DNA from: Streptomyces sp. CC228A
GTDB lineage: Bacteria; Actinomycetota; Actinomycetes; Streptomycetales; Streptomycetaceae
DNA: 64,000 bases
Assembly (NCBI RefSeq): GCF_021390935.1
Contig: NZ_JAJPUI010000001.1
Location: 558,001 to 622,000 of the forward strand
Direction: 5' to 3'
Part shown: positions 1-64,000 of the stretch, one piece after another
Layout: each line of letters starts with the position of its first letter
Numbering within the stretch: the first letter of the stretch is position 1
Made by a program: the position numbers and the translations under genes
Notes under the pieces: model-generated
Seen by the model: only the letters and a program-made list of their open reading frames with translations
What the model was told of the DNA's origin: nothing
The model's database searches: none

Positions 1-221
1 AGGAGGCAGCAGCCACCCCGACGGCCGGGCGGAGGAAGCGGAGGCACCCCGAGGGCCCAGCGGAGGGCACGCCGGGCACCCGCAAGCACCGGGCAGAGGA
101 GGCGGAGGCCAGCGGCCCTCTTGCAGGACCAAAGATGACGGGGTGCGCCGGTCGCCCGCGGACGGCAAACGGAGGGGGCGGCTGACCGCAGGTACGGGGC
201 CGCAGCAGACGCGGGGGCCGT

Positions 222-355
222 GAAGAGAAGCGGCGACCGCATCCCCGGGGCCAGGCCGGGAAGAGGGCAGGGCCCGGAAGAGGAGCGGCGACCGCATCCC
301 CGGGGCCAGACCGGGGCAGGGCCCGGAAGAGGAGCGGCCGCATCCCCGGGGGCGG
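222..355. repeat. Degenerate tandem repeat in the gene-free first 391 bases
   Basis: Three similar blocks begin at about 222, 277 and 326, each starting gaagag(a/g)agcgg and containing the shared core ccgcatccccgg. Spacing is 55 then 49 bases, with the third copy lacking an internal cga. The remainder of 1-391 has no supportable gene; it lies past the 3' end of the LemA-like gene. Confidence 0.6.
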
Positions 356-391
356 CCGAGAGCAGGGGGCGGCTCACCGCGCCCCGGCGGA

Positions 392-940
392 TCAGCCCTG
401 GGCGGCGCGGTCGGCGAGGGCGGACGGCGGCTCATCGTCCATCTCGAACGCCAGGGGGAACGGCGCGTGCCCCGCCAGCCGGAACCAGCGCACCTTCCGG
501 TGCCTGCGCAGCGCCCGCGCCGCGCGCACCGCGTCGTTGTGGAAGCGCCGCGCCATGGGCACCCGGCGGACCGCGGCGGCCAGCTCGCCGGCCGCCTCCT
601 CGCCGCCCGGGACGCGCCGGACGGCCTCCACCTGCTCCGGCTCGCCGAAGACCGCGCGCAGCGCCTGGCTGAGCTCGCTCTCGGCGACCTCCCGCTGCTC
701 CTCCTCGGCCTGCCGCGCGGCGTGCGCGGCCTGGTACAGCACGATCGACGCCGCCGGGTCCAGCATCCCGGAGGTGGCCACCTCCTGCGCCACCGACGCC
801 CGCCGCAGCAGCTGCGCGTCGAGCGCGGCCCGGGCGGCGTCGAGCCGGGCGTGCAGGCGGTCGAGGCGGCCCGCGGTCCAGCTCAGGTACAGGCCGATCG
901 CGACGAGGGCGACGGCGATCCAGATCAGGGTGGTCCACAC
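392..940 (-). CDS. LemA-like single-pass membrane protein
   Basis: The 182-residue product has one N-terminal membrane segment (about residues 3-21), followed by a long helical region with LDRLHARLDAARAALDAQLL and, near the C terminus, an ARRFHNDAVRAAR stretch that resembles the conserved R-x-(Y/F)-N-x-x-V region of LemA proteins. It ends in an acidic tail. The gene follows pimA in the same direction after a 300 bp gap, so it may be the distal gene of the phosphatidylinositol-mannoside operon or have its own promoter. LemA proteins have no settled biochemical function, so I assign only membrane topology. The match to the family is by pattern and is moderate. Confidence 0.75.
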   Translation of the reverse strand: MWTTLIWIAVALVAIGLYLSWTAGRLDRLHARLDAARAALDAQLLRRASVAQEVATSGMLDPAASIVLYQAAHAARQAEEEQREVAESELSQALRAVFGEPEQVEAVRRVPGGEEAAGELAAAVRRVPMARRFHNDAVRAARALRRHRKVRWFRLAGHAPFPLAFEMDDEPPSALADRAAQG

Positions 941-1240
941 GGACCGACAGGCTACCGGTGCCCCGGCGCGCGCCCTTCCCGCGCGGGGCGTTCACCCGCG
1001 GGTCGGCATCCGCAGAGCGCCCCGCCCTCCGGGTGGGGGCGCGCCGCCCAGGCGGCGGCCCGTGCCCCGGAGGCGGCCGACCGGTCGCTCGGGACGCCGC
1101 GAGGGCGGAGACCGGGGCAGGTGGCCGGCCAGGCGGATGGCCGACGGGACAGGTGGCCGGACCGGAGCAGGGAAGCCAGAGCATCAGGGAAGGGGGAGAG
1201 CAGGCAAGGCGACCGCGGGGAGAGCCGCAGCCGCCGCCCG
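941..1240. other. Gap between pimA and the LemA-like gene, no gene seen
   Basis: 300 bases downstream of pimA. It contains two copies of gacaggtggccgg-like sequence near 1116-1160 (gcaggtggccgg and acaggtggccgg), but no convincing coding frame, hairpin or RNA gene. Confidence 0.4.
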
Positions 1241-2404
1241 TCACTCCCGTACGAGCCCCCAGCGGGCCCGGAGCCCGGTCGTGCGCTCGTCCGCGGCGAC
1301 CGACGCCGCCCCGTCCGTCACCGTCTCGTACACCGCGAGGACGTCCGCCCCCACCGTGGACCAGTCGAAGCGCCGCACGTGCGCGCTGCCCCGGGTGCGC
1401 AGTTCCTCGCGCCGGGCCGGGTCGCCCAGCAGCCGGACCGCGGCGTCCGCGAGCGCGTCCGCGTCCTCGTTGGCGAACAGCTCGCCCGCGGCGCCCCCGT
1501 CCAGGACCTGCGCGAACGCGTCCAGATCGCTGGCCAGCACCGGTGCGCCCGCCGACAGGGCCTCCACCAGGATGATCCCGAAGCTCTCGCCGCCCGTGTT
1601 CGGCGCCACGTACACGTCGACGCTGCGCAGCAGCCGCGCCTTGTCCTCGTCGCTGACCATGCCGAGGAACTCGACCCGGTCGCGGAACTCCGGCGGCAGC
1701 GTCGCCACCGCTTCCTTCTCGTCGCCGCGCCCCGCCACCAGCAGCCGCGCCTCGGGGCGGGCCGCGAAGATCTTCGGCAGGGCCCGCATGAGCACGGGCA
1801 GGCCCTTGCGGGGTTCGTCGATCCGGCCGATGAAGCCGAGCGTGCCGCCCTGCCACGCCTCCTTCGACTCGGCCCGCGCGAAGAAGTCCACGTCCACGCC
1901 GTTCGGGATGACCACCGCGTCCCCGCCGAGGTGCTCGACCAGCGTGCGCCGGGCGTACTCGCTCACCGCGATCCGCGCGCTGATCTTCTCCAGCGCGGGC
2001 TGGAGGATCGGGTACGCCGCGATCATCGCCCGCGACCTGGGGTTCGAGGTGTGGAACGTCGCCACGATGGGTCCCTCGGCCGCCCAGCACGCGAGCAGCC
2101 CCAGCGACGGGGACATCGGCTCATGGATGTGGATCACGTCGAACGTGCCCTCGTGCAGCCACCGCCGCACCCGCGCCGCCGACAGGAACCCGAAGTTCAG
2201 CCGCGCCACCGACCCGTTGTACGGCACCGGCACCGCGCGCCCCGCCGACACCGCGTACGGCGGCAGTGGCGTCTCGTCGTCCGCCGGGGCCAGCACCGAC
2301 ACCTCGTGCCCCCGCCGGATCAGGTCCTCGGCCAGGTCGCGGATGTGGTACTGGACGCCGCCCGGCACGTCCCACGCGTACGGGCAGACGATGCCGATCC
2401 TCAC
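1241..2404 (-). CDS. pimA: Phosphatidylinositol alpha-mannosyltransferase PimA
   Basis: Encodes a 387-residue GT-B glycosyltransferase that should transfer mannose from GDP-mannose to phosphatidylinositol on the inner leaflet, the first step of PIM synthesis. The N terminus (VRIGIVCPYAWDVPGGVQYH) carries the Gly-Gly loop of the family. HIHEPMSPSLG lies near residue 95 and the C-terminal nucleotide-sugar region has the E(S)FGIILVEALSAGAPV motif of GT4 enzymes. The GTG start at 2404 overlaps the TGA of the upstream acyltransferase by four bases (GTGA), and gives the length usual for actinobacterial PimA; a longer upstream frame exists but is only the shadow of the acyltransferase gene. It is the third gene of pgsA / acyltransferase / pimA, which supports the assignment strongly. 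Confidence 0.95.
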   Translation of the reverse strand: MRIGIVCPYAWDVPGGVQYHIRDLAEDLIRRGHEVSVLAPADDETPLPPYAVSAGRAVPVPYNGSVARLNFGFLSAARVRRWLHEGTFDVIHIHEPMSPSLGLLACWAAEGPIVATFHTSNPRSRAMIAAYPILQPALEKISARIAVSEYARRTLVEHLGGDAVVIPNGVDVDFFARAESKEAWQGGTLGFIGRIDEPRKGLPVLMRALPKIFAARPEARLLVAGRGDEKEAVATLPPEFRDRVEFLGMVSDEDKARLLRSVDVYVAPNTGGESFGIILVEALSAGAPVLASDLDAFAQVLDGGAAGELFANEDADALADAAVRLLGDPARREELRTRGSAHVRRFDWSTVGADVLAVYETVTDGAASVAADERTTGLRARWGLVRE

Positions 2405-3333
2405 GGCTGCCGCCCCTCCGTGCGCCGCGGCGCCTTCGCCGGGTCGAGATCCGCGAGCCACAGCCGCTGCAGCATGTGCCAGTCCTCCGGGTGGTCGGCG
2501 ATTCCGCCGGCGAACGCGTCCGCCAGCGCCTGCGTCATGACAGACGTCTTCTCCGCCCGGCTGCCTGACTGCGGCACCTCGACCGGCGGGTGCACGCGGC
2601 CCCGCATCACCGGCGGTTCGTCGTACCACAGCGTGACCGGCAGCAGCAGCGCCCCGGTCTGCTGGGCCAGCAGCGCCGGCCCGGCGGGCATCCGCGCCCG
2701 CTCCCCGAAGAAGTCGACCTCCACACCGGACGCCGACAGGTCCCGGTCCGCGACCAGGCACACCAGCCCGCCCGAACGCAGCCGCCGCGCCAGCGTCCCG
2801 AAGGCCGCACCGCCGGTGTGCGGCAGCACCTCCATGCCGAGGGACTCCCGGTACGCCACGAACCGGTCGTACAGGGACTCCGGCTTCAGCCGCTCGGCGA
2901 CCGTCGTGAACGGCACCCCGAGGGCGCGGGTGGCCCACACGCCCGCCAGATCCCAGTTCGCCAGGTGGGGAAGGGCCAGCACGACCCCGCGCCCGGATTC
3001 CAGGCCGTCCGTCAGGTGGTGGAGGTCCTTGGGTTCGAAGGACTCCGCCACCCGCTCCCGGCTCCACGCCGGCAGCCGGAACGACTCCATCCAGTAGCGC
3101 ATGTACGAGCGCATGCCGGCCCGCGACAGCTCTGCGAGCCGCGCCGGCCCGGCGTCCGGCACCACCCGCGCCAGATTGGCCTCAAGCCGCAGCACGCCCG
3201 GGCCGCGCCGCTTCCACGCCGTGTCGGCGATCCGCCGCCCGAGGCCCGCGGCGACCGGCTCGGGCAGCTTCTTCACCGCGCCCCAGCCCAGTCCGTACAA
3301 CCCGTCCGTCAACCGCTCGCTCACCCGGCTCAT
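2401..3333 (-). CDS. PatA-like phosphatidylinositol mannoside acyltransferase (LpxL/HtrB family)
   Basis: A 310-residue member of the lysophospholipid / lipid A acyltransferase superfamily. The catalytic H-x4-D motif is seen as HLANWD near residue 130. In mycobacteria the gene in this position (PatA) adds palmitate to the mannose of PIM1, so the likely substrate here is the PimA product, with acyl-CoA as donor. It overlaps pgsA by four bases upstream (ATGA) and pimA by four bases downstream (GTGA), so the three are almost certainly translated as a coupled unit. Assignment rests on the family motif and the conserved gene order; the acceptor lipid is inferred. Confidence 0.9.
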   Translation of the reverse strand: MSRVSERLTDGLYGLGWGAVKKLPEPVAAGLGRRIADTAWKRRGPGVLRLEANLARVVPDAGPARLAELSRAGMRSYMRYWMESFRLPAWSRERVAESFEPKDLHHLTDGLESGRGVVLALPHLANWDLAGVWATRALGVPFTTVAERLKPESLYDRFVAYRESLGMEVLPHTGGAAFGTLARRLRSGGLVCLVADRDLSASGVEVDFFGERARMPAGPALLAQQTGALLLPVTLWYDEPPVMRGRVHPPVEVPQSGSRAEKTSVMTQALADAFAGGIADHPEDWHMLQRLWLADLDPAKAPRRTEGRQP

Positions 3334-4004
3334 GACGTGGCCTCGCTCCCCCTCTGCGTCCCTCCATTGTCCGCGGCGTCCGCCTCCGCCGCCTCACGCC
3401 GTACCGTGACCATCCGCTGCCCCAACGTCACCAGGCTGCCCGCGGCCACCAGCCACAGCGCGACGGGCAGCAGCACGTCGACACCCGGGACCCCGAAGGC
3501 GTGCAGGCCCGCCAGGCCCGCCGCGACCAGCGACACGACCAGCCGCTCGGCCCGCTCCACCAGCCCGTTCACCGCCACCGGCAGCCCGATGGACTCACCG
3601 CGCGCCTTCGTGTACGAGACCACCTGCCCGCTCGCCAGGCAGAAGATCGACACCGCGCACAGCACGTCGTCGTTCCCGCCGCCCGCGTACCACAGCGCGA
3701 ACCCGCCGAAGATCGCACCGTCCGCGACCCGGTCCAGCGTCGAGTCGAGGAAGGCGCCCCAGCGGCTGGACACCCCCGCCTGCCGCGCCATGTTCCCGTC
3801 CACGAGGTCCGAGAACACGAACAGCGTGATCACGATCGTGCCCCAGAAGAACTCCCCCCGCGGGAAGAACACCAGCGCCCCCGCCACGACACCCGCCGTA
3901 CCGACGAGCGTCACCGCGTCGGGACTCACCCCACGGCGGAGCAGAAACGCGGCGAACGGTGTGAGAACACGCGTGAAGAATGCACGCGCGTACTTGTTCA
4001 GCAT
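3330..4004 (-). CDS. pgsA: Phosphatidylinositol phosphate synthase (CDP-alcohol phosphotransferase)
   Basis: A 224-residue integral membrane CDP-alcohol phosphatidyltransferase. The signature D-x2-D-G-x2-A-R-x8-G-x3-D-x3-D is complete (DLVDGNMARQAG then GAFLDSTLD). In actinobacteria the enzyme encoded next to PimA condenses CDP-diacylglycerol with inositol 3-phosphate to make phosphatidylinositol phosphate, the precursor of PIMs. I start at the ATG at 4004 (MLNKYARAFF); the frame stays open further upstream but without family resemblance. It is the first gene of the operon and is divergent from the EF-G-like gene across a 320 bp gap. Confidence 0.92.
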   Translation of the reverse strand: MLNKYARAFFTRVLTPFAAFLLRRGVSPDAVTLVGTAGVVAGALVFFPRGEFFWGTIVITLFVFSDLVDGNMARQAGVSSRWGAFLDSTLDRVADGAIFGGFALWYAGGGNDDVLCAVSIFCLASGQVVSYTKARGESIGLPVAVNGLVERAERLVVSLVAAGLAGLHAFGVPGVDVLLPVALWLVAAGSLVTLGQRMVTVRREAAEADAADNGGTQRGSEATS

Positions 4005-4324
4005 GGCCTTCCCGAGGGTCCGGAGGTGCCGGGCGGCCCCCACGGCCACCGGCTGGCCCATCGTAGCCACGCGCCACGCCGCGGCACCCCCGGGCACCCG
4101 CACGACACCCCGGCCGGACGCGCCGCCGCCCAGGGCACCGGGAGGTGTCCGCCGTATGGACGCGGACCCGACACAGTGGAAAGCTCGAAGGACGACCGCG
4201 GGCACCGCCGGAGCTGCCCGACCGGGCCGGACCCGCGCCCGCCGCGCCAAGGACCGCACCCGCACCGCTCCCCCGCGCCCGCGCCCCCCACCTCACCGTC
4301 CAGCAGCGATCGGGAGGAAGAACC
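4005..4324. other. Divergent promoter region between pgsA and the EF-G-like gene
   Basis: A 320 bp region that must hold promoters for both directions. A ribosome binding site (gggaggaag) sits just before the ATG at 4325. I could not identify a convincing pair of -35/-10 elements. Confidence 0.4.
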
Positions 4325-6526
4325 ATGGGCGACAAGGCGAACACCAACCCCGGGGCCGCCGGCAGGGCTCTGACGGCCGACCAGCCCTCATCCCTCAGGA
4401 ACGTGGTGCTGGTCGGCCACAGCGGCTCCGGCAAGACCACCCTCGTCGAGGCGCTCGCCCTCACCGCCGGCGCCGTCAACCGCGCCGGCCGCGTCGAGGA
4501 CGGCACCAGCCTCTCCGACCACGACGACATCGAGCACCGCCAGCAGCGCTCCGTCCAGCTCTCCCTGGTACCCCTCACCTGGGACGACTGCAAGATCAAC
4601 CTCCTGGACGCCCCCGGCTACGCCGACTTCGTCGGGGAGCTCCGCGCCGGACTGCGCGCCGCCGACGCCGCGCTGTTCGTGGTCTCCGCCGCCCAGGAAG
4701 CCGACGCCGTCGCCGGCTCCACCCGCCTCATCTGGGAGGAGTGCGCCGCCGTCGGCATGCCCCGGGCCATCGTCGTGACCCATCTCGACACCGCCCGCAC
4801 CGACTTCGAGCAGCTCACCGGCATCTGCGCGGAGATCTTCGGCGGCGACGACCCCGACGCCGTACTGCCCCTCTACCTGCCCGTCCTCGGCCCCGAGGCC
4901 GCCGACGGACACGCGCCGGCCACCGGGCTCGTCGGGCTCCTCACCCAGAAGATCTTCGACTACTCCACCGGGGAACGGCAGGAGAACCCCCCGGACGAGG
5001 CCCAGATCCCCCTGATCCGGGAGGCGCGCAACCGCCTCATCGAAGGGATCATCGCCGAGAGCGAGGACGAGTCCCTCATGGACCGCTACCTCGGCGGTGA
5101 GGACATCGACCTGAAGACCCTCGTCGACGACCTGGAGAAGGCCGTGGCCCGCGGCACCTTCCACCCGGTGCTCGCCGCCGCCCCCGCCGCCCCGGGCAGG
5201 CCCCACGGACTCGGCACCGTCGAGCTCCTCGACCTCATCGTCCGCGGCTTCCCCACCCCCCTCGAACGCCCCGTCCCCGAGGTCACCACCCCCGACGGCA
5301 GGCCGCGCCCCGCCCTCACCTGCGACCCCGCGGGCCCCCTGGCCGCGGAGGTCGTCAAGACGGCCTCCGACCCGTACGTCGGCCGCATCTCGCTGGTCCG
5401 CGTCTTCTCCGGCACCCTGCGCCCCGACGACACCGTCCACGTGTCCGGGCACGGACTCACCGACCGCGGCCACGAGGACCACGACGTCGACGAGCGCATC
5501 GGCGCCCTCTTCGCGCCCTTCGGCAAGCAGCAGCGCCCCCTCGCCCAGTGCATCGCGGGCGACCTCGCCTGCGTCGCCAAGCTCACCCGCGCCGAGACCG
5601 GCGACACCCTGTCCGCCAAGGACGACCCGCTCCTCATGGAGCCCTGGACCATGCCCGACCCGCTGCTCCCCGTCGCCATCAGGGCCCACAGCAAGGCCGA
5701 CGAGGACAAGCTCTCCCAGGGGCTCGCCCGCCTCGCCGCCGAGGACCCGACCATGCGGCTCGAACAGAACCAGGACACCCGGCAGGTCGTGCTGTGGTGC
5801 CTCGGCGAAGCGCACGTGGAAGTCGCCCTCGAACGGCTCCGCAGCCGCTACGGCGTCCACGTCGACACCGTCCCCCACAAGGTGGCCCTCCGCGAGACCT
5901 TCGGCGGCAGGGCCTCGGCGCGCGGCCGCCACGTGAAGCAGTCCGGCGGCCACGGCCAGTACGCCATCTGCGAGATCGAGGTCGAACCCCTCCCCCAGGG
6001 CTCCGGCATCGAGTTCGTCGACAAGGTCGTCGGCGGCGCCGTCCCCCGCCAGTTCATCCCGTCCGTCGAGAAGGGCGTACGCGCCCAGGCCGCCCGCGGC
6101 GTCACCGCCGGCTACCCCCTCGTCGACGTCCGGGTCACCCTCGTCGACGGCAAGGCCCACTCCGTGGACTCCTCGGACGCCGCCTTCCAGACCGCCGGCG
6201 CGCTGGCCCTGCGCGAAGCCGCCGCCGACACCCCGATCCGCCTGCTGGAACCCGTCGCCGAAGTGCAGGTCCTCGTCCCCGACGAGTACGTGGGACCGAT
6301 CATGAGCGACCTGTCCGGGCGCCGCGGCCGCGTCGTCGGCACCGAGCAGGCCGCCCCCGGCAGGACGCTGGTCCGCGCGGACGTCCCCGAGGCGGAGATC
6401 GACCGGTACGCCATCGACCTGCGCTCCCTGTCCCACGGCACCGGCCGCTTCCACCGCGCCTACGTGCGCCACGAGGCCATGCCCCCGCACCTCGCCGAGA
6501 AGGTCCGCGCCGAAGCCGCCTCCTGA
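4325..6526 (+). CDS. Elongation factor G-like GTPase (EF-G2 type)
   Basis: A 733-residue translational GTPase. Visible are the P-loop GHSGSGKTT (about residues 35-43), the G3 motif DAPGYADF, and the EF-G domains II-V, including the domain IV stretch around GGHGQYAICEIEVEP. The G4 guanine-specificity motif reads THLD instead of NKxD, a change typical of this EF-G-like subgroup and unlike canonical FusA, so nucleotide use may differ. Members of this group in mycobacteria lack full translocation activity, so it is unlikely to be the essential EF-G; its role is unknown. The ATG at 4325 has the Shine-Dalgarno gggaggaag at good spacing. A run of longer in-frame codons upstream is ignored because they lie in the promoter region. 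Confidence 0.92.
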   Translation: MGDKANTNPGAAGRALTADQPSSLRNVVLVGHSGSGKTTLVEALALTAGAVNRAGRVEDGTSLSDHDDIEHRQQRSVQLSLVPLTWDDCKINLLDAPGYADFVGELRAGLRAADAALFVVSAAQEADAVAGSTRLIWEECAAVGMPRAIVVTHLDTARTDFEQLTGICAEIFGGDDPDAVLPLYLPVLGPEAADGHAPATGLVGLLTQKIFDYSTGERQENPPDEAQIPLIREARNRLIEGIIAESEDESLMDRYLGGEDIDLKTLVDDLEKAVARGTFHPVLAAAPAAPGRPHGLGTVELLDLIVRGFPTPLERPVPEVTTPDGRPRPALTCDPAGPLAAEVVKTASDPYVGRISLVRVFSGTLRPDDTVHVSGHGLTDRGHEDHDVDERIGALFAPFGKQQRPLAQCIAGDLACVAKLTRAETGDTLSAKDDPLLMEPWTMPDPLLPVAIRAHSKADEDKLSQGLARLAAEDPTMRLEQNQDTRQVVLWCLGEAHVEVALERLRSRYGVHVDTVPHKVALRETFGGRASARGRHVKQSGGHGQYAICEIEVEPLPQGSGIEFVDKVVGGAVPRQFIPSVEKGVRAQAARGVTAGYPLVDVRVTLVDGKAHSVDSSDAAFQTAGALALREAAADTPIRLLEPVAEVQVLVPDEYVGPIMSDLSGRRGRVVGTEQAAPGRTLVRADVPEAEIDRYAIDLRSLSHGTGRFHRAYVRHEAMPPHLAEKVRAEAAS

Positions 6527-6543
6527 CCGCCGGACCGCGCCCA

Positions 6544-6602
6544 CCGGTCGTACCGCTCGGACAGGGCGGTACGGCCGGCCGCGCAGGGGGCGGTACGACC
6601 GG
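6544..6602 (+). terminator. Hairpin terminator with two alternative pairings
   Basis: ccggtcgtaccgc at 6544-6556 pairs perfectly (13 bp) with gcggtacgaccgg at 6590-6602. The inner eight bases cgtaccgc (6549-6556) can instead pair with gcggtacg at 6566-6573. It lies directly after the EF-G-like stop codon; there is no U-tract, as is usual in Streptomyces. Confidence 0.7.
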
Positions 6603-6773
6603 CTGTGCCGCATCTGCCGGGAAGCGCCCTGCCGCGCGGCCCCCGTCCCCGATAGGCTGGAGCGCCCAGCTCACCAGGTGTGCGCCGCCGCCGAGTTGGG
6701 AAGGCCGCAAGGCGGAGCACGGCAGGCAAGAGCAGCGGTGGCGGCACAGGCGTCGATGGGGGCGGCAGTGACA

Positions 6774-8396
6774 ATGGACGGTTTCGGCCCCGGGGCACAG
6801 GTCCCGCTCCAGGGCTCGGCAGCGCAGACGGTGGCCACCAACGCCCTGGCCTCCGCCGCGTACCGCGACAGCCCGGTCGAGGACATCCTCAAGGCCAACA
6901 ACGACTGGTACGCATCCACCGTCAAGAAGGGCAAGTTCAGCCTCTTCGAGCCGAACCTCGGGGAGGCGTTCTGCCGTGCCGTGACCGTCCGCATGCTCGG
7001 CGGCGGACGCGCACCCCTCATCCAGTCCTTCGGCACCGAGCCGCAGCCCGTCGTCGAGCACTGCCTCGCCGCGAACCGCATCCGCAAGCAGCGCGACACC
7101 CGCCTCACCCTCATCACCCTGCTGTGCGGCGTCGTCTTCCTTCCCGGACTCCTCCTGTGGCTGGTCGTCTTCCAGCTCCGCCGCAGCATGTCCGGCGCGG
7201 ACGGCAAGAAGGCCGGCGCACTCAGCACCGCCCTCCTGATCGGCGCCGGCATCCTGGCCGTGCTCGTCCTCCTCAAGCTGCCCGTGACCGGCTTCTGGTC
7301 GCTCTACCTGCGCGCCATGATCATCGCCCCGGTGATCGGCTGGTACCTCGCCAAGCACGTCTGCGAGAAGACCGCCAAGGACCTGCGCGCCCGCTGGGAC
7401 GGCCTCCTCAGCGGAGGCGGCGTCGCCGCGAAGATCCCCGAGGCGGTGCCCCGCAACCCCGGCGAGACGGCCGCCGAGGAACTCCGCCGGAACCTGGAGA
7501 AGCTCACCGCGGAGCAGAAGTCCAACGTCGTCTTCTACGCCGGCCCCCGAGGCATACTCGGCATGGGCACCCGCTGGGGCGGCTGGCACCTCGCCGAGGA
7601 ACTCAAGCCCCGCGACGGCAAGGAGATCCACGCCTTCCGGACCTGGGACGTCATACGCCCCATCCACGACCAGCTGAAGCTCCTGGAACGCGGCTCCCTC
7701 AAGAGCGGCTTCCCGGTCCCCTCGGTGAACCACTGGATCGTGGTCCCCGTGGGCGACGGGGCGAAGGAGGTCTCCCGGCCCGACGGCGAGGACGTCGTCG
7801 CCTTCCAGGTCAAGCCGCACGAGATCCAGCGGATCTGCAACGAGAACCAGTTCGGCAAGGGCAACCGCCACTACCTCGGCGTCCAGTTCGTGCTGTGGGA
7901 CGGCCAGCTCGTCCTGACGATGCTGGTCACCGTCACGGCCCTGCTGCACACCCTGCGCATCGAGGTCTCCGGCCACGCCCTCGGCCCGGTGCACGGCCTC
8001 TTCCTCGGCAAGCCGGCGGGCAAGACGAAGTCGGTGCCGAAGACGTTCCGCTTCTGGGAGACCAAGGAGGTCAAGCTGCCCCTGATCGAGACGAACGAGG
8101 TGGTCCGCCTGGCCGTGCGCGCCCCGCTGACCTGGTTCCCCCCGGTCCTCGACTTCCTCGGCGGCAAGCTGGTGCTGCCCGAGCCCTTCGGTCTGCGCCA
8201 CGTGTGGGCGGAGGCCCCGTGGAAGCACCGGTTCATGGCCGACGACGCCATCCGCGCGGCCACGCCGGTGATGCGCGCGGTCCACGCGGCGACCGTGAAG
8301 ATGCTGGAGGAGCACGGCGTGGACACCAGCTCCATGGCGGGCAGCAGCTTCGCGGCGGACCCCGCACCGAAGAAGGCGGACGTGTACGACGCGTGA
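6774..8396 (+). CDS. Conserved membrane protein of unknown function
   Basis: About 540 residues if started at the ATG at 6774 (MDGFGPGAQVPLQG); in-frame GTG (6768) and ATG (6756) codons are alternatives and the RBS does not decide. Two or three hydrophobic segments lie around residues 105-130 (LTLITLLCGVVFLPGLLLWL), 145-165 and 180-195, and another near residue 385 (LVLTMLVTVTALLHTLRI); the rest looks cytoplasmic. I do not recognise a catalytic motif. The gene is on the opposite strand to thrS and the HIT gene with which it converges, and follows the EF-G-like gene after a terminator, so it is probably transcribed on its own. It appears to be a streptomycete-conserved protein. Confidence 0.85.
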   Translation: MDGFGPGAQVPLQGSAAQTVATNALASAAYRDSPVEDILKANNDWYASTVKKGKFSLFEPNLGEAFCRAVTVRMLGGGRAPLIQSFGTEPQPVVEHCLAANRIRKQRDTRLTLITLLCGVVFLPGLLLWLVVFQLRRSMSGADGKKAGALSTALLIGAGILAVLVLLKLPVTGFWSLYLRAMIIAPVIGWYLAKHVCEKTAKDLRARWDGLLSGGGVAAKIPEAVPRNPGETAAEELRRNLEKLTAEQKSNVVFYAGPRGILGMGTRWGGWHLAEELKPRDGKEIHAFRTWDVIRPIHDQLKLLERGSLKSGFPVPSVNHWIVVPVGDGAKEVSRPDGEDVVAFQVKPHEIQRICNENQFGKGNRHYLGVQFVLWDGQLVLTMLVTVTALLHTLRIEVSGHALGPVHGLFLGKPAGKTKSVPKTFRFWETKEVKLPLIETNEVVRLAVRAPLTWFPPVLDFLGGKLVLPEPFGLRHVWAEAPWKHRFMADDAIRAATPVMRAVHAATVKMLEEHGVDTSSMAGSSFAADPAPKKADVYDA

Positions 8397-8509
8397 GGCG
8401 GGGGCGCGGCAGCGCCGGCGGGACTGCGAGGGGCGTTCTTCACCGCCCCTTCCGCCTGCCGGCACCCGGCCCGCCCCGCGGGTGGACGGCGCTGCCCGGC
8501 AGGCACTCC

Positions 8510-9058
8510 TCAGGCGGCGGGCCACGCCTCCGCGAGCATCCGCCGGGTGTCGGCGAGGAGCTGGGGCAGGACCTTGGTGTGGCCCACGACCGGCATGAAG
8601 TTGGTGTCGCCGCCCCAGCGCGGCACGATGTGCTGGTGCAGGTGGGCGGCGATGCCGGCGCCGGCCGCGTCGCCCTGGTTCATCCCGAGGTTGAAGCCGT
8701 GCGCGCCGGACGCGGCGCGCAGCGCCTTCATGGCCCGCTTGGTGAACTCGGCCAGCTCGGCGGTCTCGGGCCCGTCGAGCTCGGTGTAGTCGGCGACGTG
8801 CCGGAACGGGACGATCATGAGGTGCCCGCCGTTGTACGGGTACAGGTTCAGCACGGCGTAGACGCTCTCGCCCCGGGCGACGATCAGCCCGTCCTCGTCG
8901 GACTTGGCCGGGATCGAGCAGAACGGGCAGCCGTCGTCGGCGCCCGAGCCGGTGGGCTTGTTCTCGCCCTGGATGTAGGCCATCCGGTGGGGCGTCCACA
9001 GGCGCTGGAACGCGTCCGGCGTCCCCACTCCGATCTGCTGCTCCGGCTCATTCGTCAT
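8510..9058 (-). CDS. HIT-family protein, probable Ap4A phosphorylase
   Basis: A 182-residue histidine-triad protein. The triad is HLHQHIVPRW near residue 140, preceded by a CPFC zinc-type pair near residue 45 and the LYPYNGGHLMIVP strand typical of the family. The equivalent gene beside thrS in Mycobacterium (Rv2613c) encodes an Ap4A phosphorylase, which cleaves diadenosine tetraphosphate with phosphate; the neighbouring threonyl-tRNA synthetase is a plausible source of Ap4A. The start at 9058 (MTNEPEQQ) is preferred over an ATG 12 bases upstream, since the latter gives a non-conserved MLIR extension. A strong terminator separates it from thrS, so it should have its own promoter in the 9059-9096 interval. 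Confidence 0.9.
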   Translation of the reverse strand: MTNEPEQQIGVGTPDAFQRLWTPHRMAYIQGENKPTGSGADDGCPFCSIPAKSDEDGLIVARGESVYAVLNLYPYNGGHLMIVPFRHVADYTELDGPETAELAEFTKRAMKALRAASGAHGFNLGMNQGDAAGAGIAAHLHQHIVPRWGGDTNFMPVVGHTKVLPQLLADTRRMLAEAWPAA

Positions 9059-9096
9059 GCGGATCAGCATATGGGCTGCGGGGGTCCGCGAATGCG

Positions 9097-9134
9097 CCGA
9101 GGGGGCGGTACCCGGCCGGGTACCGCCCCCTCGG
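9097..9134 (-). terminator. Strong perfect hairpin after thrS
   Basis: A 17 bp perfect stem (ccgagggggcggtaccc with its complement) closed by a ggcc loop. It starts 12 bases after the thrS stop codon and precedes the HIT gene, so it should end thrS transcription. Confidence 0.85.
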
Positions 9135-9146
9135 TCCTGCCGCAGG

Positions 9147-11123
9147 TCAGACCTGCACGCGGCGTTCGACGACGTCGGCCAGCTTGGCCAGGGCCTCGTC
9201 CTTCGGAATGCCGTTCTCCTGCGAACCGTCGCGGTACCGGAAGGAGACCGTGCCCGCGCTCATGTCGTCGTCACCGACGATGATCATGAACGGGACCTTC
9301 AGCTTCTGGTGGTTCCTGATCTTCTTCTGCATCCGGTCCGAGGAGGCGTCCACCTCGACCCGCAGGCCCTTGCGCTTGGCCTCGGCGGCGAACTCCTGGA
9401 GGTACGCGACGTGCGCGTCGCCGACCGGGATACCGACCGCCTGGACCGGGGCCAGCCACGGGGGCATGGCGCCTGCGTAGTGCTCCAGCAGGACGGCGAA
9501 GAAACGCTCGATGGAGCCGAACAGTGCACGGTGGATCATGACCGGGCGCTGCTTGGTGCCGTCGGCTGCCGTGTACTCCAGGTCGAAACGGGCCGGGAGG
9601 TTGAAGTCGAGCTGGATGGTCGACATCTGCCAGGTCCTGCCAATGGCATCCTTCGCCTGGACGGAGATCTTCGGGCCGTAGAAAGCCGCGCCGCCCGGGT
9701 CGGGGGTGAGGGGCAGGCCCTGCTTCTCGGCGACCTTGCGCAGGGTCTCGGTGGCCTCTTCCCAGACCTCGTCGCTGCCGACGAACTTGCTCTCGTCCTT
9801 GGTGGACAGCTCCAGGTAGAAGTCGGTCAGACCGTAGTCGCGCAGCAGGTTCAGGACGAAGGTGAGCGTCTTGTCGAGCTCCTCCGCCATCTGCTCGCGG
9901 GTGCAGTAGATGTGCGCGTCGTCCTGCGTGAAGCCGCGGGCGCGGGTCAGTCCGTGCACGACGCCCGACTTCTCGTACCGGTACACCGTCCCGAACTCGA
10001 AGAGCCGCAGCGGCAGCTCGCGGTACGAGCGGCCCCGCGCGTCGAAGATCAGGTTGTGCATCGGGCAGTTCATGGGCTTGAGGTAGTAGTCCACGCCCTC
10101 ATCGAGCTGCATGGGCGGGTACATGCCGTCGGCGTACCAGTCCAGGTGGCCCGAGGTCTCGAAAAGCTTCCCCTTGGTGGCGTGCGGGGTGTAGACAAAC
10201 TCGTACCCGGCCTCTTCGTGCTTGGCCCGCGAGTAGTCCTCCATGACCCGGCGGATGATGCCGCCCCTGGGGTGGAAGACCGCGAGGCCGGAGCCGATCT
10301 GCTCGGGGATGGAGAAGAGGTCCAGCTCGCTGCCGAGCTTGCGGTGGTCGCGCTTCTCGGCCTCGGCGAGGAAGTCCAGGTGCGCCTTCAGCTCGTCCTT
10401 GGACGGCCAGGCGGTGCCGTAGATCCGCTGGAGCATGGGGTTCTTCTCGCTGCCACGCCAGTACGCGGCGGCGTTCCGCATCAGCTTGAACGCCGGGATG
10501 TTGCGGGTGGTGGGCAGGTGCGGGCCCCGGCACAGGTCCTTCCAGCACAGCTCGCCGGTCTTCGCGTCCAGGTTGTCGTAGATGGTCAGCTCGCCGGCGC
10601 CCACCTCGACGTCCGCGCCGTCCTCGCTGGAGGCGGAGCCCTTGAGGCCGATGAGCTCCAGCTTGTACGGCTCGTTCGCCAGCTCCTCGCGGGCGGCCTC
10701 GTCCGTGACGACGCGGCGGGAGAAGCGCTGGCCGCGCTTCTGGATGGCCTGCATCTGCTTCTCGATGGCCTTGAGGTCCTCGGGCGTGAACGGCTTGTCC
10801 ACGTCGAAGTCGTAGTAGAAGCCGTCCTTGACCGGCGGGCCGATGCCCAGCTTGGCCTCGGGGAAGAGCTCCTGCACGGCCTGGGCCATGACATGCGCGG
10901 TGGAGTGGCGCAGGATGGCGAGGCCGTCCTCGGAGGAGATCTCGACGCCCTCGACGGTCTCGCCGTCCGCGAGCTCGTACGCGAGGTCCTTCAGCTCGCC
11001 GTCCACGCGGGCCGCGACGACGGTGCGCTCCCCGGCGAAGAGGTCGGCGGCCGTAGTGCCCGTCGTCACCACGCGCTCTTCCCGCTCGGAATCGCGTTGG
11101 ATGATCACACGGACGTCTGACAC
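9147..11123 (-). CDS. thrS: Threonyl-tRNA synthetase
   Basis: A 658-residue class II synthetase that charges tRNA-Thr. An N-terminal TGS domain (about residues 1-65) is followed by the editing domain with [11 protein letters not shown], then the catalytic core. The three zinc ligands of the family are in place: Cys in MNCPMHN, His in QDDAHIYC and His in [10 protein letters not shown]-terminal anticodon-binding domain closes the protein with [17 protein letters not shown]. The GTG at 11123 (VSDVRVIIQ) has the Shine-Dalgarno ggagag just upstream and matches the expected length; the frame remains open for another 27 codons. No T-box-like leader could be recognised in the 114 bp upstream. Confidence 0.97.
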
Positions 11124-11237
11124 CGGTCTCTCCTGACTGAAGGGGGCAGCGCGGCCACTTCCGATGGCGCGCGCGATACGTCCTGGCATGGTACCGAGCC
11201 GCACTCCCCCTCCGCGAAACCGTTTGTCCCCGGCCCC

Positions 11238-12392
11238 TCAGTCCTCCTCGTGCGCCTTGAGCAGCCGCTCCCGCTCCGCCTCGTCGACCTGCACCGGCTC
11301 GGCCCCGCGGGCGCCCGTGAGGTGGCGGAAGCCGCTGCGGCTCTCCAGGCGGCCCGCGACCCGCAGGGGCAGCCCGGCGAGGTGGGCGCGGACGGCGGTG
11401 CGGTAGCCGTCCTCGTCGAGGGTGACGCGCAGGTGGGAGACGTCGGCGCCGGTCAGGACGCGGAGGCGGACGGTGCCGGGCCCGTGCGGGGCGGCGCGGC
11501 GGAGCCGCACGACGGTGCCGGTGACCCGTACCGGTACGGCGGGCTCGTCGCTCAGGTACCGCACGGAGGCGCGGCGCAGGGCGGGGAGGTCTCCGGGGGT
11601 GAACTCGACGGGCTCGGGGCGGGCGGCGCAGCCGCCGGGCGGGCCGGCCGCGGGGGCCCAGGCGAGGGTGACGGCGGCGCCCTGGGTGCGGTGGACGAGG
11701 GTGATGAGCGCTTCGGTGAGCTCGCGGCCGGCGCCCGCGGCGACGGCGGTGTCGAAGGCGTCGGGCCGGCCGGTGGCGCGCTCGTAGTCGACGGCGTCGC
11801 GGGTGGCGTGGAGGGCGTGGTGCAGGCGCTCGGTGAGGGGGCGGCCGGGGTCGACGGGGACGAAGGCGGTGAGGGCGCGGGCGGCGGGTGCGGTGCCGAC
11901 GAGGACGGGTTCGAGAAGGCGCCGGGCGCTGCGGCGGTGGCGGGCGCCGTGGTGGCGCGCCGGGCCGTGGACGGCGAGGGCGGCGGCGAGGAGGAGCCGG
12001 CGGGCGGCGGTGCGCAGGTGCGTGTCGGCGGTCCACGGGGCGGTGTCGGCGGTGGCCCAGGGGCCGGTGCCGCGGGGGGCGGGGTGGGTGGTGTCGCGGG
12101 TCCAGCGGATCTCGTCGGTGGGGGCGGTGAGGCCGGTGAGGATGTCGCGGGCAGTGGGGTCGGGGCAGCGGACCAGGGCGGCGACGGCTTCGGCGAGGAG
12201 GTCACCGGAGTCGGGGAAGGCGCGTCCGGCGGGCACGAGGAGGCTGACAGGTCCGGCGATGTGGCCCGGCGGCGGCGTCCAGCGGGTGCAGGGGCCGGTG
12301 CGGCTGCCGTGCGGCTGCCAGCCGTGGCGGTGGAGGAGGGCGGTGAGGACGCCCGGGTCGATGTCGGCGGGTGCGGTGGGCCGGTGGTGCAT
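11238..12392 (-). CDS. OB-fold-like partner of the DUF4365 protein
   Basis: A 384-residue protein of unknown function. The last third has alternating hydrophobic strands of an OB-fold type: VRVTGTVVRLRR, GTVRLRVLTG, HLRVTLDEDGYRTAVRAHL, LPLRVAGRLESRSGFRHL. The N terminus (LLHRHGWQPHG then GPVSLLVPAGRAF) and middle (FDTAVAAGAGRELTEALITL) resemble a family of uncharacterised bacterial proteins of about 300-380 residues that I recall sharing this C-terminal region; this is from memory. No enzyme motif is visible. Its ATG overlaps the stop codon of the DUF4365 gene by one base (TGATG), which implies translational coupling and a shared job. Composition is extremely Pro/Arg/His/Ala-rich, so structure prediction from sequence alone is limited. 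Confidence 0.75.
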   Translation of the reverse strand: MHHRPTAPADIDPGVLTALLHRHGWQPHGSRTGPCTRWTPPPGHIAGPVSLLVPAGRAFPDSGDLLAEAVAALVRCPDPTARDILTGLTAPTDEIRWTRDTTHPAPRGTGPWATADTAPWTADTHLRTAARRLLLAAALAVHGPARHHGARHRRSARRLLEPVLVGTAPAARALTAFVPVDPGRPLTERLHHALHATRDAVDYERATGRPDAFDTAVAAGAGRELTEALITLVHRTQGAAVTLAWAPAAGPPGGCAARPEPVEFTPGDLPALRRASVRYLSDEPAVPVRVTGTVVRLRRAAPHGPGTVRLRVLTGADVSHLRVTLDEDGYRTAVRAHLAGLPLRVAGRLESRSGFRHLTGARGAEPVQVDEAERERLLKAHEED

Positions 12393-12874
12393 CAGGGTCT
12401 CCCTCCCGCCCCGACCCGGGCCATGATCGCGCAGAGGGCCCGGTCGTCGAAGATCCGGGTGGTGGGGATGCGGACGGTGGTGCGGTGCCGTCCGGTGGCG
12501 GGGTGGCCGGCGAGGTTGGTCCAGTAGCAGCAGTGGCGCAGGTCGAGCCGGTCGTGGTGGGCGCGGAGCCAGTCGTCCTGGGTGCGGGGGACGAGCATGA
12601 CGACGAGGATCTTGTGGACGGCGACGGGTGTGCGGGCCAGTTTGGCGAGGTGGGCGTTGTCGAGGGTGAACGAGAAGGCGGGGCCGGGGGGTTGGGGTGG
12701 TATCTGGTAGGTGGCCTTGAGCTGGATCTTGATGGTGACCTCGTCGTCCACGGTGTGGCCGGGGGCGCTGTGGCTGACGTGCCAGTCGATGCCGTTGTCG
12801 GGGAAGGGTTGGGAGAGCGTGCAGCCGGCTGCGGCCGCGACGGCGTGGAGGTAGCCCACCTGGAGGGTCTCCAT
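12392..12874 (-). CDS. DUF4365 family protein, PD-(D/E)XK nuclease-like
   Basis: A 160-residue protein with the pattern of DUF4365: start METLQVGYLHAVAAAAG, an aspartate in NGIDWHVS (about residue 29), and the strand VTIKIQLKAT (about residues 47-56), giving the D...(E/Q)-x-K arrangement of restriction-endonuclease-like folds. The C-terminal half has WLRAHHDRLDLRHCCYW, a stretch typical of the domain. It is the first gene of a two-gene unit with the OB-like protein, coupled by TGATG. The combination of a predicted nuclease with a predicted nucleic-acid-binding partner resembles small defence or DNA-processing pairs, but no methyltransferase is nearby. Function is inferred from fold-level motifs only. 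Confidence 0.8.
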   Translation of the reverse strand: METLQVGYLHAVAAAAGCTLSQPFPDNGIDWHVSHSAPGHTVDDEVTIKIQLKATYQIPPQPPGPAFSFTLDNAHLAKLARTPVAVHKILVVMLVPRTQDDWLRAHHDRLDLRHCCYWTNLAGHPATGRHRTTVRIPTTRIFDDRALCAIMARVGAGGRP

Positions 12875-13201
12875 GCAGGCGGTGGGGGCGAGCGCGCCGC
12901 GCGCGAACGGGGCGTGGGGGCCGGTGGGGCGGGTGCGGCCGGCGGGGTGCGGCCGGTTGCCGTGGTGGGCGGGACGTGGGGGGTGGCGGGGTGTTCCCGG
13001 GCTCGGGAGCCTCCCGGGTCTGCGGGGTCGGGGTACGCCGCGAGCGCCATGGCTCTTCGTGCCTTCCGGGCTGGCCGAGCGTCAGGTGCGTTGTCTTTCA
13101 CGGTTGTTGTGACCGGACGGCGTACGGGGCAAACGGTCCGGGTATCACCGGTTCGGCAGGGGATCGGTCCATCTGCCGGTGATGTGCGAGGAGTTCGGGC
13201 T
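12875..13201. other. Divergent intergenic region upstream of the DUF4365 pair and the exonuclease
   Basis: 327 bases between divergent genes. An ATG at 13049 is in frame with the exonuclease but would add about 50 residues with no family resemblance. No hairpin or operator stood out. Promoters for both directions must lie here. Confidence 0.4.
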
Positions 13202-13930
13202 ATGGCGCACTGGTACGAGGGTCCTCTGGCCGCGTTCGACACGGAGACGACGGGTGTGGACGTCGAGCGGGACCGGATCGTCTCGGCGGCGGTGGTGGTG
13301 CAGGACGCGCCGGGCGGACGGCTGCGGGCGACGCGGTGGCTGGTGAACCCGGGTGTCCCGGTGCCCGCCGCGGCGACGGAGGTGCACGGCCTGACGGACG
13401 GCCATCTGCAGCGGTTCGGGCGGTGGCCGGCGCCGGTGATGGAGGAGATAGCGCGGCTGCTGGTGGAGCAGTGCGCGGCGGGGCGGCCGCTGGTGGTGAT
13501 GAACGCGCCGTTCGATCTGACGCTGCTGGACCGGGAGTTGCGGCGGCACCGGGCGTCGTCGCTGGCGCGGTACCTGCAGAACGTGTCGCTGTGCGTGCTG
13601 GATCCGCGGGTGCTGGACAAGCACCTGGACCGGTACCGCAAGGGGCGCCGCACGCTGACGGACCTGTGCGCGCACTACGAGGTGGTGCTGGACGGGGCCC
13701 ATGACGCGGCGCAGGACGCCGCGGCCGCGCTGGAGGTCGTACGGGCGGTGGGGCGGCGGTTCACCGAGCGGCTCGCGGAGCTGTCGGTGGCGGAGCTGCA
13801 CGCCCGGCAGGCGGTCTGGCACGCGGCGCAGGCGCGGGGGCTGCAGGCGTGGTTCGCGCGGAACGGCTCGGAGGAGGCGGTGGATCCGGCATGGCCGCTG
13901 CGGCCCGAGCAGTCGGCGGCGGCCGCGTGA
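13202..13930 (+). CDS. DnaQ-like 3'-5' exonuclease
   Basis: A 242-residue DEDDh exonuclease. Exo I is FDTETTG (about residues 12-18), Exo II is NAPFDLTLLDRE (about residues 101-112) and Exo III is HDAAQDA (about residue 168), so all four acidic residues and the catalytic histidine are present. It resembles the proofreading epsilon subunit but lacks clamp- or polymerase-binding features I could identify, so it may be a stand-alone repair or RNA-processing exonuclease. The ATG at 13202 (MAHWYEG) is chosen because the exonuclease fold starts there. It stands next to the divergent DUF4365 unit and ends before a terminator shared with tRNA-Val. Confidence 0.9.
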   Translation: MAHWYEGPLAAFDTETTGVDVERDRIVSAAVVVQDAPGGRLRATRWLVNPGVPVPAAATEVHGLTDGHLQRFGRWPAPVMEEIARLLVEQCAAGRPLVVMNAPFDLTLLDRELRRHRASSLARYLQNVSLCVLDPRVLDKHLDRYRKGRRTLTDLCAHYEVVLDGAHDAAQDAAAALEVVRAVGRRFTERLAELSVAELHARQAVWHAAQARGLQAWFARNGSEEAVDPAWPLRPEQSAAAA

Positions 13931-13976
13931 TCGCGTGCCGGTGCCGGTAGTCCGCGCGGTACGGGCCGGGAACGGC

Positions 13977-14012
13977 GGAAGGCCGACCCGCTGCAACGAG
14001 GGCCGGCCTTCC
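13977..14012. terminator. Bidirectional hairpin between the exonuclease and tRNA-Val
   Basis: ggaaggccg (13977-13985) pairs with cggccttcc (14004-14012), a 9 bp stem with an 18-base loop. It lies between the converging exonuclease gene and tRNA-Val, so it can serve both. Confidence 0.7.
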
Positions 14013-14018
14013 GGTCGG

Positions 14019-14090
14019 TGGGCGATACTGGGATCGAACCAGTGACCTCTTCGGTGTGAACGAAGCGCTCTCCCGCTGAGCTAATCGCCC
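14019..14090 (-). tRNA. tRNA-Val (CAC)
   Basis: A 72-base cloverleaf including discriminator A: acceptor GGGCGAT/ATCGCCC, anticodon stem CTTCG/CGAAG with loop TTCACAC, T-loop TTCGATC. The anticodon CAC reads GTG, a very common codon here. No CCA is encoded. An identical copy lies at 17193-17264. Confidence 0.95.
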
Positions 14091-14129
14091 GGGAACGCAG
14101 TGAACCATACAGGTCCCGGGCGGCTTCGA

Positions 14130-14583
14130 TCAAACCGCGCGGAGGCGGGCGGCGAGGCCCCGCCGGCCGGCGCGCATCATCCAGGCGTGGTTGGCCCGGA
14201 AGACGAGCCGCCCGGGGAGCGCCAGACGGCGGAGCAGGGGGGGCGCGGGCGTGGACGTCCTGTTCGTAGACGGCGCGGGTGCGGTTTCCGCGGCGGGGGG
14301 TGAGCGTCCAGCGGGCCCGGCCTTCGAGGTCGCCGGTGAGGGCTGCTTCGAGGATGCGCGCCTGGCCCTCGACGCGGCGCTCGACCAGGGTCAGGTGCAC
14401 GGTGAGGGTGTAGGGCAGGAGGGAGCGGACGCGGGCGGTGGCGGTGTCGCCGTGGACGGCCACGTCGCGGACGGAGGGCCACCACCGGGGGTAGTCCCCG
14501 GGGACGGCGAGGACGGCGCGGACGGTGTCGGGCGCGGCGGGGAGGGTCCAGACGGTGCGGAAGCGGTAGTGGCTCCAGTCCAT
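14130..14583 (-). pseudogene. SRPBCC-fold protein, frame broken at a 7-G run
   Basis: Reading from the ATG at 14583 gives MDWSHYRFRTVWTLPAAPD, the start of a START/polyketide-cyclase-like (SRPBCC) lipid-binding fold, with YPRWWPSVRDV and a run of strands. At the G-run 14237-14243 the frame breaks. Moving by one base restores PLLRRLALPGRLVFRANHAW and a C terminus with a TGA at 14130-14132, giving a normal length of about 150 residues. The total length is 3n+1, so one extra or two missing bases explain it. I type it as broken because the given frame is, but a sequence error is the likelier cause. Ligand and role are unknown. Confidence 0.75.
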
Positions 14584-14675
14584 GCGTCGAGTCTGCGCCG
14601 GGCGAGGCGTACTCACCCGGAACTGAGTAGCCGCGCGCATGTCGTACGGCCGTGACGGGGCCCACACTGCCTGGC

Positions 14676-17104
14676 ATGGACAGCCTTCCTTCACCGGCCC
14701 AGGAGCTGGTGCTCATCGATCGCGAACTGGCCCGCCTGGACGCCCGCCGCTCCTGGCTGCTGGCGCGCCGCACGTGGCTGCTGGGTGTGCTGCGCGCGGA
14801 GGGCGCGCAGGCTCCGGGCGCCCCGGGCTGGGGCGGTGCCGCGGCGGCCGGTGCGGCGGCGTGGGGCGGCCGGGCGGTGAGGCGTCGGCGCGGGGGTGCG
14901 CACGCTGCTGCTGACGCTGGGCGGGACGCTGCTGGCGGTCGCGGCGCTGGCGTTCACGCTGGTGAGCTGGGGGCGCTGGGGATCGGCGGCCGCACGGCGG
15001 TGCTGAGCGTGGTGACGGTGGTGGCGCTCGGTGTCCCGGTGCTGCTGGTGCGGCGCGGCCTGGCGGCGACGGCGGAGGCGGTGGCGGCGCTGGCGCTGGT
15101 GCTGACGGTGCTGGACGCCCTGGCGCTGTACCTCGTCGCGGAGCCGTGGGCGTGGGGCGCTGCGGGCTACACGGCGGTGGCGGCGGCGCTGCTGAGCGCC
15201 CTGTGGGCCGGGTACGGGCGGGCGGTGCGGGGGCTGCGGGCACCGCTGCCGGCGGCGGTCGTCCTGGGACAGCTGCCGCCGGTACTGGCGGTGGTGGCCT
15301 TCGGCGGCGACGGCCAGGCGGTCGCGTGGGCGCTGCTGGCGACGGGCGCGGCCGATGCGCTGCTGGCGCTGCGGGTGCGCTCGGCGGCGGTGGGTGCGAC
15401 CGCGTGGACGGCGGCCGGGGTGACCTCCGGGTGCGCGCTGCTGACGGCTGTCGAGGCGTCGCTGCGCGGGGCGTGGAGCCCGCCGTGCTGCTGCTGGCGG
15501 GTGCCGTGCTGGGTGTCGCGGTCGCGTGGCGGGTCGCGGGTGCCGGGGCGGTGGCGTGCGCGGTGGTGGCGGCGTCGGCGTGGACAGCCGCGGGGGCGGG
15601 CTGCTGCGCGCGGTGGTGCCCGCCGCGTGGGTGTGGACCGGGTACGTGGTGTGCGCGGCGCTGCCGGCGGTCGCGGCGGCCGCGGGGCGGCGGCGCGGAG
15701 GGTGCCGCAGGGGGTGCGGCGCGGGCTCGTGTGGGCGTCGGCCGGGCTGATGGGGGCGGGTCTGCTGGTGGCCGTTCCGCCGCTGCTGCTGGTGCAGGCG
15801 GCGCGGGTGCCGGAGGTCTGGTCGGGTGCGGTGCCGGCGGGACCTGCCGCGGTGGGTCCGCTCGCGGTGTGGCCGGCGGTGGTGGCGGTGGCGCTGGTGG
15901 CCGGGGTGCTGGCGTGGGGAGCCGCGGTGCCCGCCGGGGCCGGTGGTCCGGGCGTGCGGGTGGCGGCGCGGTGCGGGGCGCTGGGCCTGGGCGCGCTGGT
16001 GGTCTTCGCGCTGCCGGTGGCGGCGGGGCTGCCGTACGGGGTGGTGCTGGCGGTGCAGGTGCTGGTGGTGGCGGCGCTGCTGAGTGCGGCGGTGCGGCCG
16101 GCCCCGGTGGTCGCGGGCCTGGGCGGGGCGGCGGACGCGGCGGTGCCGGCGGCCGGGTTCGGCTGCGCGGTGGCGGCGGCGTCGGCGGTGGCGGTGCTGG
16201 GGCTGGCGACGGAGGCGGCGACGCTGGCGGTGCTGGGCTCGCTGGCGGTGCTGTTCGCGGGGGCCGCCGCGGTGGGCGGGGCGCGGCGCCGGCTGCGGGC
16301 TGCGTCGGCGTGCGGGGCGGTGGCGGCGGCTGCCGGTTTCGTGGGCGCCGCGGGGTTCGCCGCGGGGTGGCGGCGCACGCGGTGGCGGTGGCGCTGCTGG
16401 TGGTGCCCGGGGGGACGGCGGCCCTCGGGGCCCGGCTGCGGCGTGACGCGGCGGGCGCGCCGGTGGAGTGGGCCGGTGCGGCGGTGGGTGCCGTGGCGGT
16501 GGCCCTGTCGGCGGGGCGGCCGGGGGTGCTGGCCCTGGTGCTGGGCCTGTCGGGGGTGATCGCGGCGGGTACGGCCGTGCGTCCGGAGCGGCGGCGGGTG
16601 GCAGGTCCGGTGGCGGCCGTGCTGTTCGTGGCCGCGGGGTGGCTGCGGCTCGCGCTGTGGGAGGTGGCGGTTCCGGAGGCGTACGCGCTGCCGGTGGCGG
16701 TGCCGGCGCTGGTGGTGGGCGCGCTGCGGAGGCGGCGGGGCGCCGGGGCGGGCTCGTGGGTCGCGTACGGGCCGGGGCTTGGCGCGGGTCTGGTGCCGAG
16801 TCTGTGCGCGGTCTGGGGTGACGCGGGCTGGCTGCGGCCGCTGCTGCTGGGCTCGGTGGCGCTGGCGGTCACGCTGGTGGGGGCGCGGCGGCGGCTGCAG
16901 GCGCCGCTGGTGCTCGGCGGTGGGGTGATGGTGCTGGTGGCGCTGCACGAGTTGGCGCCGTACGTGGCGCAGGTGGTGGGCGTGCTGCCGCGGTGGCTGC
17001 CGCCGGCGCTCGCGGGGCTGCTGCTGCTGGTGGTGGGCGCGACGTACGAGCGGCGGCTGCGTGAGCTGCGGCGCCTGCGCGACGTGGTGGGGCGCATGGG
17101 GTGA
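14676..17104 (+). pseudogene. Large multi-pass membrane protein gene with about six frame breaks
   Basis: The product begins MDSLPSPAQELVLIDRELAR at 14676, a cytoplasmic helical lead, and then consists of some 800 residues of Ala/Val/Leu-rich membrane segments, ending LRELRRLRDVVGRMG at 17104. No single frame covers it. Coding character moves between frames near 14881-14896, 14970-14985, 15475, 15600, 15710 and 16370. Between breaks each segment has strong hydrophobic helices (for example VLLLAGAVLGVAVAW, and ALLVVPGGTAALGARL) and no stops. Five shifts fit a single missing base. The architecture resembles large streptomycete integral membrane proteins of unknown function. Either the assembly is faulty in this very GC-rich gene or it is decaying; the intact coding character between breaks favours the former. 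Confidence 0.7.
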
Positions 17105-17144
17105 GGCCGGGCGGGGCGGCGTCCCGGGCCGGCCCGCCGGGATG

Positions 17145-17183
17145 CCGAAGGCCCCGGAGACGGTGGGTCTCCGGGGCCTTCGG
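17145..17183. terminator. Perfect 16 bp hairpin between converging genes
   Basis: ccgaaggccccggaga (17145-17160) pairs perfectly with 17168-17183 around a 7-base loop. It sits between the membrane-protein gene on + and tRNA-Val on -, and can terminate both. Confidence 0.85.
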
Positions 17184-17192
17184 GCCGGGTGG

Positions 17193-17264
17193 TGGGCGAT
17201 ACTGGGATCGAACCAGTGACCTCTTCGGTGTGAACGAAGCGCTCTCCCGCTGAGCTAATCGCCC
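17193..17264 (-). tRNA. tRNA-Val (CAC), second identical copy
   Basis: Base-for-base identical over 72 nt to the copy at 14019-14090: anticodon loop TTCACAC, acceptor GGGCGAT/ATCGCCC, discriminator A, no encoded CCA. The two copies flank the SRPBCC and membrane-protein genes and have different flanks. Confidence 0.95.
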
Positions 17265-17328
17265 GGGCGCACCGCAAACATTACCGCATGTCAGCGGGTG
17301 CTCGGGACCGTGCGGCGGCCGGGGCGGG

Positions 17329-17907
17329 TCAGCGGGGGATCGTCCACGGCATGACGAATCCGAACTTCCACAGGTACACCGCGACCAGGACGCCGCTGAT
17401 GGCGAGCCCGACCGCGGTGATGATCATGTTCCGGCGGCGGACCCGGGGGTCCAGGGCGCGCTGGGCGGCTTCGGTGACCTTGCGCTTGGTCCAGCGCAGG
17501 ACGAGCTGGGCCCAGATGAACTCGGTGGCCCACAGGGCCATGCCGGCGAAGATCACGACCCAGCCGGGTCCGGGCAGCGGCAGCAGGACGACGCCGAAGG
17601 CGACGACGGCGAGACCGATGAGGAAGACCCCGACCTGCCAGGTGAGGTGGAGCGGCCGGTTCGCCTTGATGAAGGCGGGCGCGCGCGAGCCGAGCGGCCG
17701 CTCCCCGGACGGGGCTGCCGCCGTTCCGGGGGCGCCGCCGTCACCGGGGGCGGTCGGCCCGGCGGCCCGGTCACGGCCGGTCGGGTCTGTCGGGTGGTCG
17801 GCCGGTCCGGGAGGCCGGTGGGTCGCTCCGCCGGTTCCGTCCCCCGTCGCGGCGGCGTCGGCCGCGGCCGGCGCGACCCTCTTCCGCTCGTCACTCTCCG
17901 CGTGCAT
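17329..17907 (-). CDS. PGPGW / TIGR02611 family membrane protein
   Basis: A 192-residue protein whose first 80 residues are a Pro/Gly/Thr-rich, probably disordered tail. The C-terminal part has the LPLPGPGWVVIFAGMALWA signature of the PGPGW family, with membrane segments at about residues 95-135 and another hairpin near residues 165-185 (MIITAVGLAISGVLVAVYLW). The ATG at 17907 (MHAESDERK) is used; a TTG three codons earlier is possible. The family is widespread in actinobacteria and has no known function. It is divergent from ssgB, with about 200 bp between. Confidence 0.88.
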   Translation of the reverse strand: MHAESDERKRVAPAAADAAATGDGTGGATHRPPGPADHPTDPTGRDRAAGPTAPGDGGAPGTAAAPSGERPLGSRAPAFIKANRPLHLTWQVGVFLIGLAVVAFGVVLLPLPGPGWVVIFAGMALWATEFIWAQLVLRWTKRKVTEAAQRALDPRVRRRNMIITAVGLAISGVLVAVYLWKFGFVMPWTIPR

Positions 17908-18020
17908 GGCGCCCAACCTACCGGATGCGAGGCGGCCCGCGCTTTACCTGAAAGGGCCCATAACCGCTGGTAACACACCGCCAAACGAGGTACCCCAAGC
18001 CGCACAAAAAGGTCAGAGGG

Positions 18021-18047
18021 GTTTACAACGGCACCGTAGGTGGGATG
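18021..18047 (+). promoter_or_regulatory. Candidate SigH/SigB-type promoter of ssgB
   Basis: gtttac (18021-18026) and gggatg (18042-18047) are spaced by 15 bases, close to the GTTT/GGGTAY pattern of the SigB-like stress sigma factors of Streptomyces. In S. coelicolor ssgB is reported to depend on SigH, a member of that group. The leader to the ATG at 18106 would be about 50 bases. Confidence 0.45.
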
Positions 18048-18105
18048 TCGATTTCGCCGACGTGCGAATCCCCGAGCGCACACTGAGCGAAAGGCCATGG
18101 CGCTT

Positions 18106-18519
18106 ATGAACACCACGGTCAGCTGCGAGCTGCACCTGCGCCTCGTTGTATCGAGCGAGTCGTCCCTGCCTGTCCCGGCGGGCCTGCGGTATGACACGGC
18201 CGACCCGTATGCCGTGCACGCCACCTTCCACACCGGCGCCGAGGAGACCGTCGAGTGGGTCTTCGCCCGCGACCTCCTCGCCGAGGGCCTGCACCGGCCC
18301 ACCGGCACGGGCGACGTCCGCGTGTGGCCTTCCCGCAGCCACGGTCAGGGCGTCGTCTGCATCGCTCTGAGCTCGCCCGAGGGCGAGGCGCTGCTGGAGG
18401 CCCCGGCGCGGGCTCTGGAGTCGTTCCTGAAGCGGACCGACGCAGCGGTGCCGCCCGGCACCGAACACCGCCACTTCGACCTGGACACGGAGCTCTCCCA
18501 CATCCTGGCCGAGAGCTGA
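18106..18519 (+). CDS. ssgB: Sporulation-specific cell division protein SsgB
   Basis: A 137-residue SsgA-like protein that I recognise as SsgB from its start MNTTVSCELHLRLVV, its length and its end HFDLDTELSHILAES. SsgB works with SsgA at future septum sites in aerial hyphae and recruits FtsZ, so it marks where sporulation septa form. This near-invariant protein confirms a sporulating streptomycete. The ATG at 18106 is preferred to one at 18097 because the aaagg Shine-Dalgarno would be only two bases from the latter. It appears to be a single-gene unit, followed by two hairpins. Confidence 0.97.
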   Translation: MNTTVSCELHLRLVVSSESSLPVPAGLRYDTADPYAVHATFHTGAEETVEWVFARDLLAEGLHRPTGTGDVRVWPSRSHGQGVVCIALSSPEGEALLEAPARALESFLKRTDAAVPPGTEHRHFDLDTELSHILAES

Positions 18520-18538
18520 CCGGGTCCTGAAGCGACAC

Positions 18539-18567
18539 GGCGCCGTCCGACTCGGGGCGACGGCGCC
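18539..18567 (+). terminator. Hairpin after ssgB
   Basis: ggcgccgtc (18539-18547) pairs with gacggcgcc (18559-18567) across an 11-base loop, 20 bases after the ssgB stop codon. Confidence 0.65.
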
Positions 18568-18612
18568 GGGGCGCCCTCCCGCGGCCGCGAGGCGGCGGGA
18601 GGGGCCCGACAG

Positions 18613-18662
18613 CGCACGTGGGGCGCCTCCACCGGTTCGCCGGTGGCGGCGCCCCACGTGCG
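18613..18662 (+). terminator. Long hairpin with a TTCG tetraloop
   Basis: A 15 bp outer stem (18613-18627 with 18648-18662), one T/C mismatch, and a 7 bp inner stem ccaccgg/ccggtgg closed by ttcg at 18636-18639. Together with the hairpin at 18539 it makes a double barrier between ssgB and the next gene. Confidence 0.8.
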
Positions 18663-18813
18663 TTCCCGCACGCTTCCGGGCCCCGCCCGGGGCGGACCGC
18701 ACACCGCACGCCCCGACCGCCGCCGCCCGGCTCACCGTCCGCCCCGGAGGGGGAGCCGCTAGAGTCTGCGGGATCGGTGGGCGCCCGCCCATCGGGAGGC
18801 CAGGGAGTGAATC

Positions 18814-19377
18814 GTGCTGATCCCCCACGACACCCGCACCGCCCTCGACACGGTCGTAGACCTGATGAACACCGCGCCGGAGGGCGGGCGCGGCGAGGGA
18901 CTCGACGACGTGACGGCGCTCTACGCGTTCGTGGAAGGCCACCGGATCAGCGACGTCGGCGACCTCGGCGAGCGGGACCTGCAGGCGGTACGGGACGTGC
19001 GGCGCAGGTTCACGGAGGTGTTCGCGGCGCAGGACGCCCGGACGGCCGCCGGACTGATCAACCAGCTGGTGGCCGCCGCCGGGACGACGCCGCAGCTGAC
19101 CGACCACGACGGCTACGACTGGCACGTGCACTACTTCGCGCCGGGCGCCTCGGTGGCCGACCACCTGGCCGCCGACTGCGGGATGGCGCTGGCGTTCATC
19201 CTGGTCGCGGGCGAGCGGGAGCGGCTGCGCCGCTGCGAGGCGCCGGACTGCGGGCGGGCCTTCGTGGACCTGTCCCGCAACCGCTCCCGCCGCTACTGCG
19301 ACAGCCGCACGTGCGGCAACCGGCTGCACGTCGCCGCGTACCGGGCGCGCCGCAAGGAGGCGGCGGGCGGCGGCTGA
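18814..19377 (+). CDS. CGNR zinc-finger regulator (ABATE domain)
   Basis: A 187-residue protein starting at a GTG (gtgctgatcccc). The N-terminal region matches the ABATE domain pattern, and the C-terminal finger reads C-E-A-P-D-C ... Y-C-D-S-R-T-C-G-N-R near residues 145-172, the CGNR zinc finger that probably binds DNA. The family is thought to act as stress-related or antibiotic-related transcription regulators; no target is known. A gggaggccagggag sequence upstream supplies the ribosome binding site. It stands alone between ssgB and a converging small membrane protein gene. Confidence 0.88.
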   Translation: MLIPHDTRTALDTVVDLMNTAPEGGRGEGLDDVTALYAFVEGHRISDVGDLGERDLQAVRDVRRRFTEVFAAQDARTAAGLINQLVAAAGTTPQLTDHDGYDWHVHYFAPGASVADHLAADCGMALAFILVAGERERLRRCEAPDCGRAFVDLSRNRSRRYCDSRTCGNRLHVAAYRARRKEAAGGG

Positions 19378-19434
19378 CCGGCACCGCCGCGCCGGCGGCC
19401 CCGAGACGGGCGGGCGGCCGTGCGGGCGCGGCGG

Positions 19435-19632
19435 TCACAGCAGGAACAGGTCGTGGACCGAGGCCATCAGCAGGAGAAGGCCGATCACCGACAGGAAGAT
19501 CATGAGCGGTGGCTGGGACAGCGCGAACAGGCAGCCGCGCGGTTCTTCGGTGGGGGCGGGGGTCTGCTCCCGCGAGGTATCGAGCATCTCGGGGCCGATG
19601 ATGGCGCAGCGGCCGTCCGCGCACTGCGCCAA
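19435..19632 (-). CDS. Small single-pass membrane protein
   Basis: Up to 65 residues from a TTG at 19632, or 50 from the ATG at 19587 (MLDTSREQTPAPTEEP). The C-terminal half is a clear membrane helix (PPLMIFLSVIGLLLLMASV) ending HDLFLL. An unusually AT-rich stretch, cataaatag at about 19641-19650, lies just upstream on its coding side and could be a promoter -10. Function unknown; coding status rests on the helix and the isolated position. Confidence 0.6.
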   Translation of the reverse strand: MAQCADGRCAIIGPEMLDTSREQTPAPTEEPRGCLFALSQPPLMIFLSVIGLLLLMASVHDLFLL

Positions 19633-19734
19633 CAGCCCCCATAAATAGGGCAGTTCCCGGCATTCTGCTGGCGAGCGCCCTGCCGGCGCCTCCCACCGCC
19701 ACCCTTCGCGCCACCCCTCCCCCGCCCGGCGGGC

Positions 19735-20169
19735 TCAGATGCCGTGCTTCTTCAGGATCTCCTCGATCTCGCTGAAGTCGTCCGCGGGCGCCGCCGGCTT
19801 CCGCGCCCCGCGCCGACCGGGCCCCAGCGCCGGCCCGGCCGCGGGCGGCGCGACGGCGTCCCGCCCGGCCCCGGCGGCACGCCCCTGCTGCTCCCGGCGC
19901 GCGGCGCCCGCGCCCCTGCGCCGCTCGACCGCCCGCGTCGCCGCGAAGAGCAGCCACGCCGTGCCGAGCACACCGAACCCGGCCCACGCCACGGGACTGA
20001 ACGCCGTGCCGGCCAGCCACTCGACGGTGCCGGTCATCACCAGGCCGAGCGGCACCAGCGCGTAGGCCGCGATACGGGCGGCCGCGAGGAAGCGTTTGCG
20101 GTACGCGGTGATCGCGGCGATGCCCAGTCCCGCCGCGGACACCGCCGTGCAGATGGTCTCGGCAAGCAT
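19735..20169 (-). CDS. Conserved membrane protein with acidic KHGI tail
   Basis: A 144-residue protein starting MLAETICTAVSAAGLG with two or three membrane segments in the first 80 residues (about 4-20, 33-50 and 62-78), then an Arg/Ala/Pro-rich cytoplasmic linker and the C-terminal DDFSEIEEILKKHGI. It looks like a streptomycete-specific integral membrane protein; no function is known. The ATG at 20169 is chosen because the open frame upstream is Arg/Gly-rich and contains the divergent promoter region of the DsbA-like gene. Confidence 0.8.
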   Translation of the reverse strand: MLAETICTAVSAAGLGIAAITAYRKRFLAAARIAAYALVPLGLVMTGTVEWLAGTAFSPVAWAGFGVLGTAWLLFAATRAVERRRGAGAARREQQGRAAGAGRDAVAPPAAGPALGPGRRGARKPAAPADDFSEIEEILKKHGI

Positions 20170-20337
20170 CCGGTCCTCCAGCCGTGGGCGTCGCGTCCCC
20201 TCCATCGTGCATCGGCCGACCGTGCGATGGCCATGACGGGCGGCCCGTCCCGCGCCGATCTCCGGGGGATCTCGGGGGCGCCCTCCTCCTGAGGTCCCGG
20301 TTGGGGCGGACGCGGACGGGCTGGAAGACTGAGGCCC

Positions 20338-20895
20338 ATGAGCGACTCCACCCCCGACTCCCCCCACGGCTCCTCCGGCACCACCGGCACCACCGCCCGG
20401 AGCGCCGGCCCCGTCGTCGTCGACGTCTGGTGCGAGCTCCAGTGCCCGGACTGCCGGACGGCGCTGGAGGACCTGCGCGCCCTGCGGGAACACTACGGCG
20501 ACCGGATCGACCTGCGGCTGCGCCACTTCCCCCTGGAGAAGCACCGGTACGCGTACGCGGCGGCGCAGGCCGCCGAGGAGGCCGCGGCGCAGGGCAAGGG
20601 CTGGCCGTACGTGGAGGAGGTCCTCTCGCGGGTGGCGGAGCTCGACGCGGAGGGCGAGCCGTTCCTGATCCGGGTGGCCGAGGAACTCGGCCTGGACGGG
20701 GAGGAGTTCGACACCGCGCTGATCGACGGGCGGCACCTGCTGGCCGTCGACGCCGACCAGGCCGAGGGCAGGGCCCTGGGCGTCACGGGCACGCCGACGT
20801 ACCTGGTCGGCGGGGAGCGGCTGGACGGCGGCCGCAGCCAGGAGGGGCTGCGGGCCCGCGTCGAGGAGATCACCGACCGGCTGCTGGCGGGCTGA
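20338..20895 (+). CDS. DsbA-family thioredoxin-fold protein
   Basis: A 185-residue protein with a thioredoxin-like fold. The redox pair is CPDC near residue 36, inside VVDVWCELQCPDCRTALEDL, and the cis-Pro loop is GVTGTPTYLV near residue 155. Insertion of a helical domain between these fits DsbA-like oxidoreductases. There is no signal peptide, so it should act in the cytoplasm, as disulfide or FrnE-like isomerase type. The first 20 residues are a Ser/Thr/Gly-rich tail. It converges with the acetyltransferase gene. Confidence 0.88.
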   Translation: MSDSTPDSPHGSSGTTGTTARSAGPVVVDVWCELQCPDCRTALEDLRALREHYGDRIDLRLRHFPLEKHRYAYAAAQAAEEAAAQGKGWPYVEEVLSRVAELDAEGEPFLIRVAEELGLDGEEFDTALIDGRHLLAVDADQAEGRALGVTGTPTYLVGGERLDGGRSQEGLRARVEEITDRLLAG

Positions 20896-20978
20896 CCCCG
20901 CACTCCGGCCGCTGCCCCGCGCTCACCGCCTGCTGCCTGTCGCCTGCCGCCTGCCCCGCGCGCGTCTGCCGCGCCGCG

Positions 20979-21824
20979 TCAGAGGAGGCGCTTGTCGAGG
21001 TGGAACTCGGCGGGGCGGTAGCCGAGCGACTCGTACAGGTGCAGCGCCGGCGTGTTGTCGGTGAAGACGTGCAGACCGAGCCGGTCTGCGCCGTGCTCCT
21101 CCCGGGCGATCCACTCGGCGTGGCTCATCAGGGCGCGGCCGTAGCCCCGCCCGCGGGCCTCCTCCGCGACGCGGACGTCCCAGACGTACGTGAGGCGCCC
21201 GGCGGGATCGCCGGCGTCGCGCAGTCCGGCCCACAGCCATCCGGCGGTCCTGCCGTCCGGGTCCTCGGCCACGCGGAACGCGGTGCCCGCGGTCCCGAGG
21301 CCGTGCGGCAGCAGGGCCTCGTGGTCGGCCCGGGACTTGGCCCTGGCGGCCTCCTCGGGGAAGCCGCGCTCGCTCCACGTCCGCGCGTAGGCGTCCTCCG
21401 CGGCCGCCCGCCACCCCCGGTACTCCTCCTCTGTCATGGGCCGCATCGCAGACCCATAGGCCGGTGCCGGTCCCGGTGGCAGGTCCTTGACCAGGGAGCG
21501 GCTGCGCTCCGTGTACCCGAGGGTCCGCGCCAGGTGCAGGGCGACGGCGGCGCCGGCCGGTACGGCCACGCGCACGAGTTCGCAGCGCCAGCCGCGCAGC
21601 ACCTCCTCGGCGGCGAGGGCGGCGACCGTGGCGCGGCCGCGCCGGCGGTCGGCGTCGTCGATGCGCAGACCGCTGAGGGTGCCGACGCGGCGCCCGAAGC
21701 CGGGGTCGGTCCCGATGCCGACGGCCCCCACGGGGCGGCTGTTGACGCACACCTCGTACGCGCGGAAGCGGGTGCCGTCGGCGGACTCCTGAAGCGGCCC
21801 GGTCGGCCGCAGGGTGGTGGTCAT
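20979..21824 (-). CDS. GNAT acetyltransferase with two GNAT-like halves
   Basis: A 281-residue protein with two tandem GNAT-like halves. The N-terminal half has LSGLRIDDADRRRGRATVAAL and the C-terminal half has the acetyl-CoA loop VAEEARGRGYGRALM followed by HVFTDNTPALHLYESLGY, the last two motifs being typical. Only the second half has a complete (Q/R)-x-x-G-x-G/A loop, so it is probably the active one. Substrate is unknown. A GTG at 21827 directly before the ATG is an alternative start. It is downstream of pabC in the same direction with 81 bases between. Confidence 0.88.
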   Translation of the reverse strand: MTTTLRPTGPLQESADGTRFRAYEVCVNSRPVGAVGIGTDPGFGRRVGTLSGLRIDDADRRRGRATVAALAAEEVLRGWRCELVRVAVPAGAAVALHLARTLGYTERSRSLVKDLPPGPAPAYGSAMRPMTEEEYRGWRAAAEDAYARTWSERGFPEEAARAKSRADHEALLPHGLGTAGTAFRVAEDPDGRTAGWLWAGLRDAGDPAGRLTYVWDVRVAEEARGRGYGRALMSHAEWIAREEHGADRLGLHVFTDNTPALHLYESLGYRPAEFHLDKRLL

Positions 21825-21905
21825 CACCGGAGTTCTACCCGCCTGGTGCCGGGGCGGGAACCGGATTTCCGCCGCCGTGCGCCGGTGTCGCGCACGGCGC
21901 CCGGG

Positions 21906-22718
21906 TCAGAGGGCTGCCGCGCGCTCGGCGAAGATCCGCATGGCCTTCGCGGTCACCGGCCCGGGGGCGCCCGGCAGCTCCCGGTCGTCGACGCGGTGCA
22001 CGCCCTGGACGTCGCGGAGCGTGGAGGTCAGGAAGATCTCGTCGGCGTCGCGCAGGACGTCCATCGGCAGGTCGGTCTCCTGGGCGCCGGTCCACTCGAC
22101 GGCCAGGTGGCGGGTGATGCCGGCGAGGCAGCCGGAGGCGAGCGGCGGGGTGTGGATGCGGCCGTCGAGCACCACGAAGACGTTGGAGCCGGTGCCCTCG
22201 CACAGCCGGCCCGCGGTGTTGGCGAAGAGCGCTTCGGAGGCGCCCTGCTCGTGCGCCCGGGCGAGGGCGACGACGTTCTCCGCGTACGAGGTGGTCTTCA
22301 GGCCCGCCAGCGCACCGCGCTCGTTGCGGGTCCAGGGGACGGTGACGACGGCGGTGCTGTCCGGGCGGGGGGCGGTCTCCCCGAGGGCGACCACGAGGGT
22401 CGGCCCGGCGTCGCCGCGGTCGGAGCCGAGCGGGGAGAGCCCGCCGGTGTAGGTGACGCGCAGCCGGCCGAGCGGCATCGGGTTGGCCGCCAGGACGGCG
22501 GCGCAGGCCCGGCGCACCTCGTCCAGGTCGGGGTCGGGCAGGCCGAGGCCGCGGGCGGAGCGGACCAGGCGGTCGAGGTGGAGGTCGAGGGCGAAGGGCC
22601 GGCCGTCGACCGCCTTCATCGTCTCGAAGACGCCGTCGCCCACGGTCAGCCCGTGGTCGAGGACGGAGACCCTCGCGGCGTCCGCGTCGCGCAGCTCGCC
22701 GTTCACCCACAGCTTCAT
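21906..22718 (-). CDS. pabC: Aminodeoxychorismate lyase (class IV aminotransferase fold)
   Basis: A 270-residue fold-type IV PLP enzyme. The PLP lysine is in AGLKTTSYAENV near residue 140, and the N-terminal stretch VLDHGLTVGDGVFETMKAVDG is typical. It lies one base after the stop codon of pabB (TGA-G-ATG), so 4-amino-4-deoxychorismate from PabB should be cleaved here to p-aminobenzoate and pyruvate for folate. A branched-chain or D-amino acid aminotransferase is the alternative for this fold, but the pabB coupling makes the lyase assignment better. Confidence 0.88.
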   Translation of the reverse strand: MKLWVNGELRDADAARVSVLDHGLTVGDGVFETMKAVDGRPFALDLHLDRLVRSARGLGLPDPDLDEVRRACAAVLAANPMPLGRLRVTYTGGLSPLGSDRGDAGPTLVVALGETAPRPDSTAVVTVPWTRNERGALAGLKTTSYAENVVALARAHEQGASEALFANTAGRLCEGTGSNVFVVLDGRIHTPPLASGCLAGITRHLAVEWTGAQETDLPMDVLRDADEIFLTSTLRDVQGVHRVDDRELPGAPGPVTAKAMRIFAERAAAL

Positions 22719-22719
22719 C

Positions 22720-23772
22720 TCAGTTGGCCCTTCCGCTCGGCTCGTACACGCCCGACGCTACCGCGAGGAGGCGGCTCGCCTTCAGTTCGGTCTCCTCCCA
22801 CTCCCGCTCGGGATCGGAGCCCCAGGTGATGCCGGCGCCGGTGCCGAAGCGGAGGAGGCCGGCGGGGCGGTCGAGCCAGAAGGTGCGTATGCCGACGGCC
22901 AGCTCACCGGTGCGCCGGTCGGCGTCCACCCAGCCGACGCCTCCGCAGTACGGCCCGCGGGGGGCGGTCTCCAGTGCCTCGATGATCCGCAGGGCGCTGG
23001 ACTTGGGGGCGCCGGTGACGGAGCCGGGCGGGAACGTGGCGCGCAGCAGCCCGGCCCAGCCCTCCCCCGGCGCGAGCCGGCCGCGCACGGTGGAGACGAG
23101 GTGCACGAGCCCGGGGTGGGGTTCGACGGCGCAGAGCTCGGGGACGGTGACGGAGCCGGTGGCGCAGACGCGGCCCAGGTCGTTGCGGACCAGGTCGACG
23201 ATCATCACGTTCTCGGCGTGGTCCTTGGGCAGCAGGTCCTCGGCGGTCCTGCCGGTGCCCTTGATCGGGCCTGACTCGACCGTCCGGTCCTCGCGGCGCA
23301 GGTACAGCTCGGGGGAGGCGGTCGCGATCTCCACGCCGTGCGCCGGCAGCCGAATCGTTCCTGCGTACGGGGCCGGGTTGCCCCGCGCGAGGAGGGCCGT
23401 CAGGGCGTCCACGTCGGCCGTGGCGAGCGCGCCGGGCGGCAGGGGCGCGGACAGGACGCGGCACAGGTTGGCCTGGTAGACCTCCCCGGCAGCGATGTGC
23501 TCGCGGATGCGGCGGACCCCGCGGGTGTACGCCTCGCGGTCGAGGGAGGTCGTCCAGTCGCCGGCGGCGGGGCCGCGCCACCGGCCGGGGACGGGGGCGG
23601 GCACCGGGTCGGGCCGCACGTCGCCGAAGCGGGCGCAGGTCAGGCGGCCTTCGAAGTCGGCGGCGACGGCCCAGAAGCCGGAGGACTCCAGGGCCTCCGG
23701 GTCGCTGGTGACGTCCCGCAGGTCGGTTGCGACGAGGCCGCCGAAGCGCGCCAGGGGAGCGAGGTCGTGCAC
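22720..23772 (-). CDS. pabB: Aminodeoxychorismate synthase component I
   Basis: A 350-residue chorismate-binding enzyme, shorter than the usual 450 because the N-terminal domain is reduced. The conserved C-terminal half is complete: PIKGTGRT, ENVMIVDLVRNDLGRV, TFPPGSVTGAPK and GAGITWGSDPEREWEET. It amidates chorismate to aminodeoxychorismate, with ammonia from a glutamine amidotransferase encoded elsewhere. The GTG at 23772 (VHDLAPLARFGG) is preferred to more distal in-frame starts because homology begins there. It is the promoter-proximal gene of pabB-pabC. Confidence 0.92.
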   Translation of the reverse strand: MHDLAPLARFGGLVATDLRDVTSDPEALESSGFWAVAADFEGRLTCARFGDVRPDPVPAPVPGRWRGPAAGDWTTSLDREAYTRGVRRIREHIAAGEVYQANLCRVLSAPLPPGALATADVDALTALLARGNPAPYAGTIRLPAHGVEIATASPELYLRREDRTVESGPIKGTGRTAEDLLPKDHAENVMIVDLVRNDLGRVCATGSVTVPELCAVEPHPGLVHLVSTVRGRLAPGEGWAGLLRATFPPGSVTGAPKSSALRIIEALETAPRGPYCGGVGWVDADRRTGELAVGIRTFWLDRPAGLLRFGTGAGITWGSDPEREWEETELKASRLLAVASGVYEPSGRAN

Positions 23773-24123
23773 GGATGCGAGTGTAGGCCCGTGCGGGGGC
23801 GCCGGCCCCGTGCAGGGCTGCCGCCCGGGCGCGCGAGCACCGGGCGGCGGAGGCGGCGCCGTGCTCCTCGGCAAGGCCGTCGGGCCGCGACCGCGGGGAA
23901 GCGGCGCGGCGCGCGGGCCGGCCTCCCCATGGTCCCGCAGGACTTCCCCTTCGCGGCGGCGCTCCCCGCCCCACCCCGCCGTCCGCGGGCCGCGGACCAG
24001 GGCCGACGGGTGCGCCGGCTCACCGCCGGCACCGCGCCGGGGCGTCGCCGCCCACGGGTCCGGCCGGGCGGGCCGCGGAGGGGCGCGGCGGCCCGGAGCG
24101 CAGCACGCTGCGGAAACGCGTTT
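23773..24123. other. Gene-free region upstream of pabB and the tRNA cluster
   Basis: About 350 bases with very high GC and no supportable frame. It should contain the pabB promoter on - and leads to the tRNA promoter on +. Confidence 0.4.
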
Positions 24124-24151
24124 TTGTACTGGCCCCGGAATCCGCTAGAGT
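24124..24151 (+). promoter_or_regulatory. Housekeeping-type promoter of the tRNA cluster
   Basis: ttgtac (24124-24129) and tagagt (24146-24151) with a 16-base spacer match the -35/-10 pattern of the principal sigma factor (HrdB). The first tRNA starts 44 bases downstream, which is normal for a stable RNA leader. Confidence 0.75.
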
Positions 24152-24194
24152 TCAACACGTCGCCGGGACGCGGAAGCGGACCGGAAAGCGACAG

Positions 24195-24267
24195 GCGGAC
24201 GTGGCTCAGTTGGTAGAGCATCACCTTGCCAAGGTGAGGGTCGCGAGTTCGAATCTCGTCGTCCGCT
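24195..24267 (+). tRNA. tRNA-Gly (GCC)
   Basis: 73 bases; acceptor GCGGACG/CGTCCGC, anticodon stem TCACC/GGTGA with loop TTGCCAA giving anticodon GCC, T-loop TTCGAAT. First gene of a five-tRNA cluster. Confidence 0.96.
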
Positions 24268-24304
24268 CGAAGTGGGGGATCTTCCCGAGACCCCCTGCGC
24301 TCCT

Positions 24305-24375
24305 GGTGGAGTGGCCGAGAGGCGAGGCAACGGCCTGCAAAGCCGTCTACACGGGTTCAAATCCCGTCTCCACCT
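24305..24375 (+). tRNA. tRNA-Cys (GCA)
   Basis: 71 bases; acceptor GGTGGAG/CTCCACC, anticodon stem ACGGC/GCCGT with loop CTGCAAA giving anticodon GCA. The T-arm is ACGGG/CCCGT. 37 bases downstream of tRNA-Gly. Confidence 0.96.
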
Positions 24376-24379
24376 CCAA

Positions 24380-24451
24380 GGACGATTAGCTCAGCGGGAG
24401 AGCGCTTCCCTGACACGGAAGAGGTCACTGGTTCAATCCCAGTATCGTCCA
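24380..24451 (+). tRNA. tRNA-Val (GAC), copy 1
   Basis: 72 bases; acceptor GGACGAT/ATCGTCC, anticodon stem CTTCC/GGAAG with loop CTGACAC, anticodon GAC. Only four bases separate it from tRNA-Cys. Confidence 0.96.
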
Positions 24452-24479
24452 CTGAAACCGCTGGTAGCAGCGGCTTCCC

Positions 24480-24551
24480 GCGCGATTAGCTCAGCGGGAG
24501 AGCGCTTCCCTGACACGGAAGAGGTCACTGGTTCAATCCCAGTATCGCGCA
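24480..24551 (+). tRNA. tRNA-Val (GAC), copy 2, altered acceptor stem
   Basis: Same body as copies 1 and 3, but the acceptor stem is GCGCGAT/ATCGCGC. Positions 2-3 and their partners 70-71 are both changed, so pairing is kept at each changed position. Confidence 0.96.
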
Positions 24552-24599
24552 CGCAGTGCCCATGTCGGCGTACGGTACGTGACGCCGGATGGCCCGTGA

Positions 24600-24671
24600 G
24601 GACGATTAGCTCAGCGGGAGAGCGCTTCCCTGACACGGAAGAGGTCACTGGTTCAATCCCAGTATCGTCCA
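24600..24671 (+). tRNA. tRNA-Val (GAC), copy 3
   Basis: Identical to copy 1, with acceptor GGACGAT/ATCGTCC. Last tRNA in the cluster, followed by a strong hairpin eight bases on. Confidence 0.96.
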
Positions 24672-24679
24672 CCGCACAG

Positions 24680-24712
24680 GAACCCCCGGTCGCCGTCTGC
24701 GACCGGGGGTTC
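24680..24712 (+). terminator. Terminator of the tRNA cluster
   Basis: A perfect 14 bp stem, gaacccccggtcgc (24680-24693) with its complement at 24699-24712, around a 5-base loop. Confidence 0.9.
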
Positions 24713-24827
24713 TGTCGTGTACGCGCCGGGGTGTGCGGTCCGCCTGGCCGCGTGGAACGCGGGATGCGGGCAGTCCGCCGGAGCCGCCCGGGTGCGGCGC
24801 GCGGTGCGCGCGGAACGGGAAGTAGGA

Positions 24828-24857
24828 CGGCCGGTCAGCTCCCCAGCTGACCGGCCG
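24828..24857. terminator. Bidirectional 13 bp hairpin with cccc loop
   Basis: cggccggtcagct (24828-24840), cccc, agctgaccggccg (24845-24857). It follows the end of the small membrane protein gene on the - strand and can back up the tRNA terminator on +. Confidence 0.75.
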
Positions 24858-24942
24858 CCACTGCCGTCCGCCGCACCCCCGTCCCCACGGGGTTGGCCGG
24901 ATGTCCCCGACCCGGGCCGCTCTCCCGGGCCCGGGGCGCCGC

Positions 24943-25152
24943 TCAGCGCCCCAGCATCACGCCCACGGACGACGCATGTGCCAGCACCGCGTCCCAGCCG
25001 CCGAAGACGACGACCAGGAGCGTGGCTGCGGGAAGGACCATGGCCGTGGCCACCAGGGGGTGCCGCCGGCCCGTCGGGCCGACGCCGAGCGTCGCGAGCG
25101 ACGCCCACCGCCCCTCTGCGCGGACCATCGTCCGCGGTGCCGTGTCCGCCAT
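24943..25152 (-). CDS. Small membrane protein of unknown function
   Basis: 69 residues from the ATG at 25152 (MADTAPRTMVRAEGRW). After a short cytoplasmic lead it has one long hydrophobic stretch, VATAMVLPAATLLVVVFGGW, then AVLAHASSVGVMLGR. The frame stays open 26 codons upstream with no added evidence. No family recognised. It is isolated between the tRNA cluster and the kinase gene, with a strong hairpin at its 3' end. Confidence 0.6.
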   Translation of the reverse strand: MADTAPRTMVRAEGRWASLATLGVGPTGRRHPLVATAMVLPAATLLVVVFGGWDAVLAHASSVGVMLGR

Positions 25153-25705
25153 GGCCCCTCCCGTCGTGTGTCGGGCGGTGGGTGCGTGACCTCGGGGGAC
25201 GAGTGCCGCACCCACCGCTTGCCTCAACACTAGGCAGGCGGGGGGCGCCGGGCGTCATGCCCGCGTACCGATTGCCTGGCCTCCTCCAGGAGGACGCCAC
25301 CGGGCGCCGCGTACTCCCCTGGTTGGACACCCGCGACCGGTCACTGGGGGTCTTCCCCGAGGGGTCGACCCCGGGGCCCGGGGCGACCGGCCGCGTGGTG
25401 ATCTCCCTCACGTGCCGCATCCCCGGCTCCCCCGCGGGCCGGTCGGGACGGCCGCCCGGCCGCGGCCTCCCCGGAGGGCACGCCAAGATCCCTTAGCGGC
25501 AAGGGCTTTGGGGTTCCGGCGGTAACAGGGGCCGCTGGTGCGGCCGTTGCTGAGTGCGCCTCAGGAGGGGGAGCCAGCACTGACAATCGACCGGCGAGAG
25601 GGCGCGGCCTATGAGCGCGGCGGGGCCCGGATACGTAAGCTGGGCGGCATCAGGTGGACCGCGGCAGCGGGGTGGGGACTCCCCCACGGCAGGTAGGGGA
25701 CGGAC
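25153..25705. other. 553-base gene-free region upstream of the Ser/Thr kinase
   Basis: No frame here has credible coding character. It contains a G/C palindromic cluster near 25345-25385 (gtcttccccgaggggtcgac). The kinase gene has a weak gcaggtagggg Shine-Dalgarno just before its ATG. The promoter was not identified. Confidence 0.35.
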
Positions 25706-27010
25706 ATGGCGATGATGCGGCTCCGGCGCGAGGACCCGCGTGTCGTCGGCTCGTTCAGGCTGCACCGGCGGCTCGGCGCGGGCGGGATGGGCGTCGTCTA
25801 CCTCGGCTCCGACCGGCGCGGCCAGCGGGTCGCGCTGAAGGTGATCCGGCCGGACCTCGCCGAGGACCAGGAGTTCCGTTCGCGCTTCGCCCGCGAGGTG
25901 TCCGCCGCGCGGCGGATCCGCGGCGGCTGCACGGCGCGGCTGGTGGCGGCCGACCTGGAGGCCGACCGGCCCTGGTTCGCGACGCAGTACGTGCCGGGGC
26001 CCTCGCTGCACGACAAGATCGCCGAGGAGGGGCCGCTGTGCGCGGCGGACGTCGCCGCGATCGGGGCCGCGCTCGCCGAGGGCCTGGTCGCCGTCCACGA
26101 GGCGGGCGTCGTCCACCGGGACCTCAAGCCGTCGAACATCCTGCTCTCCCCCAAGGGGCCGCGGATCATCGACTTCGGCATCGCCTGGGCGACCGGGGCT
26201 TCCACGCTCACCCACGTCGGCACCGCCGTGGGCTCGCCGGGCTTCCTCGCCCCCGAGCAGGTGCGGGGCGCCGCGGTCACCCCGGCAACGGACGTGTTCT
26301 CGCTCGGCGCCACCCTCGCGTACGCCGGCATGGGGGACTCCCCGTTCGGCCACGGGAGCTCCGAGGTGCTGCTCTACCGGGTCGTCCACGAGGAACCGCA
26401 CCTCCAGGGCGTGCCGGACGCGCTGTCCCCGCTGCTGCGGGCCTGTCTGGCGAAGGAGCCCGAGGAGCGCCCCAGCACGCTGCAGCTCGCGCTGCGGCTC
26501 AAGGAGATCGCCGCGCGGGAGGCGCAGGGCCTCCCCGAGGGCGGCGGCCGCGGCCACGCCGTCCGGGCGGAGCGGGCGACCGCGGGGCAGCGGACCGGGC
26601 ACGACGGCGGGCACACGGGCGGCCGCGAGCGGGCGCAGGTGCGGCCGACCGAGCGCTACACGGAGCGGACCGCGGAGCGGTCGGGAGAGCGTGCGGAGAG
26701 CCGCACCGACGGGCGCGCGGAAGGCCGCGGCGCCCTGCGGCGGGCGCAGCGCACCCCGGCGCCGGGCCCCGGTGCGGCCCCGGGCCCGCAGACCGGTGGC
26801 GGCCGCTCCGGCCGCGGCGCCTCGACCGGGTCGCGGGCGGGTGCGCGGACCGGGTCGCGCAGGCCCGGCCACGGTACCGGTACGGGCACCTCCCCCGGCC
26901 TGCTCAGGCCCGCGAACCCGCGGCTGCTGCGGCAGCGGCTGTTCGTCTTCGTCGTGGTGACGCTGATCGTGCTGCTGGGCATCGCGGCGGCGCAGGCTCT
27001 GCAGGGCTGA
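25706..27010 (+). CDS. Membrane-anchored serine/threonine protein kinase (PknB type)
   Basis: 434 residues. The kinase domain spans about residues 14-270: glycine loop LGAGGMGVVYLG, catalytic lysine in VALKVI, HRDLKPSN, DFGIA and the APEQ of the activation segment. It is followed by a 130-residue Arg/Gly/Thr-rich linker with repeated TERYTERTAERSGER-like sequence, then one membrane helix at the C terminus (LFVFVVVTLIVLLGIAAAQA). Only about five residues follow the helix, so there is no extracellular sensor such as PASTA. It resembles the streptomycete Ser/Thr kinases of the Pkn family. Signal and targets are unknown. Confidence 0.93.
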   Translation: MAMMRLRREDPRVVGSFRLHRRLGAGGMGVVYLGSDRRGQRVALKVIRPDLAEDQEFRSRFAREVSAARRIRGGCTARLVAADLEADRPWFATQYVPGPSLHDKIAEEGPLCAADVAAIGAALAEGLVAVHEAGVVHRDLKPSNILLSPKGPRIIDFGIAWATGASTLTHVGTAVGSPGFLAPEQVRGAAVTPATDVFSLGATLAYAGMGDSPFGHGSSEVLLYRVVHEEPHLQGVPDALSPLLRACLAKEPEERPSTLQLALRLKEIAAREAQGLPEGGGRGHAVRAERATAGQRTGHDGGHTGGRERAQVRPTERYTERTAERSGERAESRTDGRAEGRGALRRAQRTPAPGPGAAPGPQTGGGRSGRGASTGSRAGARTGSRRPGHGTGTGTSPGLLRPANPRLLRQRLFVFVVVTLIVLLGIAAAQALQG

Positions 27011-27192
27011 GCCGCGCGGAGCGGGTCGTACGGCCCGAAGGGGCCGCACCCCGGCGGGGCGGGACGGTGGGTGGGTCCTTCACACCGGCGCCGGGGCCGG
27101 CCTGTCCGTCGGCGCGGGTGGCCGCGGCGCGTTCCGTCCCTCACCGCGCGCCGGGCGCGCCTGCGCGGTGCCGGTGAGGAGCGGGGAAGGGG

Positions 27193-28011
27193 TCAGGCCT
27201 GCGGGCGGCCCGCCGTGACCGCGTAGAAGGCCACGGCAGCGGCCGCACCGACGTTGAGCGAGTCCACCCCGTGGGCCATCGGGATCCGGACCCAGGTGTC
27301 CGCCGCCCGCAGGGCCCGCGCGGTGAGACCGGAGCCCTCCGCGCCGAGCATCAGCGCCACCCGGTCGAGCCGGTGCGGGGCCGCCTCGTCCATGGTGGTC
27401 GCCCTGGCGTCCGGGGTCAGCGCGAGGAGCCGGAAGCCCGCCTCCCGCACCGCGTCCAGATCCCGGGGCCAGTCGTCGAGACGGGCGTACGGGACGGAGA
27501 ACACCGCACCCATGGACACCTTCACCGAGCGCCGGTACAGCGGGTCTGCGCAGTCCGGCGACAGCAGCACGGCGTCCATGCCGAGCGCGGCGGCACTGCG
27601 GAAGATCGCACCGATGTTGGTGTGGTCGTTGACCGACTCCATCACGGCGACCCGGCGTGCCGTACGGAGCAGCTCGCCGGCCTCCGGCAGCGGCTCGCGC
27701 CGCATCGAGGCGAGGGCGCCGCGGTGCACGTGGTAGCCGGTGACCTGCTCGGCGAGCGCGGGCGTCACCACGTACACCGGCGTGTCGGCGGCGTCGATGA
27801 CATCGCTCAGGGCGTCCACCCACTTGGCCGACAGGAGCATCGAGCGCATGCCGTACCCGGCCTGGAGGGCGCGGCGGATCACCTTCTCCCCCTCGGCGAT
27901 GAACAGCCCCTCCGCGGGCTCCCGCCTGCGGCGCAGTTCGACGTCGGTCAGACCGGTGTAGTCGTGGAGGCGCGGGTCCGCGGGGTCCTCGACGGTGATC
28001 ACTTCTGCCAT
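27193..28011 (-). CDS. SpoU/TrmH-family RNA 2'-O-methyltransferase
   Basis: 272 residues. An N-terminal substrate-binding domain (EPAEGLFIAEGEKVIRRAL) is followed by the SPOUT knot: motif 1 ESVNDHTNIGAIFRSA near residue 125, motif 2 ALMLGAEGSGL near residue 222 and motif 3 RIPMAHGVDSLNVGAAAAV near residue 246. These are the S-adenosylmethionine-binding and 2'-O-methylation motifs. The rRNA or tRNA target cannot be told from the sequence. It lies 11 bases after the stop codon of the upstream siroheme gene in the same direction, so co-transcription is likely. Confidence 0.92.
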   Translation of the reverse strand: MAEVITVEDPADPRLHDYTGLTDVELRRRREPAEGLFIAEGEKVIRRALQAGYGMRSMLLSAKWVDALSDVIDAADTPVYVVTPALAEQVTGYHVHRGALASMRREPLPEAGELLRTARRVAVMESVNDHTNIGAIFRSAAALGMDAVLLSPDCADPLYRRSVKVSMGAVFSVPYARLDDWPRDLDAVREAGFRLLALTPDARATTMDEAAPHRLDRVALMLGAEGSGLTARALRAADTWVRIPMAHGVDSLNVGAAAAVAFYAVTAGRPQA

Positions 28012-28022
28012 GCGGACGCTTC

Positions 28023-29261
28023 CTACTCGGTGCCGGCGTGCTTGTGCGGGCCCTCGCCGACGACGTCGCCGATCACGATGACGGCCGGCGGGCGGACGTC
28101 CTGCGCCCTGACCGCCTCCGCCACCGTCGCCAGCGTGGCGTCCACCCGCCGCTGGGCGGCGGTGGTGCCCTCCTGCACCAGGGCGAGCGGGGTGTCCGGG
28201 TCCTTGCCGTGGGCGACGAGCGCCTCCGCGATCTTCCCGATCTTGTCGACGCCCATGAGGATCACGAGCGTGCCCCGCAGCTTCGCCAGGGACGCCCAGT
28301 CGACGAGGGAGCGCGGGTCGTCCGGGGCGACGTGCCCGCTGACCACGGTGAACTCGTGCGCCACCCCGCGGTGCGTGACGGGGATGCCGGCGGCGCCGGG
28401 CACGGAGATGGAGCTGGAGATGCCGGGGACGACCGTGCAGGGGATGCCGGCCTCGGCGAGCGCCTGCGCCTCCTCCATGCCGCGGCCGAAGACGAACGGG
28501 TCGCCGCCCTTGAGGCGGACCACCGACCTGCCCTGCTTGGCGTGCTCGATCAGGGCGTTGTTGATGGCCTCCTGGGCCATGAAGCGGCCGTACGGGATCT
28601 TCGCCGCGTCGATGACCTGCACGTGCGGCGGGAGCTCGTCCAGCAGGTCCCGCGGGCCGAGGCGGTCCGCGATCACGACGTCCGCCTCGGCGAGCAGGCG
28701 CCGGCCGCGGACGGTGATGAGGTCGGGGTCCCCCGGGCCGCCGCCGACGAGCGCGACGAACGGCTCACGGGCACGGTGCTGGGGCGCGACGAGGGTGCCG
28801 TCCCGCAGGCCCTCCACGATCGCGTCGCGGACCGCGGCCGACCGGCGCGGGTCGGTGCCGGTCACGACCGCGACGGTGACGCCTTCGATGCGGCCGGTCG
28901 CGGGGGTCCAGGCCGTCGCGGCCTCGGCGTCGTCGGCGCGTACGCACCAGATCCTGGCGGCCTCGGCCTCGGCGGAGGCGCGGTCGTTGGCCTCCTTGTC
29001 GGGCGTGGCGACGAGGACGTACCAGGCGCCTGCGAGGTCGCCCTCCTCATAGCGGCGGCGCTCCCAGCGGATCTCGCCGGCCTCGGCCATGGCCTCCACG
29101 GAGGCGGTGGCCGACGGCGAGACGAGGGTGATGTCGCCGCCCGCCGCGATCAGGGCGGGCAGGCGGCGCTGGGCGACCTGGCCGCCGCCGATGACGACGA
29201 CCCGGCGCCCGGAGAGGCGGAGTCCGACGGGGTAGGCGGGCTGCTCGGCTGTACCGGCCAT
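28023..29261 (-). CDS. cobA: Uroporphyrinogen-III C-methyltransferase with precorrin-2 dehydrogenase domain (siroheme synthase)
   Basis: 412 residues, a CysG-type fusion. The N-terminal domain (about 1-150) has the NAD-binding loop VVVIGGGQVAQRRL of precorrin-2 dehydrogenase. The C-terminal SUMT domain (about 160-410) carries VALVGGGPGDPDLITVRG, VVRLKGGDPFVFGRGMEEA and PVTHRGVAHEF. It makes precorrin-2 and oxidises it toward siroheme, feeding both sulfite/nitrite reductases and cobalamin. The N domain is shorter than in E. coli CysG, and I cannot tell whether iron chelation is retained. ATG at 29261. It lies next to cobT and cobL in a loose cobalamin group. Confidence 0.93.
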   Translation of the reverse strand: MAGTAEQPAYPVGLRLSGRRVVVIGGGQVAQRRLPALIAAGGDITLVSPSATASVEAMAEAGEIRWERRRYEEGDLAGAWYVLVATPDKEANDRASAEAEAARIWCVRADDAEAATAWTPATGRIEGVTVAVVTGTDPRRSAAVRDAIVEGLRDGTLVAPQHRAREPFVALVGGGPGDPDLITVRGRRLLAEADVVIADRLGPRDLLDELPPHVQVIDAAKIPYGRFMAQEAINNALIEHAKQGRSVVRLKGGDPFVFGRGMEEAQALAEAGIPCTVVPGISSSISVPGAAGIPVTHRGVAHEFTVVSGHVAPDDPRSLVDWASLAKLRGTLVILMGVDKIGKIAEALVAHGKDPDTPLALVQEGTTAAQRRVDATLATVAEAVRAQDVRPPAVIVIGDVVGEGPHKHAGTE

Positions 29262-29988
29262 TGCGGTGTGGTCTCCTCGGCAGTCGGGCGGGCCACTGCG
29301 GCGGTGAAGTGGCTGGTGAGGCGGGGGGCAGCGAGTGTCCGTGCGCTGCCGCCTACGATACGGGGCCCTTCCGCGCCCGCCCCGTCCGGGCGGCGGTGAC
29401 CTCGGCGACAGGCCCGCCCCCGGCGGGTGGCGGTGACGGCGGTAACGGGCTCGCCCCGGGGCGGCGGTGACCGAGGCGGCGGGCCCGCCGTCACCGGCCG
29501 CGCTCTCGGGGCTCCTGGCCGAGACGGCCGGGGTGAGGGGGCGGCGGCCGCGCTGCGGTCGCGGACTCGGCGGCAGGCGAGCGTTTCGGGACGTGGCGCT
29601 GCGCCGGGGCTCCTGAACCGCGGTCCTGACCTCACGTGAGGGGCTGTGGCGGTGAGGGCGTGGTCCCTGCGACGGCCTTGGGGGCTGCGGGTGGGGTGGG
29701 GTCCCCGCCGCCGGTGGGGTGGTCGGCTCGGCGGGCGTTCCCGGGTGCGGGACGGGACGATCGGCCCTGCGGGACGGGGACGGGCGCGCCCTGCATGGCG
29801 GGGTGCTGCTCGCCGTACGCGGGGCGGCCGCCCGCCGCGAGGCCGGTGGGCCCGCCGGCGCGGCGGTCCGGCGCGGGGCAGGCTCCGCTCCGGCCGTGAG
29901 CCGGGGTCCCGCGCCGCCGCCACCGGTCGGGCAGGGGCCTTGCCCGCGGGGCGTACCCCCGCCCGATGGGGGCGGGGGTACGCCTCGG
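29262..29988. other. 727-base gene-free gap before the siroheme gene
   Basis: No frame on either strand is convincing. It is unusually long for this window. Short G/C-rich motifs recur, e.g. gcggcggtgacc-like near 29390-29480 (ggcggtgacc and ggcggtgaccgag). No riboswitch or RNA gene was recognised; a partial B12-box-like match just before the siroheme start is better explained as its ribosome binding site. Confidence 0.4.
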
Positions 29989-31854
29989 CTACTTCTCCGT
30001 GACGCCCGCCGAGTCGAACGTCGCCACCTCGTGCATCGCCCGCGCCGCGCTCTGGACCAGCGGGAGCGCCAGCAGCGCGCCCGTGCCCTCGCCGAGGCGC
30101 AGGTCCAGGTCGACGAGGGGACGCAGGCCCAGCTTGTTGAGCGCGGCCACATGGCCGGGCTCGGCGCTGCGGTGGCCCGCGATGCACGCGGCCAGCGACT
30201 CGGGGGCGATGGCGCGGGCCACCAGGGCGGCCGCGCCGGCGCTGACGCCGTCGAGGACGACCGGGGTGCGCAGGGACGCCCCGCCCAGGATGAAGCCGAC
30301 CAGCGCCGCGTGTTCGAGGCCGCCGACCGCCGCGAGGACGCCGATCGGGTCGGCCGGGTCCGGCTGGTGGAGGTCCAGGGCGCGGCGGACGACGTCGACC
30401 TTGCGGGCGTGCATCTCGTCGTTGATGCCGGTGCCGCGGCCGGTCACCTCCGCCGGGTCGGCGCCGGTGTAGACGGAGATCAGCGCGGCGGACGCGGTGG
30501 TGTTCGCGATGCCCATCTCACCGGTCAGCACGGCCTTGTTGCCGGCGGCCACGAGGTCGCGGGCCGTCTCGATGCCGACCTCGATCGCGGAGAGCACCTC
30601 TTCGCGGGTGAGGGCCGGCCCGGTCGTGAAGTCGGCGGTGCCCGGCCGCACCTTGCGCGGCAGGAGCCCCGGCGTCGCCGGGAGGTCCACGGCCACGCCG
30701 ACGTCGACGACGCAGACCTCCGCGCCGACCTGGTTGGCGAAGGCGTTGCAGACCGCGCCACCGCCGAGGAAGTTGGCGACCATCTGGCCCGTGACCTCCT
30801 GCGGCCAGGCGGTCACGCCCTGGGCGTGGACCCCGTGGTCGCCCGCGAAGATGGCCACGGCGGCGGGCTCCGGGATGGGCGGCGGGCAGGTGCGGGACAG
30901 CCCCGCGAGCTGCGCGGAGATGATCTCCAGCATGCCCAGTGCGCCCGCCGGCTTGGTCATCCGCTTCTGGCGCTCCCACGCCTCGCCGAGGGCCTTGGCG
31001 TCCAGGGGGCGGATGTTCGCCACGGTCTCCTGGAGGAGGTCGTGCGGCTCCTCGCCGGGCAGCGCGCGGCGGCCGTACGTCTCCTCGTGGACGACCCACG
31101 ACAGCGGGCGGCGCTTGGACCAGCCCGCCTGCATCAGCTCCGGCTCGTCCGGGAACTCGTCGACGTATCCGACGCAGAGGTACGCGACCACTTCGAGGTG
31201 GTCGGGCAGGCCCAGCGCGCGGACCATCTCCCGCTCGTCGAAGAAGCTCACCCAGCCGACGCCCAGGCCCTCGGCGCGGGCGGCGAGCCAGAGGTTCTCG
31301 ACGGCGAGCGCCGAGGAGTACGGGGCCATCTGCGGCTGCGTGTGGCGGCCGAGGGTGTGCCGACCGCCGCGGGTCGGGTCGGCGGTGACGACGATGTTGA
31401 CGGGCGTGTCGAGGATGGCCTCGATCTTCAGTTCCTTGAACTGCTTGGCGCGGCCCTTGGGCAGCGACTTGGCGTACGCCTCGCGCTGCCGCTGCGCCAG
31501 CTCGTGCATCGTGCGCCGGGTCTCGGCGGAGCGGATGACGACGAAGTCCCACGGCTGCGAGTGTCCGACGGACGGGGCGGTGTGAGCCGCTTCCAGGACG
31601 CGGAGGAGGACCTCGTGGGGGATGGGGTCGCTGCGGAAGCCGTTGCGGATGTCCCGGCGCTCCCGCATCACGCGCAGGATGGCCTCCCGCTCCGCGTCGG
31701 CGTAGGCGGGTGCGGGGGGTGCGGTGGGGGCGCCCTGGGCCGGCTCGGCGGGGCCTCCGCCTGCGGCCTCGGCGGCCGCTGCCGGCTCGGCGGAGGGCTG
31801 CGCGCCGCCCGCGGACTCTCCCGTGGCGGGCTCCGCGGTGTCCGCCGTGTCCAC
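29989..31854 (-). CDS. cobT: BluB-CobT fusion: DMB synthase plus nicotinate-nucleotide:DMB phosphoribosyltransferase
   Basis: The intact 621-residue part of a longer gene that begins at 33764. Residues about 50-265 match BluB, the flavin-destroying nitroreductase-fold enzyme that makes 5,6-dimethylbenzimidazole (MRERRDIRNGFRSDPI, HSQPWDFVVIRS, LWLAARAEGLGVGWVSFF). The C-terminal 340 residues match CobT (GDHGVHAQGVTAWPQEVT, TGEMGIANTTASAAL, GRGTGINDEM, and the catalytic glutamate region LRLGEGTGALLA). One polypeptide thus makes the lower ligand and attaches it to ribose phosphate. The start at 31854 is only the first available codon after the last frame break; the true N terminus is far upstream. 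Confidence 0.9.
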   Translation of the reverse strand: MDTADTAEPATGESAGGAQPSAEPAAAAEAAGGGPAEPAQGAPTAPPAPAYADAEREAILRVMRERRDIRNGFRSDPIPHEVLLRVLEAAHTAPSVGHSQPWDFVVIRSAETRRTMHELAQRQREAYAKSLPKGRAKQFKELKIEAILDTPVNIVVTADPTRGGRHTLGRHTQPQMAPYSSALAVENLWLAARAEGLGVGWVSFFDEREMVRALGLPDHLEVVAYLCVGYVDEFPDEPELMQAGWSKRRPLSWVVHEETYGRRALPGEEPHDLLQETVANIRPLDAKALGEAWERQKRMTKPAGALGMLEIISAQLAGLSRTCPPPIPEPAAVAIFAGDHGVHAQGVTAWPQEVTGQMVANFLGGGAVCNAFANQVGAEVCVVDVGVAVDLPATPGLLPRKVRPGTADFTTGPALTREEVLSAIEVGIETARDLVAAGNKAVLTGEMGIANTTASAALISVYTGADPAEVTGRGTGINDEMHARKVDVVRRALDLHQPDPADPIGVLAAVGGLEHAALVGFILGGASLRTPVVLDGVSAGAAALVARAIAPESLAACIAGHRSAEPGHVAALNKLGLRPLVDLDLRLGEGTGALLALPLVQSAARAMHEVATFDSAGVTEK

Positions 31855-33764
31855 GGCCGGGGCGGCGGGCTGCTGGGCCTCCTCCGGGGCCGGCGCCGCA
31901 GCAGCGGGCTGGGCCTCCTCGGCGGCCGGTCGGCCGGGCAGGGTGGCCTCGGCGGGCGCGGCAGCGGCGGGTGCAGCGGCTTCGGCGGGCGCGGCAGCGG
32001 GGGTGCAGCGGCTTCGGCGGGCGCGGCAGCGGCGGCTTCGACGGGCGCGGGAGCTTCGGCGGGCGCGGCAGCGGCGGACGCGGCGGCTTCGACGGGCGCG
32101 GCAGCAGCGGGTGCGGCGGCGGCTTCGGCGGGCGCGGGAGCTTCGGCGGGCGCGGGGGCCTCCGCGGGGGCGTCGGCGGGCTCCGGCAGCGTCGGCTGCG
32201 GCGCCTCGGCTGCCTCCTGGGGCTGCTCGGCCGTCGCCCCGGTCTCCGGGGCCTCAGGCGCGGGCGGGACGGCTACGGGCTCGGCTGCCGCGAGGGCGGA
32301 GGCCTCCTCCGGGGCGGCGCCGTCGCGGGGGGCGGCACGGCGGGCGCCGGCTCCTGGGCCGCGGTGGGCTCCACGGCAGGCTCCACGGCCTGCGGCTCGG
32401 CGGTCGGCTGCGGGGTCGGCTCGGCGGCCGGCGCGGGCTCGGTCGCGGCGGCCTCCGTCTCGGCGGGAACCACCGGTGCGGCCTGGTGCTCGGTGGCCTC
32501 GGGTCCGGCGGGCCCGGGCTGCGGGGCCGTCGGCTCTGCCGCCGGTTCGGCCGCCGACGCCTCGGTGGGCGCGGCCTGCTCCGGCGGTGCGGCGACCGCC
32601 TCGGGGCCGCCGGCGCCTCGACGGGGGCCACGGGCTCCGCGGCGGCTTCCGGGGCCTCGGGCGCCGTCGGCTGCACCGGGACGGACGCCTGGTCCTGGGG
32701 CTCCTGGGGCTGAGCGGCGTCCGGCGCGGGCGCGGCGGCCGGTGCGGGTGCCAGGTGCGGAGGCACCGGGAGGGAGCCGTCGACGGGGACGAACTGCCCC
32801 GTGGCGTCCGGGCCGACCGTTTCTGCTGGGGCCGCGGCCACCGCGTGGGGGTACGGGGACGGGTGTGACTCAGGGGGCGACGGCACCTGGGACCAGGGCT
32901 CCGCACCCTGCGGCGGGATGTCCGCGAACTGCGGCTGGGGCTGGGCGGGCGCGTCGAGGTATTCGGGTCCGCTCGCCGCCTGGCCCTGCTGGGCGGACGC
33001 GGGGTCCTGCAGGGCGGCGGCCTGCGGCCGGCCCTGCAAGGAGGACGGCTCAGGGAACTGGCCCTGCGGCTGGGGCTGGACCTGGGTCTGCGCCTGGGTC
33101 TGCACCTGGACGTGTGCCTGGGTCTGGGGCGCGGCCTGCGGCTGGGTCTGGAGGTGCGGCATGGTGGCCGGCCCCCGGTCGGCGAGGGAGCGCACCACGC
33201 CGGCCGTCGGCTCAGGCATGGGCGGGCCCATGTGGAGCGGGCGGCGGGGCTGCGGCGGTACGGCCGCGGCGGCCGGGGCGGGGGCGGGATGCGGACGGCT
33301 CCGAGGTCGACGGAGCCCGAGTCGCGTCCGCCCGCCTCGTGGGCGCCGGTCTCGTGGGCGTCGCTCAGGTCGTACGCGCCGGAGGGCGCCCCGTGCTGCG
33401 CCGCGTGGTGCGGCGGCACGGGCGCCGCGTGCGGGGCTGCGGCCTCCTCCGGCGCGTATCCCTGGGGCGGCACGGCCGCCTCGGCGGGGGCCGGGGTCCG
33501 GGCGGCAGCGGCGGCCTGCTCGGCGGGAGCGCCGTCGGCGGTGTGCGGCAACGGGACGGCCACGGGCGGGGACGGGGCCACGCCCGGCTGCGGTTCCGTC
33601 CAGGCGCCCTGGGCGCCCGGCATCAGCAGCAGGTCGTCGTCGTCCGCGGTGCCTTCGGCAGGATCGAGGAAGGCGTACGCACCCGGAGCGGGCATACCCG
33701 GCTGCTCCACCAGACCGTCGTTCTCCGGCAGTCCTTCGGCCGGGACCTGGCCGGTGTCAGTCAT
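31855..33764 (-). pseudogene. cobT: Frame-broken N-terminal region of the BluB-CobT gene (low complexity)
   Basis: From the ATG at 33764 (MTDTGQVPAEGLPENDGLVE) the protein runs through a very long Ala/Pro/Glu/Gln-rich, probably disordered region before the BluB domain. Coding character changes frame near 33275-33284, 32603-32606, 32327-32332 and 31999-32003, each at a G-run, and each fits one missing base. The whole gene 29989-33764 is 3776 bases; adding four gives 3780, an exact multiple of three (1260 codons). Streptomycete CobT proteins of over 1000 residues with such a tail are known to me. I regard this as an intact gene with sequence errors; it is typed as broken because the frame given is. 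Confidence 0.75.
31951..32015. repeat. Adjacent 33/32-base direct repeat in the BluB-CobT gene
   Basis: Copy 1 (31951-31983) and copy 2 (31984-32015) match except that gcggcgggtgc in copy 1 is gcgggggtgc in copy 2. The lost C makes copy 2 one base short, out of frame. This pinpoints a single-base deletion. Confidence 0.85.
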
Positions 33765-33867
33765 GCGTACCCCTCGCCCATCGGTTGTGCTCCTTCAGAG
33801 TTCCGCCCGTCAACACGTAACGAGCGGGCGCGCCGCGCGGCACGAACAGCACGCGGACGTGCAGCAT
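33757..33867 (-). CDS. Short protein overlapping the start of the BluB-CobT gene
   Basis: 36 residues from the ATG at 33867: MLHVRVLFVPRGAPARYVLT then GGTLKEHNRWARGTHD. The stop codon overlaps the cobT ATG by eight bases (ATGACTGA). The sequence has hydrophobic-polar alternation and little of the Arg/Ala bias of shadow frames here. Such an overlap would couple its translation to cobT. It is too short for family recognition, and it could be a regulatory upstream frame instead of a stable protein. Confidence 0.4.
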   Translation of the reverse strand: MLHVRVLFVPRGAPARYVLTGGTLKEHNRWARGTHD

Positions 33868-34120
33868 TCTCGCCGTGTTCGGCCGTCGTGGCAGCGGGCC
33901 CGCGCCACGATCGGCTGTGGACTGCGCCACGTCGCGCACCCCCCGGTCGCGTTGTCCCCCATGGTGCCCCAAAAAGGGGCCCTTCTCCGGATATTGAATG
34001 AGGGTCCTCCAGGGTGCTGGAGGGAACCGCCCCATGTCCGGCTGCGGTGGAACGGTCGGCCAGCCTACCTGCCCTTCCGTAGCGGCGGGGTCACGGGGCG
34101 GGTTTGCGGGGCGCGGGGGC
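33868..34120 (-). promoter_or_regulatory. Probable cobT promoter/leader region
   Basis: 253 bases between cobL and the short cobT leader frame. It contains a small hairpin gccccaaaaaggggc near 33965-33979 and an AT-rich patch ggatattgaatgagg near 33989-34003, rare in this genome. I looked for B12 riboswitch hallmarks and did not see them. Confidence 0.4.
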
Positions 34121-35403
34121 TCAGGGCCGGTGCGCGGCGATGAGGAAGGCGACCGCGCGGTGGCGATCGGACCAGGCGCCCGGGTCGAGGTGCACGGATT
34201 GGAGGAGGGCGCATTCGACGGTGTACCCGCCGTCGGTGAGGGCGGTCGCCACGGCCTCCGCCTGGTCGCGGGTGGCGGCGTGGGCGACGATGCGCTCGGG
34301 CCGCCGGTCGGCGCAGGCGGCAGTGACGGCCGCTCCCCCGCCCCCGATCCGTACGACGTCGGGTTCGGGCAGCCGCTCCAGGACGTGCGGGGCGCGCCCG
34401 TGCACGGTCTGGAGCTGGACGCCGAAGCGGCGGGCTGCGGCGTCGGTGCGGGCGCAGGCGGCGGGGTCGGCGTCGACGGCGATGACGGCCGCGCCGAAGC
34501 GGGCCGCTTCCACGGCGAAGGCGCCGTCGCCGCAGCCGATGTCCCACACGAGGTCGCCGGTGCGGGGCCCGAGGCGGGCGAGCTGGGCGGCCCGGAGCTC
34601 GGTCCCGCCGCCGGCGTCCGTCCCGGCGCGGCCGGCGGCGGGGGCCGGGTCGGCGGTGCCGGTGCCCGTGCCGGCGGCGCCGCCGGGCGCCGGGGGTCGG
34701 CGTCGTACGCCTGCGGCGGCAGGGCCCAGCCGCGTACGGAATCGTGCGGGGCGCCGCCCATGAGCCAGCTGCCGCTGCGGTCGGCGGCCGCGCCGGTGGT
34801 GTGTCCGCCGATGACGAGGACGACGTTCGGATCGCGCCAGGCGTGGTCGGCGACCTTGTCGGAGGTGAGGACGGAGACCTGCTCGCGTGCGGTGCCGAGC
34901 GCCTCGCAGATGACGAAGGTGCGGTGCACCCCGTCGAGGAGGAGGGCGAGTTCGGCGGGTCCGGCGCCGGGCGAGGTGAGGACGGCGACCTTGGGGTGGG
35001 CGCGGCAGACGTTCACGGCGCGGCGGAGCGTACGGGTGTGGGCGGCGACGATCCGGGCGTCGTCCCACGGCATGCCGGCGCGGGCGAAGGCGGCGGCGAC
35101 GGAGGAGACGGCGGGGACGACCTCGACCTCCAGCCCGTGGCGGGGGTCGCGCAGGGTGCGGACCACGCCGAAGAAGCCGGGGTCGCCGTCGGCGAGGACC
35201 ACGGCCGTGCCGCGGTGGCCGGCGATGCGGCGGGCGGCGAGGTCGACGCTGCCGAGGCGGACCCGCTCCGCCGAGTCGGGGACGTCCGGGAGGACGAGGT
35301 GGTGGGCGGCCCCCGCGACCAGGGTGGCGGCCGAGAGGGCGGACCGCGCGGCCGCGGTGAGGGGCGAGCCGTCCCATCCGATCACCGTGACCCGGTCGGC
35401 CAT
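34121..35403 (-). pseudogene. cobL: Precorrin-6Y C5,15-methyltransferase (CbiE-CbiT), one frame break
   Basis: The CbiE half starts MADRVTVIGWDGSPL at 35403, with VLADGDPGFFGVV and EVVPAVSSVAAAFARAG typical of the family. The CbiT half, in another frame, has LRAAQLARLGPRTGDLVWDI, the S-adenosylmethionine loop DIGCGDGAFAVEAA, and IGGGGAAV. The break is at the 5-G run 34692-34696 in the linker. The gene is 1283 bases (3n+2), so one missing base restores a protein of about 427 residues. The enzyme methylates C5 and C15 of the corrin ring and removes the acetate side chain. Grouping with cobT and cobA fits. Likely functional in the organism. Confidence 0.85.
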
Positions 35404-35500
35404 GGTCGTCTGTCTCCCTGGGGCTGTCGTGGCAGGTCGTGGCAGGGGCGAGGGTACCCGGAACGGGAGGGCCCGGGGGGTCTGCGGCGCGCTGCCGCCG

Positions 35501-36163
35501 TCACCGCCAGTCGGTTCCGGTGGGCAGGTGGGAGGAGGGGCTGAGCCGGCCGGTGCCGGTGTCGGCGGAGCCTTCCAGGTCCTCGGGGAGCAGGCTCCAG
35601 ATGATCAGGTCGGTCCTGGTCTCCGTCCAGCGGCCGTCCGGGGCCTGGACGCGCGCTATCCCGGCGTTGCGCAGCACGCCCTCGCTGATGCAGCCGAGTT
35701 TCTGGGCGACCTGCTGGGAGGCGGTGTTGTCGGCGGCGGTGCGCAGCTCCAGGCGTTCGAAGCGCTGGTCCTCGAACAGCCAGCGGGCGAGCCCGTGCAG
35801 GGACTCGGTGGCGTATCCCTCGCCGCGGGCCCAGCGCGCGGTCACGTAGGCCACGGTGGCGGAGCGGGTCCGCCAGTCGACCTGGCGGAGGTGGACGGTG
35901 CCGACGAGGCGCTGGGTGAGGAACTCGGTGACGGCGAGGACGAGGCCGCGCCCGGAGGCGCGCTCCGCAGGAGCGATCCTGCGCACCCACTGCTCGGCGT
36001 GGGCGGTGGTGTACGGCTGGGGCGCGGACGTCCAGGCGGTGACGAGCTCGTCGTTCATCATCTCGGTGTGGGCCGGGATGTCGTCGGCGTCGTAGGGGCG
36101 CAGCACCAACCGTTCCGTGCTGATGGAGATGTCCGGAAAGGTGGGGGTCATGTGCAGCTCCAT
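35501..36163 (-). CDS. GNAT acetyltransferase (RimJ/RimL type)
   Basis: 220 residues from the ATG at 36163. It has the N-terminal ISTERLVLRPYDADDIPAHT pattern of the RimJ/RimL-like N-acetyltransferases, the acetyl-CoA loop ARWARGEGYATESL and ELRTAADNTASQQVAQKLGC. An ATG four codons in (MTPTF) is also possible. The extra C-terminal 50 residues are Ser/Gly/Thr-rich. Substrate may be a ribosomal protein N terminus or a small molecule; not determinable. Confidence 0.88.
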   Translation of the reverse strand: MELHMTPTFPDISISTERLVLRPYDADDIPAHTEMMNDELVTAWTSAPQPYTTAHAEQWVRRIAPAERASGRGLVLAVTEFLTQRLVGTVHLRQVDWRTRSATVAYVTARWARGEGYATESLHGLARWLFEDQRFERLELRTAADNTASQQVAQKLGCISEGVLRNAGIARVQAPDGRWTETRTDLIIWSLLPEDLEGSADTGTGRLSPSSHLPTGTDWR

Positions 36164-36340
36164 GCCGGTGGCCGAGGACTGTTCCGTGGACGGGCGACGA
36201 CCGCTGGTGATGGTCGTGGACGGACAGCATGCAGCATCAGCGGGCCGCCGTGCATGGTGAGGCGGGGCGGGCCCCGCGCACCGGGTGGTGCGCGGGGCCC
36301 TCCGCGGGGCCGCCGTGACGTGACGGCCGCTCAGGTGGGG

Positions 36341-37201
36341 TCAACCGGCCTGGGCCGCGGCGGGGATGACGGACCCTTCGTAGGTGTCCTCGATGTACTT
36401 CTTCACCTCGGGGGAGGTGAGGAGTTCGGCGAGCTTCTTGATCCGCGGGTCGTCCTCGTTGCCGTTCTTCACGGCGAGGAAGTTGGCGTACGGGTTGCCG
36501 TCGGCCTTCTCCAGGGCGAGGGCGTCCTTCGCCGGGTTGAGGTCGGCCTCGATGGCGTAGTTGCCGTTGATGACGGCGGCGTCGACCTCGTTCAGGGCGC
36601 GGGGCACGGTGGCGGCCTCCAGCTCCTTGAACTCCAGGCCCTTCTTGTCGGTGATGTCGGCGAGGGTGGCGCCGGCGCCGACGCCGTCCTTCAGGGTGAT
36701 GAGGCCGTTGTCGGCGAGGAGCTTGAGGGCGCGGCCCCCGTTGGTGGTGTCGTTGGGGACGGCGACGGTCTGGCCGGCCTTCAGGTCCTTGAGGGCCTTC
36801 AGCTTGCCGGAGTAGAGGCCGAGCGGCTCCAGGTGGACGTCGGCGACGGGCACGATGTCGGTGCCGTTCTTCTGGTTGAAGTCGTCCAGGTACGGCTTGT
36901 GCTGGAAGTAGTTGGCGTCGACCTGTCCCTGGTCCGTGGCGGTGTTCGGCAGGACGTAGTCGGTGAACTCCTTGATCTCCAGCGTGAGCCCGGCCTTCCG
37001 GGCGAGGTGGTCCTTGACGTACGTGAGGATGTCGGCGTGCGGCGTCGGGGACGCGGCGACGACGAGCGGCTTGGCCGCGTCGGGCGTGCCGGAGCCGTCC
37101 TTGGCGGAGGACGGGTCGGAGGCGGTGCCGCAGGCGGTCAGGCCGAGGGCGAGGACGGTGATGCCGGCGAAGGCGGCGATGGTCTTGGTGTTGCTGCGCA
37201 C
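36341..37201 (-). CDS. metQ: Methionine ABC transporter substrate-binding lipoprotein
   Basis: 286 residues. The N terminus has a lipoprotein signal peptide with lipobox LTAC (VLALGLTACGTAS, about residues 17-28), so the mature protein is anchored by a lipidated cysteine. The body is NlpA/MetQ-like: VVAASPTPHADILTYVKDHL, EIKEFTDYVLPNTA, VDANYFQHKPYLDDFN and NGNYAIEADLNPAKDAL. The start is GTG at 37201. It is the third gene of metN-metI-metQ, with an unusually long 275-base gap containing direct repeats before it. Confidence 0.94.
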   Translation of the reverse strand: MRSNTKTIAAFAGITVLALGLTACGTASDPSSAKDGSGTPDAAKPLVVAASPTPHADILTYVKDHLARKAGLTLEIKEFTDYVLPNTATDQGQVDANYFQHKPYLDDFNQKNGTDIVPVADVHLEPLGLYSGKLKALKDLKAGQTVAVPNDTTNGGRALKLLADNGLITLKDGVGAGATLADITDKKGLEFKELEAATVPRALNEVDAAVINGNYAIEADLNPAKDALALEKADGNPYANFLAVKNGNEDDPRIKKLAELLTSPEVKKYIEDTYEGSVIPAAAQAG

Positions 37202-37476
37202 GAAGAGTGCCTCTTTCTGGTGTGGTGTCCGCCCGGACAAGGAGTGCGGGCTTCTGTGGTCGCGCCGCCCGGGGTGCGGGGGCGCGCCGGTTCTCGGGGG
37301 TGGGCCGGGTTCGGCGGCGCACCGGGGTGCCGGCCGCGCCGCTTCGGCGGCGCACCGGGCGGCGGGTGCGCCGGGTTCAGCGGCGCACCGGGGCCGGGAG
37401 CGCGCCGGTGGCGGCGGCGCCCGGGGCCGGGAGTGCGGAGGGTGCGGCGGTGCCGGGGGCCGGGTGGAGGCCGGGG
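37202..37476. repeat. metI-metQ gap with direct repeats
   Basis: Three near-identical blocks, ttcggcggcgcaccggg (about 37308), ttcggcggcgcaccggg (about 37345) and ttcagcggcgcaccggg (about 37376), plus related G/C-rich sequence to 37460. No coding frame is convincing. The gap may affect how much metQ is made relative to metI. Confidence 0.65.
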
Positions 37477-38148
37477 TCATGACGCGGTGCGGCCGCGGCG
37501 GGCGAGGAGCCGTACGACGCCGTCGCCGAGGAGTTGGACGGCGCTGACGACCGCGACCAGGATCACGACGGTGACCAGCATGAAGGTGGTGTCGAAGCGC
37601 TGGTAGCCGTAGGTGACGGCCTTGGAGCCGAGGCCTTCGCCGCCGACCGCGCCGGCCATCGCGGAGTAGCCGATGAGGACGATGACGGTGGTGGTGACGG
37701 CGGAGACGAGCGACGGCAGGGCCTGCGGCAGCAGGACCTTGCGGACGATGGTGGGGACGGAGCCGCCCATGGACTGCACGGCTTCGACGAGGCCGTGGTC
37801 GACCTCGCGGATCGCGGTCTCGACGAGGCGCGCGAAGAACGGGATGGCGCCGACGGCGAGCGGGACGATCATCGCGGTGGGCCCGATGAAGGTGCCGACG
37901 ACGAAGGTCGTGAAGGGGATCAGCGCAATCAGCAGGATGATGAACGGCAGTGAGCGGCCGATGTTCACGATCACGCCGACGGTCTTGTTGACGGCGGTGT
38001 TCCTGAGCAGTCCGCCCTTGTCGGTGAGGACGAGGAGGATGCCGAGCGGCAGTCCGCCGAGGACGGAGACGACGGTGGCCCACAGCACCATGTAGAGGGT
38101 GTCGAGGGTGCCCTGGACGAGCAGGGGCTGCATCTCGGACCAGGTCAC
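37477..38148 (-). CDS. metI: Methionine ABC transporter permease
   Basis: 223 residues with five to six membrane segments, starting at a GTG (VTWSEMQPLLVQGTLDTLYM). The permease EAA-type loop is EAVQSMGGSVPTIVRKVLLPQALPSL-like near residues 125-150, where the conserved Gly and following Ile/Val residues contact the ATPase. It overlaps metN by four bases (GTGA). It forms the membrane channel for MetNIQ. Confidence 0.94.
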   Translation of the reverse strand: MTWSEMQPLLVQGTLDTLYMVLWATVVSVLGGLPLGILLVLTDKGGLLRNTAVNKTVGVIVNIGRSLPFIILLIALIPFTTFVVGTFIGPTAMIVPLAVGAIPFFARLVETAIREVDHGLVEAVQSMGGSVPTIVRKVLLPQALPSLVSAVTTTVIVLIGYSAMAGAVGGEGLGSKAVTYGYQRFDTTFMLVTVVILVAVVSAVQLLGDGVVRLLARRGRTAS

Positions 38149-39206
38149 TGGGCACCTTCCTTGGCCAGGGCGGAGGTGACGATCGCGGTGGCGCCGGAGC
38201 CCGGGGAGTCGACGGGGTCGACCTGGAGGCCCTGTTCGCGCAGGAAGCCGACGGGGACGACGTTGTCCTCGTAGCGGCCGGGGAGTTCGATGCGCATGCG
38301 GCCGATCTGATTGCCGCCGACGGTGTCCATGGCGGCGCCGAGGATCGAGATGTCGATGTTGTACGTACGGGCGAGCTGGGAGATGACGGGCCGGGTGGCC
38401 GTCGCGCCGTGGAAGGTCACGTCGACGACCGTGCGGTCGGGCCCGGTGGCCCGGCCGCTGACCGGGAACAGTTCGCGGGCGAGTTCGGAGCCCGGGGTCG
38501 CGAGGAGTTCGGCCACCGTGCCGGACTCGACGACGCGGCCCTGCTTCATGAGGGCGGCGGAGTCGCAGACGGTCTTGACGACGTCCATCTCGTGCGTGAT
38601 GAGCAGCACGGTGAGGCCGAGCTGCCGGTTGAGGTCGCGCAGGAGCTGGAGGATGGAGCGGGTGGTCTCCGGGTCGAGGGCGCTGGTGGCCTCGTCGGAG
38701 AGCAGCACCTTGGGGTTGCCCGCGAGGGCGCGGGCGATGCCGACGCGCTGCTTCTGGCCGCCGGAGAGCTGCCCGGGGTAGGCCCTGGCCTTGTCGGCGA
38801 GGCCGACGAGGTCGAGGAGTTCGAGGGCGCGGCGGGCGCGGTCGGCGCCGGACGTGCCGAGGATCTCCAGGGGCAGTTCCACGTTGTCCTGGACGGTGCG
38901 CGAGGACAGCAGGTTGAAGTGCTGGAAGACCATGCCGATGCGGCTGCGGGCCCGGCGCAGTTCCCGGCCGGCGCGGCGGCCGCGGCCGGCGAGGGCGGTG
39001 AGGTCGGTGCCGTCGACCGTCACGGTGCCGGAGGTCGGGCGTTCCAGGAGGTTGACGCAGCGGATGAGGGAGGACTTGCCGGCGCCGCTCCGGCCGAGGA
39101 CGCCGAACACCTCGCCTTCGCGGACGTGCAGGTCGACGCCGTCCAGAGCGGTGACCTGGCGGCCGCGCGACTCGTAGACCTTGGTCAGGCCCTTGGTGGT
39201 GATCAC
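38145..39206 (-). CDS. metN: Methionine ABC transporter ATP-binding protein
   Basis: 353 residues. Walker A is GRSGAGKSS, the signature is LSGGQKQR, Walker B is VLLSDEATSALD and the switch histidine is in LLITHEMD. After the ATPase domain, a C-terminal NIL domain (about residues 270-345, ISQLARTYNIDISILGAAMD) is the methionine-sensing regulatory domain of MetN. I take the GTG at 39206 (VITTKGLTKVY); the frame is open further but reads Arg/Pro-rich and overlaps the leader region. The upstream leader peptide at 39418-39504 may regulate it. Confidence 0.93.
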   Translation of the reverse strand: MITTKGLTKVYESRGRQVTALDGVDLHVREGEVFGVLGRSGAGKSSLIRCVNLLERPTSGTVTVDGTDLTALAGRGRRAGRELRRARSRIGMVFQHFNLLSSRTVQDNVELPLEILGTSGADRARRALELLDLVGLADKARAYPGQLSGGQKQRVGIARALAGNPKVLLSDEATSALDPETTRSILQLLRDLNRQLGLTVLLITHEMDVVKTVCDSAALMKQGRVVESGTVAELLATPGSELARELFPVSGRATGPDRTVVDVTFHGATATRPVISQLARTYNIDISILGAAMDTVGGNQIGRMRIELPGRYEDNVVPVGFLREQGLQVDPVDSPGSGATAIVTSALAKEGAQ

Positions 39207-39417
39207 AGGGGTGTTTCCGTCACTGTCGAGTGCACGGCGCGGTGTCCGCCGGGCACGGGGCATTCGTCGATCCGGTTCGGTTTCCGACACGCGGCGCGGG
39301 GCTGCCGTGGGCAGGCTGGTGCGCGGGGCGGGCGCGGTCCGGCGGTCTGGCGCACGGACGCGGGCTCGGGTGTCGCGGTCGGTCTCGCTTCGGGGCGCGA
39401 GGCTCGGTCGGGGGCCC

Positions 39418-39504
39418 TCAGAAGGCGCACATTCGACACATACAACGAGCACCGGGCGTCATCATCGCCTCGGTCGCAAGGGTGCGGCTGCTCGTCGTGG
39501 TCAT
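39418..39504 (-). CDS. Cys/Met-rich leader peptide upstream of metN
   Basis: A 28-residue frame from the ATG at 39504: MTTTSSRTLATEAMM then TPGARCMCRMCAF and a stop. Five Met and three Cys lie in the last 15 residues. Cys/Met-rich short frames ahead of sulfur-amino-acid transport and synthesis genes are common in actinobacteria and act by ribosome-dependent attenuation in the cases studied. It lies 212 bases upstream of metN. A weak downstream stem ctcgc/gcgag at about 39385-39405 was seen, but no classical terminator. Presence of the peptide is seen in the sequence; the mechanism is inferred. Confidence 0.6.
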   Translation of the reverse strand: MTTTSSRTLATEAMMTPGARCMCRMCAF

Positions 39505-39803
39505 GGCTGCCATTCAAGCAGAGGCCGCCGCGAACCGATCACCGGTGTCCGCATATCGGACGCCCCGCGGGCACGATACGGACGGTTCACCCTGGCCGGG
39601 TCGAACCGGGCCGCGCCTCCATCCCGCTTCTGGCCTGCGGCGACGGGGGCTCGGCAGGGCGGTCCGCGGGCCCGCGGGTGGACCGCCGCTGTGGTCAAGA
39701 CCACTCGGGGAATCCGTCCGGCCCGAGGGCTCGGGCCGACGTCCGGTGGGGCCCGCGCGTCCGCTGCCGGCGCCTCCGGGGCGTCCAGGAGGAAGCAGGC
39801 CAG

Positions 39804-40057
39804 GTGAGGCGCGGCCCGGGTCAGGTGCGGACCCGGATGACATGAGGCCGCGTGAGGCTGAGGCCGGGTGAGACGGAGGCCGGGTGAGCGAGGCCAGGTG
39901 ACGCGGGGACCGGGTGAAACGGAGGCCGGGGTCGGCGAGGGCCACGTGAGGCAGAAGCCGAGTGAGCGAGGGCCAGATGAGGCGGAGACCGCGTGAGACG
40001 GGGACCGAGTAAGACGGGCACCAGAAGCGAGGGCCAGGCGAGGCGGGGGCCGGGGTC
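39804..40057. repeat. Array of degenerate ~16-base repeats
   Basis: About 14 imperfect copies of gtgagacggaggccgg, for example gtgaggctgaggccgg, gtgagacggaggccgg, gtgacgcggggaccgg, gtgagacggggaccga. Spacing is 13-17 bases. It is in the divergent region between the met leader and a small membrane protein gene. No coding frame is convincing across it. 39505-39803 has nothing I can name. Confidence 0.75.
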
Positions 40058-40096
40058 GGCGCCGGCGGGTTCTCGGGGCGTAATAGTCTCGAGTCC

Positions 40097-40459
40097 ATGC
40101 TCACAGCCCTCACGGTCGCGGTGTCCGTGGCCGCGCTCCTGCTGGCCGCGTGGTGCGGCTTCGCCGCCTACCGGGACCAGCCGACGAAGGACTGGCACTT
40201 CCTCGGCATGGCCGTGGTGACGGTGCTGGCGCTGGCCCAGCTGGTGGTCGGCGTGGTGAGGCTGGCGGGCGGCGGCGAGCCCGAGGAGGGCACGGCGATC
40301 TTCGTGGCGTACCTGCTGGGCGCGTTCTTCGCGGTGCCGGCGGCGGGCTTCATGTCGCTGGTGGAGCGCAGCCGCTGGGGCTCGGCGACGGCCGCCGCCG
40401 GGGCGCTGGTGCTGGCGGTGCTGGAGGTGCGCCTCCACGACATCTGGTGGGAGGGCTGA
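40097..40459 (+). CDS. Small four-helix membrane protein
   Basis: 120 residues, MLTALTVAVSVAALLLAAWC, with four predicted membrane helices (about 3-20, 36-55, 66-85, 93-108). It ends LEVRLHDIWWEG and its stop overlaps the next start (TGATG). No family recognised. It is probably a subunit or partner of the next membrane protein. Confidence 0.8.
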   Translation: MLTALTVAVSVAALLLAAWCGFAAYRDQPTKDWHFLGMAVVTVLALAQLVVGVVRLAGGGEPEEGTAIFVAYLLGAFFAVPAAGFMSLVERSRWGSATAAAGALVLAVLEVRLHDIWWEG

Positions 40460-40872
40460 TGGCGGGCACGTCCCTGGTGAAGGGCCCGGGCATGCTGCTG
40501 GTGTGGCTGTACGGGGTGATGTCGGTCGGCGCCGTGTCGCGGTCCGTGTACCAGATCGCCGTCGACTTCGACCGCGCCCCGCTGGCGTACACGCTCTCGG
40601 CGGTCGCGGCGGTGGTGTACGTCTTCATCACGTACACGCTGGTACGGGGCGGCGAGACGGCCCGCAGGGCGGCTCTGGTGTGCTGCGCCGCCGAGCTGGC
40701 GGGAGTGCTGACGGTGGGGACGTGGACCCTGCTGGACCCGCATGCCTTCCCCGACACGACGGTGTGGTCGGAGTTCGGTTACGGATACGTGTTCATCCCG
40801 GTGCTGCTGCCCGTCACGGGCATGTGGTGGCTGCGCAGGTCCCGCACCGCCGCGGCGCGTGCCGCGGCCTGA
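40459..40872 (+). CDS. Conserved membrane protein
   Basis: 137 residues from the ATG at 40459, MAGTSLVKGPGMLLVWLYGV, with four helices and a Gly/Tyr-rich final loop (WSEFGYGYVFIPVLLPVTG). It is coupled to the previous gene by TGATG. The FGYGYVFIPVLLP ending is like that of actinobacterial proteins of unknown function. Two such proteins in a row suggest a small complex. Confidence 0.85.
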   Translation: MAGTSLVKGPGMLLVWLYGVMSVGAVSRSVYQIAVDFDRAPLAYTLSAVAAVVYVFITYTLVRGGETARRAALVCCAAELAGVLTVGTWTLLDPHAFPDTTVWSEFGYGYVFIPVLLPVTGMWWLRRSRTAAARAAA

Positions 40873-40957
40873 CCGTCGCGCGCCGCGCTCGCCGACCGGT
40901 CGCCGCCGGCGACCGGCACACCGCCGGGCGGCGCGGGCACTGCCGCGGGCGGGGCCT

Positions 40958-41446
40958 CTAGGCGGCCTTCTCCAGCGTGACGAGCGTGAGCCGCGGGCCG
41001 GCCTGCTCCCTGGCCACGGTCTCGTAGCCCTTCTTGCGGTACAGGTTCAGGTTGCCCTCGCTGCGGTGGCCGGTGAGGAGCCGGAAGCGCTTGGCGACGG
41101 CGCCGTCGGCGGGGGCGGTGGCGAAGTGCTGCTCGATGGCGTCGAGCAGGCGGCCGCCGAGTCCGTGGCGGCGCATCCGCGGGTGCACGATGAGCTTGCC
41201 GATCCGGGCCGTGCCGGCGTCGTCGACCTCGCCGCGCACGGAGGCGACGACCTCGTCCCCGAGGCGGGCGACGAGGGCGTGGCCGCGCCGGAGCTCGGCC
41301 CTCAGCTCGTCGAGCGTCTGGGTCAGGGGCTCGATGGTGTAGTCGCCGTACAGTTCGGCCTCGCTCTGGTAGCAGAGGTACTGCAGCTTGAGGATCTGCT
41401 CGGCGTCCTGCGCGCTCGCCGCTGTGATGGTCACGCTCATGCCCAT
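40958..41446 (-). CDS. GNAT acetyltransferase
   Basis: 162 residues. The acetyl-CoA loop is RMRRHGLGGRLLDAIEQHF near residue 90, preceded by TARIGKLIVHP. The C terminus has GNLNLYRKKGYE. The ATG at 41446 (MGMSVTIT) has ggagg nine bases upstream and is chosen over the ATG at 41440. It follows the sigma-factor gene after 17 bases in the same direction, so it may be an effector in that small operon. Confidence 0.88.
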   Translation of the reverse strand: MGMSVTITAASAQDAEQILKLQYLCYQSEAELYGDYTIEPLTQTLDELRAELRRGHALVARLGDEVVASVRGEVDDAGTARIGKLIVHPRMRRHGLGGRLLDAIEQHFATAPADGAVAKRFRLLTGHRSEGNLNLYRKKGYETVAREQAGPRLTLVTLEKAA

Positions 41447-41463
41447 GTGTGCATGCCTCCGGC

Positions 41464-42065
41464 TCACCTGATTCGCCCTGTCGGTCGAACGCACCTTTCC
41501 CAACCGTCCGGTGCGGCAACCTCTGCCGCGAGCATTCTGCGCAGGCATCCCAGGCAACGGGAACGCATCGGTCCCAAACTCCCCTGTGAGATACCCAACT
41601 TTCCTGCGATTTCGCGGTAGGTGAGGTCGTTCGGCGACAACATCGCAGCCAGCAGTCGCCGGCATCCGACGGGTGAGCGGCGTACCGCGGCGCGCAGGGC
41701 CCGCTGCCGCTCGGCGGCGAGTGCGGCGCGTTCGGGGCGGCGTCGTGCGCGGGCTGGTGGCGGCCGTCGGGCGCCGGCTCGTCCTCGGGACCGTAGGGCA
41801 GCTCCCGTACGGCGGTGCGGCGGGCCCGGCGGGCCTCGGCGCGCACGGCGCGGCGCAGCCAGTCGGCGGGGCGCTCCGGCAGTCCGGGGCCCGCGTGGCA
41901 CTCCAGCAGGCGCAGCCAGACGGCCTGCTGGAGGTCGTGGGAGTCGACGCCCGCGGCCGGGGCCTCGGCGTCGGACTCGGCGGTGAGCAGCGGGGCGAGG
42001 GCGCCGACCAGTCCGGTGAGTTCGGGGGCGGCCGACCGGTGGCCTGCTGGTTCGCGGGAGGTCAT
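41464..42065 (-). pseudogene. Sigma-70-like (ECF-type) factor, one frame break
   Basis: Starts MTSREPAGHRSAAPELTGLV at 42065. Region 2-like sequence (DSHDLQQAVWLRLLECHAG, near residue 40) is in one frame; region 4 with the helix-turn-helix DLTYREIAGKLGISQGSLG is in another. The change occurs at the G-run 41734-41737; the total of 602 bases is 3n+2, so one missing base restores about 200 residues. The gene leads the acetyltransferase gene and precedes the exported glycerophosphodiesterase. No anti-sigma gene is visible. The frame break is probably a sequence error. Confidence 0.8.
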
Positions 42066-42367
42066 GCCGGACACGACACGCGGCGGGGCGCGGACGGTTG
42101 CCGCGTACGCGCCCAATCCCCCGATGGGGCTGCCGCGGGGCGTGCGGCTGACGTCCTCCGCTGGTCGGGGCGGCGCGGAAAAGGGGCCCCGCGTGCGCCC
42201 GCCGCGGATTCGGCCGCCACCGCCGGTCGGGGGCGGCGCCGGGGCGAAGGCAGGCGCGCACCGGGTGGTGCGGCGCCCGCCCCGCGGCGTGCCACGAGCA
42301 CGTCCGCCCCCGCCCGCCGCGGGAGGCCCGGGGCGTGGCGGGGCCGTCCCGCAGCGTGGCGTGGGTG
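42066..42367. other. 302-base gene-free region
   Basis: Between the glycerophosphodiesterase stop and the sigma-factor start. No gene or hairpin was convincing; it should contain the sigma-gene promoter. Confidence 0.35.
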
Positions 42368-43573
42368 CTACCCGCGGCGGTCCCGGTGGTCGGCGGCAGC
42401 CAGCAGTGCGGTGTCCGGCTGGTCGGTGAAGATGCCGTCGATGCCGGTGGCGAAGTACGCCCGGTACGCGCCGAAGACGTCGCCGTATGCGTCCGGGTCC
42501 GTCCCGCGCCGGAAGTCGGCGGGCAGGAAGCGGTTCTCGTTGCGCAAGGTGTACGGGTGGAGGACCAGCCCGCGGGCGTGGGCGTCGCGGACGAGGGTGG
42601 TGGCCTCGCCCAGGCGGCCCTCGGCGTCGCGGGGCACGACCAGGTCCAGGAGCGGGCCGATGCCCTGCGCATAGGAGGCGATCCAGTCCAGGCCCTCGGG
42701 TGTGACGAGGTCCGCGACGGTACGCGGGTCGCCTGCCTCGACGAAGTCCCAGGGCCGGTCGTCGGGCGTCCAGAGCAGCACCACGCGGGGCGTGCCGACC
42801 AGCCGCGCCATGCGCTCCATGCTGCTGGGCTCGAAGGACTGGAGGAACGTCGGGGAGTCGGCGCGGTGGCGGCCGTACCGGCGGAGCAGCCGGGCCAGCC
42901 GCTCCTCCAGGCCCAGGCCGAGCTTGCGGAAGTAGGTGGGGTGCTTGGTCTCGACGTGCAGCCACACCGGACGGCCCCGGCGGCGGCCCTCCTTCTCGGC
43001 CCAGCGCAGCACCTCGTCGAAGGTCGGCACGGTCCACCGGCCGTCGTAGAGGGTGTTGTGCGGCCGCGTGCCCGGGATGCGCTCCTTGGCGCGGAGGGTC
43101 TTCAGCTCGGCGAGCGTGAAGTCCTCCGTGAACCAGCCGGTGAGCGCCTGCCCGTCGACGGTCTTGGTGGTGCGGCGCGAGGCGAACTCGGGGTGGTCCG
43201 CGACGTCCGTCGTGCCCGTGATGTCGTTCTCGTGGCGGCACACCAGGTGCCCGTCCTTCGTGGGCACGAGGTCCTGCTCGATGACGTCGGCACCCATGTC
43301 GAGGGCCAGCTGGTAGGAGCCCATGGTGTGTTCCGGGCGGTAGCCGCTGGCGCCGCGGTGGGCGATGACCGCGGGAGCGGGCAGCCGCCGGTGGGCCGGG
43401 TGCCGCCCGGCGGGGGCTCCGTGCCCTGCGGCGTCCGCGGATCCGGCGGCGGTGCGGGCGGCCGCGGCCGCCGTGCCGGCCGCCGCCCCGCCCGCCGAGA
43501 GCGCGGCCGTCCCCAGCACTGCTGCTCCGAGGACGTTCCGGCGGCCCCAACTCCTGCGCGCACCCGTTGTCAT
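42368..43573 (-). CDS. glpQ: Tat-exported glycerophosphodiester phosphodiesterase
   Basis: 401 residues. The N terminus has a Tat signal, RRSWGRRNVLGAAVLGTAAL, ending in an Ala/Gly-rich region near residue 45. The catalytic domain has VIAHRGASGYRPEHT (His and the Glu/His pair that bind metal), MGADVIEQDLVPTKDGHLVC and a C-terminal GIDGIFTDQPD. It hydrolyses glycerophosphodiesters to glycerol 3-phosphate, a way to scavenge phosphate. The ATG at 43573 fits the signal; an upstream extension of the frame is ignored. It is divergent from the acyltransferase gene. Confidence 0.93.
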   Translation of the reverse strand: MTTGARRSWGRRNVLGAAVLGTAALSAGGAAAGTAAAAARTAAGSADAAGHGAPAGRHPAHRRLPAPAVIAHRGASGYRPEHTMGSYQLALDMGADVIEQDLVPTKDGHLVCRHENDITGTTDVADHPEFASRRTTKTVDGQALTGWFTEDFTLAELKTLRAKERIPGTRPHNTLYDGRWTVPTFDEVLRWAEKEGRRRGRPVWLHVETKHPTYFRKLGLGLEERLARLLRRYGRHRADSPTFLQSFEPSSMERMARLVGTPRVVLLWTPDDRPWDFVEAGDPRTVADLVTPEGLDWIASYAQGIGPLLDLVVPRDAEGRLGEATTLVRDAHARGLVLHPYTLRNENRFLPADFRRGTDPDAYGDVFGAYRAYFATGIDGIFTDQPDTALLAAADHRDRRG

Positions 43574-43843
43574 GAAGGCTCCCTGCGTGAGCGTGTCGGC
43601 GGCAGCGCGCCTGTTCGCCTGTTCGGCGGACGGCCCGTTCCGCTGTTCGGCTGTCGATCGGTTGAGCGCAGCCGATGCTAGGCGGCTACGCCTTCCGTAC
43701 GGGAGACCCTGGACGAACGCGTGGAAAACACAGGTCAACACTGCGTATCGACTCGGTGAACCCGACGTGCGCGCGGACCTGACTCGCGAGTATCGTCCTC
43801 ACCTGCACAGACCCAAGACCACACCGGAACACCGGAGGACTCG

Positions 43844-44515
43844 TTGTCCCGCTTCGCGCTCATCAAGGCAGTGCTCGGCCCGGTCATGCGGCTGATGTTC
43901 CGGCCACAGGTGGAGGGCGCCGAGAACATCCCCGCGTCGGGGCCGGTGATCCTGGCGGGCAACCACCTCACCTTCATCGACTCGATGATCCTCCCCCTCG
44001 TCGTGGACCGCCAGGTGTGCTTCATCGGCAAGAACGAGTACGTCACCGGCAAGGGCCTCAAGGGGCGTCTCATGGCGTGGTTCTTCACCGGGGTCGGCAT
44101 GATCCCGGTGGACCGGGACGGCGCCGGCGCCGCGGTGGCGGCGCTGCACACCGGCCGCCGGGTGCTGGAGGAAGGCCGTATCTTCGGCATCTACCCGGAG
44201 GGCACCCGCTCCCCCGACGGCCGGCTCTACCGCGGCCGCACCGGCATCGCTCGGCTCACGCTGATGACGGGTGCGCCCGTGGTGCCGTTCGCGCTGATCG
44301 GCACGGACAAGCTGCAGCCGGGCGGCGCGGGGCTGCCGCGGCCGGGCCGGGTGACGGTGCGGTTCGGCGAGCCGATGGAGTTCTCCCGCTACGACGGCAT
44401 GGACCGCGACCGCTATGTGCTGCGCGCGGTGACGGACTCGGTGATGGCCGAGGTCATGCAGCTGTCCGGGCAGGAGTACGTGGACATGTACGCCACCAAG
44501 GCGAAGGCCGCGTAG
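43844..44515 (+). CDS. 1-acylglycerol-3-phosphate O-acyltransferase (PlsC-like)
   Basis: 223 residues from a TTG at 43844 with ggagga seven bases upstream. The acyltransferase motifs are NHLTFID (H-x4-D, near residue 41), EGTRSPDG (near residue 121) and PVVPFALIG. It should acylate lysophosphatidic acid or a related lysolipid at the membrane. The short N-terminal helix suggests peripheral attachment. It converges with the MFS efflux gene across a repeat-filled gap. Confidence 0.92.
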   Translation: MSRFALIKAVLGPVMRLMFRPQVEGAENIPASGPVILAGNHLTFIDSMILPLVVDRQVCFIGKNEYVTGKGLKGRLMAWFFTGVGMIPVDRDGAGAAVAALHTGRRVLEEGRIFGIYPEGTRSPDGRLYRGRTGIARLTLMTGAPVVPFALIGTDKLQPGGAGLPRPGRVTVRFGEPMEFSRYDGMDRDRYVLRAVTDSVMAEVMQLSGQEYVDMYATKAKAA

Positions 44516-44650
44516 CCGCGCGGTCGCGAAGGCAGGCAGGAGGGCCGCACCCCGTCCGTGGGGTGCGGCCCTCCGCGCGTACGGTCCGGCCCGGCCGCGG
44601 CTGTCCGATCTGGGAGCGGCGCCCGCGCCCGGGGCGTGGCCGGCCTGCCG

Positions 44651-44902
44651 GGGGCGCGTGCGGCCCGGCAGGGACGCGGGGACCGCCGAGGGGCCACGTA
44701 CGGCCCGACCGAGACACCGCACGCCCGCCGAAAGGCCACCTACCGCCCGACCGAGACACTGCACGCCCACCAAAGAGCCACCTACCGCCCGACCGGGACA
44801 CCGCACGCCGCCGAAGGGGCGCATACGGCCCGGCCGGGACACGGAGACCCCGCCGAAGGGGACGTACGGCCCGGCCGGGGCGTGTCGATCTCGGCCGGGG
44901 TG
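44651..44902. repeat. Six tandem 42-base repeats between convergent genes
   Basis: Units begin near 44651, 44693, 44735, 44777, 44819 and 44861; the last five are exactly 42 bases apart. The common core is gccac(g/c)tac(g/c)gcccgacc. It fills most of the 457 base gap after the acyltransferase gene. The period is a multiple of three, so several frames show 14-residue repeats, but no start codon, RBS or family supports a protein. No spacers are present, so it is not CRISPR. Confidence 0.85.
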
Positions 44903-44972
44903 CGTACGGTGCGGCAACGGTCGCCTGCCGTCCGCCTGCGGACGCGGCCGGGCCGCCCCGGGCGCGGGGGCG

Positions 44973-46529
44973 TCACGGGTGTTCGGCCGCGCCGCCCTCC
45001 AGCCGCTGGCCGCGCAGCAGGAACCAGGCCGCCACGGCCGTGGCCAGGAGGACGGCCGCCCCGACGCCGGCCGCGATGTGCAGGCCCGACACGAAGGCGT
45101 CCTGGGCCGCGGTGACGAGCGCGCCGGCGGAACGTTCCGGTAGGGCCGCCGCCGCCTCCACCGCGCCGCCCAGCGACTCGTGCGCCGCCGCCGCGACCGG
45201 CTCGGGCACGCCGTGGGGCGTGGGAAAGTCCCGGTAGACGCCGGTCACGATGGAGCCCAGCACTGCGATGCCGAGGGCCGCGCCCAGCTCGTACGCGGTC
45301 TCCGACACGGCGGAGGCGGCGCCCGCCTGCTCCTTGGGGACGCTGGACAGGATGACGTCGGCGGTGACGGTGAAGGCGAGCCCCGCGCCGATGCCGACGA
45401 CGAGCAGGGAGGCACCCAGCAGCGGGTAGCCCGTCTCGCGGCCGAGGGCCGTCAGGGCGGCCAGCGCGAGGCCGACCGCGGCGAGACCGCCGGACACGGC
45501 GGACCGTACGGAGAACCGCCGGGCCACGAAGCCCGCGACGAGTCCGGCACCGATCGCGCCGAGCGCGGCGGGCAGCTCCGCGAGGCCGGCCTGCAGGGGG
45601 CTGCGGCCCTGGACGAGCTGGAGGAACTGGGACAGGAAGAAGATCAGTCCCGCAAGGCCCAGGATCGTCAGCAGGTCGGCGAGGACGGCGGCCGAGAAAC
45701 CGCGGTGCTGGAACAACCGCATGTCCAGCAGCGGCGCGTCGAGCCTGAGCTGCCTGCGCACGAACCAGGCCAGCCCCGCGGCGCCGACGACCCCGGCCAC
45801 CGCGGCGTCCAGGTGCAGTCCGTGCGCGGCCGTCTCCTTCACCGCGTACACGACGCCGATCATGCCGACGAGGGAACCGGCGACGCTCGGCAGGTCCCAG
45901 GGGCCGGGCGCGGGGTTCTTCGACTCGGGGATCAGCCGGAGGCCGACGACGACGAGGACGGCCATCACCGGCAGGTTGATGAGGAAGACCGAGCCCCACC
46001 AGAAGTGCTCCAGCAGGGCGCCGCCGACGAGCGGGCCGACGGCCGCGCCCGCCGACGCCGTGGCAGCCCAGATGCCGATGGCGAGGCTGCGCTCGCGCGG
46101 GTCGTGGAAGAGGTTGCGGATGAGCGCCAGCGTCGACGGCATGAGGGTCGCGCCCGCGACGCCGAGCAGGGCCCGGGCGACGATCATCATCTCGGGGCTG
46201 GTGGCGTACGCGTTCAGCACGGACACCGCGCCGAACGCGGTCGCGCCGACGAGGAGCAGCTTCTTGCGCCCGATGCGGTCGCCCAGGCTTCCCATCGAGA
46301 CCAGCAGACCGGCGATCACGAAGGAGTAGACGTCGCCGATCCACAGCAGCTGGGTGCCGGACGGCTTGAGGTCCTCGCTCAGGAACGGGGTCGCGAGGCC
46401 GAGGACGGTGGCGTCGACGGCGACGAGGAGGACGGCGAAGACGAGGACGGCGAGCGCGAGCCACCGCCCCGGCCGCCGGGCGGTCGCCTCGCCGCCCTCG
46501 GCGTGCTCTACGGTTCGGGTGCCGGTCAC
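44973..46529 (-). CDS. MFS drug/proton antiporter, DHA2 (14-helix) family
   Basis: 518 residues with fourteen predicted helices. It has the family sequences DATVLGLATPFLSEDLKPSG, GSLGDRIGRKKLLL (motif A) and GPLVGGALLEHFWWGSVFLI (motif C-like). The acidic residue in the first helix after DAT is typical of the proton-coupled exporters. Its ATG overlaps the TetR stop codon by four bases. The TetR gene is upstream in the same direction, so the pair probably forms a regulated efflux operon. Substrate is unknown. Confidence 0.93.
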   Translation of the reverse strand: MTGTRTVEHAEGGEATARRPGRWLALAVLVFAVLLVAVDATVLGLATPFLSEDLKPSGTQLLWIGDVYSFVIAGLLVSMGSLGDRIGRKKLLLVGATAFGAVSVLNAYATSPEMMIVARALLGVAGATLMPSTLALIRNLFHDPRERSLAIGIWAATASAGAAVGPLVGGALLEHFWWGSVFLINLPVMAVLVVVGLRLIPESKNPAPGPWDLPSVAGSLVGMIGVVYAVKETAAHGLHLDAAVAGVVGAAGLAWFVRRQLRLDAPLLDMRLFQHRGFSAAVLADLLTILGLAGLIFFLSQFLQLVQGRSPLQAGLAELPAALGAIGAGLVAGFVARRFSVRSAVSGGLAAVGLALAALTALGRETGYPLLGASLLVVGIGAGLAFTVTADVILSSVPKEQAGAASAVSETAYELGAALGIAVLGSIVTGVYRDFPTPHGVPEPVAAAAHESLGGAVEAAAALPERSAGALVTAAQDAFVSGLHIAAGVGAAVLLATAVAAWFLLRGQRLEGGAAEHP

Positions 46530-47080
46530 TGGTCCACACTCCTGCGTCGTGCTCCGCCGAGCAGCAGCTCGACGATCATGTACTGGAAGTCCTTGGCGGC
46601 GACCCGGCCGTCCTGCACGGCCCAGGCGCAGGTGCCGACGAGCCCGTAGAGCGCCTCGGTGAGCCAGGCGGGCGTCAGGTCGATCCGGAACTCGCCGCGT
46701 TCCTGGCCGCGCCGGAACAGCGCGGAGACCCGCGCGTCGAGCCGGGCCCAGCCTTCGTTGACCTGGTCGCCCTCGAACAGCTGGTTCTCGGTGACGAGGA
46801 ACGACAGCAGTCCGGCGACGGGCTCCACCCCGGCGACCAGCCGCCGCAGCGCGTCCTCCGCGCCGCCCTCGTCGAGCGCGGCCGCGTCGAGCGCCGCCTC
46901 GAACTCCTGGATGCCGAGCTCCTCCAGCGCCCTGACCAGCGCGTCCCGCCCGGCGAAGTGCCGGTGCAGGGTGGCGCGCCCGATGCCCGCGGCGCGTGCG
47001 ACCTCGTCCATGGTGGCGGTCGACTTGCGGGAGAGCAGGGCGGCGGCGGTGCGGAGCACCTGGTCACGGTCAACACTCAT
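46526..47080 (-). CDS. TetR-family repressor of the efflux pump
   Basis: 184 residues. The helix-turn-helix is STATMDEVARAAGIGRATLH followed by RHFAGRDALVRAL, about residues 20-55. The ligand-binding domain ends EALYGLVGTCAWAVQDGR. It overlaps the MFS gene by four bases and has a palindromic operator in its own upstream region, so autoregulation is very likely, with the efflux substrate or a related compound as inducer. Confidence 0.93.
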   Translation of the reverse strand: MSVDRDQVLRTAAALLSRKSTATMDEVARAAGIGRATLHRHFAGRDALVRALEELGIQEFEAALDAAALDEGGAEDALRRLVAGVEPVAGLLSFLVTENQLFEGDQVNEGWARLDARVSALFRRGQERGEFRIDLTPAWLTEALYGLVGTCAWAVQDGRVAAKDFQYMIVELLLGGARRRSVDQ

Positions 47081-47117
47081 GAGACAACCATACCCCTATT
47101 GAGACAGCAATGTCTCA
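47080..47117 (-). promoter_or_regulatory. TetR operator: perfect TGAGACA/TGTCTCA palindrome plus a further half-site
   Basis: TGAGACA-gcaa-TGTCTCA at 47100-47117 is a perfect 7+7 inverted repeat. A third tgagaca half-site begins at 47080, overlapping the TetR start codon. On the coding strand, gtatgg and similar sequence near 47088-47093 may be the -10. The arrangement fits an autoregulatory TetR site. Confidence 0.8.
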
Positions 47118-47166
47118 CCTGAAAGGTGATCGACTCACTGTTTGGGTCGGAAGGGAGCAGGTGCGC

Positions 47167-47679
47167 ATGCCGGAGAAACCCTTGCTGCTGCTGGACGTCG
47201 ACGGACCGCTGAACCCCTACGCGGCGCAGGCGCAGCGCCGCCCCGCGGGATACGGGACGCATCGCATGCGGCCCGAGGGGTGGAGCACCGGACGGCCGCT
47301 GCGGGTGTGGCTGAACCCGGACCACGGCACGGAGCTGCGCGCGCTGGCCGAGGCGTACGAACTGGTGTGGGCGACCACATGGAAGGGCGAGGCCAACACG
47401 TGGATAGGCCCGCGGTTGGGGCTGCCCGGGCTGCCCTTCGTCGACTGGCCGGCGATGCACGGCCGGGCGCCCGCCGGGACCTTCTGGAAGACGCAGTACC
47501 TACTGGAGTACGCGGCCGGGCGACCCTTCGCCTGGGTGGACGACGACATCACGGTGTACGACAGGGAGTACGTCGGGCAGCGGCACCTGGCCGCCGCGCT
47601 GCTCCTCCGCGTCGATCCCCGGATCGGGCTGGCCCGGCAGGACTTCGACGCGCTGCACGCGTGGGCGGCGGCGCTGTAG
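47167..47679 (+). CDS. HAD-like hydrolase family protein
   Basis: 170 residues from the ATG at 47167 (MPEKPLLLLDVDGPLNPYAA). The first motif DVDGPLNP is like the DxDG motif I of the HAD superfamily. A second region, VWATTWKGEANTW, is in the place of motif II, and AWVDDDITVYD provides the acidic pair of motif IV. It is close to the actinobacterial secreted-domain or HAD proteins of unknown role. The gggag Shine-Dalgarno gives nine-base spacing to 47167; the GTG at 47161 is possible. Its upstream region holds the TetR operator, so it could also be controlled by it. Confidence 0.8.
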   Translation: MPEKPLLLLDVDGPLNPYAAQAQRRPAGYGTHRMRPEGWSTGRPLRVWLNPDHGTELRALAEAYELVWATTWKGEANTWIGPRLGLPGLPFVDWPAMHGRAPAGTFWKTQYLLEYAAGRPFAWVDDDITVYDREYVGQRHLAAALLLRVDPRIGLARQDFDALHAWAAAL

Positions 47680-47838
47680 CGGCTGGGGCGCCCCGCGCAG
47701 GAGGCGCATGCGGCCGCGTCCGGACCGTGGCGCGGGCGGTCCGCCCGTGCGCGCGTGAGGCCATGGGCGCCGGCGGAGGAGGGCCGGTGCGCCGGGACGC
47801 CGGCGGCACCGGCCGGGTGCCGGAACCGGGGAGGCGGC

Positions 47839-47870
47839 GGTGCCCGCAGTGCTGCTGCACCACGGGCACC
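47839..47870 (-). terminator. Hairpin after argH
   Basis: ggtgcccg (47839-47846) pairs with cgggcacc (47863-47870) across 16 bases. It lies just past the argH stop codon at 47896, between converging genes. Moderate support. Confidence 0.5.
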
Positions 47871-47895
47871 ACCGCCTTCGTCCGCGCGGGAGGCG

Positions 47896-50305
<2,410 letters not shown>

Positions 50306-50332
50306 GGCGCCGCCGCGCATACGGTCGGGCCC

Positions 50333-50996
50333 ATGCGCCGCCGCCACGCCCTCGCCACCGCCGCCCTGCTCCTCCTTCCCACCGCGGGCCTCTCCCCGCC
50401 CACGCCGCGCCCCCGGGCGGCAGCTCATCACGGCCGAGGCCCCGCACGCCGGGGCGACCAGCGGCACGGTGAGCTGGTGGGAGCGGCGCGGCGGGTGGGG
50501 CCGGTGGGTCCGCGTCGGCTCGGCACCGGCGCGCTTCGGATCGGGCGGCCTGGTGGCGGGCGAGCAGCGTGAGCAGGGCACGTCGACGACCCCGACGGGG
50601 GTGTACGGGCTCCCGTACGCGTTCGGCATCGAGCCTGCTCCGCGCGGCACGTCCTACCCGTACCGCCGGGTGCGCGCGGACTCGTGGTGGTGCCAGGACA
50701 ACGCGTCGGCGTCGTACAACCGCTGGGTGGAGCCGCTGCCGGCCGACTGCCGGGCGGACGAGGCCGAACACCTCGTCACCTACACGGAGCAGTACGCCTA
50801 CGGGCTGGTCGTCGCCTTCAACTACGACCGCCCGGTGCGGGGGCGGGGGGCCGGCATCTTCCTGCACGTCCACGGCAAGGGCGCCACGGCGGGCTGCGTG
50901 TCGGTGCCGAGGGAGGCGATGGTACGGATCCTGCGGTGGGTGCGGAAGGACGAGCGCCCCCGCATCGAGATCCGCACGGCGCAGCGGGAGAGGTGA
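50333..50996 (+). pseudogene. L,D-transpeptidase (YkuD-like) with signal peptide, one frame break
   Basis: The ATG at 50333 gives MRRRHALATAALLLLPTAGL, a Sec signal peptide. Soon after, the frame is broken at the 5-C run 50410-50414; moving by one base gives GRQLITAEAPHAGATSGTVS and the catalytic region HVHGKGATAGCVSVPREAM, with the His and Cys of YkuD. The total of 664 bases is 3n+1. The protein would form or remodel 3-3 peptidoglycan cross-links outside the membrane. It is typed as broken because the sequence is; a base error is the likely cause. Confidence 0.8.
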
Positions 50997-51058
50997 CGGG
51001 GCGTCCGATGCGGCGCGGGGTCAGACCCGGACGCGCCCCTTGGACGTGCCCGGGTAGC

Positions 51059-51250
51059 GGCTGACGGGCCGCCGCCCACTGGGCGCACCAAGGGGCCCGG
51101 CCGACGAGCTGCCACCCCGCCCCGGCGCTCCCGGGGTCCCGGCTGACGGGCTGCCGCCCCATCCGGCGCACGGCGGGTGCCCGGCTGGCGAACCGCCGCC
51201 CCATCCCGCGCACGGCGGGTGCCCGGCTGACGGGCTGCCGCCGCTCCCCC
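51059..51250. repeat. Five tandem ~42-base repeats between convergent genes
   Basis: Units begin at 51059, 51099, 51141, 51183 and 51225 (spacings 40, 42, 42, 42), each starting gg(c)(t/c)gacgggctgccgcccc. The array fills the 353-base gap between the L,D-transpeptidase and argR. Frames across it read 14-residue repeats but show no start, RBS or family match. Confidence 0.85.
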
Positions 51251-51349
51251 CGGCCGCGGGGCCTGCCGGTGCGGTGAAGGCTCCTTGCGCCGCGGGCGGG
51301 ACGCCGGTGTCCCGCCGCGCCGCCGCCGCGTCCCCTTGCGGGCGGCGCC

Positions 51350-51904
51350 TCAGCGGTCCCGTTCGGCGAGGCGCAGGAGGTGGTCGGCCAGGGCCTGGCC
51401 GCCCTCGGGCTCGCGGGAGATGAGCAGGAGGGTGTCGTCGCCGGCGATGGTGCCGAGGATGTCGTGCAGCTCGGCCTGGTCGATGGCGGAGGCCAGGAAC
51501 TGGGCGGCGCCCGGCGGCGTGCGCAGGACCACCAGGTTCGCCGACGCCTCGGCGGAGATGAGGAGTTCGCCCGAGAGGCGCCGCATGCGCTCCTCCTTGG
51601 CAGACTCGCCGAGCGGCGCCTGCGGGGTGCGGAAACCGCCCTCGCTGGGCACCGCGTAGATGAGTTCGCCGCCGGTGTTGCGGATCTTCACCGCGCCGAG
51701 TTCGTCGAGGTCGCGCGAGAGCGTCGCCTGGGTGACGCTCAGCCCGTCGTCCGCGAGGAGCTTCGCCAGCTGGCTCTGGGAGCGCACCGGCTGCCGGTTG
51801 AGGATGTCCACGATCCGGCGGTGGCGTGCCGTGCGGGTGTGGGGCACGGCGGGTCCGCCCTGCCCGTTGGACCCGCCCTGCCCGTAGTCGTGCGCCTCGG
51901 TCAT
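51350..51904 (-). CDS. argR: Arginine repressor
   Basis: 184 residues. The N-terminal winged helix is [20 protein letters not shown] followed by [11 protein letters not shown], and the C-terminal oligomerisation and arginine-binding domain has SAIDQAEL and [12 protein letters not shown]. Its arginine-dependent binding to ARG boxes should control argC and argH here. The ATG at 51904 follows argD by seven bases; the frame stays open further but overlaps argD. The protein has a 20-residue Gly/Gln-rich N-terminal lead. Confidence 0.96.
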
Positions 51905-51911
51905 CGCTGTG

Positions 51912-53111
51912 TCATTCTCCGGCTCGTGTCTCCCCGTGGGCGTGGTCCAGGGCGCCCGGCAGTGCCTGGAGGAAGGCGTCCACGTCGTCGTCACCGATGA
52001 TCAGCGGGGGCATGATCCGTACGACGTCGGGGGCCGGTGCGTTCACCAGGAGGCCGGCGTCCTGAGCCGCCTGCTGCACCTGTGCGGCGAGCGGCTCCGT
52101 GAGCACGATACCCAGCAGCAGTCCGGCGCCGCGGACGTGGGAGACCAACGGGTGGCCGAGGGCCTCGACGCCTTCGCGGAGCCGCTCCCCGAGACGCTTC
52201 ACGCGGTCGAGGGCGCCGTCCGCGGCCAGCGTGTCCAGCACGGCCAGCCCGGCGGCGCACGCCACCGGGTTGCCGCCGAAGGTGGTGCCGTGGTGTCCGG
52301 GCTTCAGCAGGTCGGCCGCCTCCCCGAAAGCGAGGAGCGCGCCGAGCGGAAGACCGCCGCCCAGGCCCTTGGCGAGGGTGACGACGTCCGGCTCGACCCC
52401 TTCGGCCTGGTGCGCGAACCAGTGGCCGCAGCGCCCGACTCCGGTCTGGACCTCGTCGAGCACGAGGAGCGTGCCGGTGGCCCGGGTGATCTCCCTGACG
52501 GACCGCAGGTAGCCCTCGGAGTGCGGCACGACCACGCCGTTCTCGCCCTGGACGGGCTCGACGATGACAAAGGCGGTGTCGGTGGTGACGGCGGCGCGCA
52601 GCGCTTCGGCGTCCCCGTACGGGACGTGGGTGACGTCCCCGGGCAGCGGCAGGAACGGCTGCTGCTTGGCGGGCTGGCCGGTCAGGGCCAGCGCGCCCAT
52701 CGTGCGGCCGTGGAAGCCTCCGTCGGTGGCCACCATGTGCGTGCGGCCCGTCAGCCGGCCGAGCTTGAAGGCGGCTTCGTTGGCCTCGGCGCCCGAGTTG
52801 CAGAAGAAGACCCGGCCGGGGCGGCCCGCGAGCTGCAGCAGGCGCTCGGCGAGGGCGACGGGAGGCGGCGCGATGAACAGGTTGGAGACGTGGGAGAGCG
52901 ACGCGATCTGCTCGGAGACCGCCCGCACGACCGCGGGATGGGCGTGGCCCAGGGCGTTCACGGCGATGCCGCCGACGAAGTCGAGGTACCGCTTGCCGTC
53001 GGCGTCCCACACGTACGCCCCGGCACCGCGGACCAGGGGCAGGCGGGGCGTGCCGTAGTTGTCCGCCATGGCGGACTGCCAGCGCCGGGTGAGTTCCTCG
53101 TTCGCGCTCAC
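51912..53111 (-). CDS. argD: Acetylornithine aminotransferase
   Basis: 399 residues, class III PLP aminotransferase. [17 protein letters not shown] and the PLP lysine in [16 protein letters not shown] near residue 247 are in place; [15 protein letters not shown] gives the cofactor-binding aspartate. It converts N-acetylglutamate semialdehyde to N-acetylornithine. The GTG/ATG start at 53111 overlaps argB by four bases. Fourth gene of argC-J-B-D-R. Confidence 0.96.
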
Positions 53112-54016
53112 GGGGTGACCCCTTCGGTGTCGGGCACGACCATCGTGCCGATGCCCTCGTCGGTGAAGATCTCCAGCAGGATGGAGTGCTGGACGCGGCC
53201 GTCGATGACGCGGGCGGTGTGCACGCCGTTGCGTACGGCGTGCAGGCAGCCCTCCATCTTGGGGACCATGCCGCTGGACAGCTCGGGGAGAAGCTTTTCG
53301 AGTTCGGTGGCGGTGAGGCGGCTGATGACCTCGTCGCTGTTCGGCCAGTCCTCGTAGAGGCCCTCGACGTCGGTGAGGACCATCAGGGTCTCGGCGCCCA
53401 GTGCCGCGGCGAGCGCCGCGGCCGCCGTGTCGGCGTTGACGTTGTAGACGTGCCCGTCGTCCTGCGAGCGGGCGATCGACGAGACGACCGGGATGCGGCC
53501 GTCGGCGAGGAGCGCCTCGATCGCGCCGGTGTCGAGCGCGGTGATCTCGCCGACCCGGCCGATGTCGACCTGCTCGCCGTCGATGCGCGGCCGGTGCCGG
53601 GTGGCGGTGATCGTGTGGGCGTCCTCGCCGGTGAGGCCGACGGCCAGCGGGCCGTGCTGGTTGAGCAGCCCGACGAGTTCGCGCTGCACCTGGCCGGCGA
53701 GGACCATCCGTACGACGTCCATCGCGTCCTCGGTGGTGACGCGGAGGCCCGCCTTGAACTCGCTGACGATGCCGTGCCGGTCGAGGGCGGCGCTGATCTG
53801 CGGGCCGCCGCCGTGGACCACGACGGGCCTCAGGCCGGCGTGCCGCAGGAACACGACGTCCTGCGCGAAAGCGGCCTTCAGTTCGTCGTCGACCATGGCG
53901 TTGCCGCCGAACTTGATGACGACGGTCTTGCCGTGGTGGCGGGTGAGCCAGGGCAGCGCCTCGATGAGGATCTGGGCCTTGGGGAGCGCGGTGTGCTTCC
54001 GCGTGGCGTGGGTCAT
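53108..54016 (-). CDS. argB: Acetylglutamate kinase
   Basis: 302 residues. The amino-acid kinase motifs [13 protein letters not shown] (near residue 34), [11 protein letters not shown] and [20 protein letters not shown] are complete. It phosphorylates N-acetylglutamate and is usually the feedback-inhibited step where ArgJ recycles acetyl groups. The N-terminal extension [17 protein letters not shown] fits the arginine-sensitive kinases. It overlaps argJ by four bases. Confidence 0.96.
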
Positions 54017-55164
54017 GACGAGTAGGCGCTGTTCTCGTGGACGTAGTCGGCGGTCAGGTCGTTGGTCCAGATGACGGCGGAGGCGTCCCCCGCGGCGAGG
54101 TCGGCGGTGATGCGCACCTCGCGGTAGCGCATGTCGACGAGGTCGCGGTCCTCTCCGACGGAGCCGTTCCGGCAGACCCAGACGCCGTTGATGGCGACGT
54201 TCAGCCGGTCGGGCTCGAAGGCGGCGGAGGTGGTGCCGATCGCGGACAGCACCCGGCCCCAGTTGGGGTCCTCGCCGTGGATGGCGCACTTGAGGAGGTT
54301 GTTGCGGGCGATGGACCGGCCCACCTCGACGGCGTCGTCCTCGGTGGCGGCGTTGACCACCTCCACCTTGATCTCCTTGCTGGCGCCCTCGGCGTCACCG
54401 ATGAGCCGGCGGCCCAGGTCGTCGCACACCTCGCGCACCGCCTCGGCGAAGTCGTCGTACGCGGGCGTGGTGCCGGAGGCGCCGGAGGCGAGCAGCAGCA
54501 CGGTGTCGTTGGTGGACATGCAGCCGTCGGAGTCGACCCGGTCGAAGGTGACGCGGGTGGCGCCGCGCAGCGCCCTGTCGAGGTCCGGCGCGGCGACGTC
54601 CGCGTCGGTGGTGAGGACGACCAGCATGGTGGCGAGGCCGGGGGCGAGCATGCCGGCGCCCTTCGCCATGCCTCCGACGGTCCAGCCGTCCCGGGAGGCG
54701 ACGGCCGTCTTGTGGACGGTGTCGGTGGTCTTGATGGCGATGGCGGCCTTCTCGCCGCCGTGCTCGGACAGTTCGGCGGCGGCCTTCTCCACGCCCGGGA
54801 GGAGCTTGTCCATGGGGAGCAGCACCCCGATGAGGCCGGTGGAGCAGACGGCGACCTCGCCGGCGCCGACGTCCAGCACCTCGGCGGCCTTCTCGGCGGT
54901 GGCGTGGGTGTCCTGGAAGCCCCGGGGGCCGGTGCAGGCGTTGGCACCGCCCGAGTTGAGGACGACGGCGGACAGCTCGCCGCTCTTCAAGACCTGCTCG
55001 GACCACTGGACGGGAGCGGCCTTCACGCGGTTGGAGGTGAAGACGCCCGCGGCGGCGCGGCGCGGACCGGTGTTGACCACGAGGGCCAGGTCCGGGTTGC
55101 CGTTCTCCTTGATTCCGGCGGCGATGCCCGCCGCCGTGAACCCCTTGGCTGCCGTGACGCTCAC
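54013..55164 (-). CDS. argJ: Glutamate N-acetyltransferase / ornithine acetyltransferase
   Basis: 383 residues. The self-cleaving region is [17 protein letters not shown], with the Ala-Thr pair near residue 180; the new N-terminal threonine is the nucleophile. [10 protein letters not shown] and the C-terminal region [17 protein letters not shown] are typical. It recycles the acetyl group from N-acetylornithine to glutamate. Located between argC and argB. Whether it is bifunctional with acetyl-CoA cannot be read from the sequence. Confidence 0.95.
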
Positions 55165-55252
55165 TGTCCTTCTCCGTTCGCTTCTCCGCCCGCGCAGCGC
55201 GCCGGTGCGGGCATCGTCGTCGTCTGCAGGCCGGTGGCTGCGTGTGCGAGGC

Positions 55253-56335
<1,083 letters not shown>

Positions 56336-56854
56336 AGGGGTGCGGTGTTCGTGATCTTGCGGTGGTGCGCGTCGGTGAGCGGGTTCCCAAGCCGGCCCGT
56401 GAGCGGTGCAGCCGGCCCGAGTGAGTGCCCCGGACCGGCCCGCGAGGGCTCAGCCGCGAGCTGCCGAGCCCTCGGACCCTGCCGGCGTGCCGTCGCGCGT
56501 GGCTTCCCAGCGCGGCCGACCGAACCGCTCATGCGCCGGCTGGAGCACTCAGCCCCCAGCGCGGCCGGCGCGCTGCGGTCGGGAGGCGCTCCGCGAGCGG
56601 ACGCCGAGCCGGAGCCGACGGACCGGCGGTGCGGCCGGAGGGTGAGCGCCGCGGTACAGCGACCGCGTACGGAAGCCACGCAGGCGGGGTTCCGGCTTCC
56701 CTGGCCGGGGCACGGCGGCGCTGGCGGGCATTGGGGGCACCGCGCCGTCTCCGGGCCCCGAAGCGGCGGTCTCCCGGGGGCCGCAGCGGCCTGGAGGGCA
56801 GCCGGTCCGCTCCCGGGAAGGCACCGGCGGGGTGGAGAGTCCCGGCGGGTCCGG
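56336..56854. other. 519-base gene-free region upstream of argC
   Basis: G/C-rich, no frame with credible coding character, no strong hairpin. It carries the upstream side of the argC promoter and ends at a small membrane protein gene. Confidence 0.4.
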
Positions 56855-57004
56855 TCAGGTCAGCAGCAGGGCCAGGCCGGCAGCCAGCGCCGTGGCCGCG
56901 AGGGCCGCGAGCAGGACGAGGGTGCGCGTGCCCGCGCCGCGCAGGCGGAGGGCGAGGGCCAGCGGGCCGAAAGGCGCGGGCTTGCGGCGGTCCGAGTCGG
57001 TCAT
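56855..57004 (-). CDS. Small C-terminal-anchored membrane peptide
   Basis: 49 residues from the ATG at 57004, with aaggag seven bases upstream: MTDSDRRKPAPFGPLALALR then LRGAGTRTLVLLAALAATAL and a final LLLT. One helix spans about residues 27-48. It is the third gene after the ECF sigma factor and the four-helix protein, in the same direction with a 52-base gap. No family is recognised. Confidence 0.65.
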   Translation of the reverse strand: MTDSDRRKPAPFGPLALALRLRGAGTRTLVLLAALAATALAAGLALLLT

Positions 57005-57056
57005 GTCGGTCTCCTTGTCGTGGATGCCGGGGCGCCGGGTCGCCCCCGGACGTGTG

Positions 57057-57554
57057 TCAGTCGGTGTCCTGCCGTAGGGCATCCCGCAGGCGCAGGAGCT
57101 CCCGGCGCCGTGACCCCGCCCGCCGCAGCAGCACCGCCGCCGCGGTGACGAGGCAGGCGCCGGCCATCCCCGCCGCCAGCGTCTGTGCCGCACCTGAGCG
57201 GGCCGCGGCCAGCGCCGTCCCGGCCCCGCACGTCACCACCGCCACGGCGAGGGCCAGGCGGGCGCCGATCACGCGGTCGCGGGCGAAGAGCGGGCGGCGC
57301 CTGGTGAGCACCCATCCCGCGAACGCCGCCCACGCCAGTCCGACGGCGATCAGCCCGGCGAAGGCGGCCTGGGTGCGGACGGGCAAGGGGCGGGGTTCGG
57401 TGGCCCAGAGCACCGTCAGCAGCGCCGCCCCCGCGCCTCCCGCCAGCCCCACGGCGACGTGCCGCATGCGGGAGCGCAGCGACACCTCCGCGGCGAGGAG
57501 GCGGTCCAGCTGCGCCGGGACCCGCCCGCCGGCCGTGTCGTCCCTGTCGTTCAC
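57057..57554 (-). CDS. Four-helix membrane protein of the ECF-sigma operon
   Basis: 165 residues. An N-terminal soluble region of about 30 residues (VPAQLDRLLAAEVSLRSRMR) leads into four helices (about 33-50, 63-85, 97-115, 120-142) and a basic C-terminal tail (RRRELLRLRDALRQDTD). Its start overlaps the sigma gene by four bases (ATGA). A gene in this position often encodes an anti-sigma factor, but the zinc or ASD-type motif of known anti-sigmas is absent, so a role in holding or sensing for the sigma factor is only a guess. Confidence 0.8.
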   Translation of the reverse strand: MNDRDDTAGGRVPAQLDRLLAAEVSLRSRMRHVAVGLAGGAGAALLTVLWATEPRPLPVRTQAAFAGLIAVGLAWAAFAGWVLTRRRPLFARDRVIGARLALAVAVVTCGAGTALAAARSGAAQTLAAGMAGACLVTAAAVLLRRAGSRRRELLRLRDALRQDTD

Positions 57555-58102
57555 GCCTCGTACCCCCTCTCGGCGAGGACGCTGCGCAGCATGCGGCGCG
57601 CGCGGTGCAGTCTGCTCTTGACCGTGCCGGTCGGGACGCCGAGCACCTCGGCGCAGCCCCCCAGCGACAGGTCCTGCAGGTGGAAGAGGATCAGCACTTC
57701 ACGCTCCAGGGGCGGCAGCTCGCCGAGTCCGGCCTCGATCTCCATCGCGGTGAGCACGTCGCCGAGCCGGTCGTCGCCGTCGACGACGAGCGGGGTCGCG
57801 TCCACACTCGTCTCGGGGGCCCTGTACGCCTGCCTCAGCTGGTCGGTGACCGTGCGCCGGGCGATGGTGAACAGCCACGGGGCGAACCGGTCAGGCTGCC
57901 GCAGCCGCGGCAGTCCCCGCATCACGGCGACCCACGCCTCCTGCGCCAGGTCGTCCGCGAGGTGCGGAGAGCCGGTCATGCCGCGCACGTACCGCCACAG
58001 AGGGGCGTGCCATACGTTCACCAGCTCGCGGAAAGCCTCCCGCTCACCGAGCTGGCAGCGCACCACCAGCAGCTCGTCGCGCCGCCTGTCGCCGGTCACC
58101 AC
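57551..58102 (-). CDS. ECF-subfamily RNA polymerase sigma factor
   Basis: 183 residues. Region 2 has LADDLAQEAWVAVMRGLPRL near residue 48 and FAPWLFTIARRTVTDQLRQ; region 4 has PPLEREVLILFHLQDLSLGG then CAEVLGVPTGTVKSRLHRA. The first codon is GTG-GTG-ACC, so the start may be either valine. It is the first gene of a three-gene unit with two membrane proteins, and divergent from the cupin gene across 380 bases, where its autoregulatory promoter should lie. Confidence 0.92.
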   Translation of the reverse strand: MVTGDRRRDELLVVRCQLGEREAFRELVNVWHAPLWRYVRGMTGSPHLADDLAQEAWVAVMRGLPRLRQPDRFAPWLFTIARRTVTDQLRQAYRAPETSVDATPLVVDGDDRLGDVLTAMEIEAGLGELPPLEREVLILFHLQDLSLGGCAEVLGVPTGTVKSRLHRARRMLRSVLAERGYEA

Positions 58103-58482
58103 ACCTCCTCGCCGTGCCGCGTGTCACCGGGACAGTCGGCCGCCCGGGCGGAAAGGTTCACCGGCCCCGGCGGAACGCGGCCGTTCGGGCCGACCTCCAC
58201 GATGCCGCAGGGCCCCGCCTCCGCGGCACCGCGAGGCGCAGGGACGGCAGGGAGCAGCGCCGCGGATCGGGGACGTGGGCACACGGACCACGTCCGCCGG
58301 ACGTCCGCTGGTACGGCTGCCCCGACGTCCGGCGGTGCGGCCGCCGCGCTCCCGGCGGTTGGGCCGTCCCTCCGGCCCAGCGGACCGGCGCGGCTGACGG
58401 GGTGTCGCGGCGGGGCGCAGGTGAGCCGCTAGGATCCGGCTTTCCGCCTGCTGTAGCCCACCGCGTCCTTACGGGAGGAACC
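58103..58482. other. 380-base divergent region between the sigma-factor and cupin genes
   Basis: No gene. It must contain promoters in both directions. gggagga just before 58483 is the cupin RBS. I found no clear ECF-type promoter pair. Confidence 0.4.
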
Positions 58483-59031
58483 GTGGCACCGCCCCCGTCC
58501 CCGTCCCCGCCGTCCGGCCCCGCGTCAACTCCCGGGGTACTCGCCCGCATGCCGGAGCTGGTCCGGGCGATGGCACCCGAGCGGGGCGGCGTCCTGTGGA
58601 AGCTGGCGGCCGAGGGCAGGCAGCTCGACGCGAACGTGGTGCGGCTGGCCCCGGGGGCGGAGGTGGCGTCGCACGTCGAGCCGGACCTCGACGTGCTCGT
58701 GTACGTGGTGAACGGCAACGGGCGGCTGGACCTCCCGGACGGGTCCCGCCCGTTGGACGGCGGCTGCGTGGTGTGGCTGCCGTGCGGTGCGCGCCGCTCC
58801 CTGGCGGCGGGGCCGCACGGCATGGACTATGTGACGGTGCACCGCCGCCGCCCCGGGATGGCCATCGGCCGCGGACCGGCCGCGGGCGGCGAGTCCGCGG
58901 TACCGCGGGCAGCCGAGCGGGCGGGCGGTGAGCCCGCGTGGGTCCTGGACCGGGTGTGCGCCGAATGCGGCCGGCTGGCGCCGGACACGCCCGGTGTCCG
59001 GTTCTGCGGGTACTGCGGCAGCCGCCTCTAA
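58483..59031 (+). CDS. Cupin-like protein with a C-terminal zinc ribbon
   Basis: 182 residues from a GTG with gggagga nearby. After a Pro/Ser lead, residues about 20-115 have cupin-like strands (ANVVRLAPGAEVASHVEPDL, DVLVYVVNGNGRLDLPDG, GCVVWLPCGARRSLAAG). The last 45 residues form a zinc ribbon with C-x2-C ... C-x2-C (CAECGRL, then FCGYCGSRL). This combination is unusual: the ribbon may bind a protein or nucleic acid partner while the barrel binds a ligand. Function is unknown. Confidence 0.82.
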   Translation: MAPPPSPSPPSGPASTPGVLARMPELVRAMAPERGGVLWKLAAEGRQLDANVVRLAPGAEVASHVEPDLDVLVYVVNGNGRLDLPDGSRPLDGGCVVWLPCGARRSLAAGPHGMDYVTVHRRRPGMAIGRGPAAGGESAVPRAAERAGGEPAWVLDRVCAECGRLAPDTPGVRFCGYCGSRL

Positions 59032-59206
59032 CCAGGAGTGACCCGCCGGACCACAGGGCTGACCCGCCGGAGCAGGGAGCGGTCGGCTCGTCGGGGGGCA
59101 CCGCGCACGGCAAGGCGTACCCCGTACGCGGCGGTCGCGGTACGAGGAGCGGGGCCGGACGGGCTGCGGGGCGGTGAGCGCGGGGGCGGCTGCCCGCGGC
59201 AGGGGC

Positions 59207-59341
59207 GGCGGGGCGGCCGCAGGGCCTTTCGTCCCGATCCCGCGCGGTATCGGCGGGGCGGCCGCAGGGCCTTTCGTCCCGATCCCGCGCGGCATCGGCG
59301 GGGCGGCCGCAGGGCGTTCCGTCCCGGTCCCGCGCGGCACG
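59207..59341. repeat. Three tandem 45-base repeats between convergent genes
   Basis: Units 59207-59251, 59252-59296 and 59297-59341 begin ggcggggcggccgcagggc. Unit 1 and unit 2 differ at one base; unit 3 differs at a few. The array lies five bases from the stop codon of the methyltransferase gene and fills most of the 314-base gap after the cupin gene. Confidence 0.9.
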
Positions 59342-59345
59342 CGGG

Positions 59346-60620
59346 TCAGGCGCCGCGGTGGCCCCGCCCGGCGGGGCGGCGGGGGCGGTCCTGCCGCCGT
59401 GGCGGGGCGGTCGCGGACTGCCGCGGCGTGCCCTGCGGGTTCTTCACGGCGCGCAGCACCACGAACTTCGGGTCGCTGGCGACCACGTCGCAGTTGCCGA
59501 AGAGGCGCTTGAGGGTGATGTGGTAGCCGAGGTGGCGGTTGCCGACGACGCGGAGCTCGCCGCCCGGCTTCAGGGCCCGGCGGGCGCCCAGGAACATCCG
59601 TCGGGCGGTGGCGTCGGTGAGGGCCTGGTGGCTGTGGAACGGCGGGTTGCCCAGGACCACGTCGACGGAGCCGTCCGGGAGGTCCGCCATGCCGTCGCCG
59701 ACGGTGAAGCGGGCCTTCGCGGAGGCCGGTGCGCTCGCTCGGAAGGTCTCCTCCGCGGAGGCGACGGCCTGGTACGACTCGTCGGTGAAGACGACTTCGG
59801 CAGCCGGGTCGGCGACGGCCACGGCGAGGCCGACGACGCCGTTGCCGCAGCCCAGGTCCACCACCCGGGCCGGGCCGAGGTCGCGCGGGAGGTGCTGCAG
59901 GAACAGGCGGGTGCCGATGTCGAGGCGGTCGGCGCAGAAGACGCCCGCGTGGTTGACCACGGTCCGGCCGCCGACGCGCGGGGCGTCCTCGGGCAGCGCG
60001 TACGTGTGCGGCCACGGGTTGGCGGGGCGTGCCAGGGCCGGGTCGGGGGTGCTGAGGACGAGCCTGGCCTTGCGGACGGCGAGTGAGGTGCGGGTGGGCC
60101 CGACGAGGCGTTCGAAGAGGGCGAGGGTGGAGGTGTGGATCTCCTTCACCATGCCGGTGCCGATGACGGTGCTTCCCGCGTGGAGGGCGGGCGCGAGCCG
60201 GTGCAGCTGGTCCTCCAGGAGCGCGAGGCTCTTGGGGACGCGGACCAGGAGGACGTCGACGCGGTCCGGCGGGGTGTCGCGGGTGGTGAGCAGCTCGACG
60301 GCGGGGGCGTCGGCGAGGCCCGCGCGGGCCAGGTTCGTGCGGGTGGCCTCGCGGCCCAGGTGGGAGTCGGTGATCTGGACGAGGCGCCCGGCGGGGTCCG
60401 CGTCCGCCGCCCCGGCCCGGCGGCCCGCCAGGGCCGTGGTGAGGGCGCCCCAGCGGTCACCGACCACGGCGACGGTCCCGGTGAGCGCGGGGGCGCCGGG
60501 CTCGGCGAGCTGCCGCAGCAGGTACGCGTCGGCCGCGTCCCAGGCGCGCAGCGGGTCGCGGGGGTGCTCGGGGTGGCGGGTGAGCACGTACTCGCCCCAG
60601 GGCGTGGTCAGACCGTTCAT
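59346..60620 (-). CDS. RlmG/RsmC-like rRNA guanine N2-methyltransferase
   Basis: 424 residues. An N-terminal non-catalytic domain (about 1-200) is followed by a Rossmann methyltransferase with VVDLGCGNGVVGLAVA near residue 250 and the N6/N2-amino motif NPPFHSHQAL near residue 328, as in RsmC and RlmG. The C-terminal 30 residues are a basic, Arg/Pro-rich tail. It should methylate a guanine of 16S or 23S rRNA; the nearer match in domain order is RlmG (G1835 of 23S). No partner gene is visible. Confidence 0.88.
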   Translation of the reverse strand: MNGLTTPWGEYVLTRHPEHPRDPLRAWDAADAYLLRQLAEPGAPALTGTVAVVGDRWGALTTALAGRRAGAADADPAGRLVQITDSHLGREATRTNLARAGLADAPAVELLTTRDTPPDRVDVLLVRVPKSLALLEDQLHRLAPALHAGSTVIGTGMVKEIHTSTLALFERLVGPTRTSLAVRKARLVLSTPDPALARPANPWPHTYALPEDAPRVGGRTVVNHAGVFCADRLDIGTRLFLQHLPRDLGPARVVDLGCGNGVVGLAVAVADPAAEVVFTDESYQAVASAEETFRASAPASAKARFTVGDGMADLPDGSVDVVLGNPPFHSHQALTDATARRMFLGARRALKPGGELRVVGNRHLGYHITLKRLFGNCDVVASDPKFVVLRAVKNPQGTPRQSATAPPRRQDRPRRPAGRGHRGA

Positions 60621-60657
60621 CGTGCTGTCAGGCTAGCCGGTGCGGCGGCGGCGCCCG

Positions 60658-61092
60658 TCACTGCGCCCCGAGGGTCATCCAGCGGTCGGGGGCCTCCAGG
60701 GGGCGGAAGCCGATCCTCTCGTAGAGCCCGTGGGCGTCCTCCGTGGCGAGCATGATCCGCTTGAGCCCGCAGGGCGCGAGGTGGTCGCGGACCGCCTCGA
60801 CGAGGGCGGTGCCCAGGCCCCGGCCGCGTGCCTCGCGGGCGACGTAGACGTCGCAGAGCCAGGCGAAGGTGGCGCCGTCGGTGACGACCCGGGCGTAGGC
60901 GGCCATGGTGCCGGTCGCGGTGTCGTAGGCGCCGAAGTTGAGCGAGCCGTCGATGGCCCGGTCCTGGGTCGCGCGGGTGCGGCCGAGCGCCCAGTAGGCG
61001 TCGGTCGACAGCCAGTGGTGGACGCGCTCGCGATCCAGCCGGGCAGGGTCGGTCGAGATCTCGAACGGTCCGAAAGCAGTTGCCTCCTTCAT
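60658..61092 (-). CDS. GNAT acetyltransferase
   Basis: 144 residues from the ATG at 61092 (MKEATAFGPFEISTD). The fold start ERVHHWLSTDAYWALGR is typical of a small GNAT subgroup; the acetyl-CoA loop is ARGRGLGTALVEAVRDHL near residue 90 and LATEDAHGLYERIGF ends the fold. It is separate from the rRNA methyltransferase gene by 37 bases in the same direction. Substrate unknown. Confidence 0.9.
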   Translation of the reverse strand: MKEATAFGPFEISTDPARLDRERVHHWLSTDAYWALGRTRATQDRAIDGSLNFGAYDTATGTMAAYARVVTDGATFAWLCDVYVAREARGRGLGTALVEAVRDHLAPCGLKRIMLATEDAHGLYERIGFRPLEAPDRWMTLGAQ

Positions 61093-61149
61093 GATCGAAC
61101 GTTCGCACGGGAAGGGCTGTCTGTCAGTGGCGGGTGACACGATCGAGAC

Positions 61150-61755
61150 ATGAACGCGACTGCTGCCGACTACCGCTGGCTCGACCACCACTGCCCGGAG
61201 CTGGTCCGGGCGTGCTGTGTGACGATCGTGCACGCGGTCACGCCCGAGCAGGTGCTGGAGCGTCTGCGGGCCCGCCCGGAGGGCCGGGTGACGGGCATAT
61301 CGGCGCTGGTGGACGCGTCGGAGGAGGCGTGGCGTGCCTACGGGGGCGACCGGCACTTCGTGGGGCTGCGCATGGTGGACGGGTGGACGGTGATGGTCGA
61401 GCCGAACGGGTTCCTCGGCAGCCTGGAGGAGATGGCGGCGCCCCTGTCCCGGGGCACCGAACTGGTCACCCACTTCCGCAACGTGACCGCGGTGGACCAG
61501 TTCAGCCGCTACTCGGACGGCAGGCTGCGGCTGCGTTTCGAGCCGCTGTTCCCGTGCGCCGGGGGCGGCGCCGAGGCGGAGTCGGCGGTGGCGCTGATGC
61601 GGGAGGTGGGCTTCGACCTGGAGCGGGAGGGCGGGAGCCTGAGCGCCACGACGGAGGCGGCGTTCGCCCTGGCCGAGCGGATGACCGGCGTGCGGCTGAC
61701 GCCGGAGCTGCTGGACGCGGCGGACTTCCTGTGCGGCTCGGTGCCGGGCGTCTGA
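61150..61755 (+). CDS. DUF6461-like protein
   Basis: 201 residues, MNATAADYRWLDHHCPELVR, with TRGTELVTHFRNVTAVDQF-like sequence near residue 105 and GRLRLRFEPLF. The pattern matches the streptomycete DUF6461 family. It has no signal peptide or membrane segment and no catalytic motif I can see. Its position beside an acetyltransferase gives no clear role. Confidence 0.8.
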   Translation: MNATAADYRWLDHHCPELVRACCVTIVHAVTPEQVLERLRARPEGRVTGISALVDASEEAWRAYGGDRHFVGLRMVDGWTVMVEPNGFLGSLEEMAAPLSRGTELVTHFRNVTAVDQFSRYSDGRLRLRFEPLFPCAGGGAEAESAVALMREVGFDLEREGGSLSATTEAAFALAERMTGVRLTPELLDAADFLCGSVPGV

Positions 61756-61873
61756 CCGCGGGGGGCTCGCGGGGGCACTCGCGCGGCAGCCCTCAGGTGA
61801 CATCGAGCACACTTCGGGACGTAGACTCCCCATAGCCCCCAAAGGGAAATCCAGTGCGAGGAGGTCACTCCCG

Positions 61874-62068
61874 ATGGAAGCGTCCAAAGGCGACAGGCTG
61901 CTGGTGCACGGCAGGGTGGTCGGTCAGCACGACCGCACGGCCGAGATCGTGGAGGTGCTCGGCGAGAACGGCCACCCTCCCTACCGCGTGCGTTTCGACG
62001 ACGACGGGCACGAGGCCGTGATGTCCCCGGGTCCCGACGCCGTCGTACGGCACAAGGGGCAGTTCTAG
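61874..62068 (+). CDS. DUF1918 domain protein
   Basis: 64 residues, MEASKGDRLLVHGRVVGQHD, with VEVLGENGHPPYRVRFDDDG and a C terminus VRHKGQF. This is the small DUF1918 domain found alone in actinobacteria. An ggaggt ribosome binding site is seven bases upstream. No function is known. It converges with the glycoside-hydrolase-like gene with a four-base overlap at the stop codons. Confidence 0.9.
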   Translation: MEASKGDRLLVHGRVVGQHDRTAEIVEVLGENGHPPYRVRFDDDGHEAVMSPGPDAVVRHKGQF

Positions 62069-63393
62069 GAGGCTCCGCGGAGCGGCGGCCGGACCGGTGC
62101 CGGGTAGTGGTCGGCGACGACCCTGGCCATCGCCCCGATCCGGTCCTCCACCACGTCGCGGGCGCCGAAGAAGGCGTGGCCGAGGACTTCTTCGTGGTCG
62201 CGGGCCAGGGTGAGGTGCCGGGACAGCTCGGCGGGGTCCTGCCAGGCCGCGCCCTGCGCGGGGTCACCGGCGCGGTAGAGCGCCTCCCCCACGTACAGCT
62301 GGACGCCCGTGCCGCGGACGGCCTGGCTCCACCACGGGACGAGCGCGGCGTAGTCGGCGGCGCTGTTGCCGATGTGCCAGTACAGCTGCGGCACGACGTA
62401 GTCGATCCAGCGCTTCTTGATCCAGGTGTAGGTGTCGGCGTGCAGGTCGTCGTACGTCTGCAGGGCGCGGGTGTCGGAGCCGCGCGGGTCGGTCGACTTG
62501 TTGCGCCAGACGCCGAAGGGGCTGATGCCGAAGCGGACGTCCGGCTTGGTCTTCTTGATGCGCTCGGACATCTCGCGGACGAGCAGGTCGATGTTGTCGC
62601 GCCGCCAGGCCGCCCGGTCGGGGAAGTCCCCGCCGTGCGCCGCGTACGCCGCGTCGTCGTCGAAGACCTGCCCGGCCAGCGGGTAGGGGTAGAAGTAGTC
62701 GTCGAAGTGGACGGCGTCGACGTCGTACGAGCGCACCGCGTCCAGCATCGCGTCCTCGACGAACCGGCGGACCTCCGGCAACCCGGGGTTGTAGTACAGC
62801 TTCCCGCCGTACGGCACCGCCCAGTGCGGGTTGCGGCGCACCGGGTGCGAGGCGGCCAGCCGCGACCGGTCGGCGTGCATGGCGACCCGGTACGGGTTGA
62901 ACCACGCGTGCAGTTCCAGGCCCCGCTCATGGGCCTCCGCCACGGCGGTGCCCAGCGGGTCCCAGCCCGGGTCCCTGCCCTGCGTGCCGGTCAGGCACTC
63001 CGCCCACGGCTCGTACGGTGACGGCCACAGGGCGTCGGCGCAGGGGCGGACCTGGAGCATCACCGCGTTCAGGCGGCAGGCGACGGCCTCGTCGAGGAGG
63101 GCCCGCAGCTCGTCACGCTGCGTGGCGGCCGGCAGACCGGGCCGGGACGGCCAGTCGCGGTTGGTGACCGTGGCGAGCCACATGCCGCGGAACTCGTGCG
63201 TTCGCCTGCCGCCGCGGCCCTTGCCGTCCTGCCGGTGCCCGCCGTCCCCGTCGCCGCCGTGCCGCCCGCCGCGTCCCCCTCCGGCGGCGCCCGCCAGGTC
63301 GCCGCCGACCATGAGGGTGGCGGCCAGCCCCGCCGCGCCCGCGATGAGACCGCGCCGCCTGAGGTGAGGGTGGCTGCTGCGCCCGTTCGTCAT
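62065..63393 (-). CDS. Secreted glycoside-hydrolase-like protein (GHL10/DUF187 type)
   Basis: 442 residues. The N terminus is a Tat-type signal, HLRRRGLIAGAAGLAATLM, followed by a Gly/His-rich linker of about 30 residues. The mature domain starts EFRGMWLATVTNRDWPSRPG and has LNAVMLQVRPCADALWPSPY, ELHAWFNPYRV, YNPGLPEVRRF and DYVVPQLYWHIGNSAADY, all typical of the (beta/alpha)8 GHL10-like family. It probably acts on a cell-wall or extracellular glycan. The substrate is unknown. Confidence 0.9.
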   Translation of the reverse strand: MTNGRSSHPHLRRRGLIAGAAGLAATLMVGGDLAGAAGGGRGGRHGGDGDGGHRQDGKGRGGRRTHEFRGMWLATVTNRDWPSRPGLPAATQRDELRALLDEAVACRLNAVMLQVRPCADALWPSPYEPWAECLTGTQGRDPGWDPLGTAVAEAHERGLELHAWFNPYRVAMHADRSRLAASHPVRRNPHWAVPYGGKLYYNPGLPEVRRFVEDAMLDAVRSYDVDAVHFDDYFYPYPLAGQVFDDDAAYAAHGGDFPDRAAWRRDNIDLLVREMSERIKKTKPDVRFGISPFGVWRNKSTDPRGSDTRALQTYDDLHADTYTWIKKRWIDYVVPQLYWHIGNSAADYAALVPWWSQAVRGTGVQLYVGEALYRAGDPAQGAAWQDPAELSRHLTLARDHEEVLGHAFFGARDVVEDRIGAMARVVADHYPAPVRPPLRGAS

Positions 63394-63621
63394 GCCGTTG
63401 CCGTCCCTGCCGTGGTTCGTGCCGTCATGGCTGCCGTCGTGCCGTCTGCCAGTGTCGCGGGTCGCGCCGGGTTTGTGATGCTCTGCGGCATGTGGCGTGT
63501 GTCGCGCCGCGCCGCCCGCCCCTCCCGGGTCCGTACGAACGGAGTAACGTCAGGGGGTCGAGGCGGGCGCGTCGGAACCATACGAGGGCCCGCCACCGCC
63601 GGATTCAGCGAAAGGCACGAG

Positions 63622-64000
63622 GTGACGGACTCAATGGCCGACATTGCACGCGTCGGAGTGGTGGGCTGCGGTCAGATGGGCGCAGGCATCGCGGAGGTGT
63701 GCGCCCGCAGCGGCCTCGATGTCATGGTGGCCGAGACCACAGGGGAGGCGCTGGAGATCGGCCGTACCCGGCTGCAGAACTCGCTCGTCAAGGCCGCGCA
63801 GCGCGGCAAGATCAGTGACGAGGAGCGGGACGCGACCCTCGACCGCCTGAGCTTCACGACCGACCTCGGCGAGTTCGCCGACCGTGATCTGGTCATCGAG
63901 GCGGTCGTCGAGAACGAGCAGGTCAAGACGGAGATCTTCCAGGTCCTGGACCAGGTGGTGACCCGGCAGGACGCGATCCTGGCGTCGAACACCTCCTCCA
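63622..64000 (+). CDS. 3-hydroxybutyryl-CoA dehydrogenase, N-terminal part (runs off the window)
   Basis: A partial gene of 126 codons, continuing beyond 64000. The NAD-binding loop is VGVVGCGQMGAGIAEVCARS, and VVENEQVKTEIFQVLDQ and DAILASNTSS follow as in 3-hydroxyacyl-CoA dehydrogenases. Starts at GTG 63622 (VTDSMADIARVG), with aaagg eight bases upstream; an ATG at 63634 is also possible. It probably takes part in fatty acid or poly-hydroxybutyrate metabolism. Confidence 0.9.
   Translation, partial: MTDSMADIARVGVVGCGQMGAGIAEVCARSGLDVMVAETTGEALEIGRTRLQNSLVKAAQRGKISDEERDATLDRLSFTTDLGEFADRDLVIEAVVENEQVKTEIFQVLDQVVTRQDAILASNTSS

What the first reader, a model, noticed from the sequence alone, without database searches (positions are those of the whole stretch)
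11238..12874. Two-gene unit: DUF4365 nuclease-like protein coupled to an OB-fold-like partner
The DUF4365 protein has the D...(E/Q)-x-K pattern of PD-(D/E)XK nucleases (Asp in NGIDWHVS, KIQLKAT), and its stop overlaps the partner's start (TGATG). The partner's C-terminal third reads as an OB-type nucleic-acid-binding fold (VRVTGTVVRLRR, then LPLRVAGRLE). I recall related proteins paired elsewhere, but I cannot cite a characterised system. A self-contained nuclease plus binding partner with no methyltransferase looks like a defence or DNA/RNA processing pair. This is my best candidate for an undescribed system in the window.
Basis: partly seen in the sequence, partly recalled or inferred. Interest (0 to 1): 0.7.

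Follow-up and report, generated by a model that had tools for sequence, protein, structure and literature searches.

The report
Streptomyces core SPARDA-type nuclease–OB pair
Two overlapping genes encode a predicted DNA-cutting enzyme of the kind used by a bacterial Argonaute immune system and a partner with a single-stranded-DNA-binding-like fold; the pair is already listed as a candidate antiviral system, but here it sits, unusually, at one chromosomal place that Streptomyces relatives have inherited from a common ancestor.

Summary
Gene A (12874..12392, minus, 160 aa) is DUF4365; gene B (12392..11238, minus, 384 aa) overlaps it (TGATG). AlphaFold models support a PD-(D/E)XK nuclease (A; closest solved folds are the DREN nuclease domains of SPARDA, with the same D/Q-x-K residues) and a C-terminal SSB-like OB fold (B).

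The pair is not undescribed: both proteins match PADLOC-DB candidate 'PDC-M02' (A 1e-85, B 2.8e-151). In a B-based scan A lies directly upstream of B in 78 of 80 loci; plasmids and temperate phages carry the pair too. At least 29 of the 80 lie near DISARM, type I or III RM, Hma or related genes, and the window's own genome has a second pair inside a Druantia locus.

New here: the window's copy is not in a recognisable defence island. It is vertically inherited (exo|A|B|thrS in 41 of 41 copies read, from nine Streptomycetaceae genera), under purifying selection (dN/dS A 0.13, B 0.29), keeps its catalytic residues, and has been lost several times.

Best reading: a two-gene immune module in which B senses nucleic acid and releases A. 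Function was not tested, and no experimental paper on the pair was found in the library searched.

The parts
12392..12874 (-). Gene A: DUF4365 nuclease, DREN-like (PDC-M02A), 160 aa
   Evidence: Pfam PF14280 E 4.6e-20; PADLOC PDC-M02A E 1e-85; model pLDDT 91.9, VIA Z 12.9 over 132 residues to XauSPARDA 9qcc_M
12785..12787 (-). Codon of predicted catalytic D30 of A (GID motif)
   Evidence: invariant in 70 aligned A proteins; 60 of 60 core rows, 58 genomes; aligned with D41 of NbaSPARDA DREN, whose mutation abolishes activity (PMC12205087, passages)
12716..12724 (-). Codons of Q51-L52-K53 of A (Q-x-K of the PD-(D/E)XK site)
   Evidence: Q51 invariant and K53 >=90% in 70; both in 60 of 60 core rows; aligned with Q60/K62 of NbaSPARDA
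12390..12394 (-). TGATG junction: stop of A overlaps start of B
   Evidence: sequence
12400..12406 (-). GGAGGGA, Shine-Dalgarno-like, inside the end of A, upstream of B
   Evidence: sequence
11238..12392 (-). Gene B: OB-fold partner (PDC-M02B), 384 aa
   Evidence: PADLOC PDC-M02B E 2.8e-151; no Pfam or NCBIfam match; model pLDDT 86.6
11283..11546 (-). C-terminal OB-fold region of B (about residues 283-370)
   Evidence: secondary structure; VIA Z 9.6 over 89 residues to S. coelicolor small SSB 4dam_G; Foldseek best E 2e-3, RPA
9147..11204 (-). thrS, threonyl-tRNA synthetase: fixed downstream neighbour, not part of the system
   Evidence: Pfam; adjacent in 30 of 30 same-genus and 11 of 11 further loci
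13202..13930 (+). DnaQ-like 3'-5' exonuclease, divergent fixed upstream neighbour, probably not part of the system
   Evidence: NCBIfam NF005927 E 3.8e-89; adjacent in 30 of 30 and 11 of 11 loci; next to thrS in 6 loci without A and B

Best explanation
The pair is a two-gene sensor-effector immune module of the PADLOC candidate family PDC-M02, here as a fixed, vertically inherited chromosomal copy in Streptomycetaceae. A is a stand-alone SPARDA-type (DREN/DUF4365) PD-(D/E)XK nuclease. B carries an SSB-like OB fold at its C terminus and an unassigned N-terminal part, and acts as its partner. Most likely mechanism: B binds a nucleic-acid sign of invasion (for example single-stranded DNA of a replicating phage or entering plasmid), holds A inactive until then, and on binding gathers or reshapes A into an active oligomer that cuts DNA. 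Shown by sequence or prediction: the pairing, both folds, conserved catalytic residues, purifying selection, vertical inheritance with repeated loss, and defence association of relatives. Inferred: complex formation, the trigger, the substrate, activation by oligomerisation, and that the Streptomyces core copy still serves defence.
For: PADLOC profiles for both genes. A upstream of B in 78 of 80 B-scan loci in many phyla; A and B distances correlate across 67 loci, Mantel r 0.84. Relatives lie near defence genes in at least 29 of 80 loci: DISARM 13, DrmD/DrmMI 2, GmrSD-like 1, type I RM 9, Hma 2, type III RM 1, DpdE-like 1 (same kind of locus in L088). The window's own genome has a second pair between DruE and DruA of Druantia. 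Pairs on plasmids and in temperate phages, in an M. abscessus prophage as genes 1-2. A's fold and catalytic site match SPARDA DREN, which is inactive alone and activated by tetramerisation (PMC12205087, passages). B's OB fold resembles SSB, RPA and PriB. Core copy: exo|A|B|thrS in 30 of 30 and 11 of 11 loci, dN/dS 0.13 and 0.29, catalytic residues in 60 of 60 rows.
Against: No activity, interaction or phage phenotype was tested. The window copy has no clear defence genes around it: of seven neighbours scanned, two have weak domain-level PADLOC matches (HIT protein to ThsC2, 4.4e-9; EF-G-like protein to mad3, 1.8e-5, and mad8, 4.5e-4); the DnaQ-like exonuclease matches the generic DEDDh model and PDC-S48. 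Strong conservation and vertical inheritance are unusual for an arms-race gene and would suit a housekeeping role. A resembles Holliday-junction resolvases almost as well (Z about 11 against 12.9). The first 280 residues of B have no assigned fold. The defence-neighbour count has no matched background control, and most neighbours of the other 51 loci were not scanned. B also occurs without A: L186, L189, a Pigmentibacter plasmid, and viral contigs L206 and L207.
Confidence: 0.6

Rival explanations
1. Domesticated housekeeping function: the Streptomycetaceae core copy was recruited from a defence module to DNA repair or recombination (A resolvase-like, B an ssDNA-binding loader) and no longer acts in immunity.
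For: One fixed site beside a DnaQ-like exonuclease and thrS in 41 of 41 copies read; A about as conserved as ThrS (mean identity 0.89 against 0.90) with dN/dS 0.13; Hjc and RecU folds among A's matches; GC3 0.93 and 0.96, like thrS, exo and HIT beside it (0.94-0.98).
Against: Several independent losses, with thrS and exo left adjacent in 6 loci, so it is dispensable; no LexA-like box found between the genes and the exonuclease in 30 loci with a recalled pattern; same pair architecture and catalytic residues as embedded copies.
Confidence: 0.22
2. Toxin-antitoxin or addiction pair: A is a toxic nuclease, B its antitoxin; the pair stabilises plasmids, prophages and islands.
For: Small overlapping operon on plasmids and phages. 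B is kept without A in L186 and L189 (short A remnants), in the Pigmentibacter plasmid, where the gene upstream of B looks like a transposase fragment, and in viral contigs L206/L207, where B is itself cut short; A without B was not seen in the 41 core copies or in 28 further family loci.
Against: B (384 aa) is far larger than typical antitoxins (general knowledge) and carries an OB fold; embedding in RM, DISARM, Hma and Druantia loci; a fixed chromosomal core copy. The scans used B as query, so A without B could not be seen there.
Confidence: 0.12
3. Type IV-like restriction pair: A cuts modified or foreign DNA recognised by B.
For: GmrSD-like neighbours in L087, L088, L113, L114 and L115; PD-(D/E)XK nuclease without its own methyltransferase.
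Against: No modified-base-binding domain is recognisable in B (no Pfam match); the OB fold points to single strands.
Confidence: 0.1

Closest known systems
PDC-M02 (PADLOC-DB 2.0.0 candidate two-gene system)
   Same: Both genes match full length at E 1e-85 and 2.8e-151; adjacent, as PADLOC's A and B names imply
   Different: The window copy is a vertically inherited core locus, not embedded in another defence system; no experimental test of PDC-M02 was found in the library searched
SPARDA (short prokaryotic Argonaute with DREN-APAZ)
   Same: A has the DREN/DUF4365 nuclease fold and the D/Q-x-K catalytic residues
   Different: A has no APAZ domain; the partner B has an OB fold and shows no Argonaute match
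Archaeal Hjc and other Holliday-junction resolvases
   Same: PD-(D/E)XK fold of similar size, Z about 11
   Different: A belongs to DUF4365 by sequence and comes with partner B
Bacterial SSB, PriB and RPA OB-fold proteins
   Same: C-terminal about 85 residues of B share the fold (Z up to 9.6)
   Different: About 280 further N-terminal residues; no credible match to a solved sequence
Modules embedded in DISARM, Druantia, Hma or RM loci
   Same: Relatives of the pair sit in such loci
   Different: The window copy does not

Membership tests
PDC-M02 (PADLOC candidate) | First gene matches PDC-M02A profile | tested here: met
   PDLC04276 E 1e-85
PDC-M02 (PADLOC candidate) | Second gene matches PDC-M02B profile | tested here: met
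   PDLC04317 E 2.8e-151, residues 1-383
PDC-M02 (PADLOC candidate) | The two genes adjacent | tested here: met
   1-nt overlap
PDC-M02 (PADLOC candidate) | Protects against phage | not testable with these tools
   needs phage challenge
SPARDA | DREN/DUF4365 nuclease domain with D/Q-x-K site | tested here: met
SPARDA | Nuclease fused to an APAZ domain | tested here: not met
   A is 160 aa and residues 1-158 align with the DREN domain
SPARDA | Short Argonaute (MID-PIWI) partner | tested here: inconclusive
   no Pfam match in B at E<=1, no credible solved-sequence match; the fold of B residues 1-280 was not searched alone
Restriction-modification | Cognate methyltransferase in the locus | tested here: not met
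   none among the eight neighbouring genes scanned with Pfam and/or PADLOC
Toxin-antitoxin | First protein toxic, second neutralises it | not testable with these tools
   only indirect: B without A seen, A without B not seen in the family loci read
OB-fold ssDNA-binding protein | OB fold | tested here: met
   predicted model only:
OB-fold ssDNA-binding protein | Binds single-stranded DNA | not testable with these tools
   needs a binding assay

The most novel reading that the evidence does not exclude
An Argonaute-free relative of SPARDA in which an SSB-like OB-fold protein replaces the RNA-guided sensor: B recognises replication-type single-stranded DNA directly and assembles A into an active DREN oligomer. 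In Streptomycetaceae this module was fixed in the family's ancestor and kept as a core innate-immune (or genome-integrity) checkpoint beside thrS, while relatives elsewhere spread as a portable module inserted into other defence systems.
Probability: 0.3. Interest if true: 0.75.

Novelty: new member of a known kind. Interest (0 to 1): 0.5.

Why it matters
If right, it gives a minimal two-protein system for studying how DREN nucleases, known from SPARDA, are switched on without Argonaute. It would also be an unusual case of an immune-type nuclease kept as a near-core gene of a whole bacterial family, which can be tested in ordinary laboratory Streptomyces strains. And it would warn that PADLOC calls of PDC-M02 in Streptomyces may mark an inherited locus rather than an acquired defence system.

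Tried and rejected
Housekeeping neighbours as functional partners: the exonuclease and thrS stay next to each other without A and B in 6 loci, so they are read as bystanders.

Recent horizontal transfer of the window copy: rejected. Synteny over nine genera; A and B distances follow ThrS (Mantel r 0.64 and 0.57; exonuclease 0.69); GC3 like the neighbours; a thrS tree needs about six changes (5-6 in bootstrap trees, at least 4 forced by well-supported branches), read as one gain and several losses (bootstrap not fully settled; rows chosen by me).

LexA-type control: no box found in 30 intergenic regions with a pattern recalled from memory. Sigma-70 promoter and terminator scan: nothing. bldA TTA codons: none in A or B.

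A different effector in place of A in L186 and L189: not supported. Short remnants of A lie before B (read by eye), so A was deleted; DUF1828, DUF1829 and DUF6978 genes follow B there.

A private change of the GVSANLCEAL motif in the core B copies: not claimed, because the scan behind the comparison used that motif as its search pattern, and accessory copies L083-L085 and L092 differ from it too.

B in the phage collection: P0002 gave no match; more distant B proteins matched four records of two phage kinds. Plasmids: P0002 none, L088 B 14 records, 8 of which I fetched. Viral contigs: five loci, A found in three; L206 and L207 have B without A. Phylum-wide search with profile A1: no match outside the window's genus in 396 genomes (four candidates per genome scored; relatives in other genera do exist). 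Of eight large neighbours scanned, one (L165) gave no PADLOC match at 1e-30. In one search my label 'HsdM?' was put on the wrong cluster (a recombinase); those labels were not used, and the real HsdM cluster is shown there as c23. BFVD fold search: one match at E<=0.001, the full-length Leptospira phage LE1 protein, whose gene pair is.

Full report
What is there. On the minus strand, A (12874..12392, 160 aa) and B (12392..11238, 384 aa) overlap by one base. A is DUF4365. B has no Pfam or NCBIfam family. Both match PADLOC-DB candidate PDC-M02, A at 1e-85 and B at 2.8e-151. The window's genus includes Streptomyces: same-genus genome G029 and the named Streptomyces sp. HB132 locus L117 share a contig length of 178,566.

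A is a DREN-type nuclease by prediction. Model pLDDT 91.9. The best Foldseek and VIA matches are the nuclease domains of SPARDA complexes (Z 12.9, rmsd 3.2, 132 residues, 9qcc_M), followed by Holliday-junction resolvases at Z about 11. A profile of 70 A proteins finds one solved sequence at E<=1, the NbaSPARDA DREN-APAZ, at a weak E of 0.74, but with GID and Q-x-K in register. [quoted passage not shown] D30 and Q51 are invariant in the 70. D26, D30, Q51 and K53 are present in 60 of 60 core rows, which are the best matches of two searches and stand for 58 genomes, as two genomes occur twice.

B has a C-terminal OB fold by prediction: residues 287-366, pLDDT 86.6 overall, nearest to SSB, PriB and RPA (Z up to 9.6; Foldseek best E 2e-3). 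The fold of its first 280 residues stays open.

The two genes nearly always go together. A B-based scan of genome contigs gave 80 loci kept of 150 relatives found, all containing the search pattern. A lies directly upstream in 78 of 80; 70 of 77 overlap by 4 or 1 nt (start choice favours overlap). A and B distances correlate (r 0.84, 67 loci). The two exceptions, L186 and L189, are type I RM loci in which A is reduced to remnants. Of 14 plasmid records with a B match I read 8: A is upstream in 7, annotated in Gluconobacter, Entomospira, Phaeobacter and Streptomyces and as open frames in Methylobacterium, Tistrella and Caballeronia; in Pigmentibacter the upstream gene looks like a transposase fragment. 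Tistrella also figures among the 80 (L167). Temperate phages carry the pair: M. abscessus prophage prophi102-2 genes 1-2 and Leptospira phage LE1 gp38-gp37, with DUF4365 in the first gene of each. In five viral contigs A was found in three; the other two (L206, L207, B at the same length and score) have a shortened B and no A.

Relatives sit in defence loci. By clustering of neighbours within 10 kb and scans of representatives, 29 of 80 loci have defence genes: 13 DISARM (DrmA or DrmB cluster), 2 DrmD/DrmMI, 1 GmrSD-like, 9 type I RM, 2 Hma, 1 type III RM, 1 DpdE-like. Only representatives were scanned, so this is a lower bound for the systems looked for, and there is no background control. 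In L088 the order is GmrSD-like, A, B, DrmD, DrmMI. In the window's own genome a second, diverged pair (contig 19) lies between DruE and, on the other strand, DruA, with DruD upstream. Five Actinoplanes-type loci, L119, L120, L130, L133 and L140, share another setting next to an ABC-transporter operon.

The window copy is different. In 30 of 30 same-genus loci (the window's own and the best 29 matches) and 11 of 11 further loci, 10 of them from eight other genera of the family, the order is exo, A, B, thrS. B has a match in 81 of 91 same-genus genomes including the window's own (my count of rows; G032 and G044 are not intact orthologues, and G088 keeps a shortened B without A and exo). A has a match in 206 of 297 family genomes; by my reading of the rows 13 of these are weak, E above 1e-60. 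Of 13 genomes looked at again (11 without a B match, one of them, G091, from another family, plus G032 and G044), 11 hold a thrS orthologue, and in 6 of them thrS and the exonuclease lie next to each other without A and B; in the other 5 the exonuclease was not within the stretch fetched. Mean pairwise identity in 30 genomes: A 0.89, B 0.78, exonuclease 0.83, ThrS 0.90; median dN/dS 0.13, 0.29, 0.20, 0.21 (Nei-Gojobori style, codon bias not corrected). The thrS tree, drawn with midpoint root, has pair-bearing lineages near the base of the family and needs about six changes for presence and absence. So the pair was probably in the family's ancestor, was inherited vertically and was lost several times. 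Seven further window neighbours show no clear defence genes.

Literature. No paper in the held library contains 'PDC-M02'. Ten papers contain DUF4365 (listing); I read passages of two of them, PMC10810196 and PMC12205087, both on SPARDA-type systems. No paper has DISARM together with DUF4365. [quoted passage not shown] The preprint itself is not held and was not read, so a test of PDC-M02 there cannot be ruled out. Of PMC13092281 I saw passages; DUF4365 does not occur in its main text.

Reading. I take the family as a portable nuclease plus OB-sensor module and the window copy as its fixed inherited form. Defence is the likelier role of the family; for the core copy a domesticated DNA-maintenance role remains a serious rival. 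Activation of A through B by assembly on nucleic acid is inferred from the SPARDA parallel and the OB fold only.

Noticed in passing
L204 (G000 contig 19, 183000-202900): The window's own genome has a second A-B pair inside a Druantia type I-like locus (DruD, DruE, A, B, DruA), with MzaB-like and PDC-S18 genes next to it.
   Followed up: partly
L186 11043-12253; L189 11248-11925: Two type I RM loci keep B but have lost A; DUF6978 and DUF1828/DUF1829 genes (L186) or a DUF1828 gene (L189) follow B.
   Followed up: partly
L119, L120, L130, L133, L140: Actinoplanes and relatives carry the pair at another shared setting next to an ABC-transporter operon, perhaps a second vertical fixation.
   Followed up: no
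L210 398-2160; L211 3459-5137: The pair is carried by temperate phages; in M. abscessus prophage prophi102-2 it is genes 1-2 at the very end of the element.
   Followed up: partly
L206 1426-2433; L207 955-1962: Two viral contigs hold a shortened B without A; the reading frame upstream in L207 encodes a pentapeptide-repeat-like protein (the name is my reading).
   Followed up: partly
window 13128-13149: A block (GGTGATACCCGGACCGTTTGCC) between A and the exonuclease, largely conserved in 30 loci including the window; possibly a shared divergent promoter or operator.
   Followed up: no
L093 6593-7513 (G088): Decaying core copy: A and exo not found and B shortened at its start, thrS still adjacent.
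   Followed up: partly
L169 2269-14882: The pair lies between two DrmMI-like methyltransferase genes with a DpdE-like helicase upstream.
   Followed up: no
window 14017-14090 and 17190-17264: Two tRNA-Val (CAC) genes about 3 kb apart on the minus strand; the long open frames between them were not analysed.
   Followed up: no
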